NCBI GenBank assembly: GCA_002633275.1
Contig: NWBO01000020.1
Coordinates: 1 to 64,000 of the forward strand
DNA: 64,000 nt
Direction of reading: 5' to 3'
Source: Bacteroidales bacterium Phil12
GTDB taxonomy: Bacteria; Bacteroidota; Bacteroidia; Bacteroidales; P3
The notes beneath the pieces are model-generated. The model saw nothing but the letters and a program-made list of their open reading frames with translations, did not search any database and was not told the DNA's origin. The translations under genes and the position numbers were made by a program. This document shows, one piece after another, positions 1 to 64,000 of this stretch. How positions within the stretch are numbered: position 1 is the stretch's first letter; each line of letters begins with the position of its first letter.

Positions 1-323
1 TTTTGTCAAAATCAAAACAAAGAATTGCAGTTTTATGACAAAATTCAATGAAGTTTTAAGAAGTTTTACAAAGAAAAATACTGCCTTTTGAATATTTCAT
101 ATAAACTTCCCATGTAATATCCGACAAATTTATAGCAGTAAAAAAAAACAAAAATGAGAAATATAATGATATTACAATTTATATATATGTATATGCGATT
201 TCAAATTTACAATATAATAATATGTCTTCAAAAAAAAGTAAAATCCGATAACAACGAAATAAAACCGACATTGGCTTTAATCAAAAAAAAACATAAATAA
301 TAAGGATAAATAATAAATGAATG
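1..323. other. AT-rich region without a recognisable gene
   Basis: About 320 bases before the first tRNA. The stretch is rich in A/T homopolymer runs and holds no open frame with coding character on either strand. I see no tRNA, hairpin terminator or promoter pair that I would defend. It lies downstream (3') of the minus-strand tRNA-Ser genes. Confidence 0.5.
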
Positions 324-410
324 CGGAAAGTATAGGATTCGAACCTATGGTGCAGTTGCCCGCACACTTGATCTCCAATCAAGCCCAATCGACCTCTCTG
401 GCAACTTTCC
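324..410 (-). tRNA. tRNA-Ser (anticodon GGA)
   Basis: On the minus strand the acceptor arms GGAAAGT and ACTTTCC pair, with discriminator G. The anticodon stem CTTGA/TCAAG encloses loop TTGGAGA, giving anticodon GGA. A long variable arm and the T arm ATAGG-TTCGAAT-CCTAT follow. The 87-nt length and long variable arm fit a class II serine tRNA. CCA is not encoded. Confidence 0.95.
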
Positions 411-452
411 TTATGAAATATCAACAAACATGTATCAATCTGCACAATTAAG

Positions 453-539
453 CGGAAAATATAGGATTCGAACCTATGGAACAGCAAGCCGTTCACTTGA
501 TTTCGAGTCAAGCCCAATCGACCACTCTGGCAATTTTCC
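453..539 (-). tRNA. tRNA-Ser (anticodon CGA)
   Basis: Minus strand, acceptor GGAAAAT/ATTTTCC with discriminator G. Anticodon stem CTTGA/TCAAG with loop CTCGAAA gives CGA. There is a long variable arm and the T loop TTCGAAT. It is very similar to the neighbouring tRNA-Ser(GGA), consistent with tandem duplication and anticodon divergence. The CGA isoacceptor reads only UCG. Confidence 0.95.
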
Positions 540-570
540 TCCCATAAACTAACGAAAAGAACTATGAAAG

Positions 571-645
571 TAGCGCATAAGGGATTCGAACCCTTGATTT
601 TGAGAATGAGAATCTCACGTCCTAGGCCAACTAGACGAATGCGCC
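571..645 (-). tRNA. tRNA-Glu (anticodon CTC)
   Basis: Minus strand, 75 nt. Acceptor arms GGCGCAT/ATGCGCT close with one terminal G-U pair, and the discriminator is A. Anticodon stem TGAGA/TCTCA holds loop TTCTCAT, giving CTC (Glu, GAG). The D arm TCGTCTAGTTGGCCTAGGA is typical of bacterial tRNA-Glu, and the T arm is AAGGG-TTCGAAT-CCCTT. Confidence 0.93.
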
Positions 646-794
646 ATTGTTTTCAGTTTGCAAAATTACAACATTTTTATAATGTGGCAAAATAATTTTC
701 GATTTTTTCTTAATTTTTATTGCTTTTTGTACAATTATCATAAAATAAAACAATCAAAAACAACGTTTTCCAATCGCTTTTTATTTACACCATT

Positions 795-1748
795 ATGAAA
801 GAAGATATTTTGAAATATTTAACAAAAGACGAAATTTCAGCGTTGGAATGCTGTACTCTATGCCCTCGCAAATGCAAAATCAATAGAATAAACGGCGAAA
901 AAGGGTTTTGCAACACCGATGTTTCTTTGAATATCGCCCTAATCATAAACCATAAAGGCGAAGAACCGATACTTAGCAAGAACAAAGGTATTTGTAATGT
1001 GTTTTTCTCTCATTGCAACTGTCAATGTGTTTTTTGCCAAAATCATAAAATTTCTTCCAATAAAACAGCACCCAAAAGTCTCTACAACACAATGGATGAA
1101 GTAATCGAAAAGATTAAAGAAGTGTTGCAAACAAGCGAAAACATTCTCGGTTTCGTCTCCCCTACTCATCAGTTACCGATAATGAAAGCAATAATAAGGG
1201 CATTGCATAAACAAAATATTTACCCTAAAATCGTTTATAATTGCGGTGGCTACGAAAATGTCGAGACCTTGCAAGAATTGGAAAACACCGTGGATATTTA
1301 TCTTCCGGATTGGAAATATTCTATTGAAGAGTTAAGTAAAAAGTATTCTTTAGCTCCCGATTACCCTAACGTCGCAAAAAAGGCCATAAAGGAGATGTAT
1401 CGCCAAAAAGGCTCGTCCATTTTGACCGATAAAGACAATAATATAGAATCAGGACTCATTATTCGCCATTTGCTTTTGCCCGACGAATTGGAAAACAGCA
1501 AGAAAGTTTTGGACGATATTGCTTGGGAATTATCGCCCAATGTTACTCTATCGCTTATGTCCCAATACAATCCGCCTTTTGCCTTACCTTACGAAAAACT
1601 CAACAGAAAAATAACTCAAAAGGAGTACGATGATTTATTGGATTTTGCTTTTTCGCTTGGTTTTCACAAAATTTTTGCACAAGATTTGACTTCAACCGAC
1701 AGCGTTGTCCCCGATTTTGATAACAACACATTTATTAGAAACGAATAA
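795..1748 (+). CDS. Radical SAM protein, PflX-like (COG1313 type)
   Basis: A 317-residue cytosolic iron-sulfur protein of the group related to pyruvate formate-lyase activating enzymes. The radical SAM cluster motif is visible as C74-x3-C78-x2-C81 within the sequence HCNCQCVFCQN. An N-terminal Cys-rich segment (C19, C20, C23, C27, C39) is the usual mark of the PflX branch. A GG-type SAM segment (NCGGYEN, about residue 150) follows. The family presumably activates a partner by generating a glycyl or other radical, but the PflX substrate is not established. It stands alone, with tRNA genes behind it and an unrelated barrel gene ahead, so context gives no substrate. Length is normal for the family. 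Confidence 0.85.
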   Translation: MKEDILKYLTKDEISALECCTLCPRKCKINRINGEKGFCNTDVSLNIALIINHKGEEPILSKNKGICNVFFSHCNCQCVFCQNHKISSNKTAPKSLYNTMDEVIEKIKEVLQTSENILGFVSPTHQLPIMKAIIRALHKQNIYPKIVYNCGGYENVETLQELENTVDIYLPDWKYSIEELSKKYSLAPDYPNVAKKAIKEMYRQKGSSILTDKDNNIESGLIIRHLLLPDELENSKKVLDDIAWELSPNVTLSLMSQYNPPFALPYEKLNRKITQKEYDDLLDFAFSLGFHKIFAQDLTSTDSVVPDFDNNTFIRNE

Positions 1749-1840
1749 AAATAAAACTAACAAAGTATTTTTTATTTACAAGATTACAATATAAACTAAA
1801 AAAAAACGTTATGTATATACTTATCAATAACAACAAAACA

Positions 1841-2494
1841 ATGAAAAAGAAATTAATTTTAGGAATTATTCCTTTGTTTGCTTTTATTTCGGCAAACGCT
1901 CAAAAACTTGGATTTGAAATGCAGATAAATGCTTTTCAAGAAATTTTTAACTCATCTAATTTAAGTATCTTAAACAACAATCCTCAGAAAACATATATCA
2001 GTGGTATAGGATATGGAGTAAATGTGGGACTTATATCTTATTCACTTGATACCCTAAATCCTGAAAAATCAATAGCATCCGCAGGTATTACGTTTAATAT
2101 AAATAGAACTCTTGTTTCCAATGACGAAACTGTGAATTTAATGACCTTAGGAGGTTATTGGAGATATGGAACAAAATTAAATGATTTTTGCAAAATAGAT
2201 TTTGGACTTGAAATCGCTTGGGCAAGGTATAACAACGAGTTTTCGGTATCGGATAAGGATTATTCTTATACGAAAAATGGCACTAAGGTTGCTTTTGGAA
2301 CAACATTTTTCTTCACTCCTTTCAAATCTTTTCAAGATTGTGAAATAGGATTGGGATTGAAATATAATGCTTATATGTTCTGGTATAACGACAGCAAAAT
2401 AGACGACATAGTTTCGCAATTATCAAAACACAGCGAACTAAATTCTCTTACTCCGTTTATTTCACTAAAATGTACCCTTCCTTTAATAGATTAA
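1841..2494 (+). CDS. Outer-membrane beta-barrel-like hypothetical protein
   Basis: About 217 residues. I place the start at the second in-frame ATG because it begins a clean signal peptide (MKKKLILGIIPLFAFISANA, cleavage before Q). The upstream ATG at 1811 would only add ten polar residues. The mature part alternates polar and hydrophobic residues with many Gly and aromatic residues (for example YGVNVGLISYS and IGLGLKYNAYMFWY), as in small outer-membrane barrels. I recognise no specific family. It is monocistronic, followed by 585 bases of non-coding, palindrome-rich DNA. Confidence 0.6.
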   Translation: MKKKLILGIIPLFAFISANAQKLGFEMQINAFQEIFNSSNLSILNNNPQKTYISGIGYGVNVGLISYSLDTLNPEKSIASAGITFNINRTLVSNDETVNLMTLGGYWRYGTKLNDFCKIDFGLEIAWARYNNEFSVSDKDYSYTKNGTKVAFGTTFFFTPFKSFQDCEIGLGLKYNAYMFWYNDSKIDDIVSQLSKHSELNSLTPFISLKCTLPLID

Positions 2495-2520
2495 TTTTTA
2501 GCAATATGTTAAGCGAAAAG

Positions 2521-2627
2521 TAACATATCACCGAAAGGTAAGGATACAATATATACATACAAAGTATATACTGTAACTTACCTGTTATGTTAGTTCTGCA
2601 CTCACTCATATATATATATGAGTGAGT
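2521..2627. repeat. Nested inverted repeats and perfect palindrome
   Basis: Outer arms TAACATA and AGGTAAG (2521-2541) are matched by CTTACCT and TATGTTA (about 2577-2592). Inside them, TATATAC pairs with GTATATA. Directly beyond lies a perfect 28-base palindrome at 2600-2627 with arms ACTCACTCATATAT. Two adjacent structures of this kind exceed what a simple terminator needs. Confidence 0.6.
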
Positions 2628-2890
2628 ACGTGTAAATATAATATAGCATTTAATAAATTACAAATCAGTAAATTGCAACTAATATAACATATAATAATTT
2701 TGATAAAGTACGCAAGAGTGCGTGCAATGAGTGTTAAGTGCGTTCTGACACGCAAATAAGAAGCCGTCATTAAATTTGACAAACAATCATTCGGAAAAAG
2801 TATTGTATAAAAATCTTAAAATAGAGAATTATATCAATTATAATAAATAACTTAAAATCAAAATCTTAAAAAGACGTCAATAATTATCGA

Positions 2891-2957
2891 ATTAGTGTGA
2901 GACATTAGTAAATTGATGTTAAACATCAGTTGAATAGTGTGGGACACTAATTTGATA
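2891..2957. repeat. Dispersed intergenic repeat, GTGTTAAACA type (copy 1)
   Basis: Contains the units TTAGTGTGAGACATTAGT, TGATGTTAAACATCAG and TAGTGTGGGACACTAATT. Each unit is internally palindromic. Related units recur near 9.4, 18.2 and 44.0 kb, always between genes. Confidence 0.5.
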
Positions 2958-2997
2958 AAAAGCCCTCAAAAATTTTAACGGTCAAATAAAGAAAAAA

Positions 2998-3033
2998 CGA
3001 ATGTCGGTTTTTTGTTATTTATGCCGACATTCG
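2998..3033 (-). terminator. Rho-independent terminator of the 1494-residue protein gene
   Basis: Perfect 10-base arms CGAATGTCGG (2998-3007) and CCGACATTCG (3024-3033). On the minus strand a T-rich tract follows. It sits 47 bases after the stop codon at 3080. Confidence 0.8.
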
Positions 3034-3079
3034 CCAAAATTTTAATTGCTACGTATTGACATTTAATAAACTTCTATTA

Positions 3080-6000
3080 TTATTCTCCGTCATTGTAGCC
3101 CGACAATTCAATATTCTTGATAAAGGAACGTTTTTCGCTCGGAGTGGATAGACGATAAGTATAGATTTTACCATTTTTGGCTTTGGTTTCTTTATCCTTA
3201 CCGTTTTTAACCAAATCATTAAAGTTTTCGTCCGAAGATATTGCTCCCATAGATGCACCATTGTATGCGAAATAATACCAATTGTCAGGGTCTTGCTCCA
3301 AATAAATTCTTAGTTCGGTAGCAATACCTGTCTTTATCATCTGTATCTTTGTTCTCACTTTTCTATTGACTTGAACACCGCCTACAACAGCAACCTCCGC
3401 ATCACTATTTGCCAAATAACAACGACGAATAGGATCCCAAGACAATGTAACATCGGTAAGCAATAATGAATAGTTCATATTTGACGGCAGCTTCTCCCAC
3501 TCGCCGTATTGAATCAAATCCTGGAACAACTCCTCGCCTTTTTCGTCTCCATACTTGTGATGCAAAAATTCTTGGTATTTAGCAGAGTTTTCAAAATCTA
3601 TAACAGGCAAATTCATATCGTCAAACATACCTTTACCCATATATTCCAAGGCTTCCTTGGAGAATGGGAAGTTTATTGCCAACGACATCTTGATTGTTGC
3701 ACTCTCGCCGTCGCCACTCGCCGTTATCTGTCCGTAATTATCCGTTACAACCGCTCCGCCTATCGGCATACCAAGTTCTATCTTACCCAAACCTTTGGCA
3801 TTGCAAGATTTTGAACCGATAGATAGATAATCGCCAACGACATTCTTCATATCGGCAAGTTTTTCTTTCGATGCAATACGATATTCTCCCGACTGTTTAT
3901 CGTAAGTTAAAAATCCCTGACCTTTTATAAATACGTTGTCCGCTTCTTTATCCGAAGTAAAGAAAGCAGGTTTAGGTCGTAGAGAGTTTTCATCAAATAA
4001 AATAGAGGTTGTTATCCTGTTGCCCTCGACATCAACAGGTGCTTCGTTGATTGGAATAAATATATTGTCGGCATCTAAACGGGCAACAAATTTCAGCCAT
4101 GGATTTTCGCTTTCACTACAATTCATTGTCAGCGTAACGCCCCCGTCAAAACTCATAACCGAATCCGGAGCAGAAACCATAAGCTGCCCGAAGAATTTGA
4201 ATGCAGTACTCAAATCCAAAGGCTCTTGCTTGGTTATATCGGCATACGCAACGGTATAGCCTGTGGCAGGAGTAATATCTTTGAAGAATACCTCTGTAAT
4301 CTTGCCGTCCATATCTTTATAATCCATATATCCGTTGGCAGAATACATCTTACCTGACTGAATATGTACTCTTGCGTTTTTGACAGAATGTAGTTTAGTT
4401 TCGGTGTTAAATACAATATCGGCTTTATCGATAGTATCCATTTGAGCACCCGGATGCAATATTATTTGAGAATTTGCAGGTTTAACGGCAGCATCGGCAG
4501 TCATTATCATATACACTCCGTCGGCAGTCAATTCGTTTGTATTCAAATTAAGTTTTGCATTAACGGAATTGAACGAAAGACTGTCTTGCGACGGATGAAC
4601 AGAAGTAAAGGTTGCTCCCGGTTGCGGTAAATCTATTATTTCTTTCAAAGGCTTGTTTTCAAATCCTCCTCCGTTTGTCGAAGCAGAGTTTTGAAGAGCA
4701 AGTAACTTGTTTTGCATATCCCAAGAGAAACGATCGACATAACACTCGTATTGTAAGTATGGCAAATCGTTTTTCTGCAATCCGTTTTTGGTGGTAAAAG
4801 TACCTTGTTTTGTTTTGTAATCGACAGAGGCTTTAACATTCTGAGCGTGGAATGCAACGCTATTGCCATCCAAAGCCTTTAATGTAAAATCAGCACTGTC
4901 GGAAGTAAAGGAATCAGGCAAATACTTTATCAAATCACTCTTGACAATCATTTCATCGGTAATGTTCTCGCCGCTACCTGTCAAAGCATTCGGATAAACT
5001 CTCAACAAACCGTTTTGTATTGAGTGGTTGTCAGCGTACATATTAAACTCTTCCGCTTTTTGTTCGACAACCATATAATTTTGTTGCTTATAGAATGTTT
5101 CTTTGGTCTTGGTAACTGCGACTTGCGGGCTTTCGTAATTGAATTTTGTTGTTTCACAGAACATACTATCGGGATGAAAGACAAACATCTTACTTTCACT
5201 TTCAGATGCCCCGAAATCCCAACGTCCTGTACCCAAAAGACCATTGGTCGATAAGTCTATACTATTATAATATCTGGCTTTGCCGCCGTATGCAGCAAGA
5301 CCCTCTTGTGGTAATTGCTTCTTAAATCCCAAAGCATAGTCGGGCATAACCACCAAAGGTTCGTTGATTGGTGCAAATATGTCTGCCGAATGCAAAACAC
5401 CCTTCAAAACAATATCATTTGTCTTGAACGAGAATAAATTCTTGATAACAAAAGGCTCCAATTCGTAATAAAATGTTGCCGTATCATAGACACCGTTTTG
5501 AATTTTAGGATTATCATAATAAACATACGAAGTCTTTAACGAAGACAATATAGGATAATCCTCCAACTTCTTTATACTCGATTTATTATCCGCTTTATCA
5601 ATCACCAATTGGCAATCCAAACGACGAATAGGCGTTTGAATTTTCACAAGTGTGTTGGTATCTTGGAAAGAAGGCACAACGAAAACCAAAGAATCACTGG
5701 CTGGTAAATCCAATGTAAAGTTATCATAATCGAACTTGCAATTCGTTCCGCTCATCTTAAATCTGCCTGCCATAACACTGCCGTCGAAAGTAAAACTTCT
5801 GTTTTTCTGCATAACAATCTTACCTTCGTATGGAGTAATTCTCACACCATGACTATCAGATACGGTAAAAGTCTCGATACCATTCAAACGCAAATCCATA
5901 TCATATATATTAAGCACTGCGTTAGGCTCTCCGTTTTTCGTTGTGGATAACATACGCAACACATCATAGTCTTTCTTTTTAGCGTTATTCTTGATATAAT

Positions 6001-7564
6001 CGTACAATTTATCTTTGACTATTGCTGTTTGGCGATAAGATTCGTAGGTAACAAATCCACCCAAAGAAAGATTCATCAAAAGCAACTGGCATTGCGTTTC
6101 GTCCAAGCCCGTAAAGGACGACAAACCTTTAACCGTTACTTCCTTTTTACCAGTTTTGTCGGTATATTGCTTAATCCTATAAAGAGGGCTTATTTCATCG
6201 ATGCCCTGAATTTTATACCAACGAAAATCGGAATAATATGAGATACTCTCAATAGTAGCAAAGGCATTATTCGACGGGCCCCTGACGGCAGAAAACTCTA
6301 TCGTGTGATCGTCCAAACCCGCATACAAAGCCTCGGAATATATCTCAACCGCATGATATGAATCTATCCAAGGAGAAGCCGAAATACCTGTTTTGTTATT
6401 CGAGCAAAGAATGATATGAGTGTTTTTGTTGTAATTCATTTTTGTTCCCGGGTGATAAACGCTGTCTTTTGCCCCGCCTTTGGATTGAACGTAAAAAGTA
6501 ACCTGACAATCTTCGCTTATTATTCCCTCTCGTGAAAAAGGATGTTCTATGGCTTTGGCAACCATAAACACATCTCCGTCCTTATGAAATATAAGTTTGG
6601 CAGGCTCTTTTCTTGAACCCGTACCGAAAAATCCGCCACCTTGTTGAGAAAATCCACCTACGTAATCAACGTTTGGAAATACGCTTTTGATGTATTCGGT
6701 CTTTTTATAAGATGTAAATCTTGGGTAACGAGATTCTTTTGTAGTCTTTTCGGTTATCTTGTCCGTGAAAACACCGTCCAATGTATAAGAGAAATATTCT
6801 TTATTAGTAAAACTTACGCTGTCTGCCGAGAAACCCGCAACTTTCAATGCCACATCATAAGTCTTTAACTTACAAAAAACGCTATCCTTATTCAAACCGC
6901 TACGCTCCCAATTGACCGTACCGCCTTTACCTTCCCAAAAATCTTCCATAATATACATCTTACCCGTTGTACCATATATGGTACCGCCGCCTTTACTCAT
7001 TCCATAAGAAAGATTGATTGGCGTAGGAAAATCGGCATAAACGCCACGTTCGTTATCAATGCGAAAAGCATACGGAGTGCCGTTGTCAAAAGTCCATTTT
7101 GAGGTTTTGGTGTAATGCAATGAGTTATTGACTAAAAGATTATACGTTGCCTCCATTGCTTGATTGTAAATCTTGATATTATGCTTATCAAGATATTGCT
7201 GCATACCTTTAAGCCATTGATTGTAACTCTCCGCCGTTTGGTTGGACGAGGTAAAAGCAATCTGAGTCAAGATAAAATCATAAAAACCATTCCTCGCACG
7301 AATATTTTTCTTAACCATAGTCTGCGAAAGTTTAATAACGTCTTTTTTGTGTTGGAGGTTAAAAGTATTCCAAACGCTATCGTAAGAATTTATAATACTC
7401 TCCCACTCTTTTTTCTGGTCTTTATTCATATTTTGGTCGGTTTTGTACAATTCCTCCAACTCTGAAATATACGTATCCGCACTGCCACTGAAATTCTTAA
7501 ACCTTTGAGCAAAACCACTTGTGCAAACAAATGATAAAACTATGATTAAAATGTATTTTTTCAT
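3080..7564 (-). CDS. Very large secreted protein of unknown function (1494 aa)
   Basis: I do not recognise a named domain. The protein starts with a signal peptide (MKKYILIIVLSFVCTSGFAQ). Residues about 20-170 are helical and polar. The rest is long and beta-rich, with many short strands separated by Gly/Asn/Asp turns and recurring phrases about a value being assigned along a surface, such as DFTLKALDGNSVAFHAQN and KADIVFNTETKLHSVKNARV. This strand-turn rhythm resembles beta-helical or OstA/LptD-like repeats, but that is inference. No C-terminal type IX sorting domain or obvious terminal barrel is seen. It starts 3 bases after the prmA stop codon, so it is probably co-transcribed with prmA, and a strong terminator ends the unit. 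The likely location is the periplasm or outer-membrane face. Confidence 0.75.
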   Translation of the reverse strand: MKKYILIIVLSFVCTSGFAQRFKNFSGSADTYISELEELYKTDQNMNKDQKKEWESIINSYDSVWNTFNLQHKKDVIKLSQTMVKKNIRARNGFYDFILTQIAFTSSNQTAESYNQWLKGMQQYLDKHNIKIYNQAMEATYNLLVNNSLHYTKTSKWTFDNGTPYAFRIDNERGVYADFPTPINLSYGMSKGGGTIYGTTGKMYIMEDFWEGKGGTVNWERSGLNKDSVFCKLKTYDVALKVAGFSADSVSFTNKEYFSYTLDGVFTDKITEKTTKESRYPRFTSYKKTEYIKSVFPNVDYVGGFSQQGGGFFGTGSRKEPAKLIFHKDGDVFMVAKAIEHPFSREGIISEDCQVTFYVQSKGGAKDSVYHPGTKMNYNKNTHIILCSNNKTGISASPWIDSYHAVEIYSEALYAGLDDHTIEFSAVRGPSNNAFATIESISYYSDFRWYKIQGIDEISPLYRIKQYTDKTGKKEVTVKGLSSFTGLDETQCQLLLMNLSLGGFVTYESYRQTAIVKDKLYDYIKNNAKKKDYDVLRMLSTTKNGEPNAVLNIYDMDLRLNGIETFTVSDSHGVRITPYEGKIVMQKNRSFTFDGSVMAGRFKMSGTNCKFDYDNFTLDLPASDSLVFVVPSFQDTNTLVKIQTPIRRLDCQLVIDKADNKSSIKKLEDYPILSSLKTSYVYYDNPKIQNGVYDTATFYYELEPFVIKNLFSFKTNDIVLKGVLHSADIFAPINEPLVVMPDYALGFKKQLPQEGLAAYGGKARYYNSIDLSTNGLLGTGRWDFGASESESKMFVFHPDSMFCETTKFNYESPQVAVTKTKETFYKQQNYMVVEQKAEEFNMYADNHSIQNGLLRVYPNALTGSGENITDEMIVKSDLIKYLPDSFTSDSADFTLKALDGNSVAFHAQNVKASVDYKTKQGTFTTKNGLQKNDLPYLQYECYVDRFSWDMQNKLLALQNSASTNGGGFENKPLKEIIDLPQPGATFTSVHPSQDSLSFNSVNAKLNLNTNELTADGVYMIMTADAAVKPANSQIILHPGAQMDTIDKADIVFNTETKLHSVKNARVHIQSGKMYSANGYMDYKDMDGKITEVFFKDITPATGYTVAYADITKQEPLDLSTAFKFFGQLMVSAPDSVMSFDGGVTLTMNCSESENPWLKFVARLDADNIFIPINEAPVDVEGNRITTSILFDENSLRPKPAFFTSDKEADNVFIKGQGFLTYDKQSGEYRIASKEKLADMKNVVGDYLSIGSKSCNAKGLGKIELGMPIGGAVVTDNYGQITASGDGESATIKMSLAINFPFSKEALEYMGKGMFDDMNLPVIDFENSAKYQEFLHHKYGDEKGEELFQDLIQYGEWEKLPSNMNYSLLLTDVTLSWDPIRRCYLANSDAEVAVVGGVQVNRKVRTKIQMIKTGIATELRIYLEQDPDNWYYFAYNGASMGAISSDENFNDLVKNGKDKETKAKNGKIYTYRLSTPSEKRSFIKNIELSGYNDGE

Positions 7565-7567
7565 ATA

Positions 7568-8413
7568 TTACAATTTTTTAAGAGCCAACAAAGCCCAGTT
7601 ATCTCTGATATTTTTATTGTAAAACGTAAATCCGTATTGTTTTGTTGTGTCTTCCAACTCCGCAATATCATCTTCGTAAAAACCGCTTAACACCAAAATA
7701 CCCTCTTGTTTAATTCTCTTTGCGTATGAACTCATATTGTCCAACAGAATATTCAAATTGATATTAGCAAGAAACAAATCGAATTTTTCTTCACTCTTTT
7801 CGTCTTGTTCTCCTACCAATTTAACGCAAATATCCACATCATTGGCTTTGCCGTTATCCTTTGCGTTGCGATAAGCCCACTCATCTATATCCACACATTC
7901 CACATATTTTGCACCCATCTTCTTTGCTAAAATACCAAGTACTGCCGTGCCGCAACCCATATCCATAACGTTTTTGCCGTTCATATCAATCTTTGACATG
8001 TATTCAATAATCATTGCAGTTGTCGGGTGATTGGCCGTGCCGAATGATTGTTGCGGATTTATGATTATATCATATTTTACCTGCTTATACGGTTGGTTGG
8101 ATTTTCTTATATGACAAAAATTGCCGAACAAAACACTTGGCGAAGTCTCTTCCCATACTTTATTCCAATTCTCATCTTTTATGAATTTGATTTCATATTT
8201 CACCGCTTCCTTATCATTAATGAGCGAAGAGGTTATTGCATTCTGAACAGCAGTCTCTGAAAACAAATTCTCTGGACAATAAGCCTCAAAACTATTGTCA
8301 TCTATATCGACAAAAGAATCAAAACCTATTTGCGCCAAATCGTTTTTAAGCAAATCCGTTTCAAAATCGCGAGACTTGGAACTTAAAAAAAAATTTACCT
8401 GATAGTAATTCAC
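7568..8413 (-). CDS. prmA: Ribosomal protein L11 methyltransferase
   Basis: A 281-residue SAM-dependent methyltransferase that trimethylates ribosomal protein L11 in the cytosol. The C-terminal Rossmann domain begins with motif I D151-M-G-C-G-T, preceded by the characteristic PrmA segment GTANHPTT (125-132). LANINLNIL (about 214-222) corresponds to the NPPY-like catalytic stretch, which in PrmA reads LANI. The N-terminal domain (1-110) is the divergent L11-recognition part. The gene lies between tpiA and the 1494-residue gene. It is separated from tpiA by a terminator and runs directly into the secreted-protein gene. Confidence 0.93.
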   Translation of the reverse strand: MNYYQVNFFLSSKSRDFETDLLKNDLAQIGFDSFVDIDDNSFEAYCPENLFSETAVQNAITSSLINDKEAVKYEIKFIKDENWNKVWEETSPSVLFGNFCHIRKSNQPYKQVKYDIIINPQQSFGTANHPTTAMIIEYMSKIDMNGKNVMDMGCGTAVLGILAKKMGAKYVECVDIDEWAYRNAKDNGKANDVDICVKLVGEQDEKSEEKFDLFLANINLNILLDNMSSYAKRIKQEGILVLSGFYEDDIAELEDTTKQYGFTFYNKNIRDNWALLALKKL

Positions 8414-8444
8414 TTGTGTATTTGTTTTAGATAAAAAACAAACA

Positions 8445-8483
8445 ATGCCGTATAACCTTTCTTTATCACAGACTATACGGCAT
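8445..8483 (-). terminator. Terminator between tpiA and prmA
   Basis: Ten-base arms ATGCCGTATA (8445-8454) and TATACGGCAT (8474-8483). On the minus strand the hairpin is followed by TGTTTGTTTTTTAT. It lies just downstream of tpiA and 31 bases before the prmA start. Confidence 0.8.
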
Positions 8484-8501
8484 ATCGTATTTCATATTTC
8501 A

Positions 8502-9260
8502 TTAGAATGAGCAGGCAATTTCGATAAAGTCCTTACCCTTCAATGATGCTCCGCCAATCAAACCGCCGTCAATATCTTCCATTGCGAACAAATCCTTAGC
8601 GTTTTTGGCATTACAACTTCCGCCGTAAAGGATAGACACCTCTTGTGCGACATCGTCGTTGTATTTTTCACAGATAAGGCTGCGGATAAAAGCATGCACC
8701 TCTTGGGCTTGTTCCTTGCTTGCCGTATGTCCCGTACCTATCGCCCAAACAGGTTCGTATGCTATAACACATCGCTGCATATCGTCGGCAGACAAATGGA
8801 ATATTCCCTCTTGAATTTGAGTGCGGATTACGTCAAGGTACTTACCCGATTCTCTTTCTTGAAGGCTCTCTCCAACGCACATTATAGGGGTTATATCTTC
8901 ATTGAGAAGTCTGTCTATCTTTTGGGCTATATCTTGATTGGTTTCACCAAAATATTTTCTTCTTTCGCTGTGTCCGACGATGCAATAATCAACGCCCAAA
9001 GATTTCAACATAGTTGCACTCACTTCACCGGTATATGCTCCGTTTTCAAACTTTGATACATTCTGTGCTCCCGTAAAGAAATCTCCGTCTTCACTTACAT
9101 CGCTGACCAATTCCAAGTAAGGAAAAGGAGGACAAACCACCACATCGACATCGGCAGTATCATAATTGTGCAATTCTTCTGCAATAGAATTTACCAAGTC
9201 ATCTGCCTGCGGAAACAATTCGTTCATTTTCCAGTTCCCTGCTACGATATTTCTTCTCAT
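8502..9260 (-). CDS. tpiA: Triosephosphate isomerase
   Basis: A 252-residue TIM-barrel enzyme that interconverts dihydroxyacetone phosphate and glyceraldehyde 3-phosphate in glycolysis. All catalytic residues are visible: K11 in GNWKMN, H97 in GHSERR, and E169 in AYEPVWAIGTG. The phosphate-binding stretch LYGGSC is near residue 215. Length and start are normal. It is transcribed alone, with its own downstream hairpin. A -7-like TAACTTTG lies about 70 bases upstream on the minus strand. Confidence 0.97.
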   Translation of the reverse strand: MRRNIVAGNWKMNELFPQADDLVNSIAEELHNYDTADVDVVVCPPFPYLELVSDVSEDGDFFTGAQNVSKFENGAYTGEVSATMLKSLGVDYCIVGHSERRKYFGETNQDIAQKIDRLLNEDITPIMCVGESLQERESGKYLDVIRTQIQEGIFHLSADDMQRCVIAYEPVWAIGTGHTASKEQAQEVHAFIRSLICEKYNDDVAQEVSILYGGSCNAKNAKDLFAMEDIDGGLIGGASLKGKDFIEIACSF

Positions 9261-9684
9261 AATGTTATATGTATTTATATTGTTATCTGTTCGTATTTAT
9301 ACTGTTATCATTCAAAATATTTTGAGGAGTGCAAAGTTATAAAATTTTTCACAATTCAACATCAATAATATCCATTTTTTGAAAACGTTAATAAAAATCG
9401 CAAAATTAGTGTTAAACATCAATAAATTTTTATTAAACATCAGCGAAATAGTGTTAAACACTGATTTTTTAATACGTGTTAAAAATTTTCTGCCGTCTTA
9501 TTTCCACAAAAAAACCAAGGCTGCTCATTAAAATATATATGGTATAAAGAAGATTGTTTTACAAAAAACATATTCTCTTTTCTTTCTAAATAAAAATTTA
9601 TTCCCTCACGAAAAACATAAAGCATAACAATTAAAGTCTGTTTGATGTATTTTCATCGTCAAAACAAGAATAGAGAGAATTTTT
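9261..9684. other. Intergenic region between divergent tpiA and arcA
   Basis: About 420 bases without a gene. It holds the tpiA upstream region (-7-like CAAAGTTA on the plus strand at 9332-9339), a dispersed repeat at 9412-9472 and the arcA promoter at its right edge. Confidence 0.6.
9412..9472. repeat. Dispersed intergenic repeat, GTGTTAAACA type (copy 2)
   Basis: Units AATTAGTGTTAAACATCA, TATTAAACATCAG and AATAGTGTTAAACACTGA follow one another. The third matches the inverted copy at 18.15-18.2 kb closely (CAGTGT...CACTGATGTTTAACACTAATTTTTTAAT on the opposite orientation, read in short segments). Confidence 0.55.
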
Positions 9685-9715
9685 TTTGCGGTTAGGAAAA
9701 ATTATGCTAAATTTG
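9685..9715 (+). promoter_or_regulatory. Promoter of arcA (Bacteroidota -33/-7 type)
   Basis: TTTG at 9685-9688 and TAAATTTG at 9708-9715 are separated by 19 bases. This is the TTTG/TAnnTTTG pattern of the primary sigma factor in this phylum. The implied transcription start, near 9721, excludes the upstream ATG at 9686 as the start of arcA. Confidence 0.75.
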
Positions 9716-9736
9716 CACTTTCTAAATTTTCAATTT

Positions 9737-10975
9737 ATGAATAAAGTATCAGTATTCTCAGAAATAGGACGATTGGAAGGCGTTATATTGCATACACCCG
9801 GAACGGAGATTGAACAAATGACGCCCGACACAATTCAACACGCTTTGTACAGCGATATACTAAATTTGAAAATTGCACAAAAAGAATATTCCTTGTTTAG
9901 CGGCGTATTGTCTTCGTGGTGCGAGACTTATCAGATTGTGGATTTGTTGGCAAAAGCATTACAAGACGATATTGTAAAACAAGACCTTCTTAAAAAAATT
10001 CTTGAAAGAGAAAACAAGAAATTTATATATGTGGAATTGATTGAACAAAGTTGCGAACAATTGGCAAAATACCTTATTGAGGGTTATCCGTACAAAGAAG
10101 GAATACACCCTGCGGAGTTTAAGGAAAAACGTTTTGTTTTAGAACCTTTGTACAATCTTTTCTTTACTCGTGATGCCTCGTCAAGTGCGTACGACCAAGT
10201 TATAATACATTCTATGCGTACAACGGTGAGAGATAGAGAAAGTTTTATAATGGAATGTATCTTTCGCAACGTTTTTCAAACCGAGATAATCAATCCTAAA
10301 CTTATTTCTCCCGAAGCCACAACAGAGGGTGGCGATTGCCTTATAGCAAACGACGATACGCTGTTTATCGGCAACGGATTACGCACCAACGCAAAAGGTA
10401 TCGAGTTTATGACCAATTGGTATGCCGCAAGAAAACCCAAACAAAGAATACTTGTTCAGCAATTGCCACAAACAAGAGATTCTTTCATACACTTGGATAT
10501 GGTTTTCAATTTCTTGGATAAAGACAAGTGCATCGCTTACGAGCCTTTGATATGCAAAAAAAATACTCAATACACAACGACCGTTATCGACATAGACCAC
10601 GGCAATATAACCTATAAAGAATATCCTTGTTTTATGGACGCAACCAAATCTTTGGGCTTTGATTTGAAGCCTATCGCTTGTGGAGGAGACGACCTTTGGA
10701 ATCAAGAAAGAGAACAATGGCATTCGGGTGCCAACTTCTTCTGTATGGGTGAGGGTAAGATAATAGGATATGCTCGCAACACTCATACTATTGACAATTT
10801 GAATAACAATGGTTTTGAAGTCATTGATGCGCAAGATGTCGTTAGTGGAAAAATCGATTTGAAGACAAAAGACAAATTCGTTGTTACCGTTCAAGCAAGT
10901 GAATTGCCACGAGGCTGCGGCGGAGCGAGATGTATGACTATGCCGATAAGACGACAGAGTGTTAATTGGAAATAG
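9737..10975 (+). CDS. arcA: Arginine deiminase
   Basis: About 412 residues, converting arginine to citrulline and ammonia in the cytosol, the first step of the arginine deiminase pathway. Guanidino-modifying-enzyme landmarks are present: FTRDAS (about 161), GGDCLI, the histidine stretch DSFIHLDMVFN, and nucleophile C399 in GCGGARCMTMP near the C terminus. I moved the start to the ATG at 9737. An in-frame ATG at 9686 lies inside the promoter, and the family begins close to the segment MNKVSVFSEIGRLEGVILHT. No arcB, arcC or arcD homologue lies beside it, so the rest of the pathway would be elsewhere. The DUF2723 gene follows 22 bases downstream and could share the transcript. Confidence 0.93.
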   Translation: MNKVSVFSEIGRLEGVILHTPGTEIEQMTPDTIQHALYSDILNLKIAQKEYSLFSGVLSSWCETYQIVDLLAKALQDDIVKQDLLKKILERENKKFIYVELIEQSCEQLAKYLIEGYPYKEGIHPAEFKEKRFVLEPLYNLFFTRDASSSAYDQVIIHSMRTTVRDRESFIMECIFRNVFQTEIINPKLISPEATTEGGDCLIANDDTLFIGNGLRTNAKGIEFMTNWYAARKPKQRILVQQLPQTRDSFIHLDMVFNFLDKDKCIAYEPLICKKNTQYTTTVIDIDHGNITYKEYPCFMDATKSLGFDLKPIACGGDDLWNQEREQWHSGANFFCMGEGKIIGYARNTHTIDNLNNNGFEVIDAQDVVSGKIDLKTKDKFVVTVQASELPRGCGGARCMTMPIRRQSVNWK

Positions 10976-10997
10976 AACTTATAAATAAACCTAAACA

Positions 10998-13900
10998 ATG
11001 AAAAAATACAGATTACTAAACAACTGTATTGGATGGGCGGTGTTTGTTGTTGCAAGTATCGTTTATCTGATGACTGCCGAACCTACCGCATCTTGGTGGG
11101 ACTGCGGAGAGTATATTGCCACTACGAATAAATTAGAAGTAGGACACCCACCCGGAGCACCTACGTTTCAACTTATAGGCAGATTGTTTGCGTTGTTTGC
11201 AGGCGGTGATGTTACAAAAGTTGCATTGATGATTAACAGTATGAGTGCCATTTGTAGCGGACTTACCATATTGTTTTTGTTTTGGAGTATCACTTTGCTT
11301 GCAAAGAAACTTGTTCCGACAGAAGACAGAGAGAATATGTCCGCCAGTCAGATGATTGCCGTTTTCGGTAGCGGTATCGTCGGTGCATTGGCATATACTT
11401 TTTCGGATACATTTTGGTTTTCGGCTGTTGAAGGCGAGGTTTATGCAATGTCAAGTTGCTTTACCGCAATAGTATTCTGGGCAATACTGAAATGGGACGA
11501 ACAATCGGAAGATACACACAACTTGCGTTGGATTATATTGATTGCATTCCTTATAGGTGTTGCGATAGGAATTCACTTACTGAATATTTTGACAATTCCT
11601 GCCATTACATATATAATTTACTTCAAAAAATACAAGAAAACAACAGTTAAGGGCTTTATTATTGCAGGTTTGATTTCCATATTGGCAGTTGCGGCCGTGA
11701 TGTATTTCATCATTCCTGAGATTGTTAATTTGGCTTCTTATTTTGAAGTATTCTTTGTAAATAGCATAGGTTTGCCGTTCAATAGCGGTACAATTATTTA
11801 TTTTATAGTATTGTTCGGTTTATTGATATTCGGTTTGTATTGGTCAAGAAAGAAAGTAAAACCGATATTGAATACAGCCATTCTTTCGGTATTATTCATC
11901 ATTTTAGGATATTCGACATTCGCCACATTGGTTATACGTGCCAATGCCAACACTCCTATCAATGAGAATGCACCAAAAGACGCTGTTGCACTTTTGACAT
12001 ATCTCAACCGTGAGCAATACGGAGATACGCCACTGCTTTACGGACCTTATTATAATGCGGACATAAAACGTGATAACCAAGGTCGTCCTGTGTATGATTT
12101 CTCCACCAAATACGTAAAAGACAAGCAAAGCGGCAAATATCAAAAGGTAAAACGTGCTTCTTCTCCTCAATGGGACGATAAGGATTGCAGCGTTTTCCCT
12201 CGTATGTATTCAAGAGAAGAAGGCAGAAGACACGTTCAATATTATAAGATGTGGGTCGGTAAAAGCGAAGACAATCCGACGAAACCGTCTTTTGGCGAAA
12301 ACCTAAAATACTTCTTCCGTTACCAAGTCAATCATATGTATTGGCGTTACTTTATGTGGAACTTTGTCGGCAGACAAAACGATATACAATCTTATGGTCT
12401 GTTATACGAAAATGCTCCTGCCGATATATCCAACGGACAAAAGGATTTAATTCACGGCAATTGGATTAGCGGAATCAAATTCTTGGACGAAATGCGATTG
12501 GGACCTCAAAGCAATTTACCGAACGACTTAAAGAATAACAAAGGTCGTAATACTTTGTTTTTCCTTCCATTGTTGCTTGGTATAGCAGGTTTGATATATC
12601 ATATAAAACGTAACAATAAAGATGCTTTTGTAGTGTTCTTGTTGTTCTTTATGACAGGTCTTGCCATAGTGCTTTATCTAAATCAACCGCCTTGCCAACC
12701 TCGTGAAAGGGATTATGCTTACGCAGGCTCTTTCTATGCTTTTGCAATATGGATTGGTCTTGGAGTGTTCGCTATTTGTGATTGGTTGAAAAACATCAAA
12801 GTACCTACCAATATCAAGAATGCAGCCGTCAGTGTGATTTGTTTATTGGCCGTACCGGTGCTTATGGCTTGTCAAGAATGGGACGACCACGACAGAAGCG
12901 GACGTTATATGGCTCGTGATTTTGCACAAAACTATTTGCAGAGTTGTAAGCCTAACGCAATACTTATCACTTTCGGCGACAACGATACATTCCCTCTTTG
13001 GTACGATCAGGAAGTTGAGGGAATACGCACCGATGTCAGAATTTTGAATTATACTTTGTCGGGTATGGCTTGGTATGTCGAACAACTTTATCATAAAGCC
13101 TACGACTCGGAAAAAGTAAAATTCACTTTGGATAAGTCTTTCTATGCATTGGGACAAGATATTAATTGGGCAAAAGCGTCAATGGATACTTTGGAATTGG
13201 AAGACGCTTTGAAAAACATTCATAAAGCATCTCCGCAAGAAATGCCTTTCAGTGCAATGGATCATTTCAAGGATTACAATTATATATCCGTTATTCCAAC
13301 GAACAATTTCAAAATAACGTTCAATAAAGCCAAAGCCGCAGAGCAAGGTATCTATCCAAAAGACTACGTCGATGACCAACCGGGAGTATTTACTTTCTCG
13401 TTGAATGCACAGCAGTTAGACCAGGAAGGTAGATTCCAATACACACAATTGGCTCGTCAAGAACTTATGTTATTGGATATTTTGGCAAGCAATCACTTTG
13501 AACGCCCGATATATGTCAATAATCCTTACTTGCTTAGAGAAATTATTCCGAATATTATGGAATACGTTATCCAAGAAGGTATGGTTTATCGTATCGTACC
13601 TTATCGTCAAAGCAGAACATACACGGACAACACTTATAAGTTATTTACCGAAACCTTTACGTGGGGTAATGTGAATAAAGAGGGGGTTTATCTTGAAAAT
13701 GCGGTAACTGTAAATAACGCTAAATCCGCCCGTCAAAATATTGCCAACATCGCACAAGACCTTGCACAAAGAGGCGAAAAGCAAAAGGCAATTACCTTGT
13801 TGGATAAGGCCGCAAAAGAATTTCCTGCAAGCAAACTGCCTTACGACAAAGCCGATATGTTATTTGCTCAGGCATATTGTATGGCAGGTGCTATGCAAAA

Positions 13901-14438
13901 AGGTCATGATGTTTATAACGGCATTATCGATTATTATAACCGGTACATCAGTTATTATAATCAATTCAAGGGTAAGAAGGCTCGCTGTGTTGAGGGCGAT
14001 AAAACGCTTAGCGAAGTTGTCTTGGCACAGATTTACACCGATTTGAAAGACTATGGATTTAATGACTTGTGTCAAAAGATTGAAGCAATACCTAATGTTA
14101 AGAGTTTCCTTTCCACGATACAATTCTCAAAACAATTCAACGACATAGTTCGTCAAATCAACAACTCTGTAGGTCTTATCGGCAACCAAGCAACGAAGCA
14201 AGAGGCGATAAACACTTTGAACGAATGCTTAAATACGATAGAAAGTTTCTTGAAAGACAATGCCGATAGCGAAATGGAGTCTCAGGCAATCAACGTTGTT
14301 CAATTTATCTATCAACACGCTGCTGCCAACGAGGCGACGGAAATTGTAAATCGCATTAAACAAAGCAATGTTTTGTCCGTAGCGATGCAGCAACAAAGCC
14401 AACCGCAAACTCAACCTAATATCTCTATGGGATATTAA
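10998..14438 (+). CDS. DUF2723 polytopic membrane protein (putative glycosyltransferase-like)
   Basis: 1146 residues. The N-terminal half is polytopic and carries the DUF2723 signature near the start: TAEPTASWWDCGEYIATTN followed by LEVGHPPGAPTFQLIGR, with the acidic D/E pair typical of membrane GT-C-like enzymes. Roughly ten hydrophobic segments lie between 10 and 640. A soluble periplasmic part (about 640-1146) contains helical repeats resembling TPRs (for example RGEKQKAITLLDKAAKEFPA). Eukaryotic relatives (TMEM260) have been reported as protein O-mannosyltransferases, so a role in O-glycosylation of exported proteins is plausible here, but acceptor and donor are unknown. It starts 22 bases after arcA and ends at a strong terminator. 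Confidence 0.82.
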   Translation: MKKYRLLNNCIGWAVFVVASIVYLMTAEPTASWWDCGEYIATTNKLEVGHPPGAPTFQLIGRLFALFAGGDVTKVALMINSMSAICSGLTILFLFWSITLLAKKLVPTEDRENMSASQMIAVFGSGIVGALAYTFSDTFWFSAVEGEVYAMSSCFTAIVFWAILKWDEQSEDTHNLRWIILIAFLIGVAIGIHLLNILTIPAITYIIYFKKYKKTTVKGFIIAGLISILAVAAVMYFIIPEIVNLASYFEVFFVNSIGLPFNSGTIIYFIVLFGLLIFGLYWSRKKVKPILNTAILSVLFIILGYSTFATLVIRANANTPINENAPKDAVALLTYLNREQYGDTPLLYGPYYNADIKRDNQGRPVYDFSTKYVKDKQSGKYQKVKRASSPQWDDKDCSVFPRMYSREEGRRHVQYYKMWVGKSEDNPTKPSFGENLKYFFRYQVNHMYWRYFMWNFVGRQNDIQSYGLLYENAPADISNGQKDLIHGNWISGIKFLDEMRLGPQSNLPNDLKNNKGRNTLFFLPLLLGIAGLIYHIKRNNKDAFVVFLLFFMTGLAIVLYLNQPPCQPRERDYAYAGSFYAFAIWIGLGVFAICDWLKNIKVPTNIKNAAVSVICLLAVPVLMACQEWDDHDRSGRYMARDFAQNYLQSCKPNAILITFGDNDTFPLWYDQEVEGIRTDVRILNYTLSGMAWYVEQLYHKAYDSEKVKFTLDKSFYALGQDINWAKASMDTLELEDALKNIHKASPQEMPFSAMDHFKDYNYISVIPTNNFKITFNKAKAAEQGIYPKDYVDDQPGVFTFSLNAQQLDQEGRFQYTQLARQELMLLDILASNHFERPIYVNNPYLLREIIPNIMEYVIQEGMVYRIVPYRQSRTYTDNTYKLFTETFTWGNVNKEGVYLENAVTVNNAKSARQNIANIAQDLAQRGEKQKAITLLDKAAKEFPASKLPYDKADMLFAQAYCMAGAMQKGHDVYNGIIDYYNRYISYYNQFKGKKARCVEGDKTLSEVVLAQIYTDLKDYGFNDLCQKIEAIPNVKSFLSTIQFSKQFNDIVRQINNSVGLIGNQATKQEAINTLNECLNTIESFLKDNADSEMESQAINVVQFIYQHAAANEATEIVNRIKQSNVLSVAMQQQSQPQTQPNISMGY

Positions 14439-14467
14439 TGGTTTAAGAATAAGATTTCATTGATTTC

Positions 14468-14496
14468 AACCTGCCGTTATTGAAACGGCAGGTTTT
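14468..14496 (+). terminator. Terminator after the DUF2723 gene
   Basis: Perfect 11-base arms AACCTGCCGTT (14468-14478) and AACGGCAGGTT (14484-14494) with a 5-base loop and a following T run. Confidence 0.88.
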
Positions 14497-14589
14497 TATT
14501 TTGATTAACAAATTGTTTAAGTATTAGTGTCTGCAAAATCTTTAATATTTATTTTCACACCTTTGCTTATTCTTTTCACTTTTGAAGAT

Positions 14590-14850
14590 TATTTTGGTCT
14601 TTATATTAACGCTGTTATGCTTTACCCTATCGTCGTTTCTCTTTATGATAGCACTGTATTTGCTTTATGGTACGTATAAAAAAAGTAGGTTTTTAACAAT
14701 CGAAAAGCAGGTTTTTTAAGGTAAAAAAGCCGCTTTTTTAGTTGAAAAAACTGCTTTTTTCACTACTCCCCTAAGGCAAATGCAATAGTAATATCAAGCA
14801 AAATAACAATAACATCAAGCGTAAAAACAATAATCTGCAAATGAACAAAA
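14590..14850. repeat. Dispersed repeat with A-tract/N5/T-tract core (copy A)
   Basis: Read on the minus strand, a conserved arm (GCAGATTATTGTTTTTACG then CTTGATGTTATTGTTATT, about 14790-14840) precedes a core of four units. The core is AAAAAAGCAGTTTTTT, AAAAAAGCGGCTTTTTT, AAAAAACCTGCTTTT and AAAAACCTACTTTTTTT (about 14685-14760). A second arm with ACCATAAAGCAAATA and ATAAAGAGAAACG follows. Arms of the same kind flank a different core at 33.4 kb and, rearranged, at 16.0 kb. The 859-base gap 14439-15297 otherwise holds only the DUF2723 terminator and the leader of the next gene. Confidence 0.6.
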
Positions 14851-14993
14851 GTTCAAAGAAATATCTAAAAACATAGACAAATAGAGATATATTTTTACAA
14901 ATAATCAGATAGTTTTAAGTAATTATATTCAAAATTAAATCTCTGATTAACAAACAATAAACACTTACTCTATAAAAAATTTTCATTTTTTTC

Positions 14994-15024
14994 TTTGTCT
15001 ATAAATAATTATTTAATACCTTTG
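14994..15024 (+). promoter_or_regulatory. Promoter of the structured leader upstream of the 15.3-kb barrel gene
   Basis: TTTG (14994-14997), 19 bases, then TACCTTTG (15017-15024), an excellent match to the -33/-7 consensus. The start of transcription would be near 15030, leaving a leader of about 270 bases before the coding sequence. Confidence 0.75.
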
Positions 15025-15108
15025 TAGAAAATAAAATACGTTTAACTAAAACAAATTAAAATGTATGAAAAATTCAATTTTTTATTTCAAATTCTCTTTA
15101 TTAGTCAT

Positions 15109-15144
15109 CGCTGATATCACTCTTGGAAATTGATGATATCAGCG
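15109..15144 (+). promoter_or_regulatory. Perfect leader hairpin upstream of a barrel gene
   Basis: Arms CGCTGATATCA (15109-15119) and TGATATCAGCG (15134-15144) form an 11-base perfect stem with a 14-base loop, about 80 bases into the inferred leader. No T run follows, so this looks like an RNA control or stability element rather than a terminator. A second hairpin (CGGTTTTC/GAGAAACCG, about 15240-15262) follows, and two short frames (15061-15114, 17 codons; 15222-15284, 20 codons) surround the structures. Confidence 0.5.
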
Positions 15145-15297
15145 TAAAGTAGAATGATGATTTATTTATATCTGCAAAGTTTCCTCAAAACGAAAAATTA
15201 AAATTTAATAAAAATAATAATATGCAGTTGCTGATGTTTCGGTTTTCATTGACAGAGAAACCGGGAAAACAAGGAAATAATTAAAAAGTATAGCGTT

Positions 15298-15891
15298 ATG
15301 AAAATTATAAATAAAATTATCGGAGGAGCATTGTTTGTTTTCTTTATTGGAATGGGCAATACTTCTATGGCACAAATGATAGGAAATTCATTTACTGCAA
15401 GTGTCGGTTACACAAATCAAACCATAAACCATTCAGATAAAAACACTATGATAAGTATAGGTTATTCACAAGTTATACCTTTTTATAATTGGTGTTCGGT
15501 ATTGGTTGATTACGGTTTTGAACCTGCAAATAATAATAGAAAAGGTGGAACATCTCTCGGAGCTGAATTGCAACACAATTTGATTGGTGGTCTAAAAGAA
15601 GGAGGATTTTCCTTTGGTCTATCATTAGGCGTTAGATATCAATACGACAGAATATTCTTTACAGATAATCCTGCAATAAAATCTCATTCACTTGGACCTG
15701 TCGCCAGATTGAGAGTATCACAACTTTTTATTGAAAGCGGTTACTTATGGGGCGTTAATGATGTTGATTTGCAAGCGAACAGCAAAGGTACGATGAATGC
15801 CTTTATACTAAAAGTAGGTGGTTATATACCTGCAAATAACAATGGTATTTCACGAAAACTTAAAGAATTATCAAAGAAAGAGAATTTTTAA
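15298..15891 (+). CDS. Small outer-membrane beta-barrel-like protein (197 aa)
   Basis: A signal peptide ends at STMA-Q-like residues (GNTSMAQ, about 20-26). The mature part has alternating strands ending in aromatic residues (TASVGYTNQTI, MISIGYSQVIPFY, FSFGLSLGVRYQY, LFIESGYLWGV), as in eight-stranded barrels of this phylum. The C-terminal tail SRKLKELSKKENF is charged and probably lies outside the barrel. No specific family is recognised. It has a strong promoter 300 bases upstream, an unusually long structured leader and its own terminator. Abundant, post-transcriptionally regulated outer-membrane proteins are often arranged this way; the regulation is inference. Confidence 0.7.
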   Translation: MKIINKIIGGALFVFFIGMGNTSMAQMIGNSFTASVGYTNQTINHSDKNTMISIGYSQVIPFYNWCSVLVDYGFEPANNNRKGGTSLGAELQHNLIGGLKEGGFSFGLSLGVRYQYDRIFFTDNPAIKSHSLGPVARLRVSQLFIESGYLWGVNDVDLQANSKGTMNAFILKVGGYIPANNNGISRKLKELSKKENF

Positions 15892-15917
15892 GTTAGTTAA
15901 AACTTTTGTATAAACAG

Positions 15918-15953
15918 AACAATCCGCCGCTTTTTTGTGACGGATTGTTTTTT
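15918..15953 (+). terminator. Terminator after the 15.3-kb barrel gene
   Basis: Arms AACAATCCG (15918-15926) and CGGATTGTT (15941-15949) with a T run directly after. Confidence 0.85.
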
Positions 15954-16014
15954 ATCTCTTTATTTCTCCATTTTAAATTTTTGTTTACTGCTTTCAACAT
16001 TTCAATTATTCATC

Positions 16015-16165
16015 GCATCGTTTTTATTTCTTAGTTTTTCGTTTCTATCCTTGATATAAATGTTTTTCTGTCGATAGTTAATAGTAAAAAAGAGGAACTT
16101 TGTATAGTAAAAAGCCTCTCTTTTTTTACTCCTCTTCTGCGAACAAAAAACAATAACCTGCGAGA
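16015..16165. repeat. Dispersed repeat with A-tract/T-tract core (copy B, rearranged)
   Basis: The left part TATCCTTGAT...TGTTTTTCTGTCG matches the arm of the 33.4-kb copy. The right part AACAAAAAACAATAACCTGC is the reverse complement of the other segment of the same arm. Between them lie AAAAAAGAGG and AAAAAGCCTCTCTTTTTTT. It accounts for most of the 309-base gap 15892-16200, together with the terminator at 15918. Confidence 0.5.
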
Positions 16166-16200
16166 GAACCAACTAAAAGTCAAATTAAAACATCGGCTTA

Positions 16201-17874
16201 TTATATATAAATGGAGTCAATTAACTTTTTGGTGTATTCTTCTTTGGGATTGGAATAAATTTCTTGGGCGTCGCCCTGCTCGACAATCCTACCCTTTTGC
16301 ATAACAATGATTCTATCGGACATATATTTGACAACAGACAAATCGTGTGAAATAAATATATATGTAAAACCAAAATCCCTTTTCAAATCATTCAAAAGAT
16401 TTAACACCTGTGCCTGAACGCTTACATCTAACGCCGATACACTTTCGTCGCAAATGATAAGTTTAGGATTTAGTGCCAACGCCCTTGCTATACCGACCCT
16501 TTGACGCTGTCCGCCCGAGAGTTCATGAGGATAACGTGAGTAAAAATCATCGCCAAGACCAGTCTTTGACAAAAGTTCAAGAGTTTTGGTTTTTCGCTCT
16601 TGTGAAGTGTAAAGATTAAACACCTGCATCGGTTCTTCTATTGCCGAACCTATGGTTTTGCGAGGGTTAAGCGATGAATAAGGATCTTGAAAAATTATCT
16701 GAATATCTTTTCTCAGATTATGTTTTTCTTGTTTTGAAAGTTTATCCAACGACTTACCCTCAAAGATTATATTTCCCGAAGAAATATCAATCAACCTTGT
16801 TATTGCACGTCCGACCGTTGTTTTTCCGCAACCGCTCTCCCCAACCAAGCCAAGTGTTTCGCCTTTATAGACATCAAAACAAACCTTGTCGATTGCGTGA
16901 AAACGTTTTGTTATCTTACCAAAGAAATTGCGTTTTAGCGTGTAATCTATTTCCAAATCTTTTACCTGCAAAATAGGATTGGTATAATCTATTTTAGTTT
17001 CAGTGATTAAATTTTTTTCTTCACACACCGTTTTATCAGTATCATTATTCGATTCAAGGAAATCGGCAATCGTTTTCAGTCTTGTCGGCTTTGAATCTAT
17101 TGGAGGGCGTGATGCGATAAGGCTTTTGGTATAAATATGTTGCGGATTATGAAAAATATTATCCGAAGTATTCATTTCCACAATCTCTCCTTTGTATATA
17201 ACCGCTATTTTATCGGAGATGCTATGCACAACGCCCAAATCGTGAGAAATAAACAATACCGCCATATTGTGTTTGCGCTGCAAAGTTTTCAGCAGTTCGA
17301 GTATTGTTTTTTGAACGGTAACGTCCAAAGCCGTAGTAGGCTCATCGGCAATAAGAAGCTCGGGTTCTATGCTTAAAGCCATTGCAATCATAACTCTTTG
17401 ACGTTGTCCGCCCGAAAGAGTGTGCGGATAAGAATTATACACCCGTTCGACGTCCGGCAGAAGAACTTCTTTGAACAATTGCAATGTTTTGTTCTTTGCT
17501 TCGTTTTTGGTAATCTCTTTATTGGCAAGTAACATCTCATCGACCTGAGGACCGCATTTTTTCACGGGATTTAACGCCGTCATCGGTTCTTGAAAAATCA
17601 TCGCCTTGTTTTTACCATTAAAAATTATTTCTCCATTGGTAATTTTAGCGATTTTTTTATCCAAAAGCCCCATAACGGCCATTGAAGACACACTTTTACC
17701 GCTTCCGCTCTCGCCAACAAGCCCCAAAATCTCGCCTTTTGAAATTGAAAAACTAACTTTATGCGTTACTTCTTTCCAAGATTTATTGCGTTTGAAAGAA
17801 ACACTTAAATCTTTAACACACAATACTATGTTATTATCTTCTTGCTCCATTACCGTTGTATTATCAGATTGCAA
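16201..17874 (-). CDS. Fused double-ATPase peptide/nickel-type ABC transporter subunit
   Basis: 557 residues holding two complete nucleotide-binding domains of the DppD/OppD and DppF/OppF types in one chain, as in YejF or GsiA. The first has Walker A GLVGESGSGKS, signature LSGGQRQRVMIAMAL and Walker B LLIADEPTTALD. The second, from about residue 300, has GLVGESGCGKT, LSGGQRQRVGIARAL and LIICDESVSALD. The second Walker B reads DES instead of the usual DEP, an unusual but tolerated change. The enzyme would power import of peptides or similar solutes at the inner membrane. No permease or binding-protein gene is adjacent, so its partners must be elsewhere. A -33/-7 promoter for the divergent tRNA-Gln lies just upstream. 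Confidence 0.92.
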   Translation of the reverse strand: MQSDNTTVMEQEDNNIVLCVKDLSVSFKRNKSWKEVTHKVSFSISKGEILGLVGESGSGKSVSSMAVMGLLDKKIAKITNGEIIFNGKNKAMIFQEPMTALNPVKKCGPQVDEMLLANKEITKNEAKNKTLQLFKEVLLPDVERVYNSYPHTLSGGQRQRVMIAMALSIEPELLIADEPTTALDVTVQKTILELLKTLQRKHNMAVLFISHDLGVVHSISDKIAVIYKGEIVEMNTSDNIFHNPQHIYTKSLIASRPPIDSKPTRLKTIADFLESNNDTDKTVCEEKNLITETKIDYTNPILQVKDLEIDYTLKRNFFGKITKRFHAIDKVCFDVYKGETLGLVGESGCGKTTVGRAITRLIDISSGNIIFEGKSLDKLSKQEKHNLRKDIQIIFQDPYSSLNPRKTIGSAIEEPMQVFNLYTSQERKTKTLELLSKTGLGDDFYSRYPHELSGGQRQRVGIARALALNPKLIICDESVSALDVSVQAQVLNLLNDLKRDFGFTYIFISHDLSVVKYMSDRIIVMQKGRIVEQGDAQEIYSNPKEEYTKKLIDSIYI

Positions 17875-17908
17875 AGATATAAAAAATTAAAAAAAATCGT
17901 CAAAATAT

Positions 17909-17939
17909 TTTGTCAGTAAAATAATTTGCACTAATTTTG
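17909..17939 (+). promoter_or_regulatory. Promoter of tRNA-Gln
   Basis: TTTG (17909-17912), 19-base spacer, TAATTTTG (17932-17939). Transcription would begin about 20 bases before the mature tRNA. Confidence 0.75.
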
Positions 17940-17966
17940 CAATCTCAAATAAAGACGCAGTGTGAT

Positions 17967-18037
17967 TGTCCCATGGTGTAATGGTAACACAGCAGATTTT
18001 GGTTCTGTCGTTTCAAGTTCGAATCTTGATGGGACAA
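17967..18037 (+). tRNA. tRNA-Gln (anticodon TTG)
   Basis: 71 nt. Acceptor arms TGTCCCA/TGGGACA with discriminator A. Anticodon arm GCAGA-TTTTGGT-TCTGT gives TTG, and the T arm is TCAAG-TTCGAAT-CTTGA. CCA is not encoded. A promoter lies immediately upstream and a terminator immediately downstream, so it is a single-gene unit. Confidence 0.95.
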
Positions 18038-18040
18038 CGA

Positions 18041-18069
18041 AGACAACCTCAAAGTGAGGTTGTCTTTTT
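18041..18069 (+). terminator. Terminator of tRNA-Gln
   Basis: AGACAACCTCA (18041-18051) pairs with TGAGGTTGTCT (18055-18065), followed by TTTTG. It is placed 3 bases after the tRNA. Confidence 0.88.
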
Positions 18070-18148
18070 GTTATATGCTTATCCGTTTTGACTTCCACGA
18101 TATGAAACTTAATAATATCAAATTTCAAAATTTTGAAGTGTTTTCAAA

Positions 18149-18213
18149 AAATCAGTGTCCCTCACTATTTCACTGATGTTTAACACTAATTTTTTAATCT
18201 CTCACACTATTTT
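18149..18213. repeat. Dispersed intergenic repeat, GTGTTAAACA type (copy 3)
   Basis: In the opposite orientation to the other copies: ATCAGTGTCCCTCACTATT, CACTGATGTTTAACACTAAT and TTAATCTCTCACACTATTT. It lies between the tRNA-Gln terminator and ispE, where no gene is present. Confidence 0.55.
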
Positions 18214-18313
18214 GCCAATATGAGTGGTTATTTTGGCGATTGGTTTTATAAATATGTTCAAAAAATTACTTAACTTTGCAAACACAATTAAGAGTTTGTA
18301 AATCGCTACGATT

Positions 18314-19168
18314 ATGATATACTTTCCTAACGCTAAAATAAATATAGGTCTGTTCGTAACATCGAAAAGAGAAGATAATTTCCATAATATCGAATCCATC
18401 TTCTACCCTATCGGTTTGAATGATGCGTTGGAATTGCGTATCAGCCAAAGTAATGAAACCAAACTTACGATTTTTGGCGAAAATATCAAGGATAATGTCT
18501 CCAATGGCCAAAGCAACACAGTTCTCAAAGCATATAACCTTCTTAAAAAAGATTTCGCACAGATACGTCCTGCCAATATATGTTTGGATAAAAAAATCCC
18601 CGTTTTTGCAGGCTTGGGAGGTGGCAGCAGCGATGCCACATTTATGCTTAAACTTGTGAATTATATGTACGATTTGCATTTAAGTGAAAACAAACTGTAC
18701 GACTATGCAGCCAAAATAGGCAGCGACTGTATGTTTTTTTTGAAAAACACTCCGCAATTTGTTTATTCTCGCGGCGATAAAATGCAAGAAGTGTCTTTGT
18801 CTTTGACCGGCCATTACCTTGTCCTTATCAAACCAAACATAAATATTTCCACAAAGGAGGCTTACAGCAATGTACATAAAACGCCTACGCCATTTGATTT
18901 GCGTGGCATAGATGTTAAAGACATTAAAAATTGGAAAGACTGCGTTAAAAACGATTTCGAGGTAAATATTTTTTCGACATATCCTCTTTTACGGGCAATT
19001 AAAGAAATGCTGTACGACAATGGTGCTGTTTATTCGCAAATGAGCGGCTCGGGAAGTACTATATATGGCATTTTTGAGAAAAAAGCAGACCTTGACGCAA
19101 TAAAACAAGAGTTGAAAAGACTAAACGCCGCAAAAGATACGTTTATTTATCAGGAGCGACTGAAATAA
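18314..19168 (+). CDS. ispE: 4-diphosphocytidyl-2-C-methyl-D-erythritol kinase
   Basis: A 284-residue GHMP kinase that phosphorylates CDP-methylerythritol in the non-mevalonate isoprenoid pathway, in the cytosol. Visible motifs: PNAKINIGL at the N terminus, the GHMP phosphate loop PVFAGLGGGSSDAT (about 95-108), and GDKMQE and the C-terminal MSGSGSTIYG (about 235-245). Length is typical. A -7-like TAACTTTG at 18271-18278 may mark its promoter. With ispH in the same window it shows that the organism uses the MEP route. Confidence 0.95.
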   Translation: MIYFPNAKINIGLFVTSKREDNFHNIESIFYPIGLNDALELRISQSNETKLTIFGENIKDNVSNGQSNTVLKAYNLLKKDFAQIRPANICLDKKIPVFAGLGGGSSDATFMLKLVNYMYDLHLSENKLYDYAAKIGSDCMFFLKNTPQFVYSRGDKMQEVSLSLTGHYLVLIKPNINISTKEAYSNVHKTPTPFDLRGIDVKDIKNWKDCVKNDFEVNIFSTYPLLRAIKEMLYDNGAVYSQMSGSGSTIYGIFEKKADLDAIKQELKRLNAAKDTFIYQERLK

Positions 19169-19231
19169 GTCAATAGCAAAACGATTGAACAACCGAATAA
19201 AGAAAATATAAAACATAAAAATATTATAAAA

Positions 19232-20686
19232 ATGACTGAAATATCAAATTTAGAACCTAAGGGATTATGGCAGAACTTTGATATGTTTTGTGCAAATCCA
19301 CGTCCTTCAAAACATGAAGAAAAAATCAGAGCCGCTATCGTTGATTACGCAAAGCAGCACAATATCGATTGCAAAGTAGATGAGATTGGCAACATTATAA
19401 TGTCCAAACCTGCCACAAAAGGTATGGAAAATCGTAAAGGCGTTATTCTTCAAGCCCATATCGATATGGTTCCTCAGAAAAATAACGACGTTAATCACGA
19501 TTTCGTAAAAGACCCTATAAAACCTCGTATCGTTGAAGATTGGGTATATGCCACCGGAACAACATTGGGTGCCGACAACGGTATAGGTGCTTCCGCCGCT
19601 TTGGCCGTACTTACCGATGATACTATCGAACACGGTCCTATCGAAGTTCTTCTTACAATTGACGAAGAGACCGGAATGACAGGTGCATTCAATCTTAAAC
19701 CCGGAATGCTTAACGGAGATATTTTATTAAACCTTGACTCCGAAACGGAGGGTGAGTTATATGTCGGTTGTGCAGGTGGTGTCGATGCAACAATTCATCT
19801 ATCCTACGGCAAGGAAAATATGAAAGCAGGTTATGTTTGCCAAAAACTTGAAGTAAAAGGTTTGAAAGGCGGACACAGCGGTATGGATATTATTTTGCAA
19901 AGAGGAAATGCCAACAAGATATTGTTCCGCATCTTGAAAGCGTTGGAAGAAACCGATGTAAGACTATGCAGCGTTGAGGGAGGAAATATGCGTAATGCAA
20001 TACCTCGTGAAGCACATGCTGTTATTGCGATACCTGAAACAAATGTTGCAAAAGCACAAGAAATAGTAAAAGATTTGACAAATGCCGTTTGTGCAGAACT
20101 TTCGGAGGTTGAAAAAGAGATTGAAATAGCAATGACTCCAACCGAAGAGGCAAAAGAAATGTTCAAAGAATGTTGTTCAAAACGTATAATCAATGCCGTT
20201 TATGCTTTGCCTAACGGTATTTACAGAATGAGCGACAGTATGAAAGGTTTGGTGGAAACATCTTCCAATCTTGCAATAGTTAAATCCAACGGCAGCGAAG
20301 TGGAGATGTGTTGTTTGATTCGTTCAAGCGTTGATACGGAGAAGAAAGATTTCGCAATGATGATGAAATCCGTCATCGATTTGGCAGAAGGCACAATAGA
20401 GTTTTCGGGCGAATATCCCGGCTGGAAACCTAATATGGCTTCTCCTATACTTAAAGAAATGAAAGAACAATACCATGCTATGTTCTCAACCGAACCTAAG
20501 GTTATGGCTATTCACGCAGGTTTGGAATGCGGAGTAATGGGCGGCACTTATCCTAAATGGGATATGATTTCCTTTGGCCCTACAATCGAACATCCGCACT
20601 CCCCTGACGAAAGAGTAAATATCCCTTCGGTAGCGAAGTTCTGGAAATTCTTGGTAGCAACATTGAAAAACACACCTGTTAAATAA
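19232..20686 (+). CDS. pepD: Aminoacyl-histidine dipeptidase (M20C family)
   Basis: 484 residues, a cytosolic zinc dipeptidase that releases amino acids from Xaa-His and other dipeptides. The first metal-ligand motif is QAHIDMVPQ (His at about 76), followed by TTLGADNGIGASAALAVL with the bridging Asp and by TIDEETGMTGAF with the catalytic Glu pair. The dimerisation lid (about 195-390) contains KGLKGGHSGMDI, and a C-terminal HAGLECG carries the last ligands. It starts 63 bases after ispE and may share its transcript. A long hairpin ends the unit. Confidence 0.94.
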   Translation: MTEISNLEPKGLWQNFDMFCANPRPSKHEEKIRAAIVDYAKQHNIDCKVDEIGNIIMSKPATKGMENRKGVILQAHIDMVPQKNNDVNHDFVKDPIKPRIVEDWVYATGTTLGADNGIGASAALAVLTDDTIEHGPIEVLLTIDEETGMTGAFNLKPGMLNGDILLNLDSETEGELYVGCAGGVDATIHLSYGKENMKAGYVCQKLEVKGLKGGHSGMDIILQRGNANKILFRILKALEETDVRLCSVEGGNMRNAIPREAHAVIAIPETNVAKAQEIVKDLTNAVCAELSEVEKEIEIAMTPTEEAKEMFKECCSKRIINAVYALPNGIYRMSDSMKGLVETSSNLAIVKSNGSEVEMCCLIRSSVDTEKKDFAMMMKSVIDLAEGTIEFSGEYPGWKPNMASPILKEMKEQYHAMFSTEPKVMAIHAGLECGVMGGTYPKWDMISFGPTIEHPHSPDERVNIPSVAKFWKFLVATLKNTPVK

Positions 20687-20700
20687 TTTTTTTGCTAATC

Positions 20701-20756
20701 ATAAGAGTGTCGTTTTGTGTGCGACAATAATAAAGGCGACACTCTTATTATTTTTG
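20701..20756 (+). terminator. Terminator of pepD
   Basis: Perfect 12-base arms ATAAGAGTGTCG (20701-20712) and CGACACTCTTAT (20736-20747) followed by TATTTTTG. An ATG at 20717 that would extend the next gene upstream lies in the loop of this hairpin, which argues against that start. Confidence 0.82.
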
Positions 20757-20767
20757 TCTTACATTTG

Positions 20768-23599
20768 GTGAGAAAAAAAGTTTTAATAATAGTATTATTA
20801 CTCGTTGCTTGCACTACTTACGCTCAATACAGCGTGAGCGGGGTTAATGATTCCCGTATAAAATACAGACAAATCAAGACAAGCAAATTCAATATAGTTT
20901 ATCCTGATTACTACGAAAGCAATGCGCAACGGTTGGCTTGCGTGTTGGATACCGTTGTCCCTGTAATCGGAAAAAGTCTGAAAACCTCCGCACCGAATGT
21001 TCCCATACTTATACATACAAAAAGTTCAATAAGTAACGGTCTCAGCGTTTGGGCTCCCAAACGTATGGAGTTTTGGACCACTCCTCCGCCGACCTCTTAT
21101 GGATTTCCTTACACATGGCAATTGGCTATCCATGAATATAGACATACGGCACAAATGCAGGGTCTTAATGTAGGAATAACCAAAGTATTGGGAACTGCAT
21201 TCGGCGAACATATTCTCGGTGCCGTTGCAGGAATATTCGTTCCGAACTGGTTCTTTGAAGGCGATGCCGTTGTGGCTGAAACATCTTTGGCTCCTGCCGG
21301 CAGAGGCGAAGAACCCGAATACAATATGTTCCTAAAAGCACAGGTTTTGGAAAAAGGACGATACTCGACCGACAAGATGCTGCTCGGCAGTATGAAAGAT
21401 TTTGTCTGCGATGAGTACAATCTCGGTTATTTTCTCATTTCTTACGGCAGACAAAAATACGGAAAAGATATTTGGGGAGACTGTCTCAATCATTTGGGGT
21501 CTTCTTGGTGGAAATTGCATCTGTGGGGAAGAACCAAAAGAAAGCAGGAAAATTTGGATTTTATTACAATGTACAACGAAACTTTGGATTCGTTGGAAAG
21601 AGTTTGGGTCGATGACGATATTAATTATCTGCACAATATCGATAACGGTATTACAAAACACTGGGGCGAAGAGAACGACACCGATTACATCAACTACAAA
21701 AATCCTATTCAGATAAACGACTCCACTGTTTTGGCACTGAAAACCTCAGCCTACCAAACACAGGAGTTGGTTAAGATTATAAACGACAAAGAAGAGCATT
21801 TGCTTTATCTTCCATTTTTGATGCACTCATATTTTCAATATAACAACGGACATATACTATACAGCCAATATTCGCCTAACATACGCTGGGGACAAGAAGC
21901 CACCTCGGACATTATCGACTACGATTTATCGACCAACAAATTCATAAGTATTTCTTCAAACAAGACATTTTTCACTCCGATATATTACCCCAACGAAAAT
22001 TTGATTGCAGCCATCTATACGGATTCTTTGGACAATCAAAATCTTGCCTTTATATCGCCCGACACTTCTTATTTCAGGAACAAACAAATATTGAAAAAAG
22101 ACAAGTCTTCATATATGCGAGTAATCAACGGACGTCCCAATCATTCGTTCTCCTATCCCGTATGGCAAGACTCCACATCCAATGTTTATTTCATTGCAAC
22201 TTCTTCCAAAGGCAAGGCTATATGTTTGTATAATACGGAAACACGGGAACAAAAACCCGTTACCGAGTTTTCTTACGACAATATTAAATATCTGAAAATC
22301 TACAACAACCGTCTTTATTTCATCAAAGACGTATCTCACAAATATCAACTGCTAAGCATAGACTTGAATAACTTTTCCGATGTTCAAATTCACACCAATT
22401 CCCGCTACGGTATAGACAATTTCTGTTTGTATGACTCCACCATAGTTGTGAGCGACTACACATCCAACGGCTACAAAATAGTTTCCCTGCCATATCAGGC
22501 TTCGCCTTACGACATAAGCAAGAACAATGAGCCTATGTATTTCACACGTCTTAACAGACAACAGGAAAATTTCATTCTAAGCGAAGAAGCAATCAATTTC
22601 GATACCGTTTATAAAAGCACCAAATACAGCAAACTGTCGCATTTGTTTAACATTCACTCTTGGGCGCCTTTGTTTATCAATGTTCAGTCAATGGATATTG
22701 GTTTCGGAGCAAGTATTATGTCGCAAAACCTGTTATCGACCTCAGTATTGGAATTAGGTTTCAAATACAATTTTTTTGAAAAGAACGAATTTTTTATGTC
22801 CTACACTTATTCGGGTCTTTACCCCATAATGGAATTAAGCCTTAATTATCGTCCTCGTGATATGCGTAAGGAATTAAATCCCGAAAGTATGGAATACATA
22901 GATTGGGACGAGATTACGGCTGGATACAACATCACGCTGCCTTTCACTTGGACTAACAGAAATTACAGAAACAATATCAATCTGACTTTACACTACTCTT
23001 TGCACGATATAATCAATGCGGACTACAAAACACGTCTGACTCTTTTCAATGCGATAGGTTATTACGCCACATTATCCAATTACGCTGCAAAAGCGGAGAA
23101 TGATTTCTACCCGAAAAGCGGACACATAACGAGCGTTAAATACACCCACACCCTTACATCCGAGTTCGCAAGCATATTTTCCGCACAAACACAAATCTTC
23201 TTACCAGGATTTGCACGCAATCATTCTCTTGTACTTGGCGGCAGTTTCCAAAAAAACAGTCCCGATGTGTATTATTTCCAAAACGAAGTCAGTTTCGTTC
23301 GCGGCGTTCATAATATCTTCCCTGAATATTACGCAGGCTTTTTGGCTCAATACTGTCTGCCTCTTCTTTATCCCGACGGCGGAATCAACGGCATATTGTA
23401 CATAAAAAGAATTTCGGCAAAACCTTTCCTCAATCACGGTTGGTTCGACAGAGAACATTACTATTCCTACGGCAGCGACATTGAAGCCAAAGTTCATTTG
23501 TTCAGAATAACCATTCCTGTCAATATCGGTTTCCGCATAGGCTACTGTCCGACAACGGACAACACCTTTGCTTCATTTTTGTTCAGCATAGATATTTAG
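20768..23599 (+). CDS. Secreted HExxH metallopeptidase-like protein with C-terminal barrel-like region
   Basis: About 943 residues from the chosen GTG at 20768, which starts a clean signal peptide (RKKVLIIVLLLVACTTYAQ). The in-frame ATG at 20717 sits inside the pepD terminator. Residues 122-126 read HEYRH, and 35-40 residues later NWFFEGDAVVAE supplies a third ligand (Glu, about 164), the pattern of gluzincin metallopeptidases. The middle (about 270-590) looks like beta-propeller blades with repeated aromatic-Gly strands. The last 300 residues alternate in barrel fashion and end in FASFLFSIDI, suggesting an outer-membrane barrel. A surface or periplasmic protease tethered by its own barrel is the inference. 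No named family is recognised with confidence. Confidence 0.72.
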   Translation: MRKKVLIIVLLLVACTTYAQYSVSGVNDSRIKYRQIKTSKFNIVYPDYYESNAQRLACVLDTVVPVIGKSLKTSAPNVPILIHTKSSISNGLSVWAPKRMEFWTTPPPTSYGFPYTWQLAIHEYRHTAQMQGLNVGITKVLGTAFGEHILGAVAGIFVPNWFFEGDAVVAETSLAPAGRGEEPEYNMFLKAQVLEKGRYSTDKMLLGSMKDFVCDEYNLGYFLISYGRQKYGKDIWGDCLNHLGSSWWKLHLWGRTKRKQENLDFITMYNETLDSLERVWVDDDINYLHNIDNGITKHWGEENDTDYINYKNPIQINDSTVLALKTSAYQTQELVKIINDKEEHLLYLPFLMHSYFQYNNGHILYSQYSPNIRWGQEATSDIIDYDLSTNKFISISSNKTFFTPIYYPNENLIAAIYTDSLDNQNLAFISPDTSYFRNKQILKKDKSSYMRVINGRPNHSFSYPVWQDSTSNVYFIATSSKGKAICLYNTETREQKPVTEFSYDNIKYLKIYNNRLYFIKDVSHKYQLLSIDLNNFSDVQIHTNSRYGIDNFCLYDSTIVVSDYTSNGYKIVSLPYQASPYDISKNNEPMYFTRLNRQQENFILSEEAINFDTVYKSTKYSKLSHLFNIHSWAPLFINVQSMDIGFGASIMSQNLLSTSVLELGFKYNFFEKNEFFMSYTYSGLYPIMELSLNYRPRDMRKELNPESMEYIDWDEITAGYNITLPFTWTNRNYRNNINLTLHYSLHDIINADYKTRLTLFNAIGYYATLSNYAAKAENDFYPKSGHITSVKYTHTLTSEFASIFSAQTQIFLPGFARNHSLVLGGSFQKNSPDVYYFQNEVSFVRGVHNIFPEYYAGFLAQYCLPLLYPDGGINGILYIKRISAKPFLNHGWFDREHYYSYGSDIEAKVHLFRITIPVNIGFRIGYCPTTDNTFASFLFSIDI

Positions 23600-23758
23600 T
23601 TTTTAGCATAAATCAATCATCTGAGGTTGGTGTTCAAAACTATCCGACAAAAAGTTCAAATAAACGGATAAGAAATTAAAACAAAATCGGTTGTTTAGAA
23701 ATACTCTTCATAGTCTTCATCTTCCATATACATATCTTCAATTGGTTCAACTGTTGGT

Positions 23759-24346
23759 TTAGCCTAATAACGCGCACACCAAAAAAAATAACATAATGAT
23801 ACCTATATAAATAAGGGGAACAAATCTATCGGAATTTTTATCTTTCTTTGTCTCTTTTCGTGGAAATTCTTTTACAAGCCTTGGTTTGGGTTTCTTGAGC
23901 GGTATGGCAATACGGGAATTGTATTTCACGTAGGATGAAATATTTTTTACTATACCCAAAGAATCACAAAAAAAGTCCGGCTTTGAGTACCCGTAATCAA
24001 TAGGTGGAAGTTCCTCGCAGACCAAATCACTACTTCGAAGCAGTTCTTCCGCCTGTTGTAGGGTAGAATTAATATTACCTTCAATAGAGTAAATGGCATC
24101 GGACAGACCGATAATCGCATCGGGATTAATCATTACTCCGTTAAAACAGGCACAAATGTGATTTCTCAATAATTTGTTGTCATAAAAACTCCAAGCATAG
24201 TACATCAAATTGCCGTTACGTCTTTGAACAAAAAGATACGGCACACTATGTTCCTCATTCAACTTTTTTACTTCTTTGACAAAGTCCTCCGAAAAGGGAA
24301 CTCCGAAAATGGAGTCCCCTATGCTTACTGCTACATCACAATTCAT
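23759..24346 (-). CDS. Tail-anchored hypothetical protein, last gene of the GTPase operon
   Basis: 195 residues, function unknown. The N-terminal domain (1-110) is soluble and compact, and begins NCDVAVSIGDSIFGVPFSEDF. A basic, Lys/Pro-rich linker (about 150-172) follows, and one hydrophobic segment, FVPLIYIGIIMLFFLVCALLG, ends the protein, so it is likely anchored by its tail with the soluble part in the cytosol. It starts 18 bases after the DUF805 gene and closes a six-gene run. Directly beyond its stop, in another frame, is an acidic coding-like stretch with no start codon. Confidence 0.65.
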   Translation of the reverse strand: MNCDVAVSIGDSIFGVPFSEDFVKEVKKLNEEHSVPYLFVQRRNGNLMYYAWSFYDNKLLRNHICACFNGVMINPDAIIGLSDAIYSIEGNINSTLQQAEELLRSSDLVCEELPPIDYGYSKPDFFCDSLGIVKNISSYVKYNSRIAIPLKKPKPRLVKEFPRKETKKDKNSDRFVPLIYIGIIMLFFLVCALLG

Positions 24347-24364
24347 ACGATTGATTTTAATGGT

Positions 24365-24763
24365 TTATTCTTCTTCTCTATACACGCTTTCCTCCACACT
24401 TCGCAAAAAGCCGCACTCAATCAAAAGCCACCAGCGTAGTATCGGAACAAAACTCAAAAACATCCAATATCCACCTTTGTCCCTATCATGTAGGCGTTTA
24501 ACACAGGCACAAATATAAATGTACAAGGCGATTATACACGTAATAATGAACAACAATTGCATTATACTATATTTATCAATACCACTAATATCATAAATAA
24601 TATTAATTGAACCACAACACATCAATAAACAGAGTACTATAGTCCACCATTCTCTACGTTTGATACATCCTTTTGTTGAAAATAATTTTGTTGAAAATAA
24701 ACTCATAATTCGTTTTGTTTTTTTATTGTTTAACATTATTGATTTACTGATTTTGAAATACAT
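24365..24763 (-). CDS. DUF805 membrane protein
   Basis: 132 residues if started at the ATG two bases after the aspartic protease gene; a shorter start at 24706 (MSLFSTKLFSTKG) gives 113 residues and fits the usual DUF805 N terminus better. The family marks are the RREWW segment near the start of the first membrane helix and VKRLHDRDKGGYWMFLSFVP between helices two and three. Three to four hydrophobic segments are present. DUF805 proteins are small inner-membrane proteins without an assigned biochemical role. Within this operon it may be a membrane partner of the GTPase or of the two anchored proteins. Confidence 0.78.
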   Translation of the reverse strand: MYFKISKSIMLNNKKTKRIMSLFSTKLFSTKGCIKRREWWTIVLCLLMCCGSINIIYDISGIDKYSIMQLLFIITCIIALYIYICACVKRLHDRDKGGYWMFLSFVPILRWWLLIECGFLRSVEESVYREEE

Positions 24764-24765
24764 TT

Positions 24766-25290
24766 CTATTCTTGAAATATGATTACGCCGTTTTCGTCAT
24801 CAATCGTAAAACTGCCAAGTTCTCTCAAAGCGGAATTGCCCAAAAGCAAAGGGGCTTTAAAATTGTTTGTAACGAGAGCCTTGACATTCTCGATAACAAG
24901 TCCGTCTGTCAATTCTATTTCTTTAAGATTTACAACCATGTCCTCTACGATACTTCCGTCTGCAATCCGACTTTGAGTATAACCCAAGATGTCGTCGTCT
25001 GTCAGTGTGCCTTGCTTGTAAAGAAACCGTGCTTCGGTCAGTGAAAGGCTTACGCCACTCGCTCCGGTATCGAAAACCATTTCCATTTCCACGCCATTGA
25101 CCTTTACCTTCACATATCTGACGCCACCCCTTACCTCAAAGGGTATCTCGTAGCCGCTGCCCTCATCCATAAGTGTCGTTTCGTCGTCCTCATACGATAT
25201 TTCAACCAAAGGTGGCGGTACAGTCTTGGTGCAAGACTGAGCAAGCACCAAGAAAAGCGGTAAAATCAATAGGATTAAAAAGCGTTTCAT
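24766..25290 (-). CDS. Lipoprotein with retropepsin-like aspartic protease domain
   Basis: 174 residues. The signal sequence ends in a lipobox-like LAQSC (Cys about 20), so the mature protein is probably lipid-anchored. Residues about 50-174 form a retropepsin-like clan AA domain: GVEMEMVFDTGASGVSLS carries the catalytic DTGAS, and PLLLGNSALRELGSFTIDD is the typical C-terminal strand pair. The unit is single-domain, so it should act as a homodimer. It is unusual to find such a protease inside a GTPase/membrane operon. It could cleave the periplasmic part of a neighbour. It begins 9 bases after the 422-residue gene and ends 2 bases before the DUF805 gene. Confidence 0.82.
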   Translation of the reverse strand: MKRFLILLILPLFLVLAQSCTKTVPPPLVEISYEDDETTLMDEGSGYEIPFEVRGGVRYVKVKVNGVEMEMVFDTGASGVSLSLTEARFLYKQGTLTDDDILGYTQSRIADGSIVEDMVVNLKEIELTDGLVIENVKALVTNNFKAPLLLGNSALRELGSFTIDDENGVIIFQE

Positions 25291-25299
25291 AGTTTTTTG

Positions 25300-26568
25300 T
25301 TATTTTTCTACGATAAACTGATGTTTATACTTTTTATCTCCCGTTTCTTCGGCAATAGTAAGAGAAATCGTTACGGTATCTCCGCTATTCGGCTTAATTA
25401 CTTGTGCTGTACATGTACCATCGTCTTCCGATTTTTTGGAAAAACCGTCATATCCCCATTTTTTGACTTTTACTTCACCCGAAATGATAAACTTAATGTT
25501 TTCTCCATATTTTAGTTTCTCTTCGTGTACTGTTAGCGTATCCGAAGAGTAAAGCGAGATTTCTTTTGAGTGCTGTTCTACCTGCTCAGTAGCCGTTGTG
25601 GTATTGGATTCCGTTGTCCCTGCTGGTGATTTGTCGGTTCCACATTTCCGAAACAGTAATACAGTACCTGCAATCAGAAGTGCCAATACAACAATACCCA
25701 AAAGTATATTTTTCTCATTCCAAGGAGTAGTATTTCGAGTTTGTCTATTAGTTGTTCTTGGTTGAGAACTAAAAGGTCGTAATAAATTTATTAGGTCATC
25801 AACCTTTTCACTCAGTAGTTGATAACATTCATTTAATTGTCTTTTTGTTGTGCTGATTTCTTTTTTTAATTCGGAAATTTCAGACCTTAACTCTTTTTCT
25901 GTTGCTTGTGCTTTTTGCAATGTTTTCTCTTTGTCGTCACATTTCTGTTTTAATTTTTTCATATCAGATTCTAATTTTTTAGTTTGTTTGTCTGCTCGCG
26001 GAATTTCGGGGGACAAAATCGCTGAACCACAAGAAAAGAAGTCGTTAAGGAACAAGTCGCAGCCATTTTCAGATACATGGCAACGCAAAGTACGGTTGTG
26101 GTCTGGATTTGAATCTTTTCGTTCCAAAGGAGTAAAACTTTCGGAAAAGCTCTTTGTCAGGAAGTTTTTCAAGATTTCTACTATACTTCCGTATTCTTTG
26201 TCAAAATTTGAAACTAAAAACTGCTTTTGCTTGTTTATCAACTTGTCTTCCACCTTTTTTTCATACAATTGAACAAATAGTTGATACAACCTTGCCATAT
26301 CCTCACAACAAGCCCCTTCGGAGCGAATACTTATGGCAAAGTATCCACCGCTTCGTCCTTTGTTCTCTTTTGTGTTGGGAACTATGTAACTATAATAAAA
26401 ACACTTTTTTCCGTTTTCTTCTTTTATATCGCAGCGGACAAAGTTTGCTTTTTCGTTCTTAAACTCTTCGCTATACAGAGTTTCGCTGTATTTTCTCAAA
26501 ACTTCATCTCCTCTGAATTGTTGTCCGTCCGGATTTCCGCTTATCGCAATTTGAAATTTATCATTCAT
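25300..26568 (-). CDS. Single-pass membrane protein with N-terminal domain, coiled coil and periplasmic domain
   Basis: 422 residues, no family recognised. There is no signal peptide. Residues 1-180 form a soluble cytosolic domain that begins DKFQIAISGNPDGQQFRG. About 193-265 is a strong coiled coil, rich in K/E/L heptads. One membrane helix (NILLGIVVLALLIAGTVLLF, about 288-308) follows, then a Thr/Ser-rich linker and a small beta domain with regular Val/Ile strands (about 340-422). The topology is cytosolic sensor or effector, coiled coil, membrane, exterior domain. It starts 3 bases after the GTPase stop, so the two proteins are likely made together and may interact. Confidence 0.75.
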   Translation of the reverse strand: MNDKFQIAISGNPDGQQFRGDEVLRKYSETLYSEEFKNEKANFVRCDIKEENGKKCFYYSYIVPNTKENKGRSGGYFAISIRSEGACCEDMARLYQLFVQLYEKKVEDKLINKQKQFLVSNFDKEYGSIVEILKNFLTKSFSESFTPLERKDSNPDHNRTLRCHVSENGCDLFLNDFFSCGSAILSPEIPRADKQTKKLESDMKKLKQKCDDKEKTLQKAQATEKELRSEISELKKEISTTKRQLNECYQLLSEKVDDLINLLRPFSSQPRTTNRQTRNTTPWNEKNILLGIVVLALLIAGTVLLFRKCGTDKSPAGTTESNTTTATEQVEQHSKEISLYSSDTLTVHEEKLKYGENIKFIISGEVKVKKWGYDGFSKKSEDDGTCTAQVIKPNSGDTVTISLTIAEETGDKKYKHQFIVEK

Positions 26569-26571
26569 TGT

Positions 26572-27570
26572 TTATCTTCCCACTCTTTTTAAAATCGTTT
26601 TCCAAAGATTTTCCGGATATTTGTCGCTATCCTCGGTGAACCTCATTTTGTTAGAACCGTCCTCACAAAACGTTCCCGACTTAAACGGAACGAACTCGCA
26701 GTCGTAAGGTTTGAAGAAACTGATTATCGGACGTGTCTCCTTGAATATGCCTAACAACCCGACGTATTGGTCTGAAATGTATTGTCTAAAACGATTTTTA
26801 TTCACAAATCCATTACCTTGTATAAACTCATCAGCCTTATCGACTTTGTTTCCAAGCAAAATAACTCGGTCTCTCGGACTCATATGCTTTTTCAAGTGTC
26901 TGATGCGTTCCACATAGTTGCGTCTGTCTGTCTCGTTTCTCCAATTGGGTTCCAATATTATCACATAGACTTTACGGTTCGGACTGCTGGTTATCTTATT
27001 GAAATAAACCGTGGCATCAACTCTCGAATCAGGATTATTCGGATCAAAATACAACTCTCCCGGTCCCTCCAAAATTTGACAGATTTGTTCTCCTGCATTG
27101 CGGGATACACTAACCAACATAAAATTCATTCTACTGTTGGCTTCCGCTGCAATACTTGCGTTGAGTTTTTGCGAAAAGTCATCGCACATATCTTTGTAAT
27201 TTTTGTCATAATCGGGTCTGAAACTGCGTACCGGCTTTACTTTATAGTCGCCGGGAAGACAGTTCAAATAACGGGACAGCCTTACAAGGGTCATTGTCTT
27301 ACCACAAGCGGGAGGTCCGAACAAAACAACAATAGGTGTTTTCTTATCGGATATGGTAACCTCCACATCGTTAGGATTATTAAACGCTGTGGCGGAAATG
27401 CCACTCTCTTCGGTTTCTTCTATGGAATTTGCAATATCCTGAGTGTTATATTCGTCTATATCTTCTTCGGGATAATTCGTTTCATTTTCCGTTTCGGGGA
27501 TATCAGTTTCTTTTGTTTCCTCCTGCTGAACTATTGGTTGTTCATTATCATCATCAAAAAAATTTGCCAT
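26572..27570 (-). CDS. TRAFAC-like GTPase with acidic N-terminal tail
   Basis: 332 residues, cytosolic. Residues 1-75 are acidic and probably disordered. The nucleotide-binding domain follows: G1/Walker A GPPACGKT (85-92), a G3-like LEGPGE (167-172), and G4 NKVD (241-244) after the strand RVILLG. G4 specificity for guanine is the main reason to call it a GTPase rather than an ATPase. The domain architecture resembles the GTPases found in bacterial conflict systems, but no assignment to a named family is possible by eye. It starts 35 bases after the 344-residue membrane gene and ends 3 bases before the coiled-coil gene. Confidence 0.8.
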   Translation of the reverse strand: MANFFDDDNEQPIVQQEETKETDIPETENETNYPEEDIDEYNTQDIANSIEETEESGISATAFNNPNDVEVTISDKKTPIVVLFGPPACGKTMTLVRLSRYLNCLPGDYKVKPVRSFRPDYDKNYKDMCDDFSQKLNASIAAEANSRMNFMLVSVSRNAGEQICQILEGPGELYFDPNNPDSRVDATVYFNKITSSPNRKVYVIILEPNWRNETDRRNYVERIRHLKKHMSPRDRVILLGNKVDKADEFIQGNGFVNKNRFRQYISDQYVGLLGIFKETRPIISFFKPYDCEFVPFKSGTFCEDGSNKMRFTEDSDKYPENLWKTILKRVGR

Positions 27571-27605
27571 TGCTTTATATGTTTTGTGTTATACATTAAT
27601 ATTAC

Positions 27606-28640
27606 TTAATCGTTTTCCTTGAACGCCACATTGAAGAATACAAAAGCAGCAAGGTCTATCACCAAGGAGAGCAAAATCCAATAAATCATACCCGAATCCG
27701 CAGTTTTGAAATTGCCTTTGAAATAGTCAGACCAAACTTCCGTTACATTGATAAGCCTTTCGGATTTGTAACCCGTGTATCCGTCCTTTATTCCCTTGGC
27801 TTCAAGTGTTCCTCGGGCTGTTCTGATTAAATCTCTCGATTGAGCGAGCAAAACATCTTGGTCAGACAGCGTTGCTCTGTCCAAATTCTGAATGTTGTTA
27901 TGCAGATTGGTTATTTGTACATTCATTTTTTTGGATTCCTTTTTAAGATTTGCCTTGTGGGACTTCCACTGCTCTTCCATTTGTTTGTGCTGAATTTCTA
28001 TTTGCTCTTCTATTTGCCTGTCATAGAACTTAATCGCACTGTTTATCTCTTGTTGCGACCTGCCTATATTGGTCAAACGGGTTATCGTTCCGACTTTTAT
28101 GCCCAATGCTTCTTCCACTCTTTGCAAACAACGCTCGGCTCTGTCTCCCACACCCGGACGTTCAGGGTGTTCTATCTCTGCTCTTAGAGCTGTTTTGGCG
28201 GAACGGGTTTCCTTTTTCTTGTTCTCAAATCCTGTCATGAACTTTTGGTGTGCTATTTCCTCATTCGTCAGTTGTTGAAGTTGCTGAATGAGATACAACT
28301 CTTCGCTTTTGGCAAAGTCTCGTGCATTTTTGTTATAGAAAAGAGAGTGTGAATTGGTCGGAAATGATATTAAAAGCCAAGTTATCAAGACAATAACCAA
28401 GCCTCCCGCCAATTTTTTTCCGCGATTGTCTATTATCAAATTGCGGTTAAAACTGTCCATAATCATTTTTGTCCCATAAGATGTTAAGATGAACAGTCCT
28501 ACAATTGCAATCCACAAGCACCATTGCGGAATTGCCGACATTGAAAGATGAATACTGCCTACCGTAAGGTAGCAACTGACTGCCGCAAAAGCGACAAACA
28601 TCACTAAACAAACAATTTGAAAGGGTGTTTTTCTTCCCAT
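27606..28640 (-). CDS. Four-helix membrane protein with long coiled-coil insert
   Basis: 344 residues, first gene of the operon. Hydrophobic segments lie at about 8-27, 36-56, 77-95 and 315-338. Between the third and fourth is a 200-residue, highly charged helical region (about 115-300) with heptad character, including EEQIEIQHKQMEEQWKSHK. The plan of three N-terminal helices, coiled coil and one C-terminal helix resembles DUF4407 proteins in outline, but the sequence match is not certain. It probably scaffolds the GTPase and the coiled-coil protein at the inner membrane. Its start follows a 280-base leader behind a canonical promoter. Confidence 0.75.
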   Translation of the reverse strand: MGRKTPFQIVCLVMFVAFAAVSCYLTVGSIHLSMSAIPQWCLWIAIVGLFILTSYGTKMIMDSFNRNLIIDNRGKKLAGGLVIVLITWLLISFPTNSHSLFYNKNARDFAKSEELYLIQQLQQLTNEEIAHQKFMTGFENKKKETRSAKTALRAEIEHPERPGVGDRAERCLQRVEEALGIKVGTITRLTNIGRSQQEINSAIKFYDRQIEEQIEIQHKQMEEQWKSHKANLKKESKKMNVQITNLHNNIQNLDRATLSDQDVLLAQSRDLIRTARGTLEAKGIKDGYTGYKSERLINVTEVWSDYFKGNFKTADSGMIYWILLSLVIDLAAFVFFNVAFKEND

Positions 28641-28980
28641 TACTATTAATGATTTTTTGTTTGCCCAAGTGGTTTTTGGAGCTTAAATAAAAACAAAAAG
28701 AAAGCGCGAACCACGCTGCCACTCCCTCAACGAAGGTCCTGAGAATTACCATAATACCGAGAACAACAACAATAGCTCACGCCGAAGCGAGAAACTACCA
28801 TGTGTTTATTCGGGTATTGAAAATTTCTCAGGTTTTCATTGACGAATAAAGCACAACGCTTTCACTAACAAAAATAAAAAGCACAACATCAAGAACAAGT
28901 CAATACTTTGCACTTTTCAATTGCAAAAGTACAACTTTTTCCTTGAATACAAATAATTTGAATAAAAATTTTTCGTGTAA
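28641..28980. other. Leader of the GTPase operon and spacer to the next operon
   Basis: About 340 bases. The promoter at 28924-28953 faces left, so roughly 275 transcribed but probably untranslated bases precede the first gene. Within them are GC-richer, locally self-complementary stretches (around 28725-28820). An open frame at 28447-28752 overlaps the first gene in another register and does not look genuine. Confidence 0.5.
28924..28953 (-). promoter_or_regulatory. Promoter of the GTPase operon
   Basis: On the minus strand TTTG (complement of 28950-28953) and TACTTTTG (complement of 28924-28931) are separated by 18 bases, one short of the spacing seen at other promoters here. Confidence 0.6.
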
Positions 28981-29958
28981 TTATTTATCCAACATAAGGT
29001 ACAATTCGGATTTATCAAAGAAATACATTGTCATTTCTTCAATATCCATTCGTCTTACCTTATAAGAATCCTCAATATCGGTTACTTTTCCATTGGAGAT
29101 TTGCACCGTTATATTATTTTCTTCTATCAAAGGGTCATTGATATGTAATGAAAATTTTGCATCGTAATTGTTTGCCGCATAAACCTCCAATATCTTGCGA
29201 GCATTTACAACTCTTATCATATCGTATCTGCCATAATTCAATCGTATATCTCGACGCGTTTGTTTGGCGACAAAAGACAGCATGGCTTTCTTGGAATCCG
29301 CATCGCAATAAACAAAATCCAAGAAATTCATAAAATATTTCTCTTTTGCGGCAATGGCAATGGCTCGAACAGTACCTTGATACAACAAAACATAACGATA
29401 ATAGTCTTTGCCGTTATATAATTTCAAAGTCTTTTCATTATGCACTGTCGCATTATCCCGACAAGCGAAAAATCGCCTGTATCGTATATCCGTTATATCG
29501 GCATCTTTGACAAAAATATACCTGTCAAAACAATTTTTATCGACCTCTCTCCTATTAAAAATCGCTTCTTTCCTATCGCCGACGCTTACAAAACCAAATT
29601 TTTGATAATACTTCACCAAATTTTCATCAAAAGTTATCAAAGCACCAAGCGAATAATTATCTTTGAAATCATCTCTCAACGTTTGGGTTATAAGTTTATT
29701 CGCAAGACCTTGCTTTCTAAATTTTTCGTTTGTGAGTATTCCCGACAAGTATGCGAGTTTCAAGGTTTGGTTTTGCCACAAAAAATCATAGCCACAGTTA
29801 AGCAAACACGCCTGCAACTCGATGGGCGGAAAAGTTGTGGCCAAATACTTAAAACTTTGCTCATTAAAAAACAATGCGAAATAATTATCCACAAACCAAG
29901 CATTATCCTGAAATATCTTTTGCCAAAGATTTTTGTATTGATTAATCATTTCGTCCAT
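28981..29958 (-). CDS. GNAT-family N-acetyltransferase, Eis-like in size
   Basis: 325 residues. The N-terminal GNAT fold contains the acetyl-CoA loop LTNEKFRKQGLANKLI (about 75-90; the Q/R-x-x-G-x-G/A signature reads RKQGLA) and the aromatic-Gly segment KYYQKFGFVSVG (about 117-128). A second domain of about 180 residues follows, as in the longer GNAT proteins with a sterol-carrier-like tail. The acceptor is unknown. It is preceded on the same strand by the DUF2156 gene (80 bases apart), and both are acyltransferase-type folds, so a common transcript is possible. Confidence 0.8.
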   Translation of the reverse strand: MDEMINQYKNLWQKIFQDNAWFVDNYFALFFNEQSFKYLATTFPPIELQACLLNCGYDFLWQNQTLKLAYLSGILTNEKFRKQGLANKLITQTLRDDFKDNYSLGALITFDENLVKYYQKFGFVSVGDRKEAIFNRREVDKNCFDRYIFVKDADITDIRYRRFFACRDNATVHNEKTLKLYNGKDYYRYVLLYQGTVRAIAIAAKEKYFMNFLDFVYCDADSKKAMLSFVAKQTRRDIRLNYGRYDMIRVVNARKILEVYAANNYDAKFSLHINDPLIEENNITVQISNGKVTDIEDSYKVRRMDIEEMTMYFFDKSELYLMLDK

Positions 29959-30038
29959 TGTTTTATTTATTTATAAAATTGTTGAACTTTATCGCTTTAA
30001 TAGTGTTAATGACTATTTTATTAATCAAAGTGATTAAT

Positions 30039-30977
30039 TTATTGGTATGAGGAATTAATTTTTTGTTCTTTGCATTTATCGCTTTTGATGGTTATCATAT
30101 ATTTTTCAATCAACTTATAAGGATTGTAAGACAGCTTCGCCTGTCTAAGCCCCATAATACCTTTATCCTCTTCCCTGTTGATGTATTCAAAATTATCAGG
30201 AAGCCTTATTGCCATTTCCTTGTTGATAACCGTATAAGCACCCATATAATTTCTATCGGCCTTTTCGATATGAGTATCAAAAGTACGGTTATTCACAGGA
30301 CTGCCCAACGAAAAAGCAATCAACGTGCTATCGACATAAAGACCGATACCGAAAATATGCAATTCATCAAACCAATCGAATAAATATTCTATAACTTTTT
30401 GTTCGTCGTCGTAATCTCTTTTGTATTCTGGACTGATACCCATTTCCTGCTCTCTCCAAGTCTGTAACATATCAAGGCATTGCGGTTTATCCTGTTTGGT
30501 CAATTGTCTGACCTCGTAAGAATAACTGCTCATAAACTTATTGATATGATTACGCTTGGGCTGATATTTTTTGCCTTTCAAACTCTCCAAATCGCTTCTT
30601 AAATAAAGGTAATCAAACAAATTGCGATTGGAAGATATTTCGCAGGTATTCGGTTTGCAATTCTCCAAATCTTTTTTGTCGTAACTTAGAAAAGATATGC
30701 AATAGCCGCATTCCTTTGAATCCTGAACAAGTAACGGAAATACCTGCTCAAAACTCTTTTCGCCCAAAGGCGGATAATACATATAATGTTTATTTCCTCC
30801 GAATTGCACGCGAACTATCAAAGTAGAGTTATCTAAGATAAGGTATTGTCCTGCGTACAAAAAAGAATAGCAACACAGATTTCCTATCGAATTGTCGGCA
30901 TTATCCGTTTGCTTATCCTTGTAATATTCCCATAATGTGTCCCAATCGTTCGGGGTGATGTCTCTAAATTTCAGCAT
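30039..30977 (-). CDS. DUF2156 / phosphatidylglycerol lysyltransferase C-terminal-like protein
   Basis: 312 residues, soluble. It has two GNAT-like halves, as in the catalytic domain of MprF and FemX-type enzymes. Recognisable stretches are LKGKKYQPKRNHINKF (about 135-150), a short motif shared by DUF2156 proteins, and GLRQAKLSYNPYKLIEKY near the C terminus, which matches the family ending. It lacks the membrane part of MprF, so it is not a lipid lysyltransferase by itself. The acceptor is unknown. The gene is divergent from ispH, with the ispH promoter in the short gap between them. Confidence 0.82.
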   Translation of the reverse strand: MLKFRDITPNDWDTLWEYYKDKQTDNADNSIGNLCCYSFLYAGQYLILDNSTLIVRVQFGGNKHYMYYPPLGEKSFEQVFPLLVQDSKECGYCISFLSYDKKDLENCKPNTCEISSNRNLFDYLYLRSDLESLKGKKYQPKRNHINKFMSSYSYEVRQLTKQDKPQCLDMLQTWREQEMGISPEYKRDYDDEQKVIEYLFDWFDELHIFGIGLYVDSTLIAFSLGSPVNNRTFDTHIEKADRNYMGAYTVINKEMAIRLPDNFEYINREEDKGIMGLRQAKLSYNPYKLIEKYMITIKSDKCKEQKINSSYQ

Positions 30978-30989
30978 AATTGAATATTT

Positions 30990-31022
30990 TTTGCAAAATT
31001 ACTATTAATTTTCGTATTTTTG
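30990..31022 (+). promoter_or_regulatory. Promoter of ispH
   Basis: TTTG (30990-30993), 21-base spacer, TATTTTTG (31015-31022). A transcription start near 31029 rules out the ATG at 31020 as the translation start. Confidence 0.65.
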
Positions 31023-31040
31023 CATAAATTTATTTCTGCA

Positions 31041-31904
31041 ATGAACGTAATAATTGATAAACAAGCGGGTTTTTGTTTCGGTGTCGTCAGAGCGATTGAC
31101 TCATTGGAAAACGAGTTAAAGGAAAGCAACACTTTGTATTGTATCGGCGATGTGGTACATAATTCAATGGAAGTAAAACGTTTGGAGACTTTGGGCTTAA
31201 AAACCATATCTCTTGAAGAGTTTAATGAATTAAAAGACTGCAAAGTTATGATTCGCGCACACGGAGAGCCTCCAACAACATATATGGCTGCAAAGAAAAA
31301 CAATATAACCCTTATCGATGCCACCTGTCCAATGGTTTTGAAACTGCAAAAAGACGTCCTGCAAGGCTATAAAGATATGAAACAAAAAAACGGTCAAGTC
31401 GTGATTTTCGGAAAGAAAGGGCATGCAGAAGTTGTCGGATTGTTGGGACAGACCGATAACACTGCAATAGTTGTTTCAAATGAAGAGGATTTGAAAAACA
31501 TCGATATGACCAAGCCTTTACATATCTTTTCGCAGACAACCAAAAACAAAGAAGATTATTATTCAATCATCGAGATAATAAAACAAAAGCATCAGACAAA
31601 AGAAATATACGTTACCGACAGCATTTGCAAAAAGGTGTCTTCAAGAGCAGAAAAAATCGGAGAGTTCGCAAAGGGTGTGGATTGTGTGCTATTCGTTTCA
31701 GGCAAACATTCTTCAAACGGATTGTATTTATACAACCTTTGCAAGAATAGTAATGAAAATACATTTTTCATAAGCGACGTCGAAGATATTGATATTAACG
31801 AAATCAAGAAATTTGAAAATATCGGAATTTCGGGAGCGACATCAACGCCTATGTGGTTAATGGAAAAAGTCAAGGCTTTTATTCTCGAACGTATGGCACA
31901 ATAA
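31041..31904 (+). CDS. ispH: 4-hydroxy-3-methylbut-2-enyl diphosphate reductase
   Basis: 287 residues, last enzyme of the MEP isoprenoid pathway, producing IPP and DMAPP in the cytosol with a [4Fe-4S] cluster. The three cluster cysteines are visible in QAGFCFGV (N terminus), DATCPMV (about 95) and DSICKKVSSRAEKI (about 193). The C-terminal SGATSTPMWL is the usual substrate loop. I chose the ATG at 31041 because the family begins with this segment and the upstream ATG overlaps the promoter. It is followed by recF after 60 bases. Confidence 0.95.
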   Translation: MNVIIDKQAGFCFGVVRAIDSLENELKESNTLYCIGDVVHNSMEVKRLETLGLKTISLEEFNELKDCKVMIRAHGEPPTTYMAAKKNNITLIDATCPMVLKLQKDVLQGYKDMKQKNGQVVIFGKKGHAEVVGLLGQTDNTAIVVSNEEDLKNIDMTKPLHIFSQTTKNKEDYYSIIEIIKQKHQTKEIYVTDSICKKVSSRAEKIGEFAKGVDCVLFVSGKHSSNGLYLYNLCKNSNENTFFISDVEDIDINEIKKFENIGISGATSTPMWLMEKVKAFILERMAQ

Positions 31905-31964
31905 AAAATAATTTGTTACTTATCGTAAAAAAAAGGTTTATCATCATTCATAAACGGCAACAAT

Positions 31965-33041
31965 ATGTACATAAAAAGTTTGACACTTAACAATTTCAAA
32001 AACTTTTCCGACAAGGAGTTTAACTTTTCGCAGATAAATTGTATCGTAGGCAACAACGGTGTCGGCAAGACCAATATTTTGGACGCCATATATTATTTAT
32101 CATTTTGCAAGAGCTTCTTAAATTCTTCCGACAGCGAAACCATTCGTTATGGAGAAGACTTTTTTTCTATCAAAGGAACATACCAGCTGACCGATACTAA
32201 CGAAGATACCTTTGTTATAAGTTTGAAAAAGGGCGAAAGAAAAATTGTCAAACACGGCAAACAGGCTTATAAAAAGTTTTCTGAGCATATAGGCAAGATA
32301 CCTTGCGTTGTCGTTTCGCCCAACGATAACATATATATCACAGGACGCAGTGAGTATCGCAGGAAATTTATGGATATTATCCTGTCCCAATGCGACAACG
32401 TTTATATGGATAATTTGATAAACTATAACAAATGCCTTGAACAGCGAAACAAACTTTTGAAACTCTTTCAACAAACCAATACTTTTGACGCAATTCAATT
32501 GGATATTTGGAACGAAAAACTCAGTGCTTGCGGCGAGGTTATAAAACAAAAGCGTAACGAATTTTTCAATGAGTTTCTGCCGCCGTTTCAACGCTACTAC
32601 AATTATGTTTCTAATAACAATGAAGATGTGAATGCAATGTATCACACTTTTGAGGGTTCTTTGTTGGATATTTTGCGAAGCAATACCGACAAGGAGCGTA
32701 TCATAGGTTATACCACCAAAGGTGTGCATAGGGACGATATTGTTTTTACTCTTAACGGCCATAACGCTGCCACTTGTGCTTCGCAAGGACAACAAAAGAC
32801 CTTTGTTCTTGCGCTTAAACTCGCACAATTCGATTATCTTAAAACACATAAACAAACCGTACCCATATTGCTGTTGGACGACATCTTTGATAAATTCGAT
32901 TTTCAGAGAGTTCAAAAAATTCTTCAATTGGTTGCCGACGAGAAATTCAATCAAGTGTTTCTTACCGACACTCACCCCGACCGCACACAAATGATTATTC
33001 CCGACAACAAGAAAGACGACAGCACCATTATAAGACTATGA
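31965..33041 (+). CDS. recF: DNA replication and repair protein RecF
   Basis: 358 residues, an SMC-like ATPase that loads RecA at single-strand gaps. Walker A is GNNGVGKTN (30-38) after the typical N terminus KSLTLNNFKNF. The signature is ASQGQQKTFVLALKLAQ (about 268-284), and Walker B is PILLLDDIFDKFD (about 302-314). Length is typical. Its last four bases overlap the start of the DUF721 gene (ATGA), an arrangement common in this phylum, so the two are translationally coupled. Confidence 0.96.
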   Translation: MYIKSLTLNNFKNFSDKEFNFSQINCIVGNNGVGKTNILDAIYYLSFCKSFLNSSDSETIRYGEDFFSIKGTYQLTDTNEDTFVISLKKGERKIVKHGKQAYKKFSEHIGKIPCVVVSPNDNIYITGRSEYRRKFMDIILSQCDNVYMDNLINYNKCLEQRNKLLKLFQQTNTFDAIQLDIWNEKLSACGEVIKQKRNEFFNEFLPPFQRYYNYVSNNNEDVNAMYHTFEGSLLDILRSNTDKERIIGYTTKGVHRDDIVFTLNGHNAATCASQGQQKTFVLALKLAQFDYLKTHKQTVPILLLDDIFDKFDFQRVQKILQLVADEKFNQVFLTDTHPDRTQMIIPDNKKDDSTIIRL

Positions 33042-33376
33042 GCGGAATAAACCGATATTATTATTTAGATAAAAAGCGTCGCGGACGTTCGGTTGCCAAC
33101 GAAGCATCGTTAGGCGATGTGTTATCCTTGTTGTTAAAGAAATACCATATAGATTACAACCTTTACGACGACAAAGTCATTGCACTATTCAAAGAATGTG
33201 TCGGAGTTGTGATAGAAAAGTTTATCGAAAAAATCTATGTAAGTAAAAACGTTTTATACGTCAAAGTATCCCTGCCGAGCGTTCGTGCCGAATTGTTTAT
33301 GGTTAGAGACGCGATGAAAGACACAATAAACCGTAAATTGGGCAAAAACTTCTTGAAAAACATAATCATTAAATAA
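33038..33376 (+). CDS. DUF721 protein (DciA-like), recF partner
   Basis: 112 residues with the DUF721 pattern: an N-terminal segment SLGDVLSLLLKKYHI and a C-terminal KH-like fold with VYVSKNVLYVKVSLPSVR-type strands (about 63-85). DUF721 proteins include DciA, which helps to load the replicative helicase, and they stand next to recF or dnaA in many bacteria. The gene overlaps recF by 4 bases, which supports a role with replication or repair. Cytosolic, length normal. Confidence 0.85.
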   Translation: MSGINRYYYLDKKRRGRSVANEASLGDVLSLLLKKYHIDYNLYDDKVIALFKECVGVVIEKFIEKIYVSKNVLYVKVSLPSVRAELFMVRDAMKDTINRKLGKNFLKNIIIK

Positions 33377-33740
33377 AATTTTTTGTTTTTTTGCTAAAAC
33401 GACATTTCAAATTGAGTTTTTCGTTTTTTTATCGCAGGTTATTGTTTTTATCCTTGATGCTACTGTTTTTCCATCGCAGGTAAATACTGAAAAACCTTAG
33501 TTTTTTTACCCCGAATACCTAAGGTTTTTGCCCTAAATACCTTAGGTTTTTCACTGCTACCATAAAGCAGAAAAATATTTACATAAGGCGGAAAAACATT
33601 TACATAAAGGGAAAAAGTGCAAGTAATGGAAAAACAATTAGAGAGCAAAGAAAATTTCTTCACTCTCTAAACAATTCTGTTGTTCAAAATTTATTTATTA
33701 ATTCAAAAACAAACAGAAACTATAAACCACTAAAATGAAT
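33377..33740. repeat. Dispersed repeat with A-tract/T-tract core (copy C) in the recF-htpG gap
   Basis: The repeat spans about 33395-33615. The left arm has TCGCAGGTTATTGTTTTTA and CCTTGATGCTACTGTTTTTC. The core has AAAAACCTTAGTTTTTTT, ACCTAAGGTTTTT and ACCTTAGGTTTTT. The right arm has ACCATAAAGCAGAAAAA and two TTTACATAAxG units. The arms match copy A at 14.6 kb with few changes, while the core word (CCTTAGG) is different. A hairpin (TTAGAGAG, 33638-33645; CTCTCTAA, 33663-33670) beyond it may end htpG transcription. Confidence 0.6.
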
Positions 33741-35639
33741 CTATTCTATTATCTTGGTGCTTCTCTTGATAAAAGTATCCAAAGCCTCACCCTTTAACAA
33801 ACCTTGCGAAAGCAAAGCAAGGTCTTTCAATTGAGAAAGTACTTGTGTTTGTTTCTCGGCATCGGTCGATTGTAAAACATTGTAGATTACAGGGTGATTG
33901 GTATTGATAACCAAATTATAACTATCCGGCATATCTCCGTAAAGACCATACATACCACCGCCGCCAAGTTCGCTCATCTCTTTCATTCTTCTCATAAACT
34001 CGTTCTGCGTTATGGTCATAGGAGCCGATGTTTCGTCCAAAGACTCGGTTTGAATGGTGAACTTCTTTTTATCAATCAAGTTCTCCATCATCTCTTTAAT
34101 CTTCTTGGTCTCGTCTTCGCTCAATTTGGAAGGAATCGTCTCGTCCTTTTTAATCAAATTGCTGATAACATCGGAATCGATACGGGTAAAACGTATTTTC
34201 TCGTTCTTCTGCTCCAACATATTAATGAAATGAGAATCCAAAATGCCGTCCATCAACAAGACATCATAGCCTTTGTCTTTCGCTGCCTGAATGTAAGCAT
34301 ATTGTTCATCGGTATTCTGTGCATAAAGCACGATTACATTGCCGTCTTTATCGGTTTGAAGAGGCGATATTTTGGTTTTGTATTCTTCAAAAGTAGAAAA
34401 TTCGCCCTGAGTGTTCTTGAAGACATAGATGTTTTTCATTCTGTCGTAGAACTTCTCATCGGAAAGCATACCGTATTCGATAAATACTTTCAAATCGTCC
34501 CATTTGTTAAGGAAGTCTTCGTGTTGCTTGTTGGAAATTTCCTCTAATTTTTCGGCAACCTTTTTGGCAATATGCGAAGAAATCTTCTTGACATTGTTAT
34601 CACTCTGCAAATATGAACGAGATACGTTCAACGGAATATCGGGAGAGTCCAAAACACCGCGAAGCAACATCATATATTGAGGAACAACGCCTTCGACACT
34701 GTCGGTTACAAATACCTGATTGCAGTAAAGTTGAATTTTATCCTGAGTAGGGTCGATATTTTTCTTTATCTTAGGAAAATAAAGAATACCTGTCAAATTG
34801 AACGGATAATCAACATTAAGATGAATATGGAACAACGGCTCGTCAAAATTCATCGGGTACAATTCGTGGAAGAATTTGTTATAATCCTCATCTTTCAACT
34901 CACTCGGAGTTTTTTTCCACAAAGGCTCGGTGTTATTGATAATTCTGTCGTGTTCAACCTCGATACGTTTAGGGTTGCCGTCTTTATCTTTTTCCGTCGG
35001 AGAGTCTTCCCAAGATTTCTCTTTACCAAAACGGATTTCAACAGGCATAAACTTACAATATTTTCTAAGAAGTTCAAGGATTTTATACTCTTCAAGAAAA
35101 TCTTTGCACTCGTCTGTAATGTGCATTATTATCTCCGTTCCACGCTCCTTTTTATCGCACTCCTCTATCGCATATTCGGTATCGCCGTCGCAAGTCCAAT
35201 GTACGCCGCTTTCGTCTTTGAAAGATTTGGTAATGATTTCCACTTGGTCGGAAACCATAAAAGAAGAGAAAAATCCCAATCCGAAATGACCTATCAACTG
35301 ATTTACGTCGGCTTCGCTTTTACCCTTGAATTTTTCAACAAACTCTTCTGCACCCGAAAAGGCAATCTGAGTGATGTATTTCTCCACCTCGTCCTTTGTC
35401 ATACCAATACCGCTGTCGATAACGTGAAGAGTTTTTGCGTCTTTATCAATCTTAACATCTATCGTCAAATCACCCAACTCGCCTTTCACTTCGCCCAAAG
35501 AAGACAAAGTTTTCAGTTTTTGTGTTGCATCTACCGCATTACTTACAATCTCACGCAAAAATATCTCGTGGTCAGAATAAAGAAACTTTTTGATAACGGG
35601 AAATATATTCTCCGTCTTTACATTAATTTTACCTTTCAT
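33741..35639 (-). CDS. htpG: Chaperone protein HtpG (bacterial Hsp90)
   Basis: 632 residues, cytosolic ATP-dependent chaperone. The N-terminal GHKL ATPase has FLREIVSNAVDAT (about 27-39), DSGIGMTKDEV (about 80-90) and GHFGLGFFSSFMV (about 116-128). The middle domain includes PLNVSRSYLQ (about 325-334), with the Arg that contacts ATP. The C-terminal dimerisation domain ends in ALDTFIKRSTKIIE. It lacks the MEEVD tail, as bacterial forms do. It is transcribed alone, convergent with recF-DUF721. Confidence 0.96.
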   Translation of the reverse strand: MKGKINVKTENIFPVIKKFLYSDHEIFLREIVSNAVDATQKLKTLSSLGEVKGELGDLTIDVKIDKDAKTLHVIDSGIGMTKDEVEKYITQIAFSGAEEFVEKFKGKSEADVNQLIGHFGLGFFSSFMVSDQVEIITKSFKDESGVHWTCDGDTEYAIEECDKKERGTEIIMHITDECKDFLEEYKILELLRKYCKFMPVEIRFGKEKSWEDSPTEKDKDGNPKRIEVEHDRIINNTEPLWKKTPSELKDEDYNKFFHELYPMNFDEPLFHIHLNVDYPFNLTGILYFPKIKKNIDPTQDKIQLYCNQVFVTDSVEGVVPQYMMLLRGVLDSPDIPLNVSRSYLQSDNNVKKISSHIAKKVAEKLEEISNKQHEDFLNKWDDLKVFIEYGMLSDEKFYDRMKNIYVFKNTQGEFSTFEEYKTKISPLQTDKDGNVIVLYAQNTDEQYAYIQAAKDKGYDVLLMDGILDSHFINMLEQKNEKIRFTRIDSDVISNLIKKDETIPSKLSEDETKKIKEMMENLIDKKKFTIQTESLDETSAPMTITQNEFMRRMKEMSELGGGGMYGLYGDMPDSYNLVINTNHPVIYNVLQSTDAEKQTQVLSQLKDLALLSQGLLKGEALDTFIKRSTKIIE

Positions 35640-35748
35640 CGTTTTATATTTTTATCAATTATATTCTTAAAACAACGAAAGAGTATTTCTCAAAGTTCGT
35701 TCCACTCAAAGATTTATGACATAATGGCAGACAATTTGAAAAAAGTCT

Positions 35749-37065
35749 TTAATTCGCAACGGAATTAGTTTCAGTATTTGCGTTGTTTGATTTTTGCATT
35801 CTCTTTTTACGTGCGGAAATTCTCTTGAAAAGACTTGCCTTACCCTCTTGACCTTTCAAACCTTTGATTAATCTATAACGATATGCGAAAAACGTTGTGG
35901 TCAAATAAACTGCAACCAATATCCACAAAGCAAAATGTTCCTTGCTTATCTGAGCCAAGGTCGCACCGAAAGAACCCATTCTCACAAAACCGTTTGAAGC
36001 AAACGTCGTCGGCAATATATATGAGAAGTATCTCCAAAAGTCAGGCATCGCCTCTCTCGGCCAAGGCAATCCGCTAAGAAACAGAATAGGTATTGACATA
36101 AAAGCAAAGAACGGTATGGCGTTCTCTCTGTGATGAAAGAATACCGAACAAGTCATACCCAACAATATACTTGCAAGAAGGAATGGTATGATAAACAACA
36201 GCACTTCCAACGGAGAAGAATACAACTGAGGTACGTTGAAATAATGCGGTACTATTATCAAAACATACACAGTTATCGGAATATAGGTAAGAAATACCGC
36301 CAAAACTCTGCCGAAGATAATTCTGAACAATCCATTATAATGAATGTTTTTTGGTACAATGCTGCCGTTGGCACTTCTTTCCGTTGTCTTGCCTGCCAAT
36401 ATACCTATACCCATAAGTATGGTCTGTTGCAAAAGTATGATGACAATTATCGGCAACATAAACGACGGGTAGCCGCCGGGCTGATACAAAACCTGCTGTT
36501 GTGGTACAAACGGACGAACTGCACGCATAGCATCATCATAGCCCATACCCCTTGCAACAAGATTTTTAACCTCTATGCCGTAACCCATTGTTCGGGTTGT
36601 ATATGTTGCTGCCATAACAAGATTTCTATACCAGAAAAACGAGGTAACATCTCCATAAACACCAACCGTTGCCTGCTTGCCTTTGTTTATATCGGACGAA
36701 AAATCCTCCGGTATATGGACAATGCCATGAACCTTTGCCGTTCGCTGCAATTGCTCTGCTTCTTTCATATTCATACAATTGTAAGCAACATGAACCTCAG
36801 GCGTTGCGTCCAACATACGAACCAATTGCCTTGAAAGCGAAGAATGACTGTTATCCACCACTGCTATCGGAGCGTCGTACATCATCTCTCTGTTATATAC
36901 GTATCCGCAAACAAGAGGATATACCAACGTGGCAAGAAAAAAGATAATCAACGTTCCTTTATCGGTGAATATACCGTAAAGTTCCTTACGCAGGATATAG
37001 AACATATCTATCCATGCGTTCCTATTATCTTTCAGACTTCGTCTTAGTTTAGCGTTCAATTTCAT
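35749..37065 (-). CDS. ABC-2 type permease (YbhR/YbhS-like), second copy
   Basis: 438 residues. One N-terminal membrane helix (LIIFFLATLVYPLVCGYVY, about 38-57) is followed by a periplasmic domain (about 60-215) and five helices in the C-terminal half, ending in a basic tail. The domain order matches ABC2 permeases of the YhiH/YbhS class. It starts 15 bases after the preceding permease gene and is the last gene of the export operon. Together the two permeases would form a heterodimeric inner-membrane channel for export of drugs or lipids; the substrate is not indicated. Confidence 0.85.
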   Translation of the reverse strand: MKLNAKLRRSLKDNRNAWIDMFYILRKELYGIFTDKGTLIIFFLATLVYPLVCGYVYNREMMYDAPIAVVDNSHSSLSRQLVRMLDATPEVHVAYNCMNMKEAEQLQRTAKVHGIVHIPEDFSSDINKGKQATVGVYGDVTSFFWYRNLVMAATYTTRTMGYGIEVKNLVARGMGYDDAMRAVRPFVPQQQVLYQPGGYPSFMLPIIVIILLQQTILMGIGILAGKTTERSANGSIVPKNIHYNGLFRIIFGRVLAVFLTYIPITVYVLIIVPHYFNVPQLYSSPLEVLLFIIPFLLASILLGMTCSVFFHHRENAIPFFAFMSIPILFLSGLPWPREAMPDFWRYFSYILPTTFASNGFVRMGSFGATLAQISKEHFALWILVAVYLTTTFFAYRYRLIKGLKGQEGKASLFKRISARKKRMQKSNNANTETNSVAN

Positions 37066-37080
37066 AAAACAACTAAATTT

Positions 37081-38250
37081 TTAATCTCTTTCATAATCAA
37101 GTTTTATTGCAGTGCGCTTTATATTCCAAAGTACCAGGAACGGAACCAACATAAAACACAAAAGCACAAAAAACGGAGTAAAGGCTTCAAACAGCGACAA
37201 GCCGTTGATTTGAACCAAACTGTAAATCCTGTAATATTGTGTCAAAGGATAAAGATATGAATACCATTGAACGGCAGGCAACATCGCAAACTGAGGATAA
37301 GTAAAACCTCCCAATGTAAATCCTATAACGCCATAGAATGTTGCAATACTTAATGCGGTACGCATCGAAGGTAATATACCAATAATCAAAATACCCATCG
37401 CCTGATAAGCCAAAACAGTCATCAATGCACCAAAATACAACAACGATGGCGAACCGTTTTGCGGAAATCCCATAAATTTTCTCATAACCATTTCGCTCAC
37501 GATAACCATTAATGAGAATAAAACAGTGTATGGAACTATTTTACCAATCATTGCAATTAAAATATTGCGATTACCAACGACAAGCCAGCGACGAGATGAG
37601 CCTTCTTTGAACTCGATACCTATGACATAGACCGTACATAACAAAGACATAAGGAATATAATGCCCGGCATAATTATGGAAGTCAAATAAAAAGAATAAT
37701 TCAACTCCGCATTGCCTATAATATGTACGTCGGTTTTTATTGGTTGCACCTGTGCCATTGCCTGGTCGTAATTCTGTCCTTTTGCCAAACGAACTTTCAA
37801 ATCCGCTCCCGCCGCTATGGTCGATAGTGTGGTATTAATCTCTCGCATAATAAGGCTGCCGGCTAAATAATGTGCATATTCGGTATGAAAATTCACTTTT
37901 GGCGAAAGGCCATTGTACATATCCTTTTCAAAATCTCGCGGAATGATTACAAAAGCGTATATCTCGCCTTGTTGCATCTTGGATTTACAACTTTCATACG
38001 AAGTCAGTTTGTATTTAACATTACAAATCTGACCCGCCGACAAAGACCTGACAATAAGCCTCGATGTCGAGGAATTATCAAAATCCACAACGGCAATAGG
38101 CAAAGAAGATGGCACACCTTTATTCAAAAACGTAGCGAAAAACAAAATAACTATCATCGGTATAATAATGGTCATAACCATATATATCGGACGAGAAGTC
38201 ATTCGCTTCCACTCACGTTTCAATGTAGGTATAAATCCCTTTGGTATCAT
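37081..38250 (-). CDS. ABC-2 type permease (YbhR/YbhS-like), first copy
   Basis: 389 residues with the same topology: an N-terminal helix (IYMVMTIIIPMIVILFFATF, about 22-42), a periplasmic domain with VVDFDNSSTSRLIVRSL (about 75-91), then a cluster of C-terminal helices including GFTLGGFTYPQFAMLPAVQW, the Gly/Pro-rich motif of this family. Located between the HlyD gene (80 bases) and the second permease (15 bases). Confidence 0.86.
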   Translation of the reverse strand: MIPKGFIPTLKREWKRMTSRPIYMVMTIIIPMIVILFFATFLNKGVPSSLPIAVVDFDNSSTSRLIVRSLSAGQICNVKYKLTSYESCKSKMQQGEIYAFVIIPRDFEKDMYNGLSPKVNFHTEYAHYLAGSLIMREINTTLSTIAAGADLKVRLAKGQNYDQAMAQVQPIKTDVHIIGNAELNYSFYLTSIIMPGIIFLMSLLCTVYVIGIEFKEGSSRRWLVVGNRNILIAMIGKIVPYTVLFSLMVIVSEMVMRKFMGFPQNGSPSLLYFGALMTVLAYQAMGILIIGILPSMRTALSIATFYGVIGFTLGGFTYPQFAMLPAVQWYSYLYPLTQYYRIYSLVQINGLSLFEAFTPFFVLLCFMLVPFLVLWNIKRTAIKLDYERD

Positions 38251-38329
38251 AAATTCTTTATTTTCTTGTCTTACGAAAAAATACTTCGTTGCAAAAGTTC
38301 GTAAAACTTCACTTACAACTTAAAAAACC

Positions 38330-39331
38330 TTACTTTTTCATTTTAGTCCAATTGACAATAACACTCATACCCGGACGGAAGCCCTGTGTTTTATCAACCG
38401 GAACGGCTTTTACTTCAAAAGTCTTTGTGTCGTATTCATCTGTCAATTTGGTTGCTTTCCACGTTGCATAAGAACCTAATGCCTTGATATAGGTTACTTT
38501 CAATTTCACTTCCTTATTACCAAGTGCAGGAACGGTTGCCGTGAAAATATCTCCCATTTTTATTTTGCTCAAAAGTTCTTCTCTAACGTTGAACGTAACC
38601 CATATATCCGACAAATCGACAATGGTCATTATCGGCGAGCCTGTACCGACCAATTCGCCTACTTTTGGAAATATTTCACTAATCTCTCCACTTATCGGAG
38701 CCGTTAAACGCATCTCGTCCATATATGAAGAAACTTCCATAACAGCACCTTTTGCCTGATTGACTTGTGCAAGTGCGGCTTCTTTATCTTCTTTTTGCGC
38801 TCCATTCTTTGCCATATCGTATTGGCTCTTGGCTGCTGCCTGTTGTGCAATGGCTGCTTTGTATTGAGCCTCTACTTCATCAAATTTTTGTGCTGCTATA
38901 ACCCCTTTCTCATATAGGTTTTTCATTCTCTGATAACTCTTGGTTGCATAATCGGCAGCGGCTTTTGCTCTTTCGTATTGTTCTTTCGCTCCTTGTATTG
39001 TTTCTTTACGAGCTCCTGCTTGTGCTTTGTTGCTGACGGCTTGTGCTGCCTGCTCAACACTTTTGGCTTGAACGGCTTTGGCATTAACTTCGGGAGAATC
39101 TATCAATACCAACACCTGACCTTTCTCTACTCTTTCTCCCTCCTTTGCATTCAACTCCAAAATTCTTCCTGCCAATTTGCCGGAAACTCTGACTTCCGTT
39201 GCTTCCACTTCTCCTTGCAAAATCATCTCACTTGGAGAAAGAATGAAATATCCGATTATACCTATAACAGCAACAAACGCTATTAGGATAACAAATGACA
39301 TTACCAAAGTTTTGTTTTCTCTGTTTTTCAT
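38330..39331 (-). CDS. HlyD-family membrane fusion protein
   Basis: 333 residues, periplasmic adaptor anchored by one N-terminal helix (about 9-31). Half-lipoyl motifs flank a coiled-coil hairpin (about 80-195, with many Ala/Gln/Lys heptads). GRILELNAKEGERVEKGQVLVLI is the first lipoyl half. It links the inner-membrane permeases to the TolC-like outer-membrane tunnel encoded upstream. Spacing to the TolC gene is 52 bases. Confidence 0.9.
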   Translation of the reverse strand: MKNRENKTLVMSFVILIAFVAVIGIIGYFILSPSEMILQGEVEATEVRVSGKLAGRILELNAKEGERVEKGQVLVLIDSPEVNAKAVQAKSVEQAAQAVSNKAQAGARKETIQGAKEQYERAKAAADYATKSYQRMKNLYEKGVIAAQKFDEVEAQYKAAIAQQAAAKSQYDMAKNGAQKEDKEAALAQVNQAKGAVMEVSSYMDEMRLTAPISGEISEIFPKVGELVGTGSPIMTIVDLSDIWVTFNVREELLSKIKMGDIFTATVPALGNKEVKLKVTYIKALGSYATWKATKLTDEYDTKTFEVKAVPVDKTQGFRPGMSVIVNWTKMKK

Positions 39332-39383
39332 ATCTTTATTTGTTTTATTCTTTGATTATTAATCCAATTTATGCTTATCTCCA

Positions 39384-40889
39384 TTACTTTTTGTTTTCTG
39401 TTTGTCTGTCTATTTGAGGTATTTTTACTTTTCCCAATGATTGATTCAAATACAAATCTGTCATTGCCAAATTAATCTTGGCATCGATAACCTCGCTTTT
39501 TGCACTGACCCAAGCCGTTTGGGCTGCCATTAAATCACTCGCCGATATAATACCCTCCTCAAAACCAAGTTGGGCTGTACGCAAGTTCTCTTCTGCGTTC
39601 AGCATATTGTTAGTTGCTATCGTAGATTGTTTATTCGCTTCATTACGCGAGTTTTGTTTCATCGTGGCTTGCAATTCCAATTTCTCCATCATATTCTCCC
39701 TTTCAATTTCGGCAACACGCAAATGATGTTTTGCCGCATTCAGTGTATGAATTCTATCTCCGAAATGAAATATAGGTACCGTAATACCGACGCCGATAGA
39801 AAACATTCCATTGAAAGATTTATCGAAACCATTGAACAGATTAGGATTTGAAACCACATAATTGCCGCTTGCAACGATATTAGGCATAAAACGACTGCGA
39901 GCCAAATCCACTTCCAATTGTTTTAGTTTCACATTTTCTTGCAACATCAACGCTTCGGGACGGTTATTTATCTCTTGTTTTATATCATCGATTCTATCCG
40001 CCATTTCATTATTCAACGCCACTTCGTCCTCCAAAACATAATCCTGAGCCGACATATCCATTCCGCAGACTTGATTCAAAAGCATCTTGCTTAACGACAA
40101 CCCGTTCTCGGCTTTTGTCAAACTCATCTCGCTTTCATTCAGTTTAACCTGAACTTTCAACAAATCGCCATTGGTTAAAATGCCTTCGTCAAACATTTGT
40201 TTTACGTCGTTGTATGTACTCTTCAAAAGATTGTTAAACTCTCTTGCAAGTTCAACTTTCTTTTGCAACGAAACAACACGCCAATACGCTTCATCGACTT
40301 CAATCATTATGTTTATATCACTATTATTGACTGCTATTTCTGCAAGATTTTCCGAAATCTTGGCCATTTTGTACAAGGCAAGAATTTTTCCTCCCATAAA
40401 GATTGGCTGAGTGAAACCTATACCTGCCGCAAAGACATTGCTCATATCAAAAGTCAATGCATCTTTCGGTAAATAAGCAACATGCTTAGGTATAAACTCC
40501 GCAGGATTTGATGTTGGCTGACCGTGAGAATTAACAGGCACACGACTGTCTCCGTATGGTATGGTAACAATATCGTCCATAGTATATGTAAATTTGCCGT
40601 CCGCTCCGATTGAGCCGACAGGCAAAATGGCATCTTCACCCAAAACGCTTAAATCTTTTGAGTTGTACATATACATTCCCGCTGCGTTGATTGAGGGTAG
40701 AAACTGCGTAAAGGCCGCTTTACGTAAATCTTGTGCTGCAAGCAATGTCTCATTGGAAATCTGTGCTCCTTTGTTATGCCTTAGTGCCATATTGCGGCAA
40801 GAATCCAAAGAAAGTGTCTGAGCCTCCACTCCCATTGCAACAAACATAATCACGACAAACAATACGTCCTTGATTTTCGTTCTATTCAT
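39384..40889 (-). CDS. TolC-family outer-membrane efflux protein
   Basis: 501 residues. The signal peptide ends about residue 23 (MGVEA-Q). Two TolC repeats are evident, each with long amphipathic helices, for example LVEVDEAYWRVVSLQKKVELA and the second-repeat RTAQLGFEEGIISASDLMAAQTAW, which is a signature of the family. It forms the outer-membrane exit of the export machine and is the first gene of the operon TolC, HlyD, permease, permease. No ATP-binding gene is present in or around the operon. Confidence 0.9.
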   Translation of the reverse strand: MNRTKIKDVLFVVIMFVAMGVEAQTLSLDSCRNMALRHNKGAQISNETLLAAQDLRKAAFTQFLPSINAAGMYMYNSKDLSVLGEDAILPVGSIGADGKFTYTMDDIVTIPYGDSRVPVNSHGQPTSNPAEFIPKHVAYLPKDALTFDMSNVFAAGIGFTQPIFMGGKILALYKMAKISENLAEIAVNNSDINIMIEVDEAYWRVVSLQKKVELAREFNNLLKSTYNDVKQMFDEGILTNGDLLKVQVKLNESEMSLTKAENGLSLSKMLLNQVCGMDMSAQDYVLEDEVALNNEMADRIDDIKQEINNRPEALMLQENVKLKQLEVDLARSRFMPNIVASGNYVVSNPNLFNGFDKSFNGMFSIGVGITVPIFHFGDRIHTLNAAKHHLRVAEIERENMMEKLELQATMKQNSRNEANKQSTIATNNMLNAEENLRTAQLGFEEGIISASDLMAAQTAWVSAKSEVIDAKINLAMTDLYLNQSLGKVKIPQIDRQTENKK

Positions 40890-41037
40890 AATGTATCTAA
40901 TATTTTTATTCTCGTTTCAATCATTACTTTAAGAATACATAGTCGTATCAAAAAATATACCAATTACATTTTCAAGCACATTAAAATTAAATTAAATACT
41001 TCTTAAAAAAAGAAGCAAAAACATTCAAAATCAAAAA

Positions 41038-41067
41038 AAGAGGTATAAATCTTTACTTACACCTCTT
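41038..41067 (-). terminator. Terminator of the 403-residue T9SS protein gene
   Basis: Arms AAGAGGT (41038-41044) and ACCTCTT (41061-41067), extendable by TAA/TTA pairs. On the minus strand the hairpin is followed by seven T. Confidence 0.72.
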
Positions 41068-41090
41068 ATTATTAAACAAAATTGCTCTTA

Positions 41091-42302
41091 TTACTGAACC
41101 AATATCTTCTTTGTTGCTATTCCCGATGTGGTTGTTATCTTAACAAAATAACTACCTTTTGCATAATTGCTTACATCTATATTATAATTATACCCGTCAA
41201 TTTTCTTATCCTCAATCTTTTGTCCCTGCTCATTAAACACCTCTATATTCTGCATTTTGAACGAACACTGAATAGTAACATCATTGCTTGCCGGATTCGG
41301 AAAAACGTATGTATAGTTCTCAACTTTTACATCTGCAACAGACGAAGACGTATCTACAATATCCCCAAATATAGGAAACATATAGTACGCATAAACAAAT
41401 CTATGTGGCCAAATTTGATCATCTTCATCAAACTCGTTAGCAACAGAATGCCATGTTGTATCCGAACCACCAAAATGGACAAAAGTATTAGGATCCGTCC
41501 ATATACTACAATTAGGATCATTATTAAACATATCAACAAGAAGTTCATACTGTTTCATTAACGGCAACATTTCGGCAGTACAATTTTCATGAGGAAAGTG
41601 GCTAACAGTATTTCTGCATGCCGCAAGTATTTTTCCTATCATAGCTTCCTCTCCTCTATATTGACAACTGTCCCAACCATATCCTGTATATGGTGCAGGT
41701 TTAGGACTTTCATATACAACATAAAACTTACCTTGAACATTGACAGATGTATCAAATATAAATTCCTCGTAATTCAACCAATATTTACTTCCCCTTGTAT
41801 TCTCATCACGTGGTATTTGCGGTATATCGTATAAAGGTACTCTTTTCAACATAGTTAAATTGCTGTCGGCAATGCCCAAATATCCATGTCTTCCCAAATA
41901 ATATCTTATTGGAAAAAATATTGCGATACCGCTAATCTTCAAAGTAGTATCCGTTAGATAAGGTTGTGCCAAATCTGCAACATACTGATACTGACTCGTT
42001 ATAACGTGAGCAGGTACAACTCCGCCTGAATTATTAGCAAAATCACTTGAATATTTATAATTCATATAAATCGGGTCATCATAACCACTAATATTATCAC
42101 CACTCCAATCTTCCCATTCTTCAGGAGACACCCACGAAAAAACATCTAACCATGTACAACTATCTTCAAACGGCTCCGACAAAAGATATTGACTTCCGTG
42201 TTTTCTTTGGTTTGTAGTTGTATCATACGGATACGTAGGTGTTTGCGACTGAACCTGCCAAAACGAAACAATCACCAATAAAATTAAAAACAATTTTTTC
42301 AT
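41091..42302 (-). CDS. Secreted protein with type IX sorting domain (403 aa)
   Basis: A signal peptide ends at VQSQ (about 20). The N-terminal 320 residues are unrecognised and rich in Tyr, Asp and Trp. The C-terminal 80 residues are a type A sorting domain: YVFPNPASNDVTIQC, then GQKIEDKKIDG, and the ending KGSYFVKITTTSGIATKKILVQ. Such cargo crosses the outer membrane through the type IX apparatus and is released or attached at the surface. The gene starts 3 bases after the 507-residue gene, so the two form an operon. Its base composition is visibly more A/T-rich than the surrounding core genes. Confidence 0.85.
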   Translation of the reverse strand: MKKLFLILLVIVSFWQVQSQTPTYPYDTTTNQRKHGSQYLLSEPFEDSCTWLDVFSWVSPEEWEDWSGDNISGYDDPIYMNYKYSSDFANNSGGVVPAHVITSQYQYVADLAQPYLTDTTLKISGIAIFFPIRYYLGRHGYLGIADSNLTMLKRVPLYDIPQIPRDENTRGSKYWLNYEEFIFDTSVNVQGKFYVVYESPKPAPYTGYGWDSCQYRGEEAMIGKILAACRNTVSHFPHENCTAEMLPLMKQYELLVDMFNNDPNCSIWTDPNTFVHFGGSDTTWHSVANEFDEDDQIWPHRFVYAYYMFPIFGDIVDTSSSVADVKVENYTYVFPNPASNDVTIQCSFKMQNIEVFNEQGQKIEDKKIDGYNYNIDVSNYAKGSYFVKITTTSGIATKKILVQ

Positions 42303-42305
42303 TTC

Positions 42306-43829
42306 TTATTCCTCCATTTTAGTAAAACAATTAATTTGATTTCCGGCATCACTCCAAATATGATTATCACTATATTTTACCGCAGTTAAATCATAACTAT
42401 CTGAGTATTGCACTATATGTGGTATATATTTACTGTTTATATTAAACACTGCAAATTTATACGATCTTTCACAATCAAGATGTTCATATAGATAATTATA
42501 TGCTATTCTATCAAAAAAATAGGGACGCCCCGTGAATTGCCATGAATTTGGTGATACCTCTTCCGCTGTCGAACCAAAAATTTGATAATATGTATATTTA
42601 TTAGAAAAATTATACAATACCAATGATTTCAATATATTAAAACCTTCTAATGTATTAAAAGGCACAGATACATACGCCCCATAATATTCAGAATCATCAA
42701 ATGGATTAATTTGTATAGTCATATCTCTTATTCCGAACTTCGGGGCACCATTACAAAATAAAACATGAAGTATTCCTTTCTGTTCATCGTACTGCATATC
42801 ACTTATTCGACTTCTACATTCCAACTCCGGAGCATTTGGATCTATCGCTTGAACCTTGTATGGTAAATAATCCTGACTATTCAAATCAAACATAGCAAAT
42901 TCCAAGTAGCCGTATTTATTTTCCCCTATCAAGGAAGAACCAACAACTATTTTATCTTTTTCCATTGGCCGAACATTATATTGAACTTCTCGGAAATGAT
43001 CATACAAAGTATATGTTGTATAAACTCTTCCATCATAATTATCCAAATTTTCTTGATTATGAGAAAACAATACCCAATGACTAAAATCCCTCAAACCCGA
43101 AACAACAACTTTTGTATCTGTATGACTAACTTCTGTAAGACGCACATTAGATATTTCTTTCACTTTATATGAAAGATTTGCCAAATCAAATGTTAAAAAA
43201 TATGAACTTGAAAAATATAAAGGTGTATTCATCTCATAAATTGCAATAGTGTTATCACTATTTGCAATCAACGATAACTTATTTTGTCCGGTTGCATAAG
43301 TTTGATAAAAATCTATTTTTTTTAACTTTGCATCATCCGGTAAAGAAATAGGAAAATATGTTATAGAATTAGGCATTCCGGAGTAGAATACTGAACTGAT
43401 AGGAAAACTACCAATTATATTCATATCTGTTTTATTTATTATTCCACAAAAATAAATCACATCTTTGTACTTATCGTATGTAAAATCCGTAATCGTTACA
43501 CCGGGAACATACGCCATTCTTGAAAATTGCTCCTGTTCGGAATTTAAGAAAAAGCAGGATCTAAACGACTTTTTTAATTTTGGATAAATATTATTCCCTA
43601 CCGACAGGACAAAATTTTCATGAAAAATCGGTAGCGTATCACAATGCGTCAAGGATACTATCCTATCTTTACCGACATTAAGCGATTTTATCGATTTATG
43701 ACCTCTAATGGCTTGGACATTAACCTGTCTTTCCGAAATAATGAAACCTTGCGAACCGACTTGTGCCTTGCCATTTATCGGACAGAATATTGCTAAACAA
43801 ACCAGCAATAATAATGTAATTTTACTCAT
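42306..43829 (-). CDS. Secreted hypothetical protein (507 aa), partner of a T9SS cargo
   Basis: A signal peptide is present (LLLLVCLAIFCPINGKAQ, cleavage about 23). The mature protein has a strand-turn pattern with repeated segments of the type VTITDFTYDKYKDVIYFCG and ISDMQYDEQKGILHVLFCN, reminiscent of a beta-propeller. It has no C-terminal sorting domain and ends CFTKMEE. No family is recognised. It lies directly upstream of the 403-residue cargo gene, and like it is A/T-rich and low in biased codons, so the pair may be accessory. Confidence 0.65.
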   Translation of the reverse strand: MSKITLLLLVCLAIFCPINGKAQVGSQGFIISERQVNVQAIRGHKSIKSLNVGKDRIVSLTHCDTLPIFHENFVLSVGNNIYPKLKKSFRSCFFLNSEQEQFSRMAYVPGVTITDFTYDKYKDVIYFCGIINKTDMNIIGSFPISSVFYSGMPNSITYFPISLPDDAKLKKIDFYQTYATGQNKLSLIANSDNTIAIYEMNTPLYFSSSYFLTFDLANLSYKVKEISNVRLTEVSHTDTKVVVSGLRDFSHWVLFSHNQENLDNYDGRVYTTYTLYDHFREVQYNVRPMEKDKIVVGSSLIGENKYGYLEFAMFDLNSQDYLPYKVQAIDPNAPELECRSRISDMQYDEQKGILHVLFCNGAPKFGIRDMTIQINPFDDSEYYGAYVSVPFNTLEGFNILKSLVLYNFSNKYTYYQIFGSTAEEVSPNSWQFTGRPYFFDRIAYNYLYEHLDCERSYKFAVFNINSKYIPHIVQYSDSYDLTAVKYSDNHIWSDAGNQINCFTKMEE

Positions 43830-43984
43830 AATATATATTTTTAATACTTACTACTAATTCATATTGCAAAGTTTTCTAAAAATTTTTGAAAAAAACAATT
43901 TTTCACACATTTTTTTTCAAAAAAATGTGTGAAAAATAAAAAAAACTACCTTTATAACGTTAAAAATCAAGAAATCAGAACACA

Positions 43985-44127
43985 TAAAATCAGTGTTAAA
44001 CATTAATCAAACATCAGTAAAGCAATAATAGGGTCTTATTTATTAATTTCTATAACCAATAAACAATTGCTTGACTATTTTAGCAATCAAAGCAATTGTT
44101 TTATTAATCTCTCATAATATCGTTTTA
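43985..44127. repeat. Dispersed intergenic repeat, GTGTTAAACA type (copy 4) with TTATTAATC units
   Basis: ATCAGTGTTAAACATTAAT (43989-44007) is followed by AAACATCAGTAAAG and several TTTATTAAT-type words (to about 44140). The stretch separates the 507-residue gene from czcD, and no gene is present. Related TTTATTAATC words stand at 30.0 kb between the GNAT and DUF2156 genes. Confidence 0.45.
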
Positions 44128-45129
44128 TTAATCGCAATTGCAATCTTTTCCATCGCAATCAGAACCTTTAACTTCAAACTCCAACGTCGAATGAGAGATA
44201 TTATGTTTTTTCAAATAATGTTTTATTTGATGTTTGGTCTGTTCCAAAAGCAAAATATCTTTCAAAAACACATGTGCGGTCATAGCGTTTTCCGTTGTTG
44301 ATATTGCCCAAATATGAATATGGTGAATATCTTCCACATTATCCATTTTATGAATATCTTCCGCAATATCCTTGACAGAAATACCCTTTGGAACACCGTC
44401 CAAAGCCAAACACAAAGAATCTTTCAATAAATCCATGGTCGAAAACACTATAATAGCCGCAACAACCAATCCTATAACGCCGTCAATCCAATACCAACCT
44501 GTGTATATTATCACTATACCCGACACAACAACACCGACGGACACCAAACAATCGGCAGCCATATGAAGATATGCACCTTTGACGTTAAGGTCTTTCTCTT
44601 TGTCTTTAAGAAACAACCACGCCGTAAAACCGTTAATTAACACTCCTATCGCAGCCGTTATACTTATCATCTTGCCTTCCACTTCCTGCATAACGATTAT
44701 CTTATGTATGGACTCATATACAATAAACGCCACTGCCGCAAGCAATATCACCGCATTAATCAATGATACGAGAATGGTCATTTTCTTATATCCGTAAGTG
44801 AATCTTTGATTGCTATGAATTTTCGCCACACGAAAAGCAAGCATAGCCAAAATCAGAGAAGCTACATCTGAAAGGTTATGTCCCGCATCCGAAATCAAAC
44901 CTACGGAATTAAACAAAAATCCAACAATAAACTCAATGATAACAAACAAACTGTTTAGCACAATACCCCAAACAAAAGCCTTGTTCAAAGAATCTATATT
45001 TATATTGTGGTCGTGATGATGAGAATGAGAATGAAAGTGTAAATGTCCTCCATGTGTATGCACATCCACATCATGTAGCAAATGGTCGTCGCCGAATATC
45101 TCTTCTTTTGATTTATCTATGTTTTCCAT
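44128..45129 (-). CDS. Cation diffusion facilitator (zinc/cobalt/cadmium exporter)
   Basis: 333 residues. It begins with a His-rich cytosolic stretch (about residues 24-41), a metal-binding mark. Six membrane helices follow, with the conserved motif SDAGHNLSDVASL (HxxxD site on helix 2, about 78-90) and HMAADCLVSVGVV (helix 5, about 185-197). The C-terminal domain ends in a Cys/Asp-rich tail (DCDGKDCNCD). It exports divalent metal from the cytosol in exchange for protons. A promoter with TTGG/TAATTTTG lies 30 bases upstream. It is transcribed alone. Confidence 0.93.
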   Translation of the reverse strand: MENIDKSKEEIFGDDHLLHDVDVHTHGGHLHFHSHSHHHDHNINIDSLNKAFVWGIVLNSLFVIIEFIVGFLFNSVGLISDAGHNLSDVASLILAMLAFRVAKIHSNQRFTYGYKKMTILVSLINAVILLAAVAFIVYESIHKIIVMQEVEGKMISITAAIGVLINGFTAWLFLKDKEKDLNVKGAYLHMAADCLVSVGVVVSGIVIIYTGWYWIDGVIGLVVAAIIVFSTMDLLKDSLCLALDGVPKGISVKDIAEDIHKMDNVEDIHHIHIWAISTTENAMTAHVFLKDILLLEQTKHQIKHYLKKHNISHSTLEFEVKGSDCDGKDCNCD

Positions 45130-45158
45130 AATATATATTGTTTAACGGTTAGCGGTTG

Positions 45159-45189
45159 CAAAATTATACAATTTATCAAAACCTACCAA
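45159..45189 (-). promoter_or_regulatory. Promoter of the CDF exporter gene
   Basis: On the minus strand TTGG (complement of 45186-45189), 19 bases, TAATTTTG (complement of 45159-45166). The -33 word deviates by one base from TTTG. Confidence 0.6.
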
Positions 45190-45228
45190 TACTTATCTAT
45201 AAGTATTTTTTGCAACGGCATTACAAAA

Positions 45229-45263
45229 CAAAACGACAGACACTTTAAGCATCTGCCGTTTTG
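45229..45263 (-). terminator. Terminator of ridA
   Basis: Arms CAAAACGACAGA (45229-45240) and TCTGCCGTTTTG (45252-45263) pair with one mismatch. The minus strand continues TTTTGTAA. It is placed 28 bases downstream of ridA. Confidence 0.75.
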
Positions 45264-45291
45264 GAATTAATTGTTTGGTTATCATAGAACC

Positions 45292-45672
45292 TTAGCCTTT
45301 ATATGCTATTGCTTCTATTTCAACCAATACACCTTTCGGTAATTTAACCACTGCAAAAGCTGCTCTTGCAGGGAACGGTTCGTTGAAGTATTTTGCATAC
45401 ACTTCGTTCATTGCAGCAAAATCGTCCATGGAATTTAACAAACAAGTTGTTTTTACAACATCGTTAAATCCATAGCCTGCTTCCTTCAAAATTGCCCCTA
45501 CATTCTCCAAAGCCTGTGTCGCTTGGGCTGTTATACCCTCAGGGGTTTCGCCGTTTGCAGGATTGACAGGTATTTGACCTGAAATAAATAACATTCCGTT
45601 ACCTGCTTTGACTGCCTGTGAATAAGGTCCTATTGCGGCAGGTGCATTATTTGTGTGAATTGGTGTGTTCAT
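45292..45672 (-). CDS. ridA: RidA family protein (enamine/imine deaminase)
   Basis: 126 residues. It hydrolyses reactive 2-aminoacrylate enamines arising from PLP enzymes, in the cytosol. Visible motifs: [15 protein letters not shown] (N terminus), [37 protein letters not shown], and the Arg loop [25 protein letters not shown] at the end. Length is exact for the family. The gene lies 15 bases after the M6 protease stop on the same strand, possibly by read-through. Confidence 0.95.
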
Positions 45673-45687
45673 CGTTTTATTTTAATT

Positions 45688-48684
45688 TTATTTGTTGATG
45701 ATTAATTTCTTTGTCGTCAATTTACCTTGTGCCGTTATGCTGATAATGTATGAACCGCTTTGAACGTTGTTTAAGTTGATTGTCTTGTTATTCAAATCAG
45801 CGTTGTTTTCGCTATAAACAACCTGACCCAATGTATTGGTGATAACTATATCGGCATTGCTTACGTTAGCATTCAAAGTAAATGTACCATTGGTTGAAGG
45901 GTTCGGCATAATATCCAAAACCATATCGCCATTGGCATCACTCAATGAAGAAGCCTGTACTGTAACCTCTTTGATTTCAGATAACGCAGGCTCACACTGA
46001 GAGAACTGAACTTTTACTTGATAATAGTATTTACCTTCTTGTTCTGCCGTCTCCGTATATACTGCCGTATTCGCATTGCCGACAGAAACCATATTCTCTT
46101 GGGTTGTGCCTTTTGTCCAATCCAAAATATCGCCTGTGTAGTTATTCAAAGTCAATTTAATTTCGTCGCCCACATTATAAACGCTCTTGGTCATGTATAT
46201 CGTACCGCCTTTTGAAGTATTGACGTTAATGGTTACTACATTACTTTCGGCTTGTACTTTATTATTCGAGATTGCAATACGTCTGAAATTGGTTGTGGTG
46301 GAAAGTGCTTGCGGTTGATAATTCTGTTCGTTGTTCGTGCCTTCCGCATCAACCCAGGAAGAGCCGTTACCTCTTTGTTGCCACAAATAAGTAAAGTTAC
46401 CAAAGCCACCCTGTGCCTCTGTACCCGTTATTTGTTCAGGAACCGAGTTCTCACAAATATCGGTTTGAGAAACTGATATAACATTATCAGTAATTTCAGG
46501 ATACAATGTAGTGAAATCTTTGTCATTACCGTATAATGTTCCATAACTATTAGTCATATAAGCACGATACTTGATATAGGTACCTTGTTCAAGTTCCGTC
46601 AAATTGTAAAAATAATTGCCGTACTCCTCGCCTTCTATAACAACCTTAATCGTACCTTCTTCGCCAATTGCAGGGGTGGCACTTTTGTCATCTGCTACAT
46701 AAACAAAACCTTTTTCAACAAATGTTCCTTCTCCGACAGTAGTGTATGAAGCATTCATTGTAGCCGAAGTATAATCGACATTCGTCGGGTCTTTTGTCTG
46801 AGCATATCCGAAACCGGAAGTTGTCGCAGCACTATTTTCTTCTCCCAAATAAATTGTTCCATCTTCGTCCTCGATAAAGGCTTTGTAATAATATGTTGTG
46901 TTGTTTGTCAATCCGGTAACCGAAACCGTAATGTTTTCAAGGTCTGTCAAGTCTTCATCCTCAACTCTTGTTGCCGTGGTCGTTACGTCAGAGTCCGTCG
47001 AATAATAGAAACCTTTGTTTGCAATATTTGTGCTTGTATGCTTGTAAAGAACCTTACCATTCATTTGCATAGATGTAGCATGTCTGTTTGTTGCAGCATT
47101 GGTTGCAATGACAGGATTATTGGAATTGAAGTTAAACAGAATAACAGAATCATTCAAATAATGAACATTTGTTATCTTCATTTCAACACTTTCGCCATTA
47201 ACTTTCTTAGCATTCAAGAAATTAACGATATTTTTTGAACCCGGGAATGCGGCAGCAGGCAATGAAATACTGTTCAATAAACCATCGGCAGGCTCAATAT
47301 ACCAACCTCTGTCATTAGGATTAACATTGATACTGTTGTTTCCGTAGTTTATCCAAGAGTTGATTTTATTCATCTGACCATGATATATCAACATACCGTC
47401 TCCCGGTATATAAGCATCGAAACCTTGTTTCTTTCTATATTCCAAGAAGAAGAATTCATTTGTTCCCGGAATGGATATTCTGTAAGACGTATCGTTTGTT
47501 CCCGTATTCAAAGGCAAACGCAAATTTTCGTAAGTATCACTTAAACTTAAATCGATTATAGCATTCTCTTCGTCAATCCAACCAACACGAATTTTTTGAG
47601 CATTGGACCAAAGACAAGGACTGTTTTGATTATTGTTGTAACTACCCTCACACATAACACTCCAAGTACTTACCGTAACAGCATTACCGCCACTTTCAGC
47701 GTAGTCTGTGTCGTATTCGTCAGGAAGACCCAAAGCGTGTCCGAACTCATGAACAAATGTTCCTATAACCTGATCCGGTTTTTCGGCAGAACAAGTGTAA
47801 CGATTAACCTTTACTCCGTCGTATGATGTTGTGCCGTTTGCTCTACCGGAATGCGGCCAAATCTCATCGGCAATACCTGTCGTGGATTGAGGAGTACCTG
47901 CGTAAATAAACGCAACGTCATCTATAAAACCGTCGCCGTCATTGTCATAAATAGATAAGTCTGCGGAATCTTTTATAAGTTTTATTCCGTCTTTAATCAT
48001 TTCTTTGACATTAACATCATGTATGGTTCCGTATGGAGATTGAGCATCTGAACCATAATACGACATAGAATTATCCAACGTAACAGGTCCTATAACATCA
48101 ATCTGCAAATCCAACTGACCATTGGAATTTATGTAGAAATACTCATGTATAGACCCGCAGCCGTTGTAATTATCCTGCATACACATATTTTCAAAAACGC
48201 TCTTAGGTGTAGTCATCGCCTTATCGGCAAAATTAACCAAAACAACCAATAAATGTTTTACTCCACCGGTTGCAGGGAATGTTGGCAGGTCGTCCTTTGT
48301 CAAAGAATGTTTGTCTTCAAAAAGTTTTTTAAGACCTGCTTTTTGAGTTGCGGAATAAGAAATATGTTTTTCAACGTTTGCCAAGAACAAATTGTCGTTC
48401 ATACTTCTTTGCGTTGGGTCGCAAGCCAACATAGTTGATGCAACCATATTGCCATTAGCATCTCTAACAGCATAAACCATTTGTCCTTGTGCATCGTTAA
48501 GAAGAGTGTAACCATCGGAAGTAACTCCCCAATGCATTCTTTCGTCTCCTCTTAGGTAGTAAGTCAAAGTTCTGCCATTTTGCTTTATCGTTACAGGCTT
48601 CGGATTAGCAGGTACCGCAAACGAAGCTACGCTGACAAAAAGCAATGCAGCCAACATAAATGTTTTCAACAATGTTCTTTTCAT
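45688..48684 (-). CDS. M6-like secreted metalloprotease with type IX sorting domain
   Basis: 998 residues. The signal peptide ends about 23. A propeptide-like part is followed by the catalytic domain with HEFGHALGLPDEYD (H312, E313, H316 and D322) and a downstream WSVMCEG Met-turn-like segment, the M6/immune-inhibitor-A arrangement. Fibronectin/Ig-like beta domains follow (about 540-900), with repeated FNSNNPV and VTGLTNNTTYYYKAF phrases. The C-terminal 75 residues are a sorting domain (PNPSTNGTFTL, GSYIISITAQGKLTTKKLIINK). It should be exported through the type IX system. The M6 peptidases of this phylum are frequent surface enzymes. Confidence 0.88.
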   Translation of the reverse strand: MKRTLLKTFMLAALLFVSVASFAVPANPKPVTIKQNGRTLTYYLRGDERMHWGVTSDGYTLLNDAQGQMVYAVRDANGNMVASTMLACDPTQRSMNDNLFLANVEKHISYSATQKAGLKKLFEDKHSLTKDDLPTFPATGGVKHLLVVLVNFADKAMTTPKSVFENMCMQDNYNGCGSIHEYFYINSNGQLDLQIDVIGPVTLDNSMSYYGSDAQSPYGTIHDVNVKEMIKDGIKLIKDSADLSIYDNDGDGFIDDVAFIYAGTPQSTTGIADEIWPHSGRANGTTSYDGVKVNRYTCSAEKPDQVIGTFVHEFGHALGLPDEYDTDYAESGGNAVTVSTWSVMCEGSYNNNQNSPCLWSNAQKIRVGWIDEENAIIDLSLSDTYENLRLPLNTGTNDTSYRISIPGTNEFFFLEYRKKQGFDAYIPGDGMLIYHGQMNKINSWINYGNNSINVNPNDRGWYIEPADGLLNSISLPAAAFPGSKNIVNFLNAKKVNGESVEMKITNVHYLNDSVILFNFNSNNPVIATNAATNRHATSMQMNGKVLYKHTSTNIANKGFYYSTDSDVTTTATRVEDEDLTDLENITVSVTGLTNNTTYYYKAFIEDEDGTIYLGEENSAATTSGFGYAQTKDPTNVDYTSATMNASYTTVGEGTFVEKGFVYVADDKSATPAIGEEGTIKVVIEGEEYGNYFYNLTELEQGTYIKYRAYMTNSYGTLYGNDKDFTTLYPEITDNVISVSQTDICENSVPEQITGTEAQGGFGNFTYLWQQRGNGSSWVDAEGTNNEQNYQPQALSTTTNFRRIAISNNKVQAESNVVTINVNTSKGGTIYMTKSVYNVGDEIKLTLNNYTGDILDWTKGTTQENMVSVGNANTAVYTETAEQEGKYYYQVKVQFSQCEPALSEIKEVTVQASSLSDANGDMVLDIMPNPSTNGTFTLNANVSNADIVITNTLGQVVYSENNADLNNKTINLNNVQSGSYIISITAQGKLTTKKLIINK

Positions 48685-48957
48685 TTTTTTATTTAATTTT
48701 ATTTTATTTAGTCTAAGTAATTAATTTACTCATCATTATAACTGCTATCGCAGTGTTAAAAACTATCTTAATTTTAAGCCATACCAAGTTTGCAACAAAT
48801 ATTTTGTAACATCACACCAATATCGTTACGCTTTTCTATCGAAGAAAAAATTTTCCCAAGAGAATAAACGCAAAAATTTCAATTAAAGTATATAAAAAAT
48901 TCAACTCAAACTATTTTTTTGTCTTTTATTTAACATTAAAAATAGCATCTTATCACT
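48685..48957. other. A/T-rich spacer upstream of the M6 protease
   Basis: About 270 bases. It contains a short TCGCAGTGTTAAAAACTA stretch, a degenerate relative of the dispersed repeat units. No gene or clear -33/-7 promoter is found. Confidence 0.35.
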
Positions 48958-49965
48958 CTATTTTTTTGTTTTCTTAGGAAATAAACTCCTTTGAATATTG
49001 TAGTTAGGTTCGTAATCGTCATTTTTCTCAGACTTGTTACGAGGCAATATGTTATGTTTGATTTTTTTCCACTTACCGCCTTCAAATTTCAATCCCACAA
49101 CCTCGCCCGAAGGAACATAATAAAGTTTCAAATCGTCCATACCCATTGTTGCAGGTTCCAACAAATCGAAAAATATCATTTTATCCTTTTCCGTTTTGGC
49201 AGGCTCTTTTTCAAAAGGCTTCGGTTTATGAAATTTTGAACCTTTCGCCTTTTGGTTTGAAACAATATCGTAATACTGCAAGCCGTATTTCAGCGTGAAA
49301 TTGGCATCGGTGGAATACTCAAAAACATAACGCATACGGTCTTTATCCTTATAGAAAACATTTTGTCCGAAAACAGGACGTCCGTCAGACTTGAAACTTA
49401 TCGGTTCAATGATTTTCTTTCTCGAATACAAGTCGTTGCCGTCCCAACCCAACAACACATAATAAGTTCTTTTGTCAAAACTCTGCTCAATCAATTCATA
49501 ATAAACGCAACCATACCAAGAACTATCGTCAAGTTTCTGATTTTCTTCGTCCGGTATCTGTTCGCTTTTGTCAAACAACCGAAAAGTTTGGTATTCTCCC
49601 GTAACCTTGTTTTTAGATTGTACAAAACCATAATTTTCATAAGTACCGTTGTCGTCGGCAATAGCCCAAGTGAAGATTTTGAATTGTTTGTCTTTTGAAG
49701 TCAGTATATTGATTTTATCTAATTTAGGAAATTTATAAGCGAAACTTTTATCGAAATCCAAAGCCTGTTCCATTTCGGAAATAAACTTCTCATTGGCTGC
49801 AAAGCGTTCATTATCTTTTTTTGCAGAAAACATCTGTTGCATAAGCGGTTCCAATATCATTTCAAAGCCTTGCATATTGTAAGATTTTTGTGCAAAACCC
49901 TCCATACCGCTTACAGCAAGCAAAACAATAAAAGCAATCTTTATTTTTCCAAAAATATTATTCAT
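48958..49965 (-). CDS. Secreted hypothetical protein (335 aa)
   Basis: The signal peptide ends about residue 25 (GMEGFA-Q). The mature protein has the strand-rich segments DKFNILTSKDKQFKIFTWAI-like (about 83-100) and CVYYELIEQSFDKRTYYVLLGWDGN (about 150-175), and ends in a basic KNDDYEPNYNIQRSLFPKKTKK tail. I recognise no family beyond a general Bacteroidota envelope protein of the periplasm. It starts 24 bases beyond dapF on the same strand and could follow it in one transcript. Confidence 0.6.
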   Translation of the reverse strand: MNNIFGKIKIAFIVLLAVSGMEGFAQKSYNMQGFEMILEPLMQQMFSAKKDNERFAANEKFISEMEQALDFDKSFAYKFPKLDKINILTSKDKQFKIFTWAIADDNGTYENYGFVQSKNKVTGEYQTFRLFDKSEQIPDEENQKLDDSSWYGCVYYELIEQSFDKRTYYVLLGWDGNDLYSRKKIIEPISFKSDGRPVFGQNVFYKDKDRMRYVFEYSTDANFTLKYGLQYYDIVSNQKAKGSKFHKPKPFEKEPAKTEKDKMIFFDLLEPATMGMDDLKLYYVPSGEVVGLKFEGGKWKKIKHNILPRNKSEKNDDYEPNYNIQRSLFPKKTKK

Positions 49966-49989
49966 CTTATCTATTTCCCAAGTCGTATT

Positions 49990-50781
49990 CTACAAAACAA
50001 TATCGCCTTCAAAAACTTTAACGGCACTTCCGATAAGCATTATGCTGCTAAAACCATTACCGTTTTTCTCGAACTCAACAGTTAAATTGTCGTGCAAAGT
50101 ATTAACATTTATCGAATGTTTCCCGTCTTTTAATTTCTTTTTTATCGAATACACCAACGCCGATGCAACTATACCCGTTCCGCAAGCCAAAGTCTCATCT
50201 TCCACACCTCTTTCGTAGGTACGAACCGATATATCGTTTGCCCCCGATATTGCCACAAAATCGACATTAGTGCCGTTATGTTTTTCAAAACAGGCTTCGT
50301 TCCTTAGTTTTCTGCCTTTTGCAACGACATCTGCTTTACTTAAATCCTTAACAAAACTTACAAAATGCGAAGTTCCAGTATCAATCCAAATACCGTCCTC
50401 CATTATTTCAAGTTTATCGGTATTGGTCATTTTCAAAGCAACGGTCTTTTCATCGACAACTCTTGCAAAGTGCATACCGTCAGAAGCCAAAAACGAGAAT
50501 ACGGCATTTGTTGAAACGCCGATATGTTTGGCAAACATCGTTATACATCTGCCGCCATTGCCACACATCATTCCGCTTGTGCCGTCAGGGTTGTAAAACG
50601 TCATCTCGAAATCCGCCATAGGAGTTTTCTTCAAAAGAATAACGCCGTCTGCTCCAATTCCAAAATGTCTGTCGCAAAGTTTCGTTATCTGCTCAACGGA
50701 AAGGTTTATATCATTTTTCCTTGCATCAAACAATACAAAATCGTTGCCCGCACCATGATATTTATAAAAATGTAATCGCAT
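49990..50781 (-). CDS. dapF: Diaminopimelate epimerase
   Basis: 263 residues. It interconverts LL- and meso-diaminopimelate for lysine and peptidoglycan synthesis, in the cytosol. The two catalytic cysteines are C73 in MMCGNGGRC and the one in LACGTGIVAS (about 205). FYKYHGAGNDF and NPDGT (about 64-68) mark the substrate loop. Length is typical. It is followed on the same strand by the 335-residue secreted gene and preceded 27 bases upstream by a small membrane gene. Confidence 0.95.
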   Translation of the reverse strand: MRLHFYKYHGAGNDFVLFDARKNDINLSVEQITKLCDRHFGIGADGVILLKKTPMADFEMTFYNPDGTSGMMCGNGGRCITMFAKHIGVSTNAVFSFLASDGMHFARVVDEKTVALKMTNTDKLEIMEDGIWIDTGTSHFVSFVKDLSKADVVAKGRKLRNEACFEKHNGTNVDFVAISGANDISVRTYERGVEDETLACGTGIVASALVYSIKKKLKDGKHSINVNTLHDNLTVEFEKNGNGFSSIMLIGSAVKVFEGDIVL

Positions 50782-50808
50782 CTTTATCGCTTATGAACTC
50801 TATCGTGA

Positions 50809-51105
50809 TTATTTAACTTCTTCTGCCTTAACCTCTTCTATCTTTTCTTTTTCTTTAAGGCTGTTAAGTTCTTTGGCTATTCTATCCAATGAAGTTTTCT
50901 TTTCATACAACTCGTTGGATATTACAATTGTTTGATACAACATAAATATTATTGCAGCAATTACAACAATCAAACCTAATGTATATGTAATAGGCACTTT
51001 GTCGCTTTCAAACGCCGGCAACTGAATCAACATCATAATGACTATCAGTATTCCTGCCAACAACATTACAAAGAAATTTCTCAAAGTTATTTTATTCATA
51101 GCCAT
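50809..51105 (-). CDS. Small two-helix membrane protein with charged tail (98 aa)
   Basis: Hydrophobic helices lie at about 10-28 and 40-62. A Lys/Glu-rich C-terminal helix (about 70-98) with coiled-coil character follows. No family is recognised. It lies 27 bases before dapF and may be co-transcribed with it. Small proteins of this layout are common in the inner membrane; a function cannot be given. Confidence 0.6.
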   Translation of the reverse strand: MAMNKITLRNFFVMLLAGILIVIMMLIQLPAFESDKVPITYTLGLIVVIAAIIFMLYQTIVISNELYEKKTSLDRIAKELNSLKEKEKIEEVKAEEVK

Positions 51106-51208
51106 TGTTTTTTATGTTACGCAAATGTTTGATGCACCGAAAAGTGTTTATAACACCAATCCCTTATTCAGCACATCAAACATTACGCAACGATTTTATT
51201 GTTAAAAA

Positions 51209-53272
51209 TTATTTTTCAATTCTTATTCTCGCATCAACGGCAACAACTTCCGTCATTGAACCCAACAACGGATTCAAGTCCATTTCCGCTATTTCGGGAG
51301 CAGCCTGAACCAATGCCGAAACTCTTGCTATTTGGTCGGCGTAAATATCTTCATTAACGCCTTCTTGTCCTCTGACTCCTTGAATAATCTTGTAACCCTT
51401 CAATGATTTAATCATTTCTTTGGCTTCTTTTATTCCGATAGGTGCTAAATTGGAACGGACATCTTTCAATACTTCGATAAATATACCGCCTAATCCGCAA
51501 AGAACCTGATGACCGAACATAGGAGTCTTTATACTTCCTATATAAACCTCCGTACCGTCGTACATATGGTAGCATTGAACGGCATAGGTGTCTTTGATTT
51601 TTATCAAACGCTGGAACTCTTTTCTGACGTTTTCTTCGCCTTTGACGTTCAAACTTACACCACCCACATCGGATTTATGTACGGGACCGACAACTTTCAT
51701 TACAACCGGATAGCCGACTTTATTTGCAAAATCAACAATCTCTTGTTCTTTATCGGAAGAAATATCAACCGTGTGATGAATACCTGCCACGTCAAACAAT
51801 TCGTTAATAACTTTAACGTCGATATATCCATTGTCGCATTTGTCTATTATGGAACGGATTTTTGCAGTATCAATCTTGATAACATCGTCCTCTGTTGCAG
51901 GTGCAGGTGTTGAAACTATTCTGCCGACTGCATTGCCGAATACCGTTTCGTCAGGGAAATATGTATTGCCTTTATTGACAAACGCTTTAACCTCGTCGCC
52001 CGCAACCAATGTAGAAGGTAATATCGGGAAGATAGGTTTTTTGCAAGTCTTCAATTTATCGGACAATACATCGTATGCTTCAAATATAGGCAACAATCCC
52101 GGTGTTCCGAAGATAACACACATTGCGTCTATATTGTCAAGTTTTTTATCAACCGTCTCTATTATTTCGCCCAATTGTTCAGGAGTTCCCGTTGCCAAAA
52201 AGTCAATAGGGTTGGAAACCGATGAACCTGCGAACAATTTGCCTAATAACTCCTCTGCAACAGGTCCTTCAATCTTCGGAATATTCAAACCAACCTTACT
52301 CAAAGCGTCTGTAAGCATAACGGCAGGACCGCCTGCGTGAGTTATGATTGCAATATTTTTGCCCTCAAACTGAGGATAAGTGAAGATGTTTGCCACCGTT
52401 ACCAATTCTTCTCTGCCATAGCAACGAACTATGCCTGCTTTTCTAAACAAAGCATCAACAGCCACATCATCGGTTGCCAACGCTCCCGTATGTGAAGAAG
52501 CTGCACGAGAACCGGCAGCAGAATAACCCGCTTTAACAGCCGCAATTCTACAACCTTTGGATATTAAAGATTTGGCGTGTTTTAATAATTTTTCAGGATT
52601 TTTAATATTCTCTATGTAAAGCATAATAACTTTACTTGAAGTCTCAGGGTCGAAAACTTCGTCGTGATATTCCAACAAATCCTCAATACCCAACTGAGCC
52701 GAGTTACCGACAGCCCAACAATGATTGAAATGCAATCCTTGTTGCTTGCCTATATCCATTATGAAACAGCCTGTTGCACCGCTACCGGTTATGAAATCCA
52801 CTCCTCTTGGAGATGGTTCGCTGAAAGGCTGAGAGAATATTGCGTGATGATATGGAGTAAATATACCCGTACAGTTAGGTCCAATCAAACAACCTCCGTT
52901 TTCCTCGATTATTTTAACAATTCTCTGCTCCAACTCTTTACCTTCGTGAGATTCTTCCCCAAAACCTGCGCTGATGATTACAAAGGCTTTACAACCTTTT
53001 TCCTTTGCCAAAACTTCAACGCTTGCTTCTGCAAATTTGCTTGCTATTGCCATAACGGCGAAATCCACTTGCGGCAAATCTTGTACATTTCTAAAACATT
53101 TAACGCCTTGTATTTCATCTGCTTTCGGATTAACGCAATAAAGTTCGCCATTAAAGTTTCCTTCTTTTATATTTCTCACCAAAGCACCGCCAGGTTTGGT
53201 TACATCGTCGCTTGCTCCTACAACCACTATACTACGTGGATTTACAAGCTCTTTTGTTACTTTTGTTGCCAT
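51209..53272 (-). CDS. ADP-forming acyl-CoA synthetase, fused alpha/beta type
   Basis: 687 residues. It converts an acyl-CoA, ADP and phosphate to acid, CoA and ATP (or the reverse) in the cytosol. The N-terminal CoA-binding Rossmann domain starts RSIVVVGASDDVTKPGG. The succinyl-CoA-ligase-like part carries phosphohistidine H261 in RAASSHTGALA, and GPNCTG (131-136) binds CoA. A C-terminal ATP-grasp domain (about 465-687) has GYPVVMKVVGP and GGIFIEVLKDV. The alpha-beta fusion in one chain is the usual form in fermenting gut bacteria, for substrate-level phosphorylation. The substrate could be acetyl-, propionyl- or branched acyl-CoA; the sequence does not decide. Its 3' neighbour in the window is a small membrane gene on the same strand. 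Confidence 0.9.
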   Translation of the reverse strand: MATKVTKELVNPRSIVVVGASDDVTKPGGALVRNIKEGNFNGELYCVNPKADEIQGVKCFRNVQDLPQVDFAVMAIASKFAEASVEVLAKEKGCKAFVIISAGFGEESHEGKELEQRIVKIIEENGGCLIGPNCTGIFTPYHHAIFSQPFSEPSPRGVDFITGSGATGCFIMDIGKQQGLHFNHCWAVGNSAQLGIEDLLEYHDEVFDPETSSKVIMLYIENIKNPEKLLKHAKSLISKGCRIAAVKAGYSAAGSRAASSHTGALATDDVAVDALFRKAGIVRCYGREELVTVANIFTYPQFEGKNIAIITHAGGPAVMLTDALSKVGLNIPKIEGPVAEELLGKLFAGSSVSNPIDFLATGTPEQLGEIIETVDKKLDNIDAMCVIFGTPGLLPIFEAYDVLSDKLKTCKKPIFPILPSTLVAGDEVKAFVNKGNTYFPDETVFGNAVGRIVSTPAPATEDDVIKIDTAKIRSIIDKCDNGYIDVKVINELFDVAGIHHTVDISSDKEQEIVDFANKVGYPVVMKVVGPVHKSDVGGVSLNVKGEENVRKEFQRLIKIKDTYAVQCYHMYDGTEVYIGSIKTPMFGHQVLCGLGGIFIEVLKDVRSNLAPIGIKEAKEMIKSLKGYKIIQGVRGQEGVNEDIYADQIARVSALVQAAPEIAEMDLNPLLGSMTEVVAVDARIRIEK

Positions 53273-53377
53273 TTTTATTTTATTCTTTTTATTAATCGTG
53301 ATTTATTTATCTCTTTTTCATTTCCATAAAGGAGTTGCAAAAATACAAATTTTTCTCTACTTGGCAAAATAAAAAAC

Positions 53378-53433
53378 TAAAAGTGCGATACCTTTTTTCA
53401 AAATACCGCACTTATGCTTTGAATGTTATTTCA
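53378..53433 (-). terminator. Terminator of the arsenic operon (repeat copy 1)
   Basis: Arms AAGTGCG (53380s) and CGCACTT enclose CTTTTTTC-type loop sequence; on the minus strand CATAAGTGCGGTATTTTG is followed by AAAAAAGGTATCGCACTTTT. An almost identical block lies at 57043-57098 behind the restriction operon. Confidence 0.72.
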
Positions 53434-53495
53434 AATTAGTTGATTTTCAATGAACCCAAAACGTTCTAATCAAAGTTTGCGTTTATTATTTCTTA

Positions 53496-54836
53496 TCAAA
53501 ATAAATTCCCAAAAATATAGCCTGATATTGTAGCCATAACAATGACAAGAAGCACATAAACAATCGTTTTCTTTGTTCCTAATACGCCACGAATGACCAA
53601 CATATTTGGCAATGATAACGAAGGACCGGCCAATAATAGAGCCAAAGCCGGGCCTTTACCCATTCCCGAAGCCAATAAGCCTTGTATGATAGGTACTTCC
53701 GTCAATGTTGCAAAATACATAAATGCTCCGGTAAAACTTGCAAAAAAATTAGATAGCAACGAATTACCTCCTACCGCCCATTCTATCCAACTGTTGGGAA
53801 TAATGCCTGCGATAGCCGTGTTGTCGTGTGTTGAGCCCAACAGGAAACCTGCCATGGTAACACCTATTGCCATTAGTGGCAATATCTGTTTGGCAAAGCC
53901 CCATGAAGCAAACAGCCATTCTCTGTTTTCTTCATTTTGCTTATCTGCAAGCAGAATTATAGACAATGACGTTATTGCCACAACCATAGGTATGAGAGGT
54001 ATCAACTTTGCATTATCGATAAACAAATTGGCAAGAATTGTGGAAATGACAGTAATCACAACACCAGTAATAACCCACACAAGACGGAGTTTCAATATCT
54101 TAACAAGCGACCAACACAATAATAAAGATAATATGCCTACCATATGCCATTTATATGTGAAAATACAGTACCACATGCCCATCTCCGAAGTAGCCGGCGC
54201 ACCCCAATTTGCAAAAACAAGAATCAGAACCAACGTAAAGAAATGAAATGAAGTCTGCCATATAGGGCGTTTTTCGGGTGGTGGCACAATATTCATCTGT
54301 TCCTCTTTCTTGGATTTTTCTTCTTTGCGAAAAATAAACGACATTGTCAATCCAATAACAACGGAGAACAAAATTGCCCCAATTATTCGTGCAACTCCCA
54401 TTTCAATCCCTAAAATTCGTGCTGTCAAAATTATTGACAATATACTGATTGCCGGCCCTGAATAGAGAAATGCAATGGCAGGGCCTAATCCCGCTCCTCG
54501 TTTGTAAATGCTTGTAAATAATGGTAAAATCGTGCATGAACACACGGCAAGGATACCGCCCGAAACAGATGCTATTGTGTATGACAACCATTTCTTTGCA
54601 TTAGCACCAAAATACTTTAAAACAGAACTTTGACTAACAAACACGGCAATGACTCCTGCTATAAAGAAAGCAGGTAACAAACATAATACAATATGTTCCC
54701 GAGCATACCATTTTGTAAGGTCAAGAGTTGCATTTACGGCTGTCATAAAACTCTCGCTGCCAAGTGGCATAAAGAATACTGCCACAAACACTGCGACAAT
54801 CCAGAATAGGATTTTCAAATCTTTTTTTGTCTCCAT
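53496..54836 (-). CDS. arsP: ArsP-like organoarsenical permease
   Basis: 446 residues with eight to ten membrane helices. It belongs to the permease family (DUF318) that includes ArsP, which exports trivalent organoarsenicals. The paired cysteines C99 and C101 in AVCSCTILPLF and the nearby LYSGPAISIL are the family marks, and the symmetric second half has LAGPSLSLPNMLVI. It is the last gene of the arsenic operon, 10 bases after the thioredoxin-like gene. The cysteine pair is consistent with metalloid handling; the exact substrate is inferred from family and neighbours. Confidence 0.85.
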   Translation of the reverse strand: METKKDLKILFWIVAVFVAVFFMPLGSESFMTAVNATLDLTKWYAREHIVLCLLPAFFIAGVIAVFVSQSSVLKYFGANAKKWLSYTIASVSGGILAVCSCTILPLFTSIYKRGAGLGPAIAFLYSGPAISILSIILTARILGIEMGVARIIGAILFSVVIGLTMSFIFRKEEKSKKEEQMNIVPPPEKRPIWQTSFHFFTLVLILVFANWGAPATSEMGMWYCIFTYKWHMVGILSLLLCWSLVKILKLRLVWVITGVVITVISTILANLFIDNAKLIPLIPMVVAITSLSIILLADKQNEENREWLFASWGFAKQILPLMAIGVTMAGFLLGSTHDNTAIAGIIPNSWIEWAVGGNSLLSNFFASFTGAFMYFATLTEVPIIQGLLASGMGKGPALALLLAGPSLSLPNMLVIRGVLGTKKTIVYVLLVIVMATISGYIFGNLF

Positions 54837-54846
54837 AATATCGTTA

Positions 54847-55089
54847 TTAAATACCCAACATCTGCTTTACTTCTCTTTCAGACGGAATATGTCCTTTTAT
54901 TTTAACCACACCATTAACTACAACCGCAGGTGTTGCCATAACATTATAACTCATTATTTCCGTAATATCTTCTATTTTGATGAGTTTTATATCAAGATTA
55001 TAATCTTTAACTACTTTTTCAATAACTTGATAGGTTGATTTGCATTTTGCACAGCCGGGACCTAAAATTTTTATTTCTTTTATATCCAT
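54847..55089 (-). CDS. Small thioredoxin-like protein, CAKC type
   Basis: 80 residues of the MTH895/TM0996 type. The redox motif is C13-A-K-C16 after EIKILGPG, followed by MATPAVVVNGVVKIKG, the cis-Pro loop. The length fits the family. The frame continues upstream without a stop through a Cys-rich stretch to a TAA at 55201-55203, and beyond it in the same frame to an ATG at 55251 that overlaps the preceding stop. So the gene may be the 3' part of a longer ancestral protein broken by one stop codon. Its role is probably electron or metalloid transfer to the ArsP permease. Confidence 0.8.
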   Translation of the reverse strand: MDIKEIKILGPGCAKCKSTYQVIEKVVKDYNLDIKLIKIEDITEIMSYNVMATPAVVVNGVVKIKGHIPSEREVKQMLGI

Positions 55090-55251
55090 ATTTTTCGCAA
55101 TTGTTTTATCTCCGCAACCACAAGATGCCGTGCTTTTTTCTTTTTCTTCTTTTGTAATGTTGTTTTCACACGAACAACTACAAGACTTTGGGGCGAATAA
55201 TTAAGTCCAAAATCCTTTTTTGTTTTCTTTCTTTTCCATTATTTCAATCAT
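55090..55251 (-). pseudogene. Cys-rich 5' segment of the thioredoxin gene, split by an in-frame TAA
   Basis: From the ATG at 55251 (overlapping the ArsG-like stop as ATGA) the frame reads MIEIMEKKENKKGFWT, then TAA (55201-55203). It then continues in the same frame through LFAPKSCSCSCENN and TASCGCGDK into the thioredoxin-like protein, with no further stop. The coupled start, the conserved-looking GFWT-LFAPK join and the metal-binding CSCSC and CGCG motifs suggest a once continuous gene. Alternatively, 16 codons form a separate peptide and translation restarts at 55089. A single base change would explain the stop (TCA to TAA). Confidence 0.45.
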
Positions 55252-55955
55252 TTATAAATAACTACACAATAATATATCCCTATACCCACAAACAGGAAGC
55301 CGACAATTCCATTCACCCATTTCTGTATGGTCTGCATCTTACCATAAAAGTTGCCTATATGATTTACGCTGAATGCCAATATCCAAGCAACAACCAATAC
55401 CGGAAGCGCTGTGGCAACGGCAAACAGTATCGGCAACATATAGCCTGCCGTTGCTGTGGCAGACATCGGTATGAGCATTCCGAAATAGAACACGCCGCTT
55501 GTAGGACAGAATGCCATAGCGAACAACATTCCAAGTGTTAATGCTCCCAAGACGCCTTTATGTGCAAACCTTTCGCCGTCGCCTTTGAATCCAAATGAGG
55601 GTAGTTTAAGTTTGTTACCGAACAAAATGAACAAGCCTGTCAGCAATAATACCGGACCTATAATCAATTCTCCATACTTGCCTATAAACTTTTGAATACC
55701 AAAAAAGCTTGCACCCTCTTTCAATATCATAATCAGTACGATGCCCAATAAAGTGTAGGCTATGACACGACCCAAAGTATATAAAAGCCCATTACGGAAA
55801 ATACGCTGTCTGTTTTCGATATCTTTACCAATAAATCCTATCGCTGCTATATTAGTTGCCAACGGACATGGAGATATTGCCGTAAGTAATCCCAATACAA
55901 GTGCAGTTAAAACAGGCGTTGTACTACTATTCAACAAATTCTGTAACCATTCCAT
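55248..55955 (-). CDS. ArsG-like (CcdA-related) efflux permease
   Basis: 235 residues, six to seven membrane helices. It belongs to the CcdA/DsbD-like group that NCBI names ArsG, for aromatic arsenical efflux. Two Cys-Pro motifs are visible: SPCPLATN (about 28-35) and FCPTSGVFYFG (about 155-165), the paired redox cysteines on helices 1 and 4. It could transfer reducing equivalents across the inner membrane or export the arsenical directly. It starts 6 bases after the ArsF-like gene and overlaps the next start by 4 bases (ATGA). Confidence 0.82.
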   Translation of the reverse strand: MEWLQNLLNSSTTPVLTALVLGLLTAISPCPLATNIAAIGFIGKDIENRQRIFRNGLLYTLGRVIAYTLLGIVLIMILKEGASFFGIQKFIGKYGELIIGPVLLLTGLFILFGNKLKLPSFGFKGDGERFAHKGVLGALTLGMLFAMAFCPTSGVFYFGMLIPMSATATAGYMLPILFAVATALPVLVVAWILAFSVNHIGNFYGKMQTIQKWVNGIVGFLFVGIGIYYCVVIYK

Positions 55956-55961
55956 ATAATT

Positions 55962-56408
55962 CTATTTCAATGAAGCTTTTATTTTTTCTACTATTTCGTT
56001 CTTAAATGTATCAGGAGCATTTCTTGCATTGGCAAAAGCATACTCGGTCAAATTTTCGTATGCTTCCTTTCCGTCTTTCCATTTACAGATAAACAAGGAT
56101 GACCATGTAACCTCATATTTTTCGGTTATCTTCTCGTTATCGGGGTTTGAAATGTCAATTGTTTTGAAAACAACTTTCCCATTCTTTAATTCATCTGCCA
56201 ATTGAGTTTCAATAGCCTTTTTTACATTTTTTTCTATCGCTATACAGGTAGGGCAACGTTGTTTGCCGTGAAAATACAAAACTTCCACACGGTCTTTCTC
56301 TTCTTCAACTTGTTCCGTTTTCACGTTATCATTCTTTTTCGATGCACCATCATTACCGCAAGCGGTTAATACCAAGCAAATGGCCAAAGCCAAAATCATT
56401 TTTTTCAT
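55962..56408 (-). CDS. ArsF-like thioredoxin-fold lipoprotein
   Basis: 148 residues. The signal peptide ends in lipobox LTAC (Cys 17). A charged linker is followed by a thioredoxin-like domain with C52-P-T-C55 in KQRCPTC. The family is named in databases after ArsF, part of an arsEFG operon that acts on organoarsenicals. It should be anchored in the periplasm, where it could pass electrons or arsenic to the ArsG-like permease encoded 6 bases downstream. ArsR lies 77 bases upstream, with an operator-like site between. Confidence 0.83.
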   Translation of the reverse strand: MKKMILALAICLVLTACGNDGASKKNDNVKTEQVEEEKDRVEVLYFHGKQRCPTCIAIEKNVKKAIETQLADELKNGKVVFKTIDISNPDNEKITEKYEVTWSSLFICKWKDGKEAYENLTEYAFANARNAPDTFKNEIVEKIKASLK

Positions 56409-56444
56409 ACCACTATTTATTTATTTGTTAAACCTTTGTTTGTT

Positions 56445-56462
56445 CTTCGTAAAATAACGAAC
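56445..56462 (-). promoter_or_regulatory. Second ArsR-type operator, before the ArsF-like gene
   Basis: CTTCG (56445-56449), eight bases, CGAAC (56458-56462): the same GTTCG-N8-CGAA geometry as over the arsR promoter, here with one mismatch. It lies between arsR and arsF, with no clear -33/-7 pair, so it may act as a second operator or roadblock. Confidence 0.5.
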
Positions 56463-56485
56463 ATTTATTCGAAAAAAAATTGTCG

Positions 56486-56812
56486 TTATTGACAACAATT
56501 TTCTTGCTTACATATATTTTGTCCAAAAAACTCCGAGAATAGTTTTGATGCCATTTCCCAATTTTCTATATTAACACAATACTTAACTTTCGGTGTTTCA
56601 ATCTCTCCTTGTATCAATCCAGCTTCTTTCAGTTCTTTTAAGTGTTGTGATACTGTTGCTTTGGAAATAGGCAATACCTCGTTAATATCACCAAAAAAAC
56701 AACATTTCTGTTTTAATAAAAAGTCCATAATAGCAATCCTGGCAGGATGTCCCAATGCCTTTGCGAAGCGAGCAAGTTGCTCCTGTCTTGCAGTATATTC
56801 TTTATTTTCCAT
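56486..56812 (-). CDS. arsR: ArsR-family transcriptional repressor
   Basis: 108 residues, winged-helix repressor of the SmtB/ArsR family. The recognition helix region is [18 protein letters not shown] (50-67). Candidate metalloid ligands are C37 and C38 (KCCFFGD, in the alpha-3 position used by many ArsR proteins) and C101, C106 and C107 at the C-terminal end. It would release DNA on binding arsenite or an organoarsenical. It is the first gene of the operon and binds, by inference, the GTTCG-N8-CGAAC site that brackets its own -7 box. Confidence 0.92.
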
Positions 56813-56829
56813 TTCTATTCCTGTATATC

Positions 56830-56865
56830 GTTCGCAAAATTACGAACAATATTTAATATGGCAAA
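56830..56865 (-). promoter_or_regulatory. arsR promoter with overlapping ArsR operator
   Basis: On the minus strand TTTG (complement of 56862-56865), 19 bases, TAATTTTG (complement of 56835-56842). The -7 box is exactly bracketed by the inverted repeat GTTCG (56830-56834) and CGAAC (56843-56847). Repressor binding there would cover the -7 box. Confidence 0.72.
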
Positions 56866-57042
56866 ATAATTTCTCAAAAAATTACAACAATTTTCATTAA
56901 CCACCATTTTTTCAAACGATTATATTTCGTCGAACTCACATTAAATAAGTCATTAGAATGCCATTTTTATGGTTCTACTCTTTTCACTGTCTCCCATCTA
57001 CCTTCAAAGCTGTACATAATTATTTGTGCGACTGCATACAAG

Positions 57043-57098
57043 AAAAGTGCGATACCTTTTTTCAAAATACCGCACTTATGTTTTGACTTTTATTTCAA
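57043..57098 (-). terminator. Terminator of the restriction operon (repeat copy 2)
   Basis: On the minus strand TTTGAAATAAAAGTCAAAAC leads to CATAAGTGCGGTATTTTG and AAAAAAGGTATCGCACTTTT. It matches the copy behind the arsenic operon over about 55 bases, with two or three changes. The surrounding gap 56866-57111 shows no gene. Confidence 0.72.
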
Positions 57099-57111
57099 AT
57101 AAATCTAATAA

Positions 57112-58509
57112 TCAATTCCAATAATTCAACAGATTGCGAATAGCCCGAATAAACAATTTAGGTGCCTTTATTCCCAATATCATTTTACCTTTTTCATTAA
57201 GTAAAAATCCAATTTCAATTTCACAAAGTTTTTCAATACTACCTCCATAAACAACAACCGTTCTAACAATCTTATATGGCAAATAATACTTTTTTACATA
57301 ACATTCATCAAATGTGTCATAATTATTAAGTTCATTTATTCCATTTTGACGACATTCATACTTTTTACCTTCAATTTCAATAATTTCCTTTTCTTTAACA
57401 TCAATAAGAACAAGATCCGGGATAAATATAATTTGTGATTTATTACCCGATTTATATGCCTGCCTGTCATAATATTTTTTCAATGGGATACATTCTCCCG
57501 AAGAAGTATAAAAATAGCCTTTTTCACAACCTGCATGATTTTCAAAAATGGAATAACTCTCTGTAAAACTCTCAACAATTACATGCATAAATATCGTAGC
57601 CAATTTTTCTCCCTTAATATCATAATGCCAATAAAGTTTTGGAAGAGTTGCTTGTGGAACGATAAGTCCTTCAAGTTCTATATTTAGTTTATTCGCTATT
57701 TGCACAAACTTACCGTTTTGACCAATATTATTTTGAACAAGACCGTGCTGAGTTATTATTATACGGTTTTTCCAGCCCAATTTACGCAAACAAGCAGCAA
57801 TAATACTCAATGCTCCAATATTTGGGTCATGAGCAAGTCTTCCACTTTTATACAATCTTCCCGAAATTTTGATAACATCTTTATCTTTTGTTATTAGGAT
57901 TGGAACATTGCCTTTATGTGCATCATTCATAGATTTCTTAAAAGCAATAATTTCATCAATACTATCAAAAGGTTTTAGAGTATATGAATCAAGAACCTTT
58001 CCCAAAATATCAACACCAAATGTACGCAACAATTTCGTACCGAATATATATGTTTTTGTAGGATTTTTCTTTTGCTCAACTTGAAGAACATAAAGCATAA
58101 TCATTTTAGTATTCGGATAAAAAAATCGTAAGAAAATAAATTTCGAGCAACGTTGATATACACCAGTGTTACGACTTTCTTTATCGTCTGTTTTTGTTAC
58201 CTCTATGGCATAAAGTGGCTCCGTTCCCTCCATCGGTTCTTCATCTTGATAAAATACCAAAAAATCCACAAAACTTGATAATCCCGAAACTGTTTTTATA
58301 TAAACCTTATTGATTTTTGCGCAAGAAAATCCTATAACTTCATAAGTAAAATCAAAACATTTATCCTCATTCAATATTGGTATCAAACGAACGTCCTGAC
58401 CTATAAAACCACAATTGTGATCTGTTGCAAAATATTCAAATATCTTTTGTAATGCTGTCTTTTTAGGACGTTCTTCCGTTAAAATCCAAAGGTTTTTTGT
58501 GGAATTCAT
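57112..58509 (-). CDS. Putative type II restriction endonuclease
   Basis: 465 residues. The C-terminal part has a PD-(D/E)XK core: IPDLVLIDV (P364, D365) followed 14 residues later by IEIEGKK (E380-G-K382), a metal-binding nuclease signature. Near residues 80-120, SSFVDFLVFYQ and YAIEVTKTDDKESRN look like a second, more degenerate core, which could be a DNA-recognition or former nuclease domain. It ends the operon after two adenine methyltransferases and overlaps the upstream one by 4 bases. The arrangement of two methyltransferases plus one nuclease fits an enzyme with an asymmetric target, for example type IIS. No recognition sequence can be given from this reading. The A/T richness suggests transfer. 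Confidence 0.75.
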   Translation of the reverse strand: MNSTKNLWILTEERPKKTALQKIFEYFATDHNCGFIGQDVRLIPILNEDKCFDFTYEVIGFSCAKINKVYIKTVSGLSSFVDFLVFYQDEEPMEGTEPLYAIEVTKTDDKESRNTGVYQRCSKFIFLRFFYPNTKMIMLYVLQVEQKKNPTKTYIFGTKLLRTFGVDILGKVLDSYTLKPFDSIDEIIAFKKSMNDAHKGNVPILITKDKDVIKISGRLYKSGRLAHDPNIGALSIIAACLRKLGWKNRIIITQHGLVQNNIGQNGKFVQIANKLNIELEGLIVPQATLPKLYWHYDIKGEKLATIFMHVIVESFTESYSIFENHAGCEKGYFYTSSGECIPLKKYYDRQAYKSGNKSQIIFIPDLVLIDVKEKEIIEIEGKKYECRQNGINELNNYDTFDECYVKKYYLPYKIVRTVVVYGGSIEKLCEIEIGFLLNEKGKMILGIKAPKLFIRAIRNLLNYWN

Positions 58510-59564
58510 TTTTTCAAAATATAAATTTGTTCTCGAATATGTTTTTTTGTTTTTGACAAACCATTACTATTACTCTTAAAACGAGGATATTCTATCTCAT
58601 TAAGACTAACCTCGCCATAATTTGAAAGAATTTCAACAATTGATTGCTGTGGCATAATCCCTTCTGAATTATAACTAAGAATTAAAATTTCGCAAGGAGT
58701 ACAAGAAGCAATATAATCCAAATCACGAAGTGCAGTTTTAGAATTACAAAAAGAAGATTTCTCAATAGAATACTCTCTCATACCAGCCACTCCTTTAACA
58801 GATGGATTATCATATTTTGCGATAGTCTCAATTATGTGGTAATTAGGCAAATATTGTCTTCCATTATATGGAGGGTCTATATAAATTATATCCGCATTGA
58901 CTTTTGAGACCAAATCAAGACTATTTGTATTAAAAACACAATTATGTTTATCACTATTGCATATTCTTATTGGTCTGAGTTGAAATCGTTTAATCGCACG
59001 AGGATCCCATTTCTTATAAAATGCCGAATAAACACCCGCCACATTTGAATAAAAAGAAACAGATTCAATCAAACAAGCAAGCAAAATAAAATATTCACTT
59101 TCTGTTATAAGATGATTCATTTTCCACGCCTCGATTTGCTGTCTTATAGCATCAATTCTCCTACCATTTTCATTAGAAAAATACATCCTTGGAGTTTCAA
59201 TATTTTTAGAACCCTCCGGTGTATAGTTCCAATAAATAAAACCTTCTACATCGTCAATATTATTCAGATATTCTACGACATTATCAAGTGGAGTTGAAAA
59301 AAAGGAAGTTTTGGCAAAATTAAGTTCATTTGTCAATAAAGAAAATTTAGGTTCCGAATTATTCTCAATATAGGCTTTCTGTAAGCAATAAGAGAAATAT
59401 AATATGTCGTTAGAATAAATCCTCAAACCTTTATTCTTAAAATAACGTCCTACACTTGTAGTTCCTGCAAAAAAATCAAAAAAAGATTTACCAACAACAT
59501 TATTACTAACAAGAATATTGTCTATTCGTTCCACCAAGTTTTCCTTATTACCTATATACCTCAT
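58506..59564 (-). CDS. DNA adenine methyltransferase, second of the pair
   Basis: 352 residues. N-terminal motif X is RYIGNKENLVERI (2-14). Motif I is FFDFFAGTTSVG (28-39). Motif IV is IDPPYNGRQY (D230-PPY233), giving N6-adenine activity of the D12 (Dam-like) class. The downstream YLPNYHIIETIAKYD is a family mark. With its partner it should methylate one strand of the target of the nuclease encoded downstream. It overlaps both neighbours by 4 bases (ATGA), so translation is coupled along the operon. Confidence 0.88.
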   Translation of the reverse strand: MRYIGNKENLVERIDNILVSNNVVGKSFFDFFAGTTSVGRYFKNKGLRIYSNDILYFSYCLQKAYIENNSEPKFSLLTNELNFAKTSFFSTPLDNVVEYLNNIDDVEGFIYWNYTPEGSKNIETPRMYFSNENGRRIDAIRQQIEAWKMNHLITESEYFILLACLIESVSFYSNVAGVYSAFYKKWDPRAIKRFQLRPIRICNSDKHNCVFNTNSLDLVSKVNADIIYIDPPYNGRQYLPNYHIIETIAKYDNPSVKGVAGMREYSIEKSSFCNSKTALRDLDYIASCTPCEILILSYNSEGIMPQQSIVEILSNYGEVSLNEIEYPRFKSNSNGLSKTKKHIREQIYILKK

Positions 59565-60514
59565 TTTGGCAAATAATTAGTTATTAAAACCTCGTCCGTT
59601 CCATATATATTTCTACAAGTTGTATGATAATTTGAATTGGCATAACTTTTTTGTAGATGTGTTACAAAAAAATCATTTGTTTTAATCCATTCTAAAAGAA
59701 TTTTATTCTCCTTACCCTTATGATATAAAACATTTGATAAAGCAATTTTTACATTTCTTTTACTAAGTTCAGAAATAATGGAAAGTAAAGATGTTTCTTC
59801 TTTTTCTGTCCAACCTGTAAATCCACGTTTCCCGTCATTGTAAGTCCCATTTGTGATAAGATATGGCGGATCACAATAAACAAAATCACAATCTTTCAAG
59901 TCAGACAAATCTAATTTATCAAAATTTGAAGAAATAAACTCACAATTCAACAATTGAATTCTTTCTATAAATCGAATCAAATTATTTCGCATCGTAACAT
60001 TAAAACAGCTTCTATCTTTACCAAAAGGATTGTTAAATTGATGATTTGAATTAAAACGAATTTGATGATTGAAAGAATAAGCCACAAGAACAAACAAATC
60101 CAATGAATTACGTTCGGTATTATACAAGGCTCTCAATTCATTGTATCCTGCAACATTAGTTAAAGAAAGATTAAAAGATAAAATTCTATTCTCTATATGG
60201 TAGAGAATTTTATCAATATCTTCATCAAGAAATGTATTATACAAATCAATTAAATATGTAAGATTGTCATTAAATAAATACCTTTCGGCTTCAATATTAA
60301 TACCCACATTACACCCGCCACAAAAAAGATCTACAAACGTTCTAATATTCTTTGGAAACAAAGGTAAAAGTTGAGGCAAAAGTTTGAATTTACCACCTAT
60401 ATAATTCAATGGAGAACGTACAAAACTACGTACATCGTCAAATAATGAGGGTTCAAACAAGTTCGTTTGACATAACTTAGATAAATTATCCTTATTCCCT
60501 ATCAATGCTGTCAT
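59561..60514 (-). CDS. DNA adenine methyltransferase (Dam-like), first of the pair
   Basis: 317 residues. Motif X is SPLNYIGGKFKLL (34-46). Motif I is FVDLFCGGCNVG (60-71). IRFNSNHQFNNPFGKD (about 152-167) is the typical D12 stretch. Motif IV is CDPPYLIT (D215-PPY218). The protein starts with IGNKDNLSKL, which echoes motif X of the partner (IGNKENLVER), so the two may share an ancestor or recombined end. It modifies the second strand of an asymmetric site, by inference. It is the first gene of the operon; the nuclease gene comes last. Confidence 0.88.
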   Translation of the reverse strand: MTALIGNKDNLSKLCQTNLFEPSLFDDVRSFVRSPLNYIGGKFKLLPQLLPLFPKNIRTFVDLFCGGCNVGINIEAERYLFNDNLTYLIDLYNTFLDEDIDKILYHIENRILSFNLSLTNVAGYNELRALYNTERNSLDLFVLVAYSFNHQIRFNSNHQFNNPFGKDRSCFNVTMRNNLIRFIERIQLLNCEFISSNFDKLDLSDLKDCDFVYCDPPYLITNGTYNDGKRGFTGWTEKEETSLLSIISELSKRNVKIALSNVLYHKGKENKILLEWIKTNDFFVTHLQKSYANSNYHTTCRNIYGTDEVLITNYLPK

Positions 60515-60635
60515 ATACTTATCGTTACAACATTATCACTTTTATAACAAATACAACTATGCATTTATGTACATTGTAAAACTTATAACAATAGTCCAAA
60601 TAAAAAATATTTGAATAATAAATATGATATTCAAA

Positions 60636-60679
60636 AATAATGTTTATCTTCTATGTTTATTACGAAGATAAACATTATT
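60636..60679 (-). terminator. Terminator of the C1 peptidase gene
   Basis: Perfect 16-base arms AATAATGTTTATCTTC (60636-60651) and GAAGATAAACATTATT (60664-60679) with a 12-base loop. It lies 33 bases after the peptidase stop on the minus strand. Confidence 0.7.
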
Positions 60680-60711
60680 TCAGTTCTAAAAGTTTTGATT
60701 TTTATTTCAAA

Positions 60712-61917
60712 TTATTTGATTTTCAATTTGCTTTTCATTGAAGAAGAAAGAGCCTTCTTGTTGATTTGAACGTCTATTGTTTTGTAACGTACAAAGGCTT
60801 CGGAAGCATAGAAATAACCATTGTATTTTCCGCTGTCTTCTCCCCAAGAATTTTTAACCTTGTAGAATTTCGTGCCGTTCTGGTCTTTGTAAATACCTAC
60901 TATCTGCATTCCGTGGTCATCGGTTGTGGAGAAGTTGTCATAACCTTTCTGACGCTCTTCCTGTGTAATGGTCTTTTCTTTTGCCGTTCCGTCAAAAGAA
61001 TATGCGGATGCTGCCTTTTCGGCAGGAGTCAATTTCTCCCATTTTTCTTTCTCTGTACCGGAAAGGTCTCTTTTGTCTGCATCGGGAACAATTGCCACTC
61101 CGTTTTTCCAAGAGAAACCTTTTTCACTTACATCTGCTCCCCAGCAAACTGTATAACCACCCATTATGGCGTCATCGATTATCTGAATCAATTCATCTAA
61201 CGGAACATTGTAAATATCTTCGTGTAACCAGTTGTCAGGAACTTCCAATTCAAATTTCTCATAGAATGGATAATGAGTATATGAACCTACTTCGATATAA
61301 TCATTCCAATCCAAACCCAATGAAGCCGCAAAAGATTGAGGAGTATATTCTACGCCTTTGTATGTGAATTTTTCAGGCTTTACTCCGAAATAAGCGTCCA
61401 ACAATGCTTCAAAACCTTTTTTCCAAGCAGTTGAAAGGCTCTTTCCTTTTGCCAAACCTGTTATATATCCGTTCAATACAGGAGAAACTTCCGTAAAGTC
61501 AGGTTTATCAGTACCGTATTCCAAACCACGATAAACTTCTTCCGGAACAATACCGTATTTCTTTATTATATAAGGTATATCGTGAGCAGCACCACCTTCT
61601 GAGAAGGTAGCCGAACCGTGAGCACGGATATATCTTTCCGCTTTATCAACGTAAGCATTTCTGTAAATCCAAGCCTCAGACAAATCAAATTCGCCTTTAC
61701 CCGCTTTCAAAATTTCGGATTCAATGAACGCCAAACCCGAATAAGCCCAACACGTACCTGAACGATTTTGGTCTTTGATACTCGTTGCAGGATTTTCTTT
61801 TACAAGAGTAAATTGATAACCCTTCGGTTCTTCTTTGGCTTTTTTACCCTTCTTTTGAGCAAATGATGCCGAGGAAATCAACATCAATGCAGCCAATACA
61901 TAAACTATTCTTTTCAT
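60712..61917 (-). CDS. C1 family (bleomycin hydrolase/PepC-like) peptidase, secreted
   Basis: 401 residues with a signal peptide (LMLISSASFAQ, cleavage about 20). Catalytic residues are visible: C56 in RSGTCWAYSGLAF, His in DDHGMQIVGIY (about 346) and Asn in KVKNSWGEDSG. It belongs to the PepC branch, which trims peptides from the N terminus, but here it is exported, unlike the cytosolic aminopeptidase C. It is transcribed alone and ends in a strong terminator. Its 3' end resembles the sequences next to the arsenic and restriction operons. Confidence 0.9.
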   Translation of the reverse strand: MKRIVYVLAALMLISSASFAQKKGKKAKEEPKGYQFTLVKENPATSIKDQNRSGTCWAYSGLAFIESEILKAGKGEFDLSEAWIYRNAYVDKAERYIRAHGSATFSEGGAAHDIPYIIKKYGIVPEEVYRGLEYGTDKPDFTEVSPVLNGYITGLAKGKSLSTAWKKGFEALLDAYFGVKPEKFTYKGVEYTPQSFAASLGLDWNDYIEVGSYTHYPFYEKFELEVPDNWLHEDIYNVPLDELIQIIDDAIMGGYTVCWGADVSEKGFSWKNGVAIVPDADKRDLSGTEKEKWEKLTPAEKAASAYSFDGTAKEKTITQEERQKGYDNFSTTDDHGMQIVGIYKDQNGTKFYKVKNSWGEDSGKYNGYFYASEAFVRYKTIDVQINKKALSSSMKSKLKIK

Positions 61918-61954
61918 TTTAACTATTTTTAATATTTTTAATTACTTCTACCCA

Positions 61955-63103
61955 TTAACTCATCAAAATAACAGGCATCAACAACATAAGCAATGTTTCC
62001 TGCTTTTGTTCGTCCTTTGTCTCTTCATCGTATGGCAAAACAATGCAAGGTCTGTCGGGACGAGACATCTCGAAACAAATGTTTTCAGTCTCGACATTGT
62101 TGATTATTTCGGTTAAATATTTGGCATTCAAACCTATTGTCATCTGTTCGCCTTCGTATGAGCAAGAAATTCTTTCCTGTGCCTTGTTTTGAGCATCGAC
62201 ATCTTCGGCTTGGATAACTATTTCCCTATCCGTTACTTCAAAACGAATTTGATTGGTTGTAGGGTTGGTGAAAATAGATATACGTTTAACGCTTTCCAAC
62301 AAAGAATTTTTATCGACGATTAATTTATTCGGATTATCGGTCGGTATTGCACTGTCGTATTGAGGATATTTACCGTCAATCAATCTGCATGCAAAATGAT
62401 AGTTCTCAAAATAAAAGGCAATGTTCGACATATTGTTTTCAACCCTTACCTCAAAATCTTCGTTAATCGAAGAAAGGATTTTGGCAATCATATTCAATGT
62501 TTTTTTGGGAAGAATAAACGATTTCACATCGTCGGTTGCGTACATTGTGTTACGAAAACGCACCAATTTATGAGAATCCGTTCCGACAAAAGTCAAACCC
62601 TTAGGCGAAAATTCACATAAAACACCCGCCATTTGAGGACGGAACTCATCGTTGGAAGTTGCAAACAAAGTCTTATTGATACCATTTACCAAAGTCGAAG
62701 ATTGAATGGTAAATTCGTTTTTATCTTCTATTTCAATCATTTTAGGATAATCCTCAGGGTCGATGCCTTTGAAATTGTACTTACCGCCGTTGTCCGTTGC
62801 AATATCCACGGAATAATCCTCATTGACAAACATCGTCAAAGGGCGTGAAGTCAATTGACTTGCCAAAGAATAAAACTCTTTTGCGGGAACACAAACTTTC
62901 GATATTCCAATACTGTCTGCGTCTTGCAATTCTATATTGACGTTTGCAACCGTCTCCAAATCGGAAGCCGTAATGCTTAGAGTTTTGTCATTCAGTTCAA
63001 ACAATAAATTCTCTACGATAGGAATTGTATTGTTTTTTGAAATCAAACCCATTATAGAGTTTAACGAACGAGCCAATGTGCTTCCATGAACTATAAATTT
63101 CAT
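61955..63103 (-). CDS. dnaN: DNA polymerase III subunit beta (sliding clamp)
   Basis: About 382 residues. I start at the ATG at 63103 because the family begins MKFIVHGSTLARSLNSIMGLI; an in-frame ATG 69 bases upstream adds only a hydrophobic, unlikely prefix. Three clamp domains are seen, with PAKEFYSLASQL (first), EFRPQMAGVLCEFSPKGLTFVGTDSHKL (second) and the C-terminal LMPVILM that lines the protein-binding pocket. It clamps DNA polymerase III on the chromosome. It follows gdhA on the same strand after about 280 bases, not in the usual dnaA-dnaN pair. Confidence 0.95.
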   Translation of the reverse strand: MKFIVHGSTLARSLNSIMGLISKNNTIPIVENLLFELNDKTLSITASDLETVANVNIELQDADSIGISKVCVPAKEFYSLASQLTSRPLTMFVNEDYSVDIATDNGGKYNFKGIDPEDYPKMIEIEDKNEFTIQSSTLVNGINKTLFATSNDEFRPQMAGVLCEFSPKGLTFVGTDSHKLVRFRNTMYATDDVKSFILPKKTLNMIAKILSSINEDFEVRVENNMSNIAFYFENYHFACRLIDGKYPQYDSAIPTDNPNKLIVDKNSLLESVKRISIFTNPTTNQIRFEVTDREIVIQAEDVDAQNKAQERISCSYEGEQMTIGLNAKYLTEIINNVETENICFEMSRPDRPCIVLPYDEETKDEQKQETLLMLLMPVILMS

Positions 63104-63455
63104 ATTATTATGTTTTTTATTAATTATCAGTAAAACAATTATTATAACCTGTTGATTGTCTTGTATAACCAAATTCCCGACAACACCCTACTCTCATTGC
63201 TGACGCCCACTCTTTCCTACCGTTTCCTCTCTCATCGCTACCACACACTGCTCAGTCTTATCTCCACCCGGTTGTGCAAGAATAAAAAACCAACACTTAG
63301 ATTTTTAACTGTGCAAAATTAGAGATTTTTTCGCAAACAACAATATAAATCCACAAGAAGTTTTCAACAATACAAAAAAAACAACTCCCCAATATTCGGG
63401 GAGTCGTTTTCATCTGCATATTTATTCTGTTAAGAATATATATTTCAATGTTTGA
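63104..63455. other. Intergenic region upstream of dnaN
   Basis: About 350 bases. A -7-like TAATTTTG on the minus strand (complement of 63314-63321) has only ATTG at the expected -33 distance, so the dnaN promoter is plausible but weak. The leader 63104-63300 contains CTCTCATCGCTACC/CTCTCATTGC-type short direct repeats. The gdhA terminator lies at 63384-63404. Confidence 0.45.
63384..63404 (-). terminator. Terminator of gdhA
   Basis: Arms ACTCCCC (63384-63390) and GGGGAGT (63398-63404). On the minus strand eight T follow closely. It lies 52 bases after the gdhA stop. Confidence 0.8.
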
Positions 63456-64000
63456 TTAGCAAACGCCCAATTGAATCATAGCGTCAGCAACCTTGATAAA
63501 TCCGGCAACGTTAGCACCTTTAACGTAGTTGATGTAACCGTCAGATTCTGTACCGAATTTAACACAGTTAGCGTGGATTGAATCCATCATAGCGTGCAAA
63601 CGCATATCAACTTCTGCTGCCGTCCAAGGAAGGTGTTCTGCATTTTGAGACATCTCCAAACCGGAAACTCCAACACCACCAGCGTTAGCTGCTTTACCAG
63701 GAGCAAATGTTACTTTTGCTTTCTGTAAAACTTCGATAGCTTTTGCTGTACAACCCATGTTAGAAACTTCACATACCAATTGAACTCCGTTTTTAACCAA
63801 AGTCTTGGCATCTTTGTCGTCTAACTCGTTTTGAATTGCCGAACACATTGCTATATCAACTTTAACTTCCCAAGGTTTTTTACCGGCAGTGAATTTAGCC
63901 TTTTTGAATTTAGTTGCATAAGGTTTTACAACGTTGTTGTTGGAAGAACGTAATTCAAGCATATAAGCGATTTTCTTTTCGTCCATACCTTCTTCGTCGT
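63456..64000 (-). CDS. gdhA: NADP-type glutamate dehydrogenase, C-terminal part (cut by window edge)
   Basis: The last 181 codons of the gene. The frame stays open to base 64000 and reads DDEEGMDEKKIAYMLELRSSN at the edge, so the start lies outside. Recognisable are AQNELDD-like NAD-domain segments, QLVCEVSNMGCTAKAIEVL (about 66-84 of the visible part), VTFAPGKAANAGGVGVSGLEMSQN and the C-terminal GANVAGFIKVADAM, typical of hexameric bacterial glutamate dehydrogenase. The enzyme assimilates ammonia into glutamate. A strong terminator follows. Confidence 0.95.
   Translation of the reverse strand, partial: DEEGMDEKKIAYMLELRSSNNNVVKPYATKFKKAKFTAGKKPWEVKVDIAMCSAIQNELDDKDAKTLVKNGVQLVCEVSNMGCTAKAIEVLQKAKVTFAPGKAANAGGVGVSGLEMSQNAEHLPWTAAEVDMRLHAMMDSIHANCVKFGTESDGYINYVKGANVAGFIKVADAMIQLGVC

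What the first reader, a model, noticed from the sequence alone, without database searches (positions are those of the whole stretch)
23759..28953. Six-gene GTPase / membrane coiled-coil / aspartic protease operon with no assigned function
Seen: one promoter, then six minus-strand genes with gaps of 2-35 bases. They encode a four-helix membrane protein with a 200-residue coiled coil, a GTPase with G1 GPPACGKT, G3-like EGPGE and G4 NKVD, and a single-pass protein with coiled coil and outside domain. A lipoprotein aspartic protease (DTGAS), a DUF805 protein and a tail-anchored protein complete the set. Known: TRAFAC GTPases occur in bacterial conflict systems; retropepsin-like lipoproteins are known, but not as fixed partners of such GTPases. 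Inference: a membrane-associated switch in which GTPase state is relayed by coiled coils through the membrane and the protease processes a periplasmic part. Defence or envelope-stress response are both possible.
Basis: partly seen in the sequence, partly recalled or inferred. Interest (0 to 1): 0.8.

Follow-up and report, generated by a model that had tools for sequence, protein, structure and literature searches.

The report
Bacterial longin-GTPase membrane switch operon
A set of neighbouring genes in gut Bacteroidales encodes a small GTPase, two membrane proteins with a 'longin' domain of the kind that controls GTPases in eukaryotic cells, and usually an exported protease; the set is conserved, I found no description of it, and it looks like a signalling switch across the inner membrane.

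The parts
28924..28953 (-). promoter-like site TTTG-N18-TAnnTTTG, about 280 bases before gene 1
   Evidence: pattern match; 17 such matches in the window on both strands, so weak; the leader is nearly identical in the sister genome L017
27606..28640 (-). gene 1 (TM4): four-TM protein with a loop of about 225 residues between TM3 and TM4, periplasmic by the charges of the short loops (read by eye)
   Evidence: four segments in 41 of 48 relatives scanned
26572..27570 (-). gene 2: GTPase, soluble, N-terminal 61 residues disordered
25300..26568 (-). gene 3 (N1): longin-type domain (about residues 1-190), likely coiled coil, TM 288-306, C-terminal domain on the other side
   Evidence: domain assigned by profile similarity to N2, not modelled itself
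24766..25290 (-). gene 4 (PROT): retropepsin-like lipoprotein
   Evidence: Pfam PF13975 and PF13650 over cut-off; D[TS]G in 42 of 42 and lipobox-like Cys in 40 of 42 family frames (loose pattern)
24365..24763 (-). gene 5: DUF805 membrane protein, accessory
   Evidence: absent from the same operon in L017; DUF805 in 2 of 63 downstream proteins (window and L061) and in 2 of 44 N2 proteins
23759..24346 (-). gene 6 (N2): longin-type domain and C-terminal TM 176-194, short form
   Evidence: the modelled N2 domain is that of L061, 23% identical to this one over the alignment

Best explanation
The operon encodes a self-contained GTPase switch at the inner membrane. Shown by sequence or model: gene 2 is a soluble G-domain protein with G1 and G4 motifs; genes 3 and 6 are related single-pass membrane proteins with a longin-type domain at the N-terminus and, in most relatives, a changeable part beyond the membrane; gene 4 is an exported retropepsin-like lipoprotein; gene 1 is a four-TM protein with a large loop. 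Inferred: the longin domains are cytosolic, those of N1 and N2 form a heterodimer that binds the GTPase and sets or reads its nucleotide state, as longin pairs do for Rag and Rab GTPases (FLCN-FNIP, Lst4-Lst7, Mon1-Ccz1; recalled). The periplasmic parts of N1, N2 and gene 1 form the sensing side, and cleavage by the retropepsin changes the longin pair, and so the GTPase, through the membrane. Variable N2 tails and downstream genes supply sensing or output. The most likely use is reaction to an envelope-level attack by phage or competitor (the least certain step).
Confidence: 0.6

Rival explanations
1. Same machine, ordinary duty: an envelope-stress or osmotic homeostasis switch that senses damage in the periplasm and adjusts membrane or wall functions, with no part in immunity.
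For: Periplasmic retropepsins RloA of Pseudomonas aeruginosa serve osmotic stress tolerance (PMC12239564, passages); a DO-GTPase family protein occurs with PSP envelope-stress genes (PMC11237479, passage); no enrichment of defence models beside the operon.
Against: A homeostatic system would be expected to be more widespread and stable: 4 of 393 genomes of the order (strong matches) and 6 of the 14 same-genus genomes listed carry it, congeners carry unlike versions, and it diverges faster than its flanks.
Confidence: 0.3
2. A GTPase-centred conflict system of the DO-GTPase kind that has exchanged GAP1 for longin proteins; the variable tails and downstream genes are effectors.
For: Glutamate in Walker B and APGE-type motif as in DO-GTPases; an intermediate GTPase in L088 over the DO-GTPase2 cut-off aligns with our profile (prob 82, E 1.1e-5); downstream or tail nuclease, BACON, FGE-type and ZorA/B-like genes in a few loci; conserved core with fast-changing parts.
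Against: No GAP1 or GASH match; family score not met; a true DO-GTPase2 aligns poorly (prob 9, E 0.0037); many downstream genes are ordinary neighbours (for example cytochrome bd, LuxS); no enrichment near defence genes.
Confidence: 0.35
3. A membrane-targeting or assembly device like the SRP receptor: the GTPase and a longin-type domain act as SRPRB and SRX do, placing the lipoprotein, DUF805 or OM partners, with no signalling.
Against: The GTPase has no membrane anchor, two longin proteins are present, and a cargo-handling device should not diverge so fast or be so patchy.
Confidence: 0.12
4. The longin-type domains do not touch the GTPase; the fold is shared only and the genes act on different steps.
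Against: The N2 domain is found only with this GTPase in the 16 genomes searched and N1 follows it in 51 of 51 loci.
Confidence: 0.2

Closest known systems
Eukaryotic and Asgard longin-domain regulators of small GTPases (Lst4-Lst7, FLCN-FNIP, Mon1-Ccz1, Fuzzy-Inturned, Lokiarchaeal roadblock-longin)
   Different: bacterial single-pass membrane proteins with tails beyond the membrane; no Pfam-level sequence match; binding to the GTPase not shown
MglA/MglB (bacterial Ras-like GTPase with roadblock GAP/GEF)
   Same: a bacterial pair of GTPase plus roadblock/longin-type regulator (PMC10933270, PMC3521125, passages read)
   Different: longin strand order rather than the permuted roadblock; regulator membrane-anchored and duplicated; extra protease and four-TM protein
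DO-GTPase/GAP1/GASH conflict systems (PMC7159879, passages read)
   Same: GTPase with glutamate in Walker B, conserved core with variable parts, membrane association
   Different: no GAP1 or GASH match, one GTPase in the window; longin-type proteins and a retropepsin instead
Secreted retropepsins RloA (PMC12239564, passages read)
   Same: exported retropepsin-like protease encoded in an operon with a membrane protein
   Different: no GTPase or longin partner; the paper's passages name a signal peptide, while gene 4 looks like a lipoprotein

Membership tests
DO-GTPase systems | GTPase over the Pfam DO-GTPase1 or DO-GTPase2 cut-off | tested here: not met
   no such hit for the window protein at E 1; 6 of 47 members match DO-GTPase2 at E 0.1, best 0.0053
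DO-GTPase systems | conserved glutamate in Walker B | tested here: met
   E168, P170, G171, E172 invariant in 47 aligned sequences; the role as Walker B is by position
DO-GTPase systems | GAP1 protein and GASH or FNIII protein in the operon | tested here: not met
   none among the Pfam hits shown for the six window proteins (for gene 3 25 of 43 weak hits were shown); GAP1-N1 and GASH of a real system in L086 do score
Longin domain | longin fold | tested here: met
   [not shown]
Longin domain | sequence match to a Pfam longin family | tested here: not met
   none among the 21 families hit by 44 N2 proteins at E 0.001
MglA/MglB | roadblock regulator | tested here: inconclusive
   no MglB row among the 50 shown, but absence from the list is no exclusion
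MglA/MglB | GTPase in a Pfam Ras- or Arf-type family | tested here: not met
   no such family among the window protein's 10 hits at E 1
P-loop GTPase | G-domain fold with G1, G3 and G4 motifs | tested here: met
   G3 is E-x-P-G-E rather than D-x-x-G; GTP binding itself untested
Retropepsin-like proteases | Pfam gag-asp_proteas or Asp_protease_2 with catalytic DTG | tested here: met
   47.8 and 39.4 bits over cut-offs 28.2 and 24.3; D[TS]G in 42 of 42 frames
Retropepsin-like proteases | active homodimer | not testable with these tools
   complexes cannot be modelled here
Known anti-phage system (PADLOC) | strong match of the window proteins | tested here: not met
   best hits E 3.2e-5 (gene 3, coiled-coil stretch) and 8.5e-5 (gene 2, P-loop stretch)
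Zorya | ZorA and ZorB | tested here: not met
   none among the PADLOC hits of the six window proteins at E 1; ZorA/B-like pairs next to the core in L019 and L055 only, of 47 loci looked at
Defence systems in general | enriched near defence genes | tested here: inconclusive
   105 PADLOC models hit among 140 flank proteins, 112 among 134 control proteins at E 1e-8; lists capped at 25 and the number of proteins hit not given

The most novel reading that the evidence does not exclude
A new class of bacterial transmembrane receptor: paired single-pass proteins whose cytosolic longin domains act as exchange factor or GAP for a dedicated Rag/Arf-like GTPase, switched by periplasmic cleavage by a lipoprotein retropepsin, and used as a fast-evolving envelope-level immune system of Bacteroidales. 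It would be a bacterial counterpart of the longin-GTPase logic so far tied to eukaryotes and Asgard archaea.
Probability: 0.3. Interest if true: 0.92.

Novelty: new variant of a known kind. Interest (0 to 1): 0.74.

Why it matters
Longin domains working on small GTPases organise membrane traffic and nutrient signalling in eukaryotes, and their origin is discussed from prokaryotic roadblock proteins (PMC3521125, passages). A conserved bacterial operon that joins a GTPase to two membrane-anchored longin-type proteins and an exported retropepsin would give a tractable case of GTPase signalling across a bacterial membrane, and would widen the set of GTPase-centred systems that may serve in immunity. 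Versions lie in named strains (Parabacteroides distasonis NM39_I3, Bacteroides luti DSM 26991, Hallella mizrahii), so it can be tested directly.

Tried and rejected
Plasmids, phages and viral contigs gave no relative of the GTPase. In the order draw 7 of 393 genomes matched, but three (G103, G365, G186) were short, weak matches (E 5e-6 to 6e-4) with none of the system genes recognisable by eye around them; I count 4 of 393. In the phylum draw 3 of 395 matched, the own genome strongly and two at E 3e-4 to 6e-4, whose surroundings I did not look at.

The gene 3 Pfam hits (43 families at E 1, 25 shown) and the hits of genes 1 and 6 are below cut-off and were set aside. Profile searches against sequences of solved structures gave only generic P-loop matches for the GTPase (best E 0.0022, SRP54) and nothing meaningful for N2.

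Idea: GAP1 of DO-GTPase systems starts with the same domain as N2. hhalign with one GAP1 protein gave nothing; a single sequence has little power, so this is not excluded. Idea: the 600-aa protein beside the L088 GTPase is a longin protein. hhalign gave nothing and a search of 298 genomes found only itself; it stays a lead.

Idea: defence island. I collected 152 flank proteins (up to two each side, at least 120 aa, 47 loci; L037, L039, L042, L050, L067 left out) and used 140; controls were 134 of 205 proteins from 20 stretches of 20 genomes that carry the system (limits: at most 900 aa each, 140 proteins, 49,000 residues). 105 against 112 PADLOC models were hit: no enrichment by this crude count. 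Idea: an empty site in relatives. In the congeners G816 and G795 the two flank genes lie on different contigs and G826 has no match for one of them, so no empty site could be shown. Rfam found only tRNAs in the window.

Positive selection on N1: dN/dS 1.07, 95% range 0.68-1.77, one pair only. The raised dS of genes 4 and 6 (0.6-0.9 against 0.13-0.29 in ten flank genes) points to recombination, so selection above 1 is not claimed. In other close pairs dS was mostly saturated, so the result was not repeated there.

Rows dropped: A5 has 47 of 48 GTPases, A6 46 of 48 N1 rows, A7 38 of 48 N2 rows (truncated or misstarted rows left out), A8 44 of 48, A9 63 of 70 downstream proteins.
Full report
WHAT IS THERE. 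The window holds six minus-strand genes with gaps of 35, 3, 9, 2 and 18 bases. Gene 4 is a retropepsin-like protease (PF13975, 47.8 bits against a cut-off of 28.2) and gene 5 is DUF805; the other four reach no Pfam cut-off among the hits shown, and the six give only weak PADLOC hits, best E 3.2e-5. Membrane segments by hydropathy: four in gene 1, one in gene 3, one at the end of gene 6, none in the GTPase. The charges of the short loops of gene 1 suggest that its large loop is periplasmic (read by eye, positive-inside rule recalled).

CONSERVATION. Protein search found the GTPase in three other genomes of the order at 41-42% identity, and each has the same neighbours. A scan of one genome per species gave 52 loci, mostly MAGs of rumen and gut Bacteroidales, with Bacteroides luti, Parabacteroides distasonis and Hallella mizrahii among named strains. 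A six-frame search of these 52 plus the window (adjacency also) found gene 1 before the GTPase in 51 of 51 loci with DNA there (in L046 in two frames), N1 after it in 51 of 51 with at least 1 kb (in L066 a second GTPase stands between), N2 in 43 of 43 with at least 3 kb, and the protease in 36 of those 43 (missing in L032, L034, L040, L044, L052, L054, L065). A deep branch in two congeners of the window, 27-31% identical in the GTPase, keeps the same five-gene order (L115, L117). So the system is real, with five core families. DUF805 is an extra: a gene in the window and in L061, and part of 2 of 44 N2 proteins.

EVOLUTION. The sister genome RUG093 (L017) has the operon at the same site. Twelve flanking ORFs are 92-99.5% identical, but over aligned residues the operon proteins fall from 95% (gene 1) and 87% (GTPase) to 78% (genes 3 and 4) and 71% (gene 6), and the DUF805 gene is missing there. 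N1 has dN 0.120 and dS 0.112 (ratio 1.07, 95% 0.68-1.77) against ratios of 0.01-0.20 in ten flanking genes. Genes 4 and 6 have raised dS as well, which points to recombination. Of the 14 same-genus genomes listed, the own one included, 6 have the GTPase (10 of 101 in the family, one of them at E 1.2e-4 only). In G816, G826 and G795 the copies are not next to the window's flank gene (different contigs, or 21 kb away). G795 and G826 hold two copies each. Such patchiness and turnover is usual for conflict genes, but does not prove it.

TAILS AND NEIGHBOURS. N2 tails and the genes after N2 vary. Among 63 downstream proteins scanned, BACON matches 5, Endonuclease_NS 2, DUF805 2, and SNase, peptidase M15 and others 1 each; ordinary genes such as cytochrome bd and LuxS are among them too, so many are just neighbours. 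One N2 has an FGE-type domain. ZorA/ZorB-like pairs (E 6e-6 to 3e-12) stand directly after N2 in L019 and directly before gene 1 in L055, 2 of 47 loci; a MotB-type start motif was seen in 2 of 140 flank proteins and 0 of 134 control proteins. A HEC-01-type pair lies after L063, and L057 has a second GTPase with a caspase-like gene beyond it. Against this, the flanks as a whole hit no more PADLOC models than control regions did (105 in 140 proteins, 112 in 134).

MECHANISM. My favoured mechanism is in the best explanation; binding, nucleotide effects, topology and cleavage are all inferred. A precedent for an exported retropepsin in an operon with a membrane protein is RloA (passages); for a bacterial GTPase with a roadblock regulator it is MglA/MglB, and one paper describes longin and roadblock folds as circular permutations of each other (passages).

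LITERATURE. Searches of an open-access library listed no paper that, by title or abstract start, describes this operon; most subscription papers are missing from it, so this is no proof of absence. Passages only were read of PMC7159879, PMC12239564, PMC10933270, PMC3521125 and PMC11237479; the rest were seen as listings.

Noticed in passing
L088 (G550 C4:29000-45000), 5643-12306: A GTPase over the DO-GTPase2 cut-off stands between a 306-aa membrane protein and a 600-aa protein whose start looks by eye like strand-strand-helix-strand-strand; a subtilase is upstream. Possibly a sister system.
   Followed up: partly
L053 12587-19372: Tandem array of N2-type frames (five N2 hits), the last with an FGE-sulfatase domain.
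   Followed up: partly
L019 13309-15616 and L055 275-2351: ZorA/ZorB-like pair next to the core, after N2 in one locus and before gene 1 in the other.
   Followed up: partly
L057 10454-12753: Second, divergent GTPase after N2, and a caspase-like protein further on.
   Followed up: no
L063 14791-16589: HEC-01-type pair downstream of the operon.
   Followed up: no
L115 13341-13532 and L117 9456-9692: Small proteins of similar sequence, helix-turn-helix-like by eye, upstream of gene 1 in the deep branch.
   Followed up: no
L039, L042, L068: Contigs titled Bacilli, Clostridia and Roseburia carry typical Bacteroidales versions; likely binning errors in the MAGs.
   Followed up: no
[not shown]
   Followed up: no
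window 28641-28923: Long stretch (about 280 bases) between the promoter-like site and gene 1, nearly identical in L017; no Rfam match.
   Followed up: partly
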